A DNA stretch of 32,525 nucleotides from contig JAQUKX010000009.1 of NCBI GenBank assembly GCA_028718865.1, forward strand, positions 1-32,525, read 5' to 3'. The notes beneath the pieces are model-generated. The model searched no databases and was not told where the DNA came from. It was given only the letters and a program-made list of their open reading frames with translations. This DNA comes from Patescibacteria group bacterium. Its GTDB lineage: Bacteria; Patescibacteriota; Patescibacteriia; UBA1558; GWA2-36-10. A program made the position numbers and the translations under genes. This document shows, piece by piece, positions 1-32,525 of the stretch (positions are counted from its first letter, which is position 1; every line of letters starts with the position of its first letter).

Positions 1-1
1 C

Positions 2-457
2 GGAGAAGGCAATCTTTACTTTGGTAGTGAAGGAGGAATGTTTTTTTCTCTGGACAGTCAGGGAGCATGGCGCTGGAGCTCCAGCATTTTGGGCGGATCA
101 GCTACTTCGCCAGCTATAGGTCAAGACGGCACAGTCTATGTGGCTGCTGGTAATAGGCTCTTTGCCTTTGGTAGTCAGGCTACGGGGGTAGAGGACAGTC
201 ATGGGCAGTTGGCTCTTTGGGTCAGTCCCAATCCTTCGTCTGGTCAGGCGCAAGTGAAAGGCTATTTGCCTCAGAGTGGACGCCTAAGTCTGGCAGTCTA
301 TGATCTGCGCGGTCGCTTGGTCTTGACGCTTTTGGACCAGGATAGGCTGGCCGGTGATTTTCAGGCCAAGCTGTCGGACTTGCCTAGCGGGCATTACTTT
401 GTTCTCGGTCGTATAAACAACCAAGAGCAAAGCGCCAAAATCACTATCGTCAGATAG
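2..457 (+). CDS. C-terminal part of a secreted beta-propeller (PQQ/WD-like) protein with a T9SS type A-like C-terminal sorting domain; 5' truncated by window edge
   Basis: Frame is open from base 2 through the ATG at 38. Propeller-like repeat text (GNLYFGSEGG, GTVYVAAGNRLFAFGS), then SPNPSSGQ...LAVYDLRGRLV...LPSGHYFV...KITIVR, the layout of T9SS sorting / FlgD-Ig-like C-terminal domains. Confidence 0.75.
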   Translation, partial: GEGNLYFGSEGGMFFSLDSQGAWRWSSSILGGSATSPAIGQDGTVYVAAGNRLFAFGSQATGVEDSHGQLALWVSPNPSSGQAQVKGYLPQSGRLSLAVYDLRGRLVLTLLDQDRLAGDFQAKLSDLPSGHYFVLGRINNQEQSAKITIVR

Positions 458-473
458 TCGTTCCTTTCCATAG

Positions 474-510
474 AAAGAGGCCAAGGTAGATACCAAGGCC
501 TCTTTAATTT
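474..510 (+). terminator. Rho-independent terminator after the propeller protein
   Basis: Inverted repeat AAAGAGGCC (474-482) / GGCCTCTTT (497-505) followed by AATTTTT. Confidence 0.7.
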
Positions 511-554
511 TTGGATAAAAAAATTAGGCTTCTCGTCACTGGCTTTTTTTGAAA

Positions 555-585
555 AACAAAAAAGATGAAATTATTTGCTTCATCT
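555..585 (-). terminator. Rho-independent terminator of the tRNA-Gln transcription unit
   Basis: Minus strand AGATGAA...TTCATCT hairpin (585-579 / 569-563) followed by TTTTTTG. Confidence 0.6.
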
Positions 586-592
586 GTTTATT

Positions 593-680
593 TGGCTCGC
601 CATGAACCATGACGGTTTGTGGCTAGTCATGTGTTATAACGGTATATGGCTCGCCATGAACCATGACGGTTCATGGCTCG
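593..680 (-). repeat. 27-bp tandem repeat, three full units plus a partial fourth that is the tRNA-Gln 3' end
   Basis: Units 593-619 TGGCTCGCCATGAACCATGACGGTTTG, 620-646 TGGCTAGTCATGTGTTATAACGGTATA (diverged), 647-673 TGGCTCGCCATGAACCATGACGGTTCA, then TGGCTCG 674-680. Confidence 0.85.
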
Positions 681-747
681 GGGGCAGGGACTCGAACCCC
701 GATTGACGGGACCAAAACCCGTTGTCCTACCATTAGACGACCCCCGA
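674..747 (-). tRNA. tRNA-Gln (anticodon TTG) with encoded CCA
   Basis: Minus strand TCGGGGG...ACGGG-TTTTGGT-CCCGT...GGTTCGAGTCC...CCCCCGA-G-CCA. Acceptor, anticodon and T arms pair; anticodon TTG. Confidence 0.93.
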
Positions 748-767
748 ATGTTTAAAAATACGCAAGT

Positions 768-796
768 ATAATAATATAAAATAGCTTTATTGTCAA
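768..796 (-). promoter_or_regulatory. Sigma70-type promoter for tRNA-Gln
   Basis: Minus strand TTGACA (796-791), 17-nt spacer, TATTAT (773-768), about 20 nt upstream of the tRNA 5' end. Confidence 0.65.
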
Positions 797-807
797 TTAT
801 TTTTGGT

Positions 808-844
808 AAAAAAATACTCCCCGCGTCGTTGTCGTCGCGGGGAG
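808..844 (-). terminator. Rho-independent terminator of the minus-strand operon
   Basis: CTCCCCGCG (817-825) / CGCGGGGAG (836-844); minus-strand hairpin followed by TATTTTTTT. Confidence 0.8.
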
Positions 845-894
845 ACTTGGTTTAGAGCCCTAAAGCTCTATATGTAATGAACGAACGACCTGGT

Positions 895-1092
895 CTATCC
901 CCAGTTGATGCCGTTGTCGTACATCGAGACCAGCTGGTTGAGACAGTCCACGCCGCTGTCGTGACTCGGTCCACCGAAGTAGATGTATTCTTCGCAGGCC
1001 AAAGGCACGTAGCTGGTAGCCGGCGTGACCATGAGGGGGGACGCAATGAGCATCACCGCCATCAGGATCACCAGAAGCTGCTTGATCATCAT
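895..1092 (-). CDS. Small exported peptide precursor (65 aa), unknown function
   Basis: Strong SD GAGGAGGTGAAAC-ATG, hydrophobic signal-peptide-like N-terminus, C-terminal part of about 40 aa with two Cys, terminator directly downstream. Confidence 0.65.
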   Translation of the reverse strand: MMIKQLLVILMAVMLIASPLMVTPATSYVPLACEEYIYFGGPSHDSGVDCLNQLVSMYDNGINWG

Positions 1093-1095
1093 GTT

Positions 1096-1722
1096 TCACC
1101 TCCTCTCATTTTTTAAGGTGATCGTTTCTGTCGACTGGGCTTCAGATAGCCTAATCGACACTACCCTTTGTCCTAGATAGTTTCTGGGCATCAAGATGAG
1201 GAGATAGACTGGTTCGCCTCGCGGTTCCCAGGTTTTATCAAGGTTGATTCTGTCTTTGCGGGAATCGTATTTGCCAGTTTGTTCCGATCGGTTGCTACCG
1301 GCAAACACTACCACTCCTTCGTCCGGAATACTGGTGCCGTTGGAAAAAACAATTTCCAAAACCCCTTTTCGATAAAGACGAAGCTCTCCTTCGCTGAAAA
1401 ACACTGCTACTCGCAAAGGCGCTAAATCATCATTTATCAAGGTCTCCATGTCCTTGATTTCCTGGTGGGCAGTCTTACTGCCATTAGCATCCATGAAGCG
1501 GGCTTGTCCCAGCAGGGCAACAGGGTCATGCCACTGAGCCAGAAAGCCTTTGTATCCCTCTCCGGTCATCACTACCGGAGCATTTTTTCCATTCCACTTC
1601 CAGGAATCAGGCAGCTCGCTAGAGATAGCACTGCGGACAGGCGGGTAGTTAGGCGCTATCCTGCCACCGCAGGCGCTCAGCAACATGACGATCAGAATGA
1701 GAAACAGAGCTAGGCGTTTCAT
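1096..1722 (-). CDS. Lipoprotein, unknown function
   Basis: Signal peptide with lipobox LLSACGG; SD GAAGGAGG upstream; ATGA overlap with the upstream gene. Confidence 0.8.
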   Translation of the reverse strand: MKRLALFLILIVMLLSACGGRIAPNYPPVRSAISSELPDSWKWNGKNAPVVMTGEGYKGFLAQWHDPVALLGQARFMDANGSKTAHQEIKDMETLINDDLAPLRVAVFFSEGELRLYRKGVLEIVFSNGTSIPDEGVVVFAGSNRSEQTGKYDSRKDRINLDKTWEPRGEPVYLLILMPRNYLGQRVVSIRLSEAQSTETITLKNERR

Positions 1723-2741
1723 GGTAGCCTCCTTCGGTAAATGGTTACCATGTGATGCTCTTCATCACCTTGGTAGCCAAAGAGTTTGTCAGCAAAACCA
1801 TAGACCACTGCCAAGTGGTCTTGGTTCAGCCAGTGGTATTCCGCCCTTGTGCTGGGACGGACGCCTTTTATCACGACCAACTGTCCTTTTTCTGGGACAT
1901 GGAACTGAAGAAACTCGGTCTCTATTCTCAATAGAGTCCAGAGCTCTTCGTTTACGGAAAATAGTCCGTGGATTATACAGTTGTCCGGACCGACGCTTAC
2001 TTTATTTTTGAGATATTGGGGAAAGGCAATTTGACGCTTCAAGTCGCCATTGAGAGAAAAGATCTGTATGGTTCCTTCCATATCTACTACGACCGCTAGC
2101 TCGTTTCCTAGGATAGTCCATCTGTTTCTATGGAAGAAAACAGGGAACCTGTTTTCAGTGCGGTCTTTGTATTCCTCCTTGAATACGGTTTGCAGTTGCC
2201 CTTCTTTATCCAGAAGCGACAGAGTGTATTTCCATTCGTGGTTTAATTGCATTACAGTATTGACTACGAAGCTGTCGTCGGTCACATCAAGAGCTACTGC
2301 TAGGATCATCTCGGGGTTACTGATTGTCAGCGGAGGATATTTTTCCCCTTTTAAATCAGTAAAGATTATCCGCAAAGGAATGGGATTGAGCATAGCGAAC
2401 CATTTGCCATATTGGATGATGGTACGAGGAGGCAGGGGACAGAGTCCAGGGCCTTCTCCACCGATATTATAAATCTGGAATTTTTGGCCATTAGAGCCAG
2501 GCCATTGGATTACCTGACTCAAACCGGAGTCAATGATATAGAAAATACCATCTTCTCCCATAATAACATTGGTGGCTACTTTGAGGAGCTCTAATTCTTC
2601 GCCTTCATCAGCGAAGTGATTTTGAGATTGGCCGTATGAAACCAGTTCCTCAAAATGCCAGAAAATAGTATCTGGCGGGGCTGGATTGAAGGGCGATAGA
2701 ACCACGGCTACTGTAGCCGTTAGGCAGAGCAGGATTGTCAT
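1719..2741 (-). CDS. Six-bladed beta-propeller-like exported protein
   Basis: 340-aa ORF with hydrophobic N-terminus and repeated propeller-like strands (GEDGIFYIIDSGLSQVIQWPGSNG, DMEGTIQIFSLNGDLKRQIAFP, GPDNCIIHGLF). SD AAAGGA upstream. Confidence 0.65.
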   Translation of the reverse strand: MTILLCLTATVAVVLSPFNPAPPDTIFWHFEELVSYGQSQNHFADEGEELELLKVATNVIMGEDGIFYIIDSGLSQVIQWPGSNGQKFQIYNIGGEGPGLCPLPPRTIIQYGKWFAMLNPIPLRIIFTDLKGEKYPPLTISNPEMILAVALDVTDDSFVVNTVMQLNHEWKYTLSLLDKEGQLQTVFKEEYKDRTENRFPVFFHRNRWTILGNELAVVVDMEGTIQIFSLNGDLKRQIAFPQYLKNKVSVGPDNCIIHGLFSVNEELWTLLRIETEFLQFHVPEKGQLVVIKGVRPSTRAEYHWLNQDHLAVVYGFADKLFGYQGDEEHHMVTIYRRRLP

Positions 2742-2796
2742 GGTAGCGTCCTTTCGTTTTTTAACCCTATGTCAAGGTACTTTATGCTTTAATTTC

Positions 2797-2824
2797 ATTA
2801 TACATAATATAACTATTAATTCAA
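2797..2824 (-). promoter_or_regulatory. Candidate promoter for the propeller-lipoprotein-peptide operon
   Basis: Minus strand TTGAAT (2824-2819), 16-nt spacer, TATAAT (2802-2797). Confidence 0.5.
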
Positions 2825-2867
2825 GTATATATTTACTTTTTTGTCAATGGCTAAAAAATAAAGGGTA

Positions 2868-2913
2868 GGGAGCTCGCTAAGGCCAGAGGTCTTGATTAAT
2901 TTAGCGAGCTCCC
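2868..2913 (-). terminator. Terminator-like hairpin after the receiver / microprotein unit
   Basis: Perfect 13-bp inverted repeat GGGAGCTCGCTAA (2868-2880) / TTAGCGAGCTCCC (2901-2913); minus-strand downstream sequence is TACCCTTTATTTTTT, an imperfect T tract. Confidence 0.55.
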
Positions 2914-2963
2914 TTGTTTGGCTACCTTATAGGTAACGCAGGAGGAGGTTTATTGGTAGGTGG

Positions 2964-3029
2964 CTACTTCCTCAGCCACCAGAACAGGTCGATCAGGGCC
3001 AGGCCCATGACAGGCAGGAACTCCCACAT
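2964..3029 (-). CDS. 21-aa membrane microprotein MWEFLPVMGLALIDLFWWLRK
   Basis: Not in ORF track. SD AAAGGAGGTGTGCC-ATG, uninterrupted hydrophobic ORF ending in TAG, 47 nt downstream of the receiver gene and before a terminator-like hairpin. Confidence 0.55.
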   Translation of the reverse strand: MWEFLPVMGLALIDLFWWLRK

Positions 3030-3075
3030 GGCACACCTCCTTTATCAGGAAAGAAGACATCCCTCCAGCCTTTTA

Positions 3076-3486
3076 TTATCGGCTTGCTGACACAGAGATC
3101 AGCTCTCGGAGCTGTTGTTCCAGTTTGGCGACATTGAAGGGCTTGTTCAGACAGTGAACTCCGTAGGAGCTCATCAGCCTATTGATACGGCTGTTGGGAT
3201 AGCGATGAGTCATAGCGCAGATGACCATCTGCTGGGCAATGCTCAATGACTTGAGCATGCGGATGAAGAATTCGCTGTCGACATCCAGGCATTCCACCAA
3301 GACAATGTCCGGTAGTGGCCGCCAGCCGAGCATTTTTTTCAAAACGTCAGTGGGGCGGAGTTCTATCTTGGTCAGAGCCCCAGCTTCTTCCATGTTGCTG
3401 AGCACCTGGTGGCCTTCGCCTTCCAGATAAAAGCGCAGAGTCCGAACCGTGTCTGGGCAGTTGTCAAAAATGAAAATGCGAGACAT
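3076..3486 (-). CDS. CheY-like receiver-domain protein, degenerate
   Basis: MSRIFIFDNCPDTVRTLRFYLEGEGHQV...PDIVLVECLD...CAMTHR...CLNKPF fits the receiver fold. SD AAGGAGG lies before the ATG at 3486, so the track start at 3588 is probably too early. Confidence 0.7.
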   Translation of the reverse strand: MSRIFIFDNCPDTVRTLRFYLEGEGHQVLSNMEEAGALTKIELRPTDVLKKMLGWRPLPDIVLVECLDVDSEFFIRMLKSLSIAQQMVICAMTHRYPNSRINRLMSSYGVHCLNKPFNVAKLEQQLRELISVSASR

Positions 3487-3760
3487 TTCTGTCCTCCTTG
3501 AGAAGGGTTTCCAGCACTCCTGACTTGCTTGCAAAGAACTTGATTTACCAAAAAAACACCTGTTTAAAGGCGTTTCCGGAGAAATCAAGCGACGTTTTAA
3601 GTCCTTGTTTTCAAAGCCGGTTACGCTACTAGCTCCCCGCTGTCCAAGCGTCCAAATACGGACAGGCGGCTCATTGCTTCATTGAAAAATTGGTATTTTA
3701 TTGTCAACAAAAATACATTAGCATATTTTGTTATTTTTGTCAACAATAGTGTAAATACAA

Positions 3761-3789
3761 TTGAAAAATAAGTTATTTTATGGTATATT
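3761..3789 (+). promoter_or_regulatory. Promoter giving probable leaderless transcript of the 3796 ORF
   Basis: TTGAAA (3761-3766), 17-nt spacer, extended -10 TGG-TATATT (3784-3789); ATG begins 7 nt after the -10 box. Confidence 0.5.
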
Positions 3790-3795
3790 ATTTTT

Positions 3796-5406
3796 ATGAA
3801 AATTTCTAGAGAAATTATTGAGCTTTATAAAAGGCTGGAAAAGATTTATGCTCAGCAAAAAAAGCTGGATAGAGATGATCATAAGATAGAAGTTGAGGAA
3901 ATTACCAGTCATTTTTCCGCTTGGTACGAAAAATTGAGAAATACAGTAGATTTCAAAGAAATACATTTGCTGCGCCGCTTTGCCATTGAGCGCAATATCA
4001 AGCGGCGTTTTATTATGGAAATGCTCAAGCCGCAAGTGGCTAGGTCGCTGATAGAGGATATGATCAGGGCCAGATATTTGCCCAATAGGAGCATACCGGA
4101 ATCCAAAATCAAAGAAGTAGAAAAAATCATTGCCAAATACAATGAGCTTTTCCTACTGATGAACGACATGTATCATGGCCAGGAAATAAATGATTATTTC
4201 AACTGGCTTATCAGTATTGAAGCCTGTGAAATAGATGTTTTGCTCAAGCCCGAGGATGTAGATGACGCTATTATTGAAGCCATGTATCAGGCCACCAAAA
4301 CTAGGATAAAAATTCAAGGCGAATATTTAAATATTAAAGAAAAAAATCTCCAGCTTTATATTGCTATCCACAAATCTTTGGTTAAATCAGATGACACTAT
4401 TATTTCTTATCATTTACTCAACTTGTATTTTGATCGCTGGCAAAATGCTGATAGAGAAACCACCAAGATTTTGGCTGCCAATCTACCGGCGATCTACAAA
4501 ACTATTTTGCGCCATTTACGCCATCCTTATCAGCGGAAGATTATCCGTTCTATTTCCGAGCCAGTAGTCACTTTCCAGGTTTTGCGAGAGCTGATACTGA
4601 GCAAAGAAGGCGATATTGAGTATTTGCAGGATATTTTGGTTGATCCGGAAAGATTGCAAGCCGAAGTCAAGGTGCTTATCAATCAAAAATACAAAAAAAT
4701 CCGTCAACGCATAAACAGTTCTTCGGTGCGGGCAATTGTCTATATTTTTATCACCAAAGTTTTGTTTGCCCTATTGTTTGAGTTGCCTTATGAAATTTAT
4801 TTTGATCACGTAAATTACGTTAATTTGGGGATTAATGTTGTTTTTCCGCCTCTGTTGATGTTTTTGGTCACCTTGACCATAGTGCCGCCTAGCAAGAAAA
4901 ATACCGAAAAGATTTTGGAAAATTTCCATAATTTGATTTATAACCGCATCAGCACTTCTATTTTATGCCAGCTCAAGACCAAGTACCGCCAGAGCGTCAG
5001 CTATCAGATATTTTATTATTTCATGTATTCACTGCTTTATGTTTTGGTTTTTGGCTCTATTGTCCGCCTTTTGGTGTTTTTGGATTTCAATCTGCTCAGC
5101 GGAGCGATATTTTTATTTTTCCTGACAGCGGTGAGCTTTTTTGCTGTGCGCATACGCTCAACTTCGCGCGAATTTAATGTAGAAAAGAAAAAAGAAGGAC
5201 TGATTTCATTTTTTGTAAACTTTTTTTCCTTGCCGATAGTGGCGGTCGGACGCTGGATGTCCACCAAATTTAAAAGAATCAATCTTTTCGCTTTTATCAT
5301 GGATTATATTATTGAAGCGCCGTTTAAGCTTTTTGTCTCGGCTTTAGAGCACTGGTTGGGGTTTATCAGGGAGAAAAAGGACGAGGTTTATCATGACAAC
5401 CAATAG
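3796..5406 (+). CDS. Membrane protein of unknown function (helical N-terminal region, about four C-terminal TM segments)
   Basis: 536-aa ORF with hydrophobic segments around residues 310-450; no family recognised. Confidence 0.75.
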   Translation: MKISREIIELYKRLEKIYAQQKKLDRDDHKIEVEEITSHFSAWYEKLRNTVDFKEIHLLRRFAIERNIKRRFIMEMLKPQVARSLIEDMIRARYLPNRSIPESKIKEVEKIIAKYNELFLLMNDMYHGQEINDYFNWLISIEACEIDVLLKPEDVDDAIIEAMYQATKTRIKIQGEYLNIKEKNLQLYIAIHKSLVKSDDTIISYHLLNLYFDRWQNADRETTKILAANLPAIYKTILRHLRHPYQRKIIRSISEPVVTFQVLRELILSKEGDIEYLQDILVDPERLQAEVKVLINQKYKKIRQRINSSSVRAIVYIFITKVLFALLFELPYEIYFDHVNYVNLGINVVFPPLLMFLVTLTIVPPSKKNTEKILENFHNLIYNRISTSILCQLKTKYRQSVSYQIFYYFMYSLLYVLVFGSIVRLLVFLDFNLLSGAIFLFFLTAVSFFAVRIRSTSREFNVEKKKEGLISFFVNFFSLPIVAVGRWMSTKFKRINLFAFIMDYIIEAPFKLFVSALEHWLGFIREKKDEVYHDNQ

Positions 5407-5854
5407 TTTTTTTATTATCGCCCACAACATCAGAAGTCTTTATAATATCGGGACTATTTTCCGGACAGCCGACGCCATGGGGGTCGACTGTTTGTTTTTG
5501 ACCGGCTATAGTGCCAAGCCGCCGCGGTCGGAAATAAGCAAGGTGGCCTTGGGAGCGGAAAATAGCGTCAGCTGGCAGTATTACCAAAGCCTGTCTTATC
5601 TTTTGAAAAAATTAAAAAAATCCGGAGTAAAAATAATTGCTCTAGAAACAGGCGATCAGTCTATTGATTATCGGGATTTTAAGCCTGAATTTCCCTTGGC
5701 TTTGCTTTTGGGAAATGAAGTCAGAGGCTTATCCGCCAGCCGGCTCAAACAGGCGGATTTGGCCATTAGCTTGCCTATGCGCGGGAAAAAAGAATCCCTC
5801 AATGTAGTAATAGCCATGGCAGTGGCCGGCTATCATATTACTAGCTTTCGCTGA
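5393..5854 (+). CDS. TrmH/SpoU family RNA 2'-O-methyltransferase
   Basis: HNIRSLYNIGTIFRTADAMGV...LLLGNEVRGLS...SLPMRGKKESLNVVIAMAVAGY: SpoU SAM-knot motifs. Confidence 0.93.
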   Translation: MTTNSFFIIAHNIRSLYNIGTIFRTADAMGVDCLFLTGYSAKPPRSEISKVALGAENSVSWQYYQSLSYLLKKLKKSGVKIIALETGDQSIDYRDFKPEFPLALLLGNEVRGLSASRLKQADLAISLPMRGKKESLNVVIAMAVAGYHITSFR

Positions 5855-5865
5855 ATAGCTTATTT

Positions 5866-5874
5866 TGGTATAAT
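5866..5874 (+). promoter_or_regulatory. Extended -10 element TGGTATAAT
   Basis: Exact TGGTATAAT upstream of the 5907 ORF. Confidence 0.45.
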
Positions 5875-5906
5875 AAAAGCGTAATAATTAATAAGAAGTA
5901 TTTTTT

Positions 5907-6134
5907 ATGTCTTTACATAAAATAGTCGAGCTGGTTTTTACCATGGTAATATTACTTTTCTTAGCGATCATTGTTTTGGCAGTACTGGTCGGCATATCTT
6001 TGGTTCAACAACTGGCTTCTTTTGAGGTTGGTTTTAAAGGCCAAGTATTTTTTATCGCCGGCATGTTTTCCGTTTTTCTCTATATCATGAAAATGATAGT
6101 GGATAGGATCAAAGAATATAATCGTTATATTTAA
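5907..6134 (+). CDS. Small two-TM membrane protein
   Basis: 75 aa, two hydrophobic segments. Confidence 0.6.
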   Translation: MSLHKIVELVFTMVILLFLAIIVLAVLVGISLVQQLASFEVGFKGQVFFIAGMFSVFLYIMKMIVDRIKEYNRYI

Positions 6135-6144
6135 GTAATTTTTT

Positions 6145-7134
6145 ATGAGAAAAAGTGTTATCACCACCATCGGCGGGGCTGCCCGCGATATTATGTTTTA
6201 TACCAATGAAGCGGTTTTGATTGACAACAAGCATGATTTGCTGCGTCAGAAGCTAATCGGGGTGGAGTATGGCGCCAAGATTTACAGCGAAAAGATTTTT
6301 TTGACTTATGGCGGTGGAGGCATGAATACGGCCGTCAATCTTGCCGGCTTGGGAATAAAGACTAGAACGATTTTGTCTTTGGGAGATGATTTTGTCAGTC
6401 AAGACATCATCAAATATCTCCGAAAAAGATCAATTGACACTACTCTGGTAAAAAGACAGAAAAATATTTATACAGGCACTTCTTTTATTTTAAATACTCA
6501 TTCTTACAATGATAGGGTTATTTTTGTTTCCCGCGGCGCCAACAATCAGCTCAAGCTTGATGCGCGGCTAGTGAAAAAAATAAATTCCCAATGGGTTTAT
6601 CTCACAGCTTTGGCAGTTGGCTGGCAAAACAGCTTGAATATCCTTTTTGAGTATTGCCGGAAAAATAAAATAAAAATAGCCTGGAATCCAGGAGCTACCG
6701 AACTCAAAGCTGGCTTGAAAAAACTGGCGCCTTACATGAAAAATACCCAAGTGTTTATAGTCAATCGTGATGAGGCTTTGGAACTGGTTATCAGCAGTCA
6801 AGGTCGGAAAATCAAAGATAATATTGATTTTTTACTAAAGACTCTCCACGCTTGCGGCCAAAGCCTGACGGTGATTACCGATGGCAAACACGGCGCTTAT
6901 CTTTATGATGGCCAAAAGAAGTATTTTCGATCGGCTTTAAAAAGAAAAGCCTTAAATACTACTGGCACTGGTGATGCTTTTGGCTCATCTTTGGTGGCTG
7001 GAATTATAAAATATAAAGGAGATCTGGAAAAATCCCTCAAGTTAGCCATAGTAAACAGCAATAGCGTTATAATGAAAATAGGCGCTCAAGAGGGCTTGCT
7101 TGGGGCGCGGGATTTGAAAAAATATAAATTGTGA
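6145..7134 (+). CDS. PfkB-family carbohydrate kinase
   Basis: GGGGMNTAVNLAGLG near the N-terminus and NTTGTGDAFGSSLVAG near the C-terminus. Confidence 0.93.
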   Translation: MRKSVITTIGGAARDIMFYTNEAVLIDNKHDLLRQKLIGVEYGAKIYSEKIFLTYGGGGMNTAVNLAGLGIKTRTILSLGDDFVSQDIIKYLRKRSIDTTLVKRQKNIYTGTSFILNTHSYNDRVIFVSRGANNQLKLDARLVKKINSQWVYLTALAVGWQNSLNILFEYCRKNKIKIAWNPGATELKAGLKKLAPYMKNTQVFIVNRDEALELVISSQGRKIKDNIDFLLKTLHACGQSLTVITDGKHGAYLYDGQKKYFRSALKRKALNTTGTGDAFGSSLVAGIIKYKGDLEKSLKLAIVNSNSVIMKIGAQEGLLGARDLKKYKL

Positions 7135-7151
7135 ATAAGGACTAATATTTT

Positions 7152-7718
7152 ATGAAAAAAGTAATTGCTGAAATTTCCGCTAGGCATATCCATATTTCCA
7201 GAGCTCATCTGGATAAGCTTTTTGGCAAAGGTTATGAGCTCAAAGCAATCAAAGAGCTTTCTCAACCAGGAGAATTTGCTGCCCAAGAAGAGGTGAAAAT
7301 TATTGGTCCAAAAAATAATATTACTATGCGTATAGTGGGTCCAGCCAGAAAACAAACGCAAATTGAATTAGCTGTTACTGATGCTAGAGCTCTGGGGATT
7401 AATCCGATTTTTCGTGTTTCCGGTGATCTCAAAAGCAGTTCAGGTGGTGTAATGCTCAAAGGACCTAAGGGCTTAGTCAAATTGATCAGTGGATTAATAG
7501 TGCCACTGAGACATTTGCATATCTCTGAGGCCGATGCCAAGAAATGGAAATTAAAAAACGGCCAAAAAGTAAAAGCCAGAGTCGGCGGAGAAAGAGGATT
7601 GGTATTTGATAATATTGTTGTCAGAGTGGGCAATTATAATACTCGGATTCATTTGGATACTGATGAAGCCAATGCCGCGGGCTTGGGTGGCTGTAGCAAA
7701 ATAGATTTGTTAGTATGA
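7152..7718 (+). CDS. pduL: PduL-type phosphate acyltransferase
   Basis: SARHIHIS, VTDARALGI, VPLRHLHIS and IHLDTDEANAAG match the two-repeat PduL pattern. Confidence 0.9.
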   Translation: MKKVIAEISARHIHISRAHLDKLFGKGYELKAIKELSQPGEFAAQEEVKIIGPKNNITMRIVGPARKQTQIELAVTDARALGINPIFRVSGDLKSSSGGVMLKGPKGLVKLISGLIVPLRHLHISEADAKKWKLKNGQKVKARVGGERGLVFDNIVVRVGNYNTRIHLDTDEANAAGLGGCSKIDLLV

Positions 7719-7789
7719 ATCCCGTTAGAAATTTGAGAGGCAGATTTCTTTTAGGGGAAAATTAAAAATAACAATTAATTTCTAAAAGG

Positions 7790-8938
7790 GTGAGTAGGCA
7801 TCTATTAATTTTAAATAATGGCAGTAGCAGTTTGAAGTTTTCAGTCTTTGCCCTAGGCAAAGAATTGGGTAATGAGGTTTTGACTGGTTCTTTTAGTCTT
7901 TATGGTCAAAAAAGCGTTTTGACTTACAGCCAAGGCAGAAAAAAAACTCGGATAAACTATCAAAGCGCTTATGATTTGTCGGCTTGGTGGCGGCATTTGC
8001 TAGGACTTTTGACCAAGTTTGACATTGCTTATGTTGGTTTTCGCTTGGTTCATGGCGGTGAAGAATTCAATCAAGTGCAAAAAATAGACAAAAATTTGCT
8101 TACCCGGGTTAAAAAATATAATCAGCTGGCGCCTTTGCATAATCCGACTACTTTGGCATTGGTTCAATTGGCCAAGCAAACTTGGCCTAGAGCCAAGATG
8201 GCGCTTACTTTTGACACAGCTTGGCATCGGAGCATGGCGCCGGAAGCATATCTTTATTCTTTGCCTTTGCAATATTACAAAAATTACGGCATCAGAAAAT
8301 ACGGCTTTCATGGACTGAGTCATGAAGCAGCCGCTCTCTACGCCGCCAAAAAGCTGGGCAAAAGTATTTCACAGCTCAGTCTCATCAGCTGTCATCTGGG
8401 TTCTGGCTCCAGCTTGGCTTGGGTAGTAAATGGCAAGGTCAAAGATACTACTATGGGCTTTTCTCCTAATGAAGGCCTGACCATGGCTACCAGAAGCGGT
8501 GATTTGCCATCGGGCGTAGTGCTTTATATGGCACGGGAGCTAAAAATCCCCCTCAAAGAAATTGATATTATTTTGAACAAACAATCAGGTCTTTTGGGCT
8601 TGTCTGGACTGGCTGATTTGAGAGACGTCCTGTTGGCGGCGGGCTATCGGGTAGCTGATTATAAATCAAGTTATAAGTTTAATTCCGAGCAGAGAAAAAT
8701 GGCTAAGACAGCTTTGGCGGTTTATGTCTATGATATTCGTCGCTATCTGGCTTCTTATCTGGCTATGAGCAAGAAATTGGAGACAATTGTTTTTGGCGGC
8801 ACGGTTTCTCAAAACAAAGACATCAGACGACTGGTTCTCAAAGATCTCAATTTACCCAAAGGAATAAAAATATTTATTGCCCCAGAAGGGGAAATGAAAA
8901 ATATAGCTCAAAAAACAATCCAATGTTTGAAAAAATAA
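7790..8938 (+). CDS. ackA: Acetate kinase (GTG start)
   Basis: NNGSSSLKFSVF, TFDTAWHRSM, YGIRKYGFHGLSHE, TMGFSPNEGLTMATRSGDL, FGGTVSQNKDIR. Confidence 0.92.
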   Translation: MSRHLLILNNGSSSLKFSVFALGKELGNEVLTGSFSLYGQKSVLTYSQGRKKTRINYQSAYDLSAWWRHLLGLLTKFDIAYVGFRLVHGGEEFNQVQKIDKNLLTRVKKYNQLAPLHNPTTLALVQLAKQTWPRAKMALTFDTAWHRSMAPEAYLYSLPLQYYKNYGIRKYGFHGLSHEAAALYAAKKLGKSISQLSLISCHLGSGSSLAWVVNGKVKDTTMGFSPNEGLTMATRSGDLPSGVVLYMARELKIPLKEIDIILNKQSGLLGLSGLADLRDVLLAAGYRVADYKSSYKFNSEQRKMAKTALAVYVYDIRRYLASYLAMSKKLETIVFGGTVSQNKDIRRLVLKDLNLPKGIKIFIAPEGEMKNIAQKTIQCLKK

Positions 8939-9351
8939 AAATAGCCCAAGCCCAAGAAAACGGGGACATCATCGGCAAACTGGAAGCTGATGACCAAAAA
9001 ATGGTGGAGCTAAACAGCTCTTTGCTTAATATTTTGGACGAGTATCAGACGCTTAATTTTTCCCAGTCAAGCCAAACTTTTTTCAGTTTTAATAATCCTT
9101 ATTTTTGGGCTTTGCTTATCGGTCTTTTGCTTTTGGCTTTGGCTTTGGGCACTTTGATGAAAGAATTGAAGAAGGGTTCATCGTCTTCGCCTGCTTTGCC
9201 AAAAATGACTGATACTGCCAAGACAGTAGTGCCACCGCTTACAACTAATACTGCACCTGTCCAGGCCAGCAAAGAACAAAGTGCGGTCAAGGCCAGCCAG
9301 AGGGCGGCCAAAAAATCGTTGAAAATAAAAGTAGTAAAAGTCAAAAAATAA
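8923..9351 (+). CDS. Single-pass membrane protein with Lys-rich C-terminal tail
   Basis: 142 aa, TM FWALLIGLLLLALALGTL, tail KKSLKIKVVKVKK; overlaps the end of ackA. Confidence 0.6.
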   Translation: MFEKIKIAQAQENGDIIGKLEADDQKMVELNSSLLNILDEYQTLNFSQSSQTFFSFNNPYFWALLIGLLLLALALGTLMKELKKGSSSSPALPKMTDTAKTVVPPLTTNTAPVQASKEQSAVKASQRAAKKSLKIKVVKVKK

Positions 9352-9375
9352 TTTTGAAAATTTTATCAGCCGCTG

Positions 9376-9396
9376 AACCCGCTTTGGGTTTTTAGT
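9376..9396 (+). terminator. Short terminator-like hairpin
   Basis: AACCC (9376-9380) / GGGTT (9386-9390) followed by a T tract. Confidence 0.35.
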
Positions 9397-9406
9397 TTAA
9401 TTTTTT

Positions 9407-11113
9407 ATGCCTTTGTATATTTGGAAAAATCCGACCAGTATTGACAAAGAAGTTTTGGAAGAGTTCCCCGAGCTTCACCCTATTGTGGTGCAGCTGCTTT
9501 ATAATCGCGGCTTAAAGACACAAAAGGAAATAGACGAATTTTTATATCCCGAATACAGCCAAGATGTCCATAATCCATATTTGTTTAGGGATATGGACAA
9601 GGCTTGCCGGCGCATTTATCAAGCTATAGAAAAAAAAGAAAAAATAACTGTTTACGGGGATTATGATGCTGACGGAGTTTGTGCCGCTGTTATTTTGAAG
9701 ACAGTTTTAGAAAAATTGGGAGCAGAAGTAGAAGTGTATTTGCCTCATCGGGAAAAACAGGGCTATGGGCTCAATCTCAAAGCAATTGAAGAAATAGCCG
9801 CCGCCGGAACCAAACTGATCATTACTTGCGACTGCGGTATTAGCAATGTGGAAGAAGTGGCGCTGGCCAACAAAAATAAAGTAGATGTAATTATCAGCGA
9901 TCATCATAGTGAGCCGGAGAAATTACCGGATGCTTTGGCCATTATTCATCCTCGGCTTGAAGGGGAGAAATATCCTTTCAAGTTTCTGGCCGGCGGCGGC
10001 GTGGCTTTCAAGCTAGCGCAGGGACTGATTCAAAAATCCAAGCAACTTAACGAGCGGGAAAAAGAAATAGAAGAAAAATGGCTTTTGGATCTGGTGGCCA
10101 TTTCCACAGTGGCCGATATGATGCCGCTTTTGGGAGAAAATCGGACTTTGCTCAAATATGGATTATTGGTACTTAGAAAAACCAAGCGTCCGGGTTTACT
10201 CCAACTTATCAAGGTAGCCAATTTGACGCCGGAAAAAATTAATGCTCAAAATATCGGTTTTTCTTTGGGACCGCGCATCAATGCTGCCGGAAGAATGGAT
10301 CATGCCAATTTGGCTTATTATACCTTGATTGAAAAAGACGAGGATAAAGCGGCTATTCTGGCCGGCAATATTAATCAGTCTAATATTGATAGGCAAAAAA
10401 TGACCGAGCAAATGGTCAAAGAAGCCAAGGAAATGAAGCTGAATCAGTCTGAAAAATTGCTGGCTTTTTATAAAGCGGACTGGCCAGTGGGACTGACCGG
10501 CTTGGTAGCCGGCCGCCTGCTCAAGGATTTTGGCAAGCCAGCCATAGTCATGACCAAGGTGGGCGAACAAATAATCGGCTCAGCCCGTTCAATAGAAGGA
10601 TTTGATATCAGCGCTTTACTTAGTGTCAATCAGTCTTTGCTCAATCGTTTTGGCGGGCATCCGCAGGCGGCCGGATTTGCTTTGAGCGAAAAAAACAAAG
10701 ATCAATTTGTCGCCAATCTAAAAGAGGCGGCAGAAAATATCAAAGACAGCGACTTGCAAAAAAAACTGGAAATAGAGCTGGAGATAGATTTTTTGGATAT
10801 CAGCTGGGAGTTGATGGATATGTTGGAAAAATTCGAGCCTTATGGCCATCAAAATCCTGAGTCGGTTTTTATGTCCAGAAATATTTTTATCCAATCAGCT
10901 AGGAGAGTGGGTCTGGATCAAAAACATTGGAAGCTGGAGCTGGCCAAAGATGGCTGTAGCCGAGGGGCAATTGCTTTTTTTATGGGGGATATTGATTTGG
11001 CAGTCGGCCAGGAAGTGGATGTGGTCTATAATTTGAGCATCAATCAATACAATGGCAGTCGAGAAATCCAAATGGTAGTCAAAGATATCAAGTCAGCGGA
11101 GAAAAATATTTAA
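9407..11113 (+). CDS. recJ: Single-stranded-DNA-specific exonuclease RecJ
   Basis: VYGDYDADGVCA, TCDCGISN, ISDHHSEP, GPRINAAGRMDHA, GGHPQAAGFAL. Confidence 0.95.
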   Translation: MPLYIWKNPTSIDKEVLEEFPELHPIVVQLLYNRGLKTQKEIDEFLYPEYSQDVHNPYLFRDMDKACRRIYQAIEKKEKITVYGDYDADGVCAAVILKTVLEKLGAEVEVYLPHREKQGYGLNLKAIEEIAAAGTKLIITCDCGISNVEEVALANKNKVDVIISDHHSEPEKLPDALAIIHPRLEGEKYPFKFLAGGGVAFKLAQGLIQKSKQLNEREKEIEEKWLLDLVAISTVADMMPLLGENRTLLKYGLLVLRKTKRPGLLQLIKVANLTPEKINAQNIGFSLGPRINAAGRMDHANLAYYTLIEKDEDKAAILAGNINQSNIDRQKMTEQMVKEAKEMKLNQSEKLLAFYKADWPVGLTGLVAGRLLKDFGKPAIVMTKVGEQIIGSARSIEGFDISALLSVNQSLLNRFGGHPQAAGFALSEKNKDQFVANLKEAAENIKDSDLQKKLEIELEIDFLDISWELMDMLEKFEPYGHQNPESVFMSRNIFIQSARRVGLDQKHWKLELAKDGCSRGAIAFFMGDIDLAVGQEVDVVYNLSINQYNGSREIQMVVKDIKSAEKNI

Positions 11114-11129
11114 AAATTAGCAAATAGAA

Positions 11130-11540
11130 ATGTATAAGCTATTTACTGACGGCGGAGCCAGAGGAAACCCGGGTCCGGCCGCTATAGGCGGAGTACTCTA
11201 TCAAGATGAAAAAATCCTGGATTCTTTTTCTCTTTATATCGGGCACGGCACCAACAATCAAGCAGAGTACAAAGCGATTATTTTCGGTTTGGAGCTGGCT
11301 AAAAAGCAGGGCGTGAACGAGCTGGCTTGTTTTTTGGATAGCGAGCTGGTGGTCAAGCAGCTCAACCAAGAGTACAAAGTCAAAGATGCCGAACTAGCCA
11401 AGCTTTTTGTCAGAGCTTGGAATTTGTCTTTGCAGTTCAAAAAAATATCTTTTTCCCATGTCCGGCGAGAAAAAAATAAAGAAGCCGATAAGCTGCTCAA
11501 TCAGGCCCTGGAAAAACAACTGAAAAACTCCGCTATTTAG
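11130..11540 (+). CDS. Ribonuclease H family protein (RNase HI-like)
   Basis: LFTDGGARGNPGPAAIGGVL, TNNQAEYKAII, LDSELVVKQL, REKNKEADKL. Confidence 0.92.
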   Translation: MYKLFTDGGARGNPGPAAIGGVLYQDEKILDSFSLYIGHGTNNQAEYKAIIFGLELAKKQGVNELACFLDSELVVKQLNQEYKVKDAELAKLFVRAWNLSLQFKKISFSHVRREKNKEADKLLNQALEKQLKNSAI

Positions 11541-11611
11541 CTAGATTAGCTTCAATTTTTAACTTGCAAAAGGGATTGATTTTTCCTTTTTAAAATGGTA
11601 TTTTATAATCA

Positions 11612-12613
11612 ATGAGTTATGAATTTAAGTGGCCAGTTTATGGCCACAGTAGTCAGACCCAATTCCTCAAAAGCCTGATTTTGCAAAAGCGCTTGGCCAA
11701 TGCTTATTTATTTTACGGTCCGGCTGGTTTGGGCAAAAAATTCGTGGCGGATTTTTTTGTCCGCAGTTTTTATTGCCAGTCTGATAGCACCAAGCCTTGC
11801 GGTCAATGTCAAAATTGTCTAGCTATAGGCAAAAAAATATTTTTTGATTTGTACAAACTGGGAGACAGGGAAGAGCTGTCAATAGACAATATCAGGGGTT
11901 TTTTACAGAAATTGTCTTTATCCAGCTTGACGGCCAATCATAAAATAGCGCTGATTTACGGTGCCGATACTATCAATCTTTTCGGCGCCAATGCCCTTTT
12001 AAAAACCTTGGAGGAACCACCGGCCAAAACCACTTTAATATTGATAAGCGATTCTATAGAAAATTTGCCAGCTACTGTATTATCTCGCTGCCAATTATTG
12101 AAGTTCAGGCCTATTAGCCGACAAAATATGCTGCTTTGGTTGGAAAATTTTGATTTTTCACCGGCCGAAAGAGAAACTATTGTTAATTTGTCTTTTGGCC
12201 GACCGGGCTTGGCTTTGAAAATAATGGAGGATAATTTGGCTGAATTTAAAAAGGCCAATAATTTTATTATAAAAATGCTCTCCGGCAGCCGCTTCAATTA
12301 TATGCAGACTTTGGACAAATGGTTTGAAATTTTAAAAAAAGAAAATCCTGATAGCAAGATAAGCGATCTGGGAAGCTTGACCAAGAAATATTTGGCTTGG
12401 CTGGAGCTGATTTTGCGGGACTTGCTTTATTTGAAGCTAAAAAGAGAACCGGTCAATGAAATTTATCAGACTGAACTGACTAACATTGCCAAGGATTTTA
12501 GTCAGGAAGGTATTTTGAAAAATTTGCTTTCTTTGGACAAAGCCAAGCAGAGACTGGATCGCAATGCTTCGCCCCAGCTTTTGTGGGAAAATTTATTTTT
12601 GGAAATCAAATAA
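11612..12613 (+). CDS. holB: DNA polymerase III delta' subunit
   Basis: AYLFYGPAGLGKKF, zinc-binding CQSDSTKPCGQCQNC, ANALLKTLEEPP, LSRCQLLKF. Confidence 0.9.
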   Translation: MSYEFKWPVYGHSSQTQFLKSLILQKRLANAYLFYGPAGLGKKFVADFFVRSFYCQSDSTKPCGQCQNCLAIGKKIFFDLYKLGDREELSIDNIRGFLQKLSLSSLTANHKIALIYGADTINLFGANALLKTLEEPPAKTTLILISDSIENLPATVLSRCQLLKFRPISRQNMLLWLENFDFSPAERETIVNLSFGRPGLALKIMEDNLAEFKKANNFIIKMLSGSRFNYMQTLDKWFEILKKENPDSKISDLGSLTKKYLAWLELILRDLLYLKLKREPVNEIYQTELTNIAKDFSQEGILKNLLSLDKAKQRLDRNASPQLLWENLFLEIK

Positions 12614-12622
12614 AAAACAAAT

Positions 12623-13834
12623 ATGAAAATGAAAAAAATATTTATTTTGCTTCTGCTGCCGATTTTTTTAAGCGGCTGTATCAGGGTGCAGACAGAAAGT
12701 ACGCCGCAAGCGGCTAGCGGTGGATTGTTTAGAACCCAGAATCTAGGGGAAAGCTGGGATAGAATGACCACGATTTATACGGCCGGCGGCAGAGCGCAAA
12801 ATTTTAATGCTTCCAGCATCACTACGATTGCTTTTGATACTTTGGATGAAAAAGCAATCTACGTCGGTACTAGCGCTGACGGAGTGTTTTTTAGCTACAA
12901 TTACGGCGAAGGCTGGTTCAATACCTTGACTGGCCGTGGTCCCATCAATGATATTGCTATTGATCCGCAGAGAAGTTGCAGTATTTTTGTGGCGGCTCAT
13001 AATACTATCTTTAGGACAAATGATTGTTCTCGCAATTGGGAAGCGGTATATTTTGAGGCTTTGGCCGGGCAGTTTATCACTGCTCTGGCAATTGACGCCC
13101 AAAATTCCAATATTATTTATGCCGGTACTTCTGGCGGCTCTTTTCTCAAGAGCCAGGATTATGGTTATTCTTGGAATGTCTTGCATCGCTTCGACAGAGA
13201 GCCGGTAAAAAAAATAATAGTGCAAAACCATTTTGATAATAATGTTTTGTATATGGCGACGGAAAAAACCGGTGTTTATCGCAGCGCTGACGGCGGTTTG
13301 AGCTGGCTGGATTTGAAGGAAACAAAAGTTGATCGAGCCAGTGTTGACGAAGACGCTATATTTCTTGAAAAAGTAAAAGAAAAAAAAGTCCAGTTGAGAA
13401 TTCCTGATTATCAAGATTTGCCGGACAATGAATACCAGCGGCTTTTAGATGCTAAATATCCGACTTTGAAAGGATTGGGAGCCAATGCCATTATTTATGG
13501 CTCTTTGAGCAGTGATCGCAGTGTCCGAGACGGAATAATTTACGCCAATAAAATGGGAATATTTCGTTTGAGTAATCCAGATACTGGTATGTGGTATTTC
13601 TTGGATCTGCTTACGCCGGAGTCAAGAGATAATATTTTCTCAGCTATTGTCAATCCCCAGAATACGCGGGAAATAATCTACGGCACCAGTAATGCCTTGT
13701 ATCGCTCTCATGACAACGGAGTAAACTGGTCAATCAGAAAATTGCCGACCGATTTTATAGCCAGAGTATTAGAGTTTTCCCCAGATAACAAGTTTCTTTA
13801 TCTAGGAGCTTACATGGTGCAGCAGCGCAGATAA
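12623..13834 (+). CDS. Lipoprotein with BNR / Ycf48-like beta-propeller repeats
   Basis: Lipobox FLSGC; repeats such as IYAGTSGGSFLKSQDYGYSWNVL, VYRSADGGLSWLDL, LYRSHDNGVNWSI. Confidence 0.88.
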   Translation: MKMKKIFILLLLPIFLSGCIRVQTESTPQAASGGLFRTQNLGESWDRMTTIYTAGGRAQNFNASSITTIAFDTLDEKAIYVGTSADGVFFSYNYGEGWFNTLTGRGPINDIAIDPQRSCSIFVAAHNTIFRTNDCSRNWEAVYFEALAGQFITALAIDAQNSNIIYAGTSGGSFLKSQDYGYSWNVLHRFDREPVKKIIVQNHFDNNVLYMATEKTGVYRSADGGLSWLDLKETKVDRASVDEDAIFLEKVKEKKVQLRIPDYQDLPDNEYQRLLDAKYPTLKGLGANAIIYGSLSSDRSVRDGIIYANKMGIFRLSNPDTGMWYFLDLLTPESRDNIFSAIVNPQNTREIIYGTSNALYRSHDNGVNWSIRKLPTDFIARVLEFSPDNKFLYLGAYMVQQRR

Positions 13835-13848
13835 TTAATTTCAAATAT

Positions 13849-14403
13849 ATGCATAATTTAATAGAGAGCAATAAAATTAATTTTGAGAAATCTTTGGAAT
13901 TTCTCAAACATGAGATATCGGCAATTCGAACCGGTCGAGTGTCACCATCCTTGGTGGAGAAAATTCCAGTAGAATCATATGGTACTTTTTCCGAGTTGAT
14001 GCATGTGGCTTCTATCAGCTCGCCCGAGCCCCAAACTATTGTGATAAAGCCTTGGGATAAAGGCCTAATCAAAGCCATAGAAAAAGCAATCAGCCAGTCT
14101 GATCTCAATATCAATCCAGTGGCTGAGAGCGATCTCTTGCGTCTCAATTTTCCGCCTTTGACCGAAGAAAGCCGGCTGAACTTGGTAAAAATATTGGCAA
14201 AAAAATTGGAAGAAGGCCGAGTGGCTATCAAAGGCCAGCGGGAAAAAGTGCGGGAATTGGTCAATAAAGCGGAAAAAGACAAGGAGATTTCCGAAGATGA
14301 AAAATTCAAAGCGCTGGAAGATTTGGATAATTTGACCAAGGATTATAATGAAAAAATCAAGCAACTAGGCGAACAAAAAGAAAAAGAAATAATGACTATA
14401 TAA
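13849..14403 (+). CDS. frr: Ribosome recycling factor
   Basis: EISAIRTGRVSPSLVEKIPVESYG...QTIVIKPWDKGLIKAIEKAI...LNFPPLTEESR... Confidence 0.96.
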   Translation: MHNLIESNKINFEKSLEFLKHEISAIRTGRVSPSLVEKIPVESYGTFSELMHVASISSPEPQTIVIKPWDKGLIKAIEKAISQSDLNINPVAESDLLRLNFPPLTEESRLNLVKILAKKLEEGRVAIKGQREKVRELVNKAEKDKEISEDEKFKALEDLDNLTKDYNEKIKQLGEQKEKEIMTI

Positions 14404-14404
14404 A

Positions 14405-15508
14405 ATGCTTACCATTGTTGTTTTTATATTAATACTCGGCCTGCTTATTTTTGTCCATGAGCTGGGCCATTTTATCACCGCCATCAGGCTGGGGGTAAAA
14501 GTAGAGGAATTCGGCTTGGGTTTTCCACCACGGCTGGTTTCTTTTAAGAAAAAAGGGGTGATTTATTCGCTCAACTGGATACCTTTGGGCGGTTTTGTCA
14601 AAATCAAAGGTGAACAAGGCGAAGACGGCGATGATCCTCAAAGTTTTGCCAAGCAAGCTGCTTGGAAAAAGTTGGTGATAATTTCTGCCGGGGTTTTTAT
14701 GAATTTTTTGCTGGCTTTTGTTTTTTTATCAGTAGCTTTTTATTTTGGCTTGCCACAAGTTATAGACAGAGACAATATCAGTCGGCCGGTAAGCAATCCG
14801 CAGGTAATAATTGCCGATATTTATCCGGGTAGTGCTGCTCAGGAGGGCGGTATAGAAATAGGCGATCAGCTTATGGCTATAGGCGGGCAAAGCTTGGATA
14901 ATTCTCAAGCTGCTCATGAACGCATAAAGTCCGAGAGCGGACAAGCGATGGATTTATTGCTTTTGCGCAAAGGCGAGGAATTGTCTTTGTCGCTTGAACC
15001 ACGGCCTATAGAAGATCAAGGAGAACCGGTTTTGGGCATAGGCATGATTGATGTCGGAGTGATAAAATATGGTTTTTTTGAAAGTATTTGGCAGGGCCTG
15101 AGAGCGACAGTCTTGATGATAGGCATGGTAGTTAGCGCTCTTTATCATCTTTTGGCCAATTTGATAAGCCGAGGAGAAGTAGCGGCTGAATTCGGCGGGC
15201 CAGTGGCAGTAGCGGTGGTAACCGGCCAGATAGTGCAGATGGGCTGGATATATATTTTGCAGTTTGTCGCTATACTATCTATCAATTTGGGAGTGATAAA
15301 CTTCTTTCCTTTTCCGGCTTTGGATGGCGGCCGGGCTTTATTTATCGTTGCTCAAGCCATTGCTAGGCGCCAGCTTAACCAAAAAGTGGAAGCTTGGATA
15401 CACAATAGCGGCTTTATTATTTTGATATTTTTGATAATATTAATAACTTTTCGGGATTTTGGCCGCTATGGCGGACAGATGATAGAATATGTCAAAAATA
15501 TTTTTTAA
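14405..15508 (+). CDS. rseP: RseP-like site-2 zinc metalloprotease
   Basis: HELGHF active site, PDZ-like central region, NFFPFPALDGGR motif. Confidence 0.94.
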   Translation: MLTIVVFILILGLLIFVHELGHFITAIRLGVKVEEFGLGFPPRLVSFKKKGVIYSLNWIPLGGFVKIKGEQGEDGDDPQSFAKQAAWKKLVIISAGVFMNFLLAFVFLSVAFYFGLPQVIDRDNISRPVSNPQVIIADIYPGSAAQEGGIEIGDQLMAIGGQSLDNSQAAHERIKSESGQAMDLLLLRKGEELSLSLEPRPIEDQGEPVLGIGMIDVGVIKYGFFESIWQGLRATVLMIGMVVSALYHLLANLISRGEVAAEFGGPVAVAVVTGQIVQMGWIYILQFVAILSINLGVINFFPFPALDGGRALFIVAQAIARRQLNQKVEAWIHNSGFIILIFLIILITFRDFGRYGGQMIEYVKNIF

Positions 15509-15511
15509 ATA

Positions 15512-15796
15512 ATGAAGTTTAAAATAGAAAAAGGCTCTTGGAGCTTGTTGAATCTGATGAGAAGACTGGGTTATCATGCCCAGAGAGACAACCAGTCTTT
15601 TATTCGCCTGGCTGGCCGCGGCCGCTATCCTCGCTATCATATTTATATCATCGAAGGTGACGGGTTTTGGGAAGCAGGGCTGCATTTTGATCAGAAAAAG
15701 CAATCTTATTCCGGCCAGAGAGCTCATAGCGGAGATTATCAGGGAGATATTTTGGAAAAAGAAAAAGAGAGGATTATTAGCTTGTTAAGCAAATAA
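15512..15796 (+). CDS. Conserved-looking hypothetical protein (94 aa)
   Basis: Intact ORF in a tight colinear gene run. Confidence 0.6.
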
Positions 15797-15801
15797 AAAC
15801 T

Positions 15802-17256
15802 ATGGATAAAATTACTAAAAGAGCCGATGATTATTCCCAGTGGTATTTGGATATTATAGAAGCGGCTGATTTGGCTCAGTACGGGCCAGTCAAGGGAACT
15901 ATGATTATAAAACCATATGGGTATGCTATTTGGGAAAATATTCAAAAGTTATTGGATAAAAAAATAAAAGATACCGGCCATCAGAACATGTATTTTCCTT
16001 TGCTTATACCAAAATCATTTTTGAGCAAAGAAGCCAGCCATGTAGAGGGTTTTGCCAAAGAGTGCGCTGTAGTTACTCATTATAGATTGAAAAATGATAG
16101 TACGGGGAAAATCGTAATTGATGAAAAAGCCAAGCTGGAAGAGGAATTGATCATCAGGCCTACATCAGAAACTATAATTAATAATAGTTTTTCTCAGTGG
16201 ATAAAATCTTGGCGAGATTTGCCAATTTTGATAAATCAATGGGCCAATGTCATGCGTTGGGAAATGCGCACTAGGCCATTTTTGAGAACTTCAGAATTTT
16301 TATGGCAAGAGGGTCACACTGCTCATTTGAGTGAGAAAGAAGCGGAAAAAGAAGCTAGAAAAATGCTCAAAGTCTATGTTGATTTAGTAGAAAATAAATT
16401 GGCTATGAGCGTTGTGGCTGGTAAAAAATCAGATAGTGAAAAATTTGCCGGCGCTCTTTATACCTATACCATTGAAGCAATGATGCAGGATGGCAAGGCT
16501 CTGCAGTCGGCTACTTCGCATAATCTTGGACAGAATTTTGCCAAAGCTTTTGATATTAAGTTTTTGGACAAAGAAAATAATTTTCAATATGTCTGGCAGA
16601 CCAGCTGGGGCATGAGTACGCGCATTATTGGCGGATTGATCATGACTCATAGTGATGATTTGGGGCTAGTTTTACCGCCGGCAATAGCGCCTATCAAAGT
16701 GGTGGTGGTACCTATTTTGAAAAACGGCGAAGACAATAGTAAAGTTTTAGCTTTTGTCAAAAAGTTAAAATTGGGAGTGAAAGAAGTAGAAATTGATAGT
16801 AGAGAAAATTTGAGTGCCGGCGCCAAGTATAATCAATGGGAGAAGAAAGGCGTACCGATTCGTCTAGAGGTCGGTCCTAGAGAAATAGAAAATAATTCTG
16901 TTGTTTTAGTGCGTCGTGATAAAAATACTAAAGAAAAGGTACAAATAGGATCTTTAGCCAAAATTATAAAAGTTATTTTGCAGGATATGCAGGAGAATTT
17001 GCATAAAAAAGCCAAAGAATTCAGAGAAAAAAATACTAAGACAGTAGATTCTTGGGATGAGTTTAAAAAAGAGATAGAAGCCAATAATTTTGTTTTAGCT
17101 CACTGGTCCGGAGAAAAAGAGGTGGAGGAAAAAATAAAAAAAGAAACCAATGCTACTATCAGATGCCTGCCTTTTGATCATAAGAAAGAAAAGGGGAGTT
17201 GTGTTTACAGTAAGCGTCCTTCGCAGGGGCGAGTTTTGTTTGCCAAAGCTTATTAA
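15802..17256 (+). CDS. proS: Prolyl-tRNA synthetase, archaeal/eukaryotic-like short type
   Basis: [74 protein letters not shown]-terminal RCLPF...[18 protein letters not shown]. Confidence 0.95.
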
Positions 17257-17325
17257 GGCCGCTATTTGCTAAAATTGTTAAAAAATGGTAAGAAATATAG
17301 AATATAATAAGTATTTATTGGATTA

Positions 17326-18378
17326 ATGTTTAAAGGTATTTTCAAAGGATTTTCCAAAGATATCGGTATTGATTTGGGCACTTCCAATACCTTGGTGTAT
17401 GTCAAAGACCAGGGTATTGTCATCAATGAGCCTTCGGTGGTGGCCATCAATAATCGGACGGAAAAGATAATTGCCGTGGGGGATGACGCCAAAATCATGT
17501 TAGGTAAAACTCCTCAGCATATCACTGTCACCAAGCCTTTGGTGGATGGTATTGTTTCCGATTTTGAAGTGACAGAAAAAATGATCAAGCATTTCATAGA
17601 AAAGATTCACCACGGCTCTTTTACTTTTATGCCACGACCGCGAGTAGTGATAGGAATTCCTTTGGACATTACTGAAGTAGAAAGAAAAGCTGTGGAAGAC
17701 GCCGCTATTAGAGCCGGCGCATCAGAAGTACTCTTGATAGAAGAGCCAATGGCCGCTGCCATTGGCGCTGGCTTGCCTATTTTGGAAGCAGCTGGTTCCA
17801 TGATAGTTGATATTGGCGGTGGTACTACGGAAATTGCTGTGATATCTTTGGGAGGAGTAGTTTCTTGGAAATCTCTCAAGGTAGCCGGCGACAAGCTGGA
17901 TGAAGCTATTATTCAGTATGCTCGGGAGAAGTTCAATTTGCTTTTAGGCGAGAGGACAGCAGAAAAAGCCAAAGTGCAAATCGCTTCGGTATTACCCCTG
18001 GACGAGCCGATTGTTTATTCTATGCGCGGCCGCGATCTTTTGACCGGCCTGCCCAAGGAGATAAAAATCAGCGATGCCAATATCCGCGAAGCCATAGCCA
18101 AACAGATAAAATTGATAGTAGAAAATATCAAAGATACCATAGAAAACACCCCGCCAGAGTTAGTTTCTGATCTTTATGAAAAAGGCCTGGTCTTATCCGG
18201 CGGCGGAGCAATGTTGCGAGGCTTGGATAAGTTGATTGCCCATGAGACTAAGATGCCGGTTTATGTGACTGATGATCCCCTCACGGCGGTAGTCAGAGGC
18301 ACTGGTAAGGTGTTGGATGATTTGGAGAATCTTAAGGGTATTATTCTGCCTTCAACTAAAGATTCAGGTTTAAGTTAA
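17326..18378 (+). CDS. mreB: Rod-shape determining protein MreB
   Basis: GIDLGTSNTLVYVKDQGIVINEPSVVAI, DIGGGTTEIAVISLGG, LSGGGAMLRGLD. Confidence 0.96.
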   Translation: MFKGIFKGFSKDIGIDLGTSNTLVYVKDQGIVINEPSVVAINNRTEKIIAVGDDAKIMLGKTPQHITVTKPLVDGIVSDFEVTEKMIKHFIEKIHHGSFTFMPRPRVVIGIPLDITEVERKAVEDAAIRAGASEVLLIEEPMAAAIGAGLPILEAAGSMIVDIGGGTTEIAVISLGGVVSWKSLKVAGDKLDEAIIQYAREKFNLLLGERTAEKAKVQIASVLPLDEPIVYSMRGRDLLTGLPKEIKISDANIREAIAKQIKLIVENIKDTIENTPPELVSDLYEKGLVLSGGGAMLRGLDKLIAHETKMPVYVTDDPLTAVVRGTGKVLDDLENLKGIILPSTKDSGLS

Positions 18379-18388
18379 AACAAATAAA

Positions 18389-19126
18389 ATGATAAGGCAA
18401 AATCTAAAAATATTTTTTTTATTTGTCTTGATTGTCATTCTTTTACTTTTATTTAAAAATGGCCGGATTTTTGATATCGGTTTTGTTTTTCGCTATTGGT
18501 TTGCGCCTTCTTTGGCGGTAAATAGCTTATTTGAACCAGCCAGCGATTTGACAGAAGAATACAAAGAGTTGCTGGTGGAAAACAGCGCTTTGCGTTATTT
18601 GGAAGAGGAAAATGCAGAACTTAGAGCTTTGCTTAATTTTCAAAATACGGAAAAGAACCAGTTGGTTTTGGCTAATGTGATTAATCGAGATCCTCTCAAC
18701 CGTAATATTTTGATTATTGACGCCGGCAGCAGAGATGGTTTGCTTGAAGGTCAGGCGGCGGTTGTAAATGACGGTATTATAATCGGCAAAATAATTGACT
18801 TAGGTTATGATTTTGCCAAAATACGCTTGTTGACAGACAGTTTCAGTCAATTGCCGGTAAAAATAGGCAATCATCGGGTTTCTGGGCTACTGAGCGGCTC
18901 GCTAGGCTTGGGCATGGAGCTTTCCTATATACCACAGGATCAGGAGGTCAAAATAGGTGATTTGGTCTTTAGTGCGGGTTTGGATTCCGGCGTTAGTTCG
19001 GGATTGATAGCCGGCCGGATTGAAGAAATCAGTTTTTCGCCAGAAGAAGTATTCAAAAGCGCTTCAGTTTCACCGATTATCAATTATGACACGGTTTCCA
19101 TTTTAGCCATTGTCACTTCATTATGA
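18389..19126 (+). CDS. mreC: Rod-shape determining protein MreC
   Basis: N-terminal TM, coiled coil, VINRDPLNRNILIIDAGSRDGLLEGQAAVV; position after mreB. Confidence 0.93.
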   Translation: MIRQNLKIFFLFVLIVILLLLFKNGRIFDIGFVFRYWFAPSLAVNSLFEPASDLTEEYKELLVENSALRYLEEENAELRALLNFQNTEKNQLVLANVINRDPLNRNILIIDAGSRDGLLEGQAAVVNDGIIIGKIIDLGYDFAKIRLLTDSFSQLPVKIGNHRVSGLLSGSLGLGMELSYIPQDQEVKIGDLVFSAGLDSGVSSGLIAGRIEEISFSPEEVFKSASVSPIINYDTVSILAIVTSL

Positions 19127-19623
19127 GGTATTTTGCTGCTGTATTATTATTCCTCTTGGCTGCTTATTTCTATTTTTATTTTGGTTTTTACGGTTCAAAC
19201 TGGATTTTACTGCAGCCATTTTTACTAGCGCTCTTGCTGCTGTATTTCAATTCCAATAGTCCTTGGTTTTATTATAGCTTTGCCCTCCTAGCCGGTTTAT
19301 TTGTTGATTCTTTTTCCGGTATTTTTGGCCTTCACTCTTTTACTTTTATTTTCATTATTTTTATTTTGAAAAATTTGCAATTGAGCATTTTTACTTCCCG
19401 CAATATTTTGACAGTTGTTGTCTTGAGTATTTTTGCTTTTGTTATTTTTTATTTTTGTGTTTATTTGATCCATTTTATTTTTGTCGGCGACTTTTATGTT
19501 TTCAGCGGTCGGCTTTTTGGCCAGCTGGCCAAAATGGCCGGCTGGGGCATATTGATTGTAGCTATTTTGCATATTTTGCATTTCAATTTTTGGGTGAAAA
19601 AAAATGAAGAACAACCCTTTTAA
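19123..19623 (+). CDS. mreD: Rod-shape determining protein MreD
   Basis: Multi-TM 166-aa ORF between mreC and the PBP2 gene. Confidence 0.8.
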   Translation: MRYFAAVLLFLLAAYFYFYFGFYGSNWILLQPFLLALLLLYFNSNSPWFYYSFALLAGLFVDSFSGIFGLHSFTFIFIIFILKNLQLSIFTSRNILTVVVLSIFAFVIFYFCVYLIHFIFVGDFYVFSGRLFGQLAKMAGWGILIVAILHILHFNFWVKKNEEQPF

Positions 19624-21517
19624 AATTCAAGAAGGGTCAGTCCGTGATTCCAAGGTGGCCAAATTCATAAAAAATCGCCAGAGCGGTGATTATCTTGATT
19701 TTGATTGGCACAGCAAAGCGGAAAAATTGGGCAATTTTTTTGGCGGCCGCAAGCTTTTTTTGCTGTTTTATATTTTTTTGTTTTTTGTCTTGATTCTGTT
19801 TTCCCGAGCATTTTTTTTGCAGGTAGTCAAAGGTGGTTCTTACCGTAAAATCGCGGAAGGAAATAGGATAAAAGTAGAGCTGATACCGGCCAGTCGCGGT
19901 TTGATTTATGATCGTTTTGGAGAAATTTTGGCCAAGAATATCTCTTATTTTTTTCTCTACATCAATGTTGATTTTTTGCCGCCCGGACTAGCCAACGAAG
20001 AAGCTAGGCAGGAGATTTTTGCTATTTTGGCCGAAAAGCTTTCCATAGACACGGCAGCAGTGGTTGAGCGGGCGCAAATCGACAGAAATCAGGGCAATAG
20101 GGCTTTGATTTACGAAAATATTCCTTATGAATTAGCTTTGGAGCTGATGGTGCTTTCGGAAAAATATCCAGCCATAGAAGTTAGTTACGAATCTAGACGA
20201 AGTTATCCAGAAAATTTGGGGTTAGGACATGTTTTGGGCTATACTGGGCAGGTCGCTTCCCAAGATATGCAGGACGGCCAATACAATTTTCATGACCGCA
20301 TTGGTAAGACCGCAATAGAGCTCTCCTACGAGAGCGTACTGCGTGGTAAAAACGGCTTCCGGCAAATAGAGGTTGATGCCTTGATGAGAGAGAAAAACAT
20401 TCTTTCCAAAACCGAGCCGATAAACGGCCAAGATATTTATTTGACTTTGGACAAAAAATCACAGGCCAAACTTTTTGAAATAATGACCAATAATTCTCTT
20501 TTGTATAACAAGCCAAAGATGGCGGCAGTGGTTTTGGATGCTAAAGATGGCGGTGTGCTGGCCATGGTGAGCTTGCCCTCTTATGATAATAATATATTTA
20601 CCACTATTTTGAACCGACAGGAATATGTCCGCATTATTGAGGATGAAAATTGGCCATTACTAAATAGAGTGATAGGCGGTGCTTATCCGCCGGGTTCGGT
20701 TTTTAAACCAATTATGGGAGCAGCCGCTTTGGAAGAAAAAATTATCAACAAAAATTTTCGTCTTACTAGCAACGGGGGAATTTTGATAGGCAATAATTTT
20801 TTTCCCGATTGGCGATCAGGCGGGCACGGTTCCACGGATATCTACTGGGCAATTGCTGATTCAGTCAATACTTTCTTCTATTCAATAGGCGGCGGCAATA
20901 ATCAATGGCTTGACACAGGCTTAGGAGTTGATAGAATTATTGATTATGCCAGGTTTTTTGGCCTAGGAGATAAAACTGGTATAGATTTGAGCGGTGAAGT
21001 AAGCGGCTTTTTGCCCAGTCGAGATTGGAAAAATGATTTTATTGGGGAGCGCTGGTATTTGGGTGATACCTATAACTTGTCCATAGGCCAGGGCTACCTT
21101 TCGGTCACTCCGATACAGACAGCCGCTTATATGTCTTATTTTGCCAATTATGGCACAGCTTATGTTCCGCATCTTATCAAAGAGATAAAGCAGGAAGGAG
21201 AAAAGCAAGCTTATCAGCCAGAAGTTTTTTTGACGGATCTGGTTTCCACTGATAATCTAAATACTATAAGAGAAGCTTTACGTTTGACTATTACTCGCGG
21301 CACAGCCAGAAGCTTGCAGTCAGTACCGGTGGCGGTAGCTGGTAAAACTGGTACAGCTCAATTCCGCCGCGACCGCACGCCTCATTCCTGGTTCAGCTCT
21401 TTTGCTCCTTATCAGGATCCAAAGATAGCCATGACGGTCTTGGTAGAGGAGGGCGGTGATAGAGATTTGGCAGTGACGATATCGCGCCAGTTTATGGAGT
21501 GGTATTTTTCCCAATAA
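19604..21517 (+). CDS. mrdA: Penicillin-binding protein 2
   Basis: PASRGLIYDRFGE, YPPGSVFKPIMGAAALE, SVN, KTGTAQF transpeptidase motifs. Confidence 0.95.
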   Translation: MKNNPFKIQEGSVRDSKVAKFIKNRQSGDYLDFDWHSKAEKLGNFFGGRKLFLLFYIFLFFVLILFSRAFFLQVVKGGSYRKIAEGNRIKVELIPASRGLIYDRFGEILAKNISYFFLYINVDFLPPGLANEEARQEIFAILAEKLSIDTAAVVERAQIDRNQGNRALIYENIPYELALELMVLSEKYPAIEVSYESRRSYPENLGLGHVLGYTGQVASQDMQDGQYNFHDRIGKTAIELSYESVLRGKNGFRQIEVDALMREKNILSKTEPINGQDIYLTLDKKSQAKLFEIMTNNSLLYNKPKMAAVVLDAKDGGVLAMVSLPSYDNNIFTTILNRQEYVRIIEDENWPLLNRVIGGAYPPGSVFKPIMGAAALEEKIINKNFRLTSNGGILIGNNFFPDWRSGGHGSTDIYWAIADSVNTFFYSIGGGNNQWLDTGLGVDRIIDYARFFGLGDKTGIDLSGEVSGFLPSRDWKNDFIGERWYLGDTYNLSIGQGYLSVTPIQTAAYMSYFANYGTAYVPHLIKEIKQEGEKQAYQPEVFLTDLVSTDNLNTIREALRLTITRGTARSLQSVPVAVAGKTGTAQFRRDRTPHSWFSSFAPYQDPKIAMTVLVEEGGDRDLAVTISRQFMEWYFSQ

Positions 21518-21555
21518 TTTGTTAAGATTTATTTTAGTTTAAAAAATAAAATATT

Positions 21556-22020
21556 ATGGAGAAAAAAGTTTTTACTGAAGAAGGACTAAGAAAGCTCAAA
21601 GAAGAGCTTGATTATCTCAAGAACGAAAAAAGGCATCAGGTGGCTGATAGGATAAAGCAAGCCAAAGAGTATGGTGATTTATCGGAAAATGCCGAGTATC
21701 AGGACGCCAAAGACGAACAGGCTTTTGTCGAGGGTCGTATTTTGGAATTGGAGCACATAGTCAAGAGCGCTATTGCCGTTGACAATAATGGCGGGAAAAA
21801 AGGCCGGATTTTTATCGGTTCAAAAGTCAAGGTTGACAGAGACAAGGGTCAGATTTTAGAATTTGAGATAGTCGGCAGTATGGAGGCTGATCCAGTAAAC
21901 GGCAAGATTTCCATTGAATCGCCTTTGGGAGCGGCTTTGATAGATAAAAAAGTCGGCGATGAAGTAGCGGTGGAGCTGCCAGCCGGCTTGGTCAAATATA
22001 AAATTTTGGAAATAAATTAA
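21556..22020 (+). CDS. greA: Transcription elongation factor GreA
   Basis: FTEEGLRKLKEELDYLKNEKR...AKEYGDLSENAEYQDAKDEQAFVEGRILELE; ESPLGAALIDKKVGDEV. Confidence 0.96.
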   Translation: MEKKVFTEEGLRKLKEELDYLKNEKRHQVADRIKQAKEYGDLSENAEYQDAKDEQAFVEGRILELEHIVKSAIAVDNNGGKKGRIFIGSKVKVDRDKGQILEFEIVGSMEADPVNGKISIESPLGAALIDKKVGDEVAVELPAGLVKYKILEIN

Positions 22021-22021
22021 G

Positions 22022-23035
22022 ATGTTTATCAAAAAAATCGGGATTGATTTGGGCACTACCTATACCTTGGTCTATATTCCCAAGCGGGGTATAGTCATCC
22101 ACGAACCTTCGGTAGTGGCGATTTCGGTTTTGGACAAAAAAGTAATGGCCGTTGGTGATGAAGCCAAGGATATGATAGGCCGAACGCCGGATTCCATTGT
22201 TGCTGCTCGGCCGCTCAAAAGCGGAGTAATAGCTGATTATAAAACTACTGAAATAATGCTTAAGTATTTTATCAATAAAGCAGTGGGCGGTATGCGTATT
22301 TTCCGGCCAGAAGTAATGATCGCTGTGCCGGCTGGTATCACTTCTACTGAAAGGCGGGCAGTAATAGACGCCACCTTAAATGCCGGCGCCAAAGCTGCTT
22401 ATATCATCAAAGAGCCGATAGCGGCGGCTATTGGCGCTGATATTCCCATTGGCAGCGCTTCCGGACACATGATAGTGGATATGGGCGGCGGTACCAGTGA
22501 GGTGGCAGTGATTTCTTTGGGTGGTATTGTTGCCAATACTTCAGTGAGAATAGGCGGCAACAAATATGATCTGGCGATTTCCGAATTTATCAAAAAAAAG
22601 TATAATCTAGCTATTGGCGAGAGGACAGCTGAAGAAGCTAAAATTAAAATCGGTTCAGCCCAGTTTTTGCCCAAAGAGGAAAGACTATATATGGAAATCA
22701 AGGGTCGGGATGTAATCAGCGGCTTGCCTCGGACCATAGAAATCAGCTCTGACGATATTACCGAAGCCTTGCAAAACGAATTGCAGGGAATTATCGCTGC
22801 TGTCAAATCAGTTTTATATCATACTCCGCCGGAATTATCGGCTGATATCATGGACAAAGGCATGGTGCTCTCGGGCGGTACTTCGCTTTTGCGCAATACC
22901 GATAAGCTTTTAGCGCAGGTGACCGGCGTGCCGGCTTATGTGGCTGATGACGCTTTGTTGTGCGTAGCCAGAGGCACCGGCATTGCTTTGGAGAATCTAG
23001 AAAGTTATAAACGCAGTATTTTATCGGCAAAGTAA
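22022..23035 (+). CDS. mreB: Second MreB paralogue
   Basis: GIDLGTTYTLVYIPKRGIVIHEPSVVAI, DMGGGTSEVAVISLGG, LSGGTSLLRNTDKLL. Confidence 0.93.
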   Translation: MFIKKIGIDLGTTYTLVYIPKRGIVIHEPSVVAISVLDKKVMAVGDEAKDMIGRTPDSIVAARPLKSGVIADYKTTEIMLKYFINKAVGGMRIFRPEVMIAVPAGITSTERRAVIDATLNAGAKAAYIIKEPIAAAIGADIPIGSASGHMIVDMGGGTSEVAVISLGGIVANTSVRIGGNKYDLAISEFIKKKYNLAIGERTAEEAKIKIGSAQFLPKEERLYMEIKGRDVISGLPRTIEISSDDITEALQNELQGIIAAVKSVLYHTPPELSADIMDKGMVLSGGTSLLRNTDKLLAQVTGVPAYVADDALLCVARGTGIALENLESYKRSILSAK

Positions 23036-24132
23036 TGGCTATTATCGGATTAGAAGCCAGTCGGGCAAATAAACAGCATAAAACCGGCACTGAATGGTAT
23101 GCCTGGCATCTTTTGCAGAGTTTCAAAAAAATAAAAACCGAACAGCGTTTTGTTGTCTATTATAAAGATAATTTGTCCGGCGATCTACTTTTGGCGCCGG
23201 ATAATTTTTATTTTCAGAAATTGTCTTGGCCATTTAAAAAACTTTGGACGCATTTGCGGCTGGGGGCAGAGCTTTTTCGGCGGCCGCCGGACAAGTTTTT
23301 TGCCAGCAATGCCGTGCCGCTTTTGAGCCGTGGAGAGATAATTGCTACTATCCATGACTTGGGCTTTTGCAAAAATCCCGAGCTTTATCATTTTTTGGAA
23401 AAAATCTATCAGCGGCTTTCTCATATTCTGGCTATCAAAAAAGCCAAGAAGATAATAGCTGTATCCGAGAGCACCAAAAAGGATATTATCCAATATTTTC
23501 CCCAAGCCAAAAACAAAGTTAGGGTGATTCATCTGGGTTGGCAAGAAGGAATTTTTGCGCCCTTAAGTCAAGAGGAAAAGAAAAAATTTATTGATGACCA
23601 TGATTATCCGGATAATTATTTGCTTTATATCGGCCGGCTAGAGACCAAAAAAAATATCCAAAAATTGATTCTAGCTTACAAAAAAAGTAGTCGCCGTTGG
23701 CCTCTTATCTTAGCCGGCCGGCCGGGTAATTTTGGCTTTGATAAAATCCAAAAATTGATTCAGGATCCCCAGCTTAAAGACGACATTATTTTGACCGGAT
23801 ATGTCAGTCAGGCCAAGTATCCCAAGCTGATGGCCTGTGCTTCGGCTTTTGTTTTTCCTTCCAAATTTGAAGGCTTTGGCCTGCCTTTGCTTGAGGCCAT
23901 GGCTTGTTCTACTCCCATAGTTTGTTCTCAGATTCCGGCCTTAAAAGAAATAGCTGGACAAGCTGCTTTGTTTTTTGATCCTGATGATATTGATGATATC
24001 AAAAACAAGCTAGAAATTATTTTTGACAGCCCAGAAAGGCGTCAGAATTTAGTAGAAAAGGGGAGAGAAAGAATCAAAGATTTTTCTTGGGATAAAACAG
24101 CTAGAGAAACTCTGGATTATATTTTAGAATAA
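23035..24132 (+). CDS. GT4-family glycosyltransferase
   Basis: YIGRLETKKNIQKLILAY, PSKFEGFGLPLLEAMACSTPIVCS. Confidence 0.9.
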   Translation: MAIIGLEASRANKQHKTGTEWYAWHLLQSFKKIKTEQRFVVYYKDNLSGDLLLAPDNFYFQKLSWPFKKLWTHLRLGAELFRRPPDKFFASNAVPLLSRGEIIATIHDLGFCKNPELYHFLEKIYQRLSHILAIKKAKKIIAVSESTKKDIIQYFPQAKNKVRVIHLGWQEGIFAPLSQEEKKKFIDDHDYPDNYLLYIGRLETKKNIQKLILAYKKSSRRWPLILAGRPGNFGFDKIQKLIQDPQLKDDIILTGYVSQAKYPKLMACASAFVFPSKFEGFGLPLLEAMACSTPIVCSQIPALKEIAGQAALFFDPDDIDDIKNKLEIIFDSPERRQNLVEKGRERIKDFSWDKTARETLDYILE

Positions 24133-24154
24133 TCAACCCGACGGGTTAAAAACA

Positions 24155-24183
24155 TTGACAAAATCTAATAAATATTGTATATA
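24155..24183 (+). promoter_or_regulatory. Promoter of RNase P RNA
   Basis: TTGACA (24155-24160), 17-nt spacer, TATATA (24178-24183), about 8 nt before the predicted RNA 5' end. Confidence 0.65.
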
Positions 24184-24190
24184 TAATAAA

Positions 24191-24655
24191 GGTTTAAATA
24201 ACCAAGATGATCGCCCCAGCGCAGGCTGGGGAGGAAAGTCCGAACACCATTTGGCCCTGCCTAGCGGGGTAGCTAGTTGGTAACGCCAACCGTCTAGTCA
24301 GTGATGACTAGACAGGACAAGTGCAACAGAAAAGATTCCTCCGTGGATTACTCGCTTTGTTTGAGTTCATAGTTGGTCCAAGAATATATAAAATATGGAC
24401 CTGCCGTGAACCCGAACGTAGTGAGTGGTTCACGGTAAGGGTGAAATTGTCGGATAATCAGCCCACACGCTGTCTTGGTGACAAGGCAGAAGAGGTAAAC
24501 TCTAGCTGGTGAAAGAGCAAATAGGTTCCGCTAGTCGGAACGGGTAACTCGCTTGAGCTTTGCCGCGAGGCAGAGCCTAGATAGATGATCATCACTTTGG
24601 AGTCACTGGCTCCAAAGGACAGAATTCGGCTTATTAGGTTATTTGAGCCTTTTTA
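24191..24655 (+). ncRNA. rnpB: RNase P RNA, bacterial type A-like
   Basis: GGGGAGGAAAGTCCGAACAC, P15-like GAGGTAAACTCTAGCTGGTG, 3' ACAGAATTCGGCTTA, and complementary ends GGTTTAAATAACC / GGTTATTTGAGCC forming P1. Confidence 0.93.
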
Positions 24656-24662
24656 GTTTGAT

Positions 24663-24691
24663 TTGAAAAAAGGCCTAGCTGATGATATTAT
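24663..24691 (+). promoter_or_regulatory. Promoter giving probable leaderless transcript of the sugar transferase
   Basis: TTGAAA (24663-24668), 17-nt spacer, TATTAT (24686-24691); ATG at 24698. Confidence 0.5.
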
Positions 24692-24697
24692 ATTAGT

Positions 24698-26089
24698 ATG
24701 AAAAAAGCTGATTTTATTACCAATATTGTCCTAGTGCCTTTGGATTTTACCATGGTGCTTTTGGCGGCTATTAGCGCTTATTTTTTCCGCTTTTCTGAAG
24801 CAGTTAGTGATCTTAGACCCATTCTTTATGAAATATCTTTTGCTAGCTATTTGTCTTTGAGCTTCAAGGTAAGCATCTTTGCCATAATTGTTTTTGCTTT
24901 TAGCGGTTTTTATACCATGCGCAGCAAAAAGCTGGCCAAAGAACTGCCCAAAGTCATCAGCGGCGTTTCCGCTGTTTTGATTTTTTTGGTCTTGGCGATA
25001 TTTTGGCAAAGAGAACTTTTTTCTTCCCGTTTCATTATTATCACTTCCTGGGTGCTGGCGATTATTTATCTTTTTATCGCCAGGATTTTTGTTTTTGGCA
25101 TCAGGAATCTTTTTTTTAAAAAAGGCCGCGGTTTGGCTAGAGTGCTGGTCATAGGCCCGCAAGAAGAAAGCCAGCCCATAGTAGAGCTTTACAATAGTCA
25201 GCCTCGGCTGGGTTTCAAAGTGCTTGCCCAAAAAGAAAGCGTCCATAGCCTCTACAATGATCAGGAGTTGCAGCAAATGATAGCCGCCAAGCAGATAGAC
25301 GATATTATTCAGACCGATTCTTCTTTGTCCAAAGACGATGCCTTGGATCTTTTGACTTATTGCCAAGAAAATCATTTGCGCTTGCGCTATGTAGCCAATC
25401 TTTTTCAGGCGCAAAATATCAATGTAGAGTTGAATTCTTTGGCTGGTTTGCCGATAGTAGAAATAAAAGAAACGCCTTTGGACGGCTGGCGGCGAGTTTA
25501 TAAAAGAATATTTGATTTTGTTGGCGCTATTTTTTTAGCAGTTATACTTTTACCCATCTTTCTTGTCTTGGCTCTGCTTATCAAGCTGGATAGCCCGGGC
25601 CCGATTTTTGTCAGTTTAAATAGAGTAGGCCGCAAAGGCGAGACATTCAAGCTGTACAAATTCCGCTCCATGGTCAAAGACGCCCATAAGCTGAAAAGCG
25701 AGATGCTGAAATACAATGAAAGAAATGATGGACCTTTGTTTAAGATGAGTAATGATCCTCGTATTACCCGCTTTGGCCGTTTTTTGCGACGAACCAGCTT
25801 GGATGAGTTACCGCAGATTTTTAATGTTATAAGAGGCCAGATGAGTCTAGTAGGTCCTCGGCCGCATGAGCCGGAAGAAGTAGATAAATATCAGCGTGGT
25901 TATAAGCGGCTTTTGGCGCTTAAACCTGGCATTACTGGCATGGCTCAAGTTTCCGGCCGCAGTAATTTGCTTTTTGCCGAAGAAGCTAAGCTGGATATTT
26001 TTTATATTGAAAATTGGTCAATATTTTTGGACTTGATTATTATCCTCAAAACCCCCAAGGCCATGTTCAACAAGGGGGACAAGATATGA
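24698..26089 (+). CDS. Polyprenyl-phosphate sugar phosphotransferase (WbaP/WcaJ-like)
   Basis: Multi-TM N-terminus; KRIFDFVGAIFLAVILLPIF, KFRSMVKDAH, RRTSLDELPQIFNVIRGQMSLVGPRPHEPEEV, KPGITGMAQVSGRS. Confidence 0.94.
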   Translation: MKKADFITNIVLVPLDFTMVLLAAISAYFFRFSEAVSDLRPILYEISFASYLSLSFKVSIFAIIVFAFSGFYTMRSKKLAKELPKVISGVSAVLIFLVLAIFWQRELFSSRFIIITSWVLAIIYLFIARIFVFGIRNLFFKKGRGLARVLVIGPQEESQPIVELYNSQPRLGFKVLAQKESVHSLYNDQELQQMIAAKQIDDIIQTDSSLSKDDALDLLTYCQENHLRLRYVANLFQAQNINVELNSLAGLPIVEIKETPLDGWRRVYKRIFDFVGAIFLAVILLPIFLVLALLIKLDSPGPIFVSLNRVGRKGETFKLYKFRSMVKDAHKLKSEMLKYNERNDGPLFKMSNDPRITRFGRFLRRTSLDELPQIFNVIRGQMSLVGPRPHEPEEVDKYQRGYKRLLALKPGITGMAQVSGRSNLLFAEEAKLDIFYIENWSIFLDLIIILKTPKAMFNKGDKI

Positions 26090-27213
26090 AAGAAGCGGGC
26101 GACTACAAGCAGCTTTTGGCGAATAAAAAAATCGCTTTGGCGCACGATCATCTTTTTCAGATAGGTGGAGCGGAAAAAGTGCTGGCGGTTTTTGCAGACC
26201 TTTTTCCTAAAGCGCCAATTTTTACTTTGATAAATAATACTCGGGTTAGCCGCCGTCTGCTCAATCAAGAAAAAATCAAGGCTTCTTATTTGCAAAAAAT
26301 TCCTTTTGGCAGTGCTTTTTTCAAATATTTTTTGCTTTTGATGCCGCGAGCTTGGGAAAAGACGGATTTGAGCGATTATGATCTAGTGATAAGCTCGGCC
26401 TCAGCCTTTGTCAAAGGATTGTCCAAGGGAGCCAACACCAAGCACATTTGCTATTGCCATAGTCCCACTCGCTATCTTTGGGATGAAAAAGAGGAATATA
26501 TAATGAATCTTTCCGAAGGCAAGCTTTTTAAAAAAATTCTACCGCGTTTTTTAGATCAGTTGAGAAACCGAGATTTTATCCAGGCTCAAAAAGTAGATTT
26601 TTTTATTGCCAATTCCCGCTATATAGCCGAAAAAATTCGTCGTCACTACAAGCGTCAGGCTATGGTTATTTATCCGCCAGTCAAAGTAGATGATTTTTCC
26701 ATTAGTCAGGAAATAGACGATTATTATCTGATAGTCTCCCGCCTGCGTCCTTATAAAAAAGTGGATTTGGCCATCAAGGCTTTCAATAATTTGAAATTAC
26801 CCTTGAAAATTATCGGCACGGGCGCTGAATACAAACGTTTGAAAAAATCCGCCCGCTCCAATATTGAGTTTTTGGGGGACTTGAGCGATCAGGAAAGAAA
26901 TAGATATTTATCCCGTTGTCGAGCTTTTATTTATCCGCAGATAGAGGATTTTGGCATTTCTGCTTTGGAGGCAATGGCCGCCGGCCGGCCAGTGATAGCT
27001 TATAAGCAGGGAGGAGCTTTGGAAACAGTAATAGAAGGCTTGTCCGGCACTTTTTTTGAGGAGCAGACTTGGGAATCTCTGGCCCATAAAATTTTGCGTT
27101 TTGACTATAAGATTTTTGATCCAGAAAAAATCCGCCGTCACGCCAGAGAGTTTGACGAGAGTGTTTTTAAGCAAAAATTTTTGCAGACAGCCAGAGAGTT
27201 TATTAGTAATTAG
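26086..27213 (+). CDS. GT4-family glycosyltransferase
   Basis: HDHLFQIGGAEKVLAVFADLFP, CYCHSPTRYLWD, YPQIEDFGISALEAMAAGRPVIAY. ATGA overlap supports start 26086 rather than 26014. Confidence 0.92.
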   Translation: MKEAGDYKQLLANKKIALAHDHLFQIGGAEKVLAVFADLFPKAPIFTLINNTRVSRRLLNQEKIKASYLQKIPFGSAFFKYFLLLMPRAWEKTDLSDYDLVISSASAFVKGLSKGANTKHICYCHSPTRYLWDEKEEYIMNLSEGKLFKKILPRFLDQLRNRDFIQAQKVDFFIANSRYIAEKIRRHYKRQAMVIYPPVKVDDFSISQEIDDYYLIVSRLRPYKKVDLAIKAFNNLKLPLKIIGTGAEYKRLKKSARSNIEFLGDLSDQERNRYLSRCRAFIYPQIEDFGISALEAMAAGRPVIAYKQGGALETVIEGLSGTFFEEQTWESLAHKILRFDYKIFDPEKIRRHAREFDESVFKQKFLQTAREFISN

Positions 27214-27217
27214 TCAA

Positions 27218-28339
27218 ATGAATATAGCAGTTGACATCAGAGCTTTGAACAACAAAAAGCTTACCGGCATAGGCAAGTATATTTTTTATGCTCTGGAGTA
27301 TATCCTTGAAAATGATAAAAAAAACAAATATTATCTTTTCAGCTCCGGTCGCAAGCCTTTGAGCAAAGAGCAGCTGCCTAGTACTGGTAATTTTGAGTAT
27401 ATCCATATTAAAGTTCCCAACAAAGTGCTTAATTTTGCTCTCTGGGCCAATTGGCTGAAGCTGGACAAATTATTACCTGCTCAAATTGACCTTTTTTGGC
27501 TACCCAATCTTAATTTTGCCCGTTTCAGCCAAGGGGTTGATTATGTTTTGACTGTCCATGACCTTTCTTTTTTACACAGTCGCGAGTTTTATTCTCTCAA
27601 GCGGCGCTGGTGGCATAAGTTGATAGATGTGCCTTATTTGCTGACCAGAGCTCGCCAAGTGATAGCGGTTTCTTATAATACCAAAAGAGATATTTTGCGC
27701 TTTTTCCCTTTGGATGAAAAAAAGATAAAAATAATTAACCCCGGCATCTATAATCAAAAAATAGAAGCCAGCCGCGTTAGAGAAATTTTGGTTCAATATA
27801 ATCTTGATAAAAAATATTTTTTATATTTAGGAACCCTGGAGCCGAGAAAAAATATTTTGAGCATTGTTAAGGCTTTTGATCACTTCCATCGAGATTATCC
27901 TGATTATCAGTTATTGATAGTCGGCGGCAAAGGATGGATCTATAATCGTCTGTTGCGTTTGATCAAGAAAAAAGATTATGTCCGCTATCTGGGTTATGTA
28001 GACGGTGAACAGAAAGACGCTCTTTACAGCCTTTGCCAAGCTTTTATCTGGCCGTCTTTTTACGAGGGCTATGGCTTCCCGCCTTTGGAAGCTTTGGCTC
28101 ATGGCAAGCCACTGATAGTGAGCTATAAGACTTCTTTGCCGGAAACTTTGAAAACAGCAGCCATTTATGTGGATCCTTATAATATATCTGATATTTATCA
28201 GGCAATGATTAGCTTGGAAAAAGATCAGCTTTTGACCCAAGAACTAAAGCAGAGAGCGCGAGAATTTGCTTTGCCCTCTTGGAGAAGGCAAAGTCGTGAG
28301 ATCATAGATTGTCTGATGACTAAAACAATACCAAAGTGA
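27218..28339 (+). CDS. GT4-family glycosyltransferase
   Basis: MNIAVDIRALNNKKLTGIGKYIF, YLGTLEPRKNILSIVKAF, PSFYEGYGFPPLEALAHGKPLIVS. Start 27218 preferred over 27056. Confidence 0.92.
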   Translation: MNIAVDIRALNNKKLTGIGKYIFYALEYILENDKKNKYYLFSSGRKPLSKEQLPSTGNFEYIHIKVPNKVLNFALWANWLKLDKLLPAQIDLFWLPNLNFARFSQGVDYVLTVHDLSFLHSREFYSLKRRWWHKLIDVPYLLTRARQVIAVSYNTKRDILRFFPLDEKKIKIINPGIYNQKIEASRVREILVQYNLDKKYFLYLGTLEPRKNILSIVKAFDHFHRDYPDYQLLIVGGKGWIYNRLLRLIKKKDYVRYLGYVDGEQKDALYSLCQAFIWPSFYEGYGFPPLEALAHGKPLIVSYKTSLPETLKTAAIYVDPYNISDIYQAMISLEKDQLLTQELKQRAREFALPSWRRQSREIIDCLMTKTIPK

Positions 28340-29433
28340 AAATAGCCATTGATTTGAGAATTTTCGGTACTGAGCCGGGCGGCATAGGCCGCTATAACCA
28401 GAAGCTTTTGGAAGAATTGATAAAAATTGATTCCCAAAATTTTTATTTTTTGATTTTTAGGAAAAAGCCGGAGATAGAGTTGCCCAAAAATTTTCAAATT
28501 ATTTTATGCGATTGTACTTGGTATTCTTTTAAAGAGCAGTTGATTTTACCTTGGCTGCTTTATTGGCGGCGCTTGGATTTGGTGCATTTTACCCATTTCA
28601 ATGTGCCGGTTTTATATCGTAAAAAATTTGTAGTCACTGTTCATGATTTGATTATGACCAGATTTCCCAGCCGTCGGGCTAGTACGCTCAATAGTTGGGC
28701 TTTTGGCCTGAAGTATTTTTTTTATCGCCGGGTGATTGCTTATGCTGTAAAAAAAGCAAAAAAGATAATTGCGGTCTCCCAATTCGGCGCCGCGGACATC
28801 AAAGAATATTTTCAGCTGTCAGATAAGGCGGTCAAAAAAATAAAAGTGGTTTATGAAGGCGTCAGTTCATTGACGGCCGCGGCGCCTGACAGTAGCAGCG
28901 CTAGACTGGCTTGGCCGGAAAAATATTTTTTATATGTAGGCAATGCTTATCCCCATAAAAATCTAGAATTTTTAATCAAGGCCTTTGCTGTTTTTAGAAA
29001 AAATCATCCGGATTATCATCTAGTATTGGTCGGTAAAAAAAATTATTTTTACGAGCGTTTGGAAAAAGAAGCTAATTGTCCGCAAGTTATTTTTGCTGGC
29101 TATCTCAGCGATCAGGAATTGCTGGCGGCTTATCATCAAGCGCAAGCCTATGTTTTTCCTTCTTTGTTTGAAGGCTTTGGTTTACCGCCTTTGGAAGCCA
29201 TGTCTCAATCACTGCCGGTTTTGTCTAGTCAAGCAAGCTGTTTGCCGGAAATACTGGGAGAGGCAGCGCTTTATTTTGACCCCAAAAATCAAGCTGATTT
29301 AATCCAAAAGATGGAGGAGATAATAAGCAATGGTGATCTGCGTGATTTTTTGGTGCAAAAAGGACAAGAGCAAATTAAAAAATACTCTTGGGAAAAAATG
29401 AGCAAAGAGATTTTGGAAATTTATCAGAGTTAA
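28336..29433 (+). CDS. GT4-family glycosyltransferase (GTG start)
   Basis: KIAIDLRIFGTEPGGIGRYNQKL, YVGNAYPHKNLEFLIKAF, PSLFEGFGLPPLEAMSQSLPVLSS; GTGA overlap. Confidence 0.92.
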   Translation: MKIAIDLRIFGTEPGGIGRYNQKLLEELIKIDSQNFYFLIFRKKPEIELPKNFQIILCDCTWYSFKEQLILPWLLYWRRLDLVHFTHFNVPVLYRKKFVVTVHDLIMTRFPSRRASTLNSWAFGLKYFFYRRVIAYAVKKAKKIIAVSQFGAADIKEYFQLSDKAVKKIKVVYEGVSSLTAAAPDSSSARLAWPEKYFLYVGNAYPHKNLEFLIKAFAVFRKNHPDYHLVLVGKKNYFYERLEKEANCPQVIFAGYLSDQELLAAYHQAQAYVFPSLFEGFGLPPLEAMSQSLPVLSSQASCLPEILGEAALYFDPKNQADLIQKMEEIISNGDLRDFLVQKGQEQIKKYSWEKMSKEILEIYQS

Positions 29434-29438
29434 AAATT

Positions 29439-29466
29439 TTGTTCTCAAGCCAAAATCTGGTATAAT
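29439..29466 (+). promoter_or_regulatory. Extended -10 promoter TTGTTC-N16-TATAAT with TGG upstream of -10
   Basis: TTGTTC 29439-29444, TGG 29458-29460, TATAAT 29461-29466, upstream of the 29496 start. Confidence 0.5.
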
Positions 29467-29495
29467 ATACACAGCAATTTTTTGCTTGATAATTT

Positions 29496-32018
29496 ATGAC
29501 GCCTAGGCAGAAAAAAAATCCTAAAATCACTTCCAATAATATATTGGAAATCAAAACTAGCTTGTTAAATGATCTGGATCAATTTTTGATTGATGAAAAT
29601 ATTGATCATGGCCAGCGCCAAGAGCAAAAACAAAAAGCTTTAGCTGAGCTGGACAAGCTCATTCGTCAGGAATTGCCCTACAACAGTATTTTGTCAACCA
29701 TAAAAAAAGACAGTCAAAAAGATATCCAAGAAAAATCAGCGCCTTTATCGGCAAAAACAAGCGAAGAGAGCAGGAGTGATGATTTTCCGCCTTTGCGCTC
29801 ATCTCATATTCTTGATTTGCGGCCTTTGACTTCCAGCGGCAAAAAAACAAAAAGCAACCTGGAAGATGGTTATAGGAATTTTAAGGAAAAAATAAAAGTT
29901 AGCTTAAAAAAGGCTAATTCAGAAAAAAATAAAACTTCGGCCAAAACAAGTCCTGTCTCGTCGCCAAAGATAAAAACTCGCCAGAATTTGAGCCCAAAAA
30001 TAAATATCCCCGCAATATTTAATTCTCTTAATTGGCGGCCAGCTTTTAGCAAGGGCATAACTTTTGCTTTGATAGTTTTATTGCTTTTGGCTCCTATCAG
30101 AGCTTTGGTTTTTCTCAACAATTTTCAGGCCGATAAACTAAAATTGTTTGATTTTGGCTGGCAGGGAATCTTGGATTTTCAATCGGGCGCTATTTCAGCT
30201 TCAGAGCATTCTTATGATACGGCGCAAGCGGATTTTGAGAGGGCTTTGGTCAATTTTCAGCAGGCGCAAGAGATATTATCTCAATATAACCAAAATCTTT
30301 TGAGCGCGGCTTCTTATATTCCGGTGCTGGGCCGGCCTTTTTCTTTGAGTCAGGATCTTTTGGAAGTAGCGGCCAGCTTGTCAGAAGCAGCCGGCATCCT
30401 CAATGAGCAGGCGACTATTGGCGCCAATCCCACGGAGTATATTTATGTTGCTCATAGGCAGATAAAAACATCTTTGCCTCATCTGGAAAGAGCCAATAAA
30501 AAACTTCAAGGCAGTTCTTTGGTTCTTTTGCCGCCGGAATTGAAGCCTTATTTTGAAGAATTAAAAATGTATTTGCCTCTGGCTTTGGACAATTTTTATA
30601 CTTTGGAAGACATTTTTTCCGTACTTTTGGGGGTTTTGGGTCATGAGAGTCAGCAAAGATATCTTTTCCTTTTCCAAAACAACAATGAGCTTAGAGCTAG
30701 TGGCGGATTTATCGGCAGTATTGCTATTTTTGATATTTATCAGGGCAAGGTAAACAAATTGGAGGTCCCTCGCGGCGGAACTTATGATCTGGCTTACGGG
30801 CAAAAAATAAATCTGAAAGCGCCTGATGCTTTGTCACTGATTAATTCCAATTTTAACATTTGGGATGCCAATTGGTGGTATGATTTTCCTACTTCGGCCA
30901 AAAAAATAATCTGGTTTTATCAAAACGGCGGCGGTTCTTCCTTAGATGGCGTAGTAGCGATAAATGCCACTTTGTTGGGTGAGTTGATAAAAATAGTCGG
31001 GCCAGTCAGTTTGAATAATGATAATTATGCTATAGAGATAAATGCTGATAATTTTTTGGCCGTATTGCAAGAAGAGGTGGAGCTCAATTACGATCCGGAA
31101 ATAAATGAGCCAAAAGGAGTGATAGCTGATTTGGCTCCTTTGGTTTTGGAAAAAATCTTGCAAACAGATGATCATCGCTCCTTGGTGTCAGTTTTAACTA
31201 GGAGCCTGTCCAATAAAGATATACAGCTTTATCTAAGCGATGAAAAATTACAAAAAAAATTAGAAAACTATGGCTGGACGGGCGCAGCCGAGAGCAATAA
31301 TCGCGATTATTTGGCCGTAATTTCTACCAATATCGGCGGCGGCAAGACAGATTTGGACATTAGTCAGACCATAGATCATCAGGTAGAAATAAGGCCCAAC
31401 GGCGAAATTATAAATACTTTGAGAATAACTAGGACAAATCATGGTCCAGAAGAAAATATCTTTGCCGGCATAGACGGTGGCAATGTTGCTTATTTGCGTA
31501 TTTATACTCCTTTGGGTTCGCAATTTATGGAAGCGCGCGGTTTTGACAAGCTGCCCGGTAATTATTTCCGAGGCGACCCCTTTGCGCGATATGACAGCGA
31601 TGTTTTGAAGGAAGAAAATAAAAAAGTGATAGACAGTAGTTCGGGCATGGAAATATACGAGAGTCTTGGCAAAACAGTTTTTGCCGACTGGATGACGCTG
31701 CAGCCCGGGCAGTCGAAAACAGTTTTGTTAAAATACAAATTGCCTTTTAAATTTAATTTTTCCGACCCTTTGGTCAATAATTGGTGGGACAAGTTGTTTA
31801 AAAAAGATTTGCTCTTGAACAATTACAGTCTCTTGCTTCAGTCTCAATCCGGTCAGAAAAATACGGTTTTCCATTCTTCTGTTTTGTTGCCCGAGGAAAG
31901 TCGCGTGGTTTTCAAAAACGCCACTGATATTAATAGTCTCAAAGTCGCCGACCAACTGGTGGCTTATGACAGCGAGCTGGAAAGAGATCATTATTTTGGA
32001 TTTATATTGGTAAAATAA
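29496..32018 (+). CDS. DUF4012-like membrane-anchored surface protein (840 aa)
   Basis: Charged cytoplasmic-like N-terminus, one TM, then QRYLFLFQNNNELRASGGFIGSIAIFDIYQGKV typical of DUF4012 proteins. Confidence 0.8.
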   Translation: MTPRQKKNPKITSNNILEIKTSLLNDLDQFLIDENIDHGQRQEQKQKALAELDKLIRQELPYNSILSTIKKDSQKDIQEKSAPLSAKTSEESRSDDFPPLRSSHILDLRPLTSSGKKTKSNLEDGYRNFKEKIKVSLKKANSEKNKTSAKTSPVSSPKIKTRQNLSPKINIPAIFNSLNWRPAFSKGITFALIVLLLLAPIRALVFLNNFQADKLKLFDFGWQGILDFQSGAISASEHSYDTAQADFERALVNFQQAQEILSQYNQNLLSAASYIPVLGRPFSLSQDLLEVAASLSEAAGILNEQATIGANPTEYIYVAHRQIKTSLPHLERANKKLQGSSLVLLPPELKPYFEELKMYLPLALDNFYTLEDIFSVLLGVLGHESQQRYLFLFQNNNELRASGGFIGSIAIFDIYQGKVNKLEVPRGGTYDLAYGQKINLKAPDALSLINSNFNIWDANWWYDFPTSAKKIIWFYQNGGGSSLDGVVAINATLLGELIKIVGPVSLNNDNYAIEINADNFLAVLQEEVELNYDPEINEPKGVIADLAPLVLEKILQTDDHRSLVSVLTRSLSNKDIQLYLSDEKLQKKLENYGWTGAAESNNRDYLAVISTNIGGGKTDLDISQTIDHQVEIRPNGEIINTLRITRTNHGPEENIFAGIDGGNVAYLRIYTPLGSQFMEARGFDKLPGNYFRGDPFARYDSDVLKEENKKVIDSSSGMEIYESLGKTVFADWMTLQPGQSKTVLLKYKLPFKFNFSDPLVNNWWDKLFKKDLLLNNYSLLLQSQSGQKNTVFHSSVLLPEESRVVFKNATDINSLKVADQLVAYDSELERDHYFGFILVK

Positions 32019-32525
32019 ATGTGGCAGAAGCTTTGGCATAAAATGGACAATTCAATAACCGGAGGCGCCTTGATGATAGCCTTTTTTTCTTTTTCTTCAA
32101 AATTATTGGGCTTGTTGCGAGAAAGATTGATTGCCCATAATTTTGGCGCCAGCCAAATATCGGATATTTATTACGCCTCTTTTCGCCTGCCGGATTTAAT
32201 TTTTAATACTTTGGTTTTAGGAGCATTGAGCGCGGCTTTCATACCGGTTTTTCAAAAGATCTGGCATCAGGACAAAAAAGAAGCTTTGCGCTTGGCTAAT
32301 TCGGTTTTGAATTGTCTGCTATTGGTAATTGGCGTCTTGTTGATATTGGCTTTTATTTTTAGTCCGCAAATTATGCGCTTAATTACCCCTGGATTCGAGG
32401 ATTGGCAAATGGAGCTGACAGTGAGCTTGAGCCGCATTATGCTAGTGGCGGTTATATTTTTTGTGGCTTCCAATTTAATAGGCGGCGTACTCAATTCCTG
32501 GAAGAAATTTTTTAGTTTTTCTCTG
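32019..32525 (+). CDS. murJ: Lipid II flippase MurJ (MviN), 3' truncated by window edge
   Basis: Frame open from ATG at 32019: NSITGGALMIAFFSFSSKLLGLLRERLIAHNFGASQISDIYYASFRLPDLIFNTLVLGALSAAFIPVF. Not in ORF track because it lacks a stop in the window. Confidence 0.9.
   Translation, partial: MWQKLWHKMDNSITGGALMIAFFSFSSKLLGLLRERLIAHNFGASQISDIYYASFRLPDLIFNTLVLGALSAAFIPVFQKIWHQDKKEALRLANSVLNCLLLVIGVLLILAFIFSPQIMRLITPGFEDWQMELTVSLSRIMLVAVIFFVASNLIGGVLNSWKKFFSFSL

Follow-up and report, generated by a model that had tools for sequence, protein, structure and literature searches.

The tRNA-Gln(TTG) gene in the window (the whole stretch of DNA that was analysed, 32,525 nucleotides) is followed by an array of three 27-bp units. 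The array probably goes back to a miniature palindromic insert that landed precisely behind the tRNA's CCA and was then serially amplified. A common anatomy, namely tRNA CCA, stem, loop, stem, TGG, short linker and CCA, recurs behind other tRNA genes of the source genome and of its relatives.

The array behind tRNA-Gln(TTG)

The tRNA-Gln gene (anticodon TTG) was assigned by ARAGORN and Rfam (RF00005) to the minus strand at 747-674. It ends in CCCCCGAGCCA, with the CCA encoded at 676-674, and its last seven nucleotides, CGAGCCA (680-674), are the source of the copies. In minus-strand order, this heptamer is followed by a spacer (673-654), CGAGCCA (653-647), a spacer (646-627), CTAGCCA (626-620), a spacer (619-600) and a final CGAGCCA (599-593), so that the array behind the CCA spans 673-593 and each unit comprises a 20-nt spacer and a 7-nt copy. 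Tandem Repeats Finder reports 593-680 with period 27, 3.3 copies and a score of 106. A search for CGAGCCA-N20-CGAGCCA with at most one mismatch returned 3 matches against 0.01 expected, and none of 100 shuffles gave 3. The exact 27-nt recurrence of the tRNA 3' end, noted in a preliminary description of this DNA, is thus borne out.

The three units, all on the minus strand, differ in their state of preservation. Unit 1 (647-673, found by repeat detection and pattern search) consists of TGAACCGTCATGGTTCATGG and CGAGCCA, an exact copy of the tRNA 3' end. Its hairpin, GCCATGAACC-GTCAT-GGTTCATGGC (653-677), was detected as an inverted repeat and by folding; it is a perfect 10-bp hairpin (-18.3 kcal/mol, z -5.1), the 5' arm of which takes in the CCA (GCCA end) of the tRNA itself. 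Unit 2 (620-646), consisting of TATACCGTTATAACACATGA and CTAGCCA, is degenerate, with one mismatch in the heptamer, a strongly diverged spacer and loss of folding (-1.6 kcal/mol, z -0.4). Unit 3 (593-619), CAAACCGTCATGGTTCATGG followed by CGAGCCA, folds into an interrupted hairpin (-10.6 kcal/mol, z -2.0). The statement that the repeats copy the tRNA 3' end is therefore accurate for units 1 and 3, and has to be qualified for unit 2.

A TTGACA/TATTAT promoter had been proposed for the tRNA gene; the sigma-70-like site TTGACA-N17-TATTAT is found on the minus strand at 768-796, where it agrees with 11/12 consensus bases, and the assignment is a consensus match only. The proposed rho-independent terminator corresponds to an AT-rich hairpin on the minus strand at 556-586 (AGATGAA..TTTCATCT, then a T run). 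Its 8-bp stem does not satisfy the G+C rule of the terminator scanner. A terminator behind the array is nevertheless plausible, because the hairpin with its T run folds (z -2.3) and a homologous terminator-like hairpin is present behind the paralogous tRNA-Gln(CTG) (G000:C13).

Related hairpins in the source genome

The source assembly (G000) comprises 877 kb in 24 contigs, is 98% complete, and yields 47 tRNA matches. In this genome, the 20-nt hairpin of unit 1 recurs behind the second tRNA-Gln (CTG), where it is present as one unit, and behind tRNA-Asn, and a relative of it is located behind tRNA-Ser. The copy tracks the 3' end of the host tRNA, being CGAGCCA for Gln, CGGAGCCA for Asn and CTCCGCCA for Ser. 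Since each host tRNA thus has its own version of the copy, the unit appears to be an insert accompanied by a duplication of the host end. A second hairpin family, CCATCCTTCGC..GGATGGCnnGCCA, is found behind tRNA-Tyr and tRNA-Glu, longer nested hairpin forms behind tRNA-Lys and tRNA-Thr, and a further hairpin behind tRNA-Phe.

Two other tandem arrays were seen in the same assembly. Behind tRNA-Asn, a 54-bp x 2.9 array with the 20-nt hairpin repeats CGGAGCCA (L007:1207-1361, G000:C14); its units match each other at 100% and it is therefore very recent. Away from any tRNA, a 28-bp x 4.2 array (L008:1608-1725, G000:C2) combines the 20-nt hairpin family with CAGAGCCA, and is overlapped by small ORFs.

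The 23S rRNA gene (L154:600-900, G000:C21) has an intervening sequence of ~130 nt, in which there are several CTTCG-type hairpins; most relatives have only a short loop at this place. A family-B hairpin at this gene was considered as a case with a clean empty site and was withdrawn, since the loop is variable in relatives and the intervening sequence in G000 is longer.

Hairpins behind CCA in related genomes

The preliminary description had looked to conservation in relatives as a test. The exact sequence of the element is confined to the source species among 53 genomes, the sole other match being a different palindrome, and it is the layout that is widespread in the phylum. The same hairpin core was seen once in Omnitrophica RBG_13_46_9 (L082:273-297), ~130 bp from a tRNA-Val gene.

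With a pattern composed of T arm, CCA, TGG and CCA, hairpins that follow tRNA genes were retrieved from many genomes of the class. Since many matches in generic CCA..TGG..CCA counts are due to chance (~0.07 per tRNA by simple arithmetic), only stem-filtered or family-specific counts are used here. Stems of at least 7 bp were found in 28 of the 143 pattern matches listed, against 0.7 in shuffles.

Of the best-defined family, termed family A (CCAYTCGAYT..CRCTYRTGG), 49 copies were counted in six genomes from the taxonomic family of the source, and none in the source genome itself. Among 30 distinct loci in these six relatives, 27 start exactly at a tRNA CCA and 2 at a tmRNA CCA; the remaining one starts at the CCA of another palindrome. 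Across the phylum, family A occurs in 49/380 genomes, and in a sample with one locus per genome, 23/30 start exactly at a tRNA or tmRNA CCA. The full element, which starts with CCA[CT]TCGA, is about 100-120 bp long and contains several hairpins, with inverted outer parts. Family A and B hairpins mostly carry an end of their own (e.g. CAAGCCA) rather than a copy of the host end, and duplication may therefore be a process separate from insertion.

Empty and filled sites

Two species of one genus, G008 and G017, differ at orthologous tRNA-Met genes. In one of them, CTACCA is directly followed by TTTTTTTACGGG; in the other, a family-A element comes first and then CTTTTACGGG, the sequence behind CTACCA reading TTCGAC...GGGCATTTACTTTTACGGG. 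At a second tRNA-Met, one of the two species likewise has an empty site and the other a site filled by family A. At the orthologues of tmRNA and tRNA-Asp (L203/L213 and L208/L209), the flanks are conserved but the family-A members between them differ, which looks like an exchange of the trailer. As judged by comparison of orthologous sites, which are empty or filled or hold different members, family A is an element that inserts behind CCA and turns over. For the array element itself, we infer insertion behind CCA; an orthologue of the tRNA-Gln gene was not found in G001, the sole congeneric genome, which is 69% complete. At a further locus in G017 (L304, G017:C31), a tRNA-Ile(TAT)-like gene is represented by its 3' half, which carries a family-A element; the gene is intact in the sister species G008.

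The turnover at orthologous sites bears on the possibility that the repeats are a functional trailer RNA. In this explanation, hairpins in the precursor tRNA would act in 3' processing, exonuclease protection, pausing or termination, with the CCA held until the hairpin opens. The array does sit between a promoter and a terminator, and its predicted transcript folds very stably (z -5.0). Moreover, family A is found almost only at tRNA and tmRNA genes, and its stems show compensatory changes, with canonical pairs in 51/51 cases at position 4 and in 50/51 at position 9. However, such covariation would be expected equally of a DNA hairpin, and the two tRNA-Met pairs differ in the very presence of the element. 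Family-A occupancy shows no preference for particular tRNAs or isoacceptors, which led us to reject a tRNA-specific function, and only 9/47 tRNAs in G000 have hairpin trailers. The unit found behind tRNA-Gln also forms an array away from any tRNA, and unit 2 of the present array has lost its folding. A role as trailer RNA is thus unlikely, and less likely than insertion. For the same reasons, namely gain and loss of family-A trailers at orthologues, the array away from tRNA and the unfolded unit 2, the suggestions that the repeats serve as decoy 3' ends or as a small RNA find no support.

Copies of the host 3' end

The duplication of host sequence was quantified for 144 tRNAs from four genomes in the 260 nt downstream, with neighbouring tRNAs masked and with expected numbers computed from the 3' ends of other tRNAs. 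A copy of the own 3' end of at least 7 nt follows 21/144 tRNAs (2.0 expected), one of at least 10 nt follows 14 (0.12 expected), and one of at least 15 nt follows 11 (0.02 expected). The copies come in two sizes. Long copies (19-21 nt) start in the T loop and end at the CCA, most of them directly behind a hairpin, and the inserts that they enclose are small, at about 45-200 bp. In the short copies, which measure 7-8 nt and have their start in the acceptor stem, the enclosed sequence is a palindrome of 19-21 nt with TGG at its end. The array behind tRNA-Gln(TTG) is of the short-copy kind. Outside the source genome, short copies occur in G049 (at tRNA-Asn, with an unrelated hairpin) and in G090 (at four tRNAs, with another hairpin); both hairpins come from other families and are unrelated to that of the array. 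In nine short inserts from three genomes, 40/41 copy letters beyond the CCA are those of the host, and shuffling of hosts gives p 0.0001 overall and 0.014 within genomes.

In principle, such copies could be attachment-site scars: integrative elements that enter tRNA genes by means of a tyrosine integrase would each leave a displaced 3' fragment behind. A displaced 3' tRNA fragment that extends from the T loop to the CCA is the signature of integrase islands used by Islander, which rejects candidates below 2 kb (PMC4383910). The long copies behind other tRNAs of the same genomes show this signature and fit tyrosine-integrase attachment fragments; at tRNA-Arg(GCG), G008 has an insert with a long copy and G017 is without it. 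The copies in the array, on the other hand, are only 7-8 nt long, start in the acceptor stem and enclose just a 19-21 nt palindrome, far below the Islander limit, and no integrase is present in the intervals of the array. Attachment scars may therefore explain long copies elsewhere, not the array behind tRNA-Gln(TTG), for which they are a very improbable origin. Of the four roles offered in the preliminary description, serial scars and slippage are the nearest fit, in so far as an insert-like unit lies exactly behind the CCA with a 7-8 nt host duplication; a scar of the integrase type is very improbable here, the copy being short and an integrase missing. Copies of 19-21 nt from T loop to CCA were noted at L288:1124, L294:619, L322:649, L324:616, L289:598, L301:564, L029:1498 and L024:1498; these loci are either tiny integrase-like scars or minimal inserts.

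Amplification and proposed origin

The paralogy of the two tRNA-Gln loci of the source genome extends to the terminator, and the difference between them is exactly 54 bp, or two units. Tandem expansion or contraction must therefore have happened. Although a pairing of 32 nt is possible between units 1 and 3, their loops have the same orientation, and the units are direct repeats, so that copy-number changes of the kind displayed by the paralogues are possible. Perfect palindromes are typical products of template switching, and tandem arrays were found three times (27, 28 and 54 bp). Replication slippage or template switching might on these grounds be thought to have made both array and hairpin with no insertion at all. 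This is highly doubtful, because the same 20-nt hairpin is found behind tRNA-Gln and tRNA-Asn with different host-specific ends, for which slippage at one locus is insufficient. Slippage, one of the origins first considered, would account for the 54-bp difference between the paralogues and cannot give the same hairpin at Gln and Asn; as an amplification step, it is likely.

Insertion followed by amplification would proceed as follows. A shared mechanism would recognize the tRNA 3' end (the acceptor end with CCA) and place a hairpin element behind it. In the short variety, insertion would leave a target duplication of 7-8 nt, so that the tRNA gene stays intact. Starting with a single unit, the array would have expanded through slippage or through unequal recombination of its direct repeats, and unit 2, in the middle, would have decayed. 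The TGG foot may pair with the CCA of the tRNA or with that of the element's own end. By analogy with known single-strand systems, such pairing would fit a mechanism on single strands, with TGG as the guide for recognition of target and end.

In the wider picture, it is quite possible that miniature hairpins of 20 to about 115 bp move throughout the phylum by site-specific transposition to the CCA of tRNA and tmRNA genes. They would be driven by an enzyme, perhaps one acting on single strands, by which the acceptor end with its CCA is read, and in one variety the host 3' end would be re-created at the far border of the element. If true, they would parallel, in bacteria, the retroelements that target tRNA genes, but encode no protein of their own. 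A retroviral-type primer-binding site (TGG against CCA) was dismissed, as the sequence behind TGG repeats the acceptor end directly and is not complementary to it.

A RAYT/Y1 transposase was considered as the mobilizing enzyme and rejected. In 140 genomes, the counts of such genes do not correlate with those of hairpins (rho 0.12, p 0.15), and CCA-hairpins are rare near Y1 genes, with 6 in 27 kb at distances of up to 500 bp versus 6 in 50 kb further off. Palindromes similar to CAACCCGTCGGGTTG flank the sole Y1-type transposase gene of the source genome (L143:9730-10435, G000:C17) and also occur within it; the flanking palindrome is different from the array hairpin. A phage origin was also discarded: no phage record matches the array beyond its tRNA part, and no viral contig has the hairpin. 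A loose family-A pattern hits five viral contigs; no annotated tRNA adjoins any of the hits, of which two or more look like chance.

Relation to known systems

REP elements are defined by a GTAG/GTGG or CGTC-type tetranucleotide at the foot of a hairpin (PMC3733652, PMC6006769). REP and REPIN sequences, which are associated with RAYT (TnpA-REP, a Y1 HUH enzyme), resemble the present hairpins in being extragenic palindromes of 20-40 bp that sometimes form tandem arrays or doublets; a further resemblance is the short unpaired tail, CCA, of many of the REP families described (PMC3733652). The array element is likewise a short palindromic hairpin in non-coding DNA with several copies per genome. 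Unlike REP elements, it lacks the GTAG/CGTC tag, and its hairpin starts in the GCCA of the tRNA itself. A REPIN consists of two REPs that face each other and form a single long hairpin; units 1 and 3 base-pair over 32 nt although they are direct repeats, and inverted outer parts are seen in family A. CCA-hairpins also differ in number, about ten copies per genome and not hundreds, and in location, almost all being at tRNA or tmRNA 3' ends. In addition, no RAYT (Y1_Tnp) gene accompanies them with copies of the same hairpin on its flanks, and their numbers are uncorrelated with those of Y1 genes.

In IS200/IS605 and RAYT systems, guide and cleavage sequences pair with each other (PMC6006769), and the TGG at the hairpin foot could by analogy act as such a guide. 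The ends of IS200/IS605 elements share with the present elements a hairpin, a short linker, a fixed end (here CCA) and insertion 3' of a fixed short target (here also CCA). However, no transposase was found near the elements described here, and 7-8 nt of the host end are duplicated; IS200/605 insertions are not known to make a target duplication.

Islander islands are similar to the array in having a 3'-end copy downstream of an intact tRNA in the same orientation. They differ in that the insert is 20 nt here and more than 2 kb there, in that the 7-8 nt copy falls short of the T loop, and in the lack of an integrase. Rickettsia palindromic elements, dRS3 and MITEs are, like the hairpins here, short selfish-looking palindromes that spread in reduced genomes, but they occupy many kinds of sites, including genes, whereas the present hairpins are tied to the CCA of tRNA-like genes. 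The rtT repeats of E. coli tyrT contain tRNA 3'-end sequence directly behind the tRNA, in a much longer unit of ~178 bp.

The array element starts exactly at the tRNA CCA, as would be expected of a member of the proposed class of CCA insertions. A survey of the open-access literature, with subscription papers outside its scope, found no precedent for hairpins that target the CCA of tRNA genes. Palindromes of small size are known, as are islands that target tRNA genes; palindromes tied to the CCA of tRNA and tmRNA, some of them with duplication of the host end, were not found described there. Large bacterial islands classically land at tRNA and tmRNA genes. In the reduced genomes considered here, a whole class of palindromes that have almost no capacity for coding appears to use the same genes, landing to the base behind the CCA, and some copies re-create the 3' end specific to their host tRNA. 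Duplications of tRNA 3' ends in such genomes are not by themselves markers of genomic islands. The hairpins raise the testable questions of what recognizes the tRNA 3' end at the DNA level, how elements without protein persist in genomes of ~1 Mb, and whether trailing hairpins alter tRNA maturation.

Other features of the window

Two further features of the window may be mentioned. A c-di-GMP-II riboswitch at 3606-3690 on the minus strand lies upstream of an ORF (3588-3076) without a Pfam match. On the plus strand, the ORF at 38-457 ends in a Por secretion C-terminal sorting domain, a type IX secretion signal that is unexpected in so small a genome.
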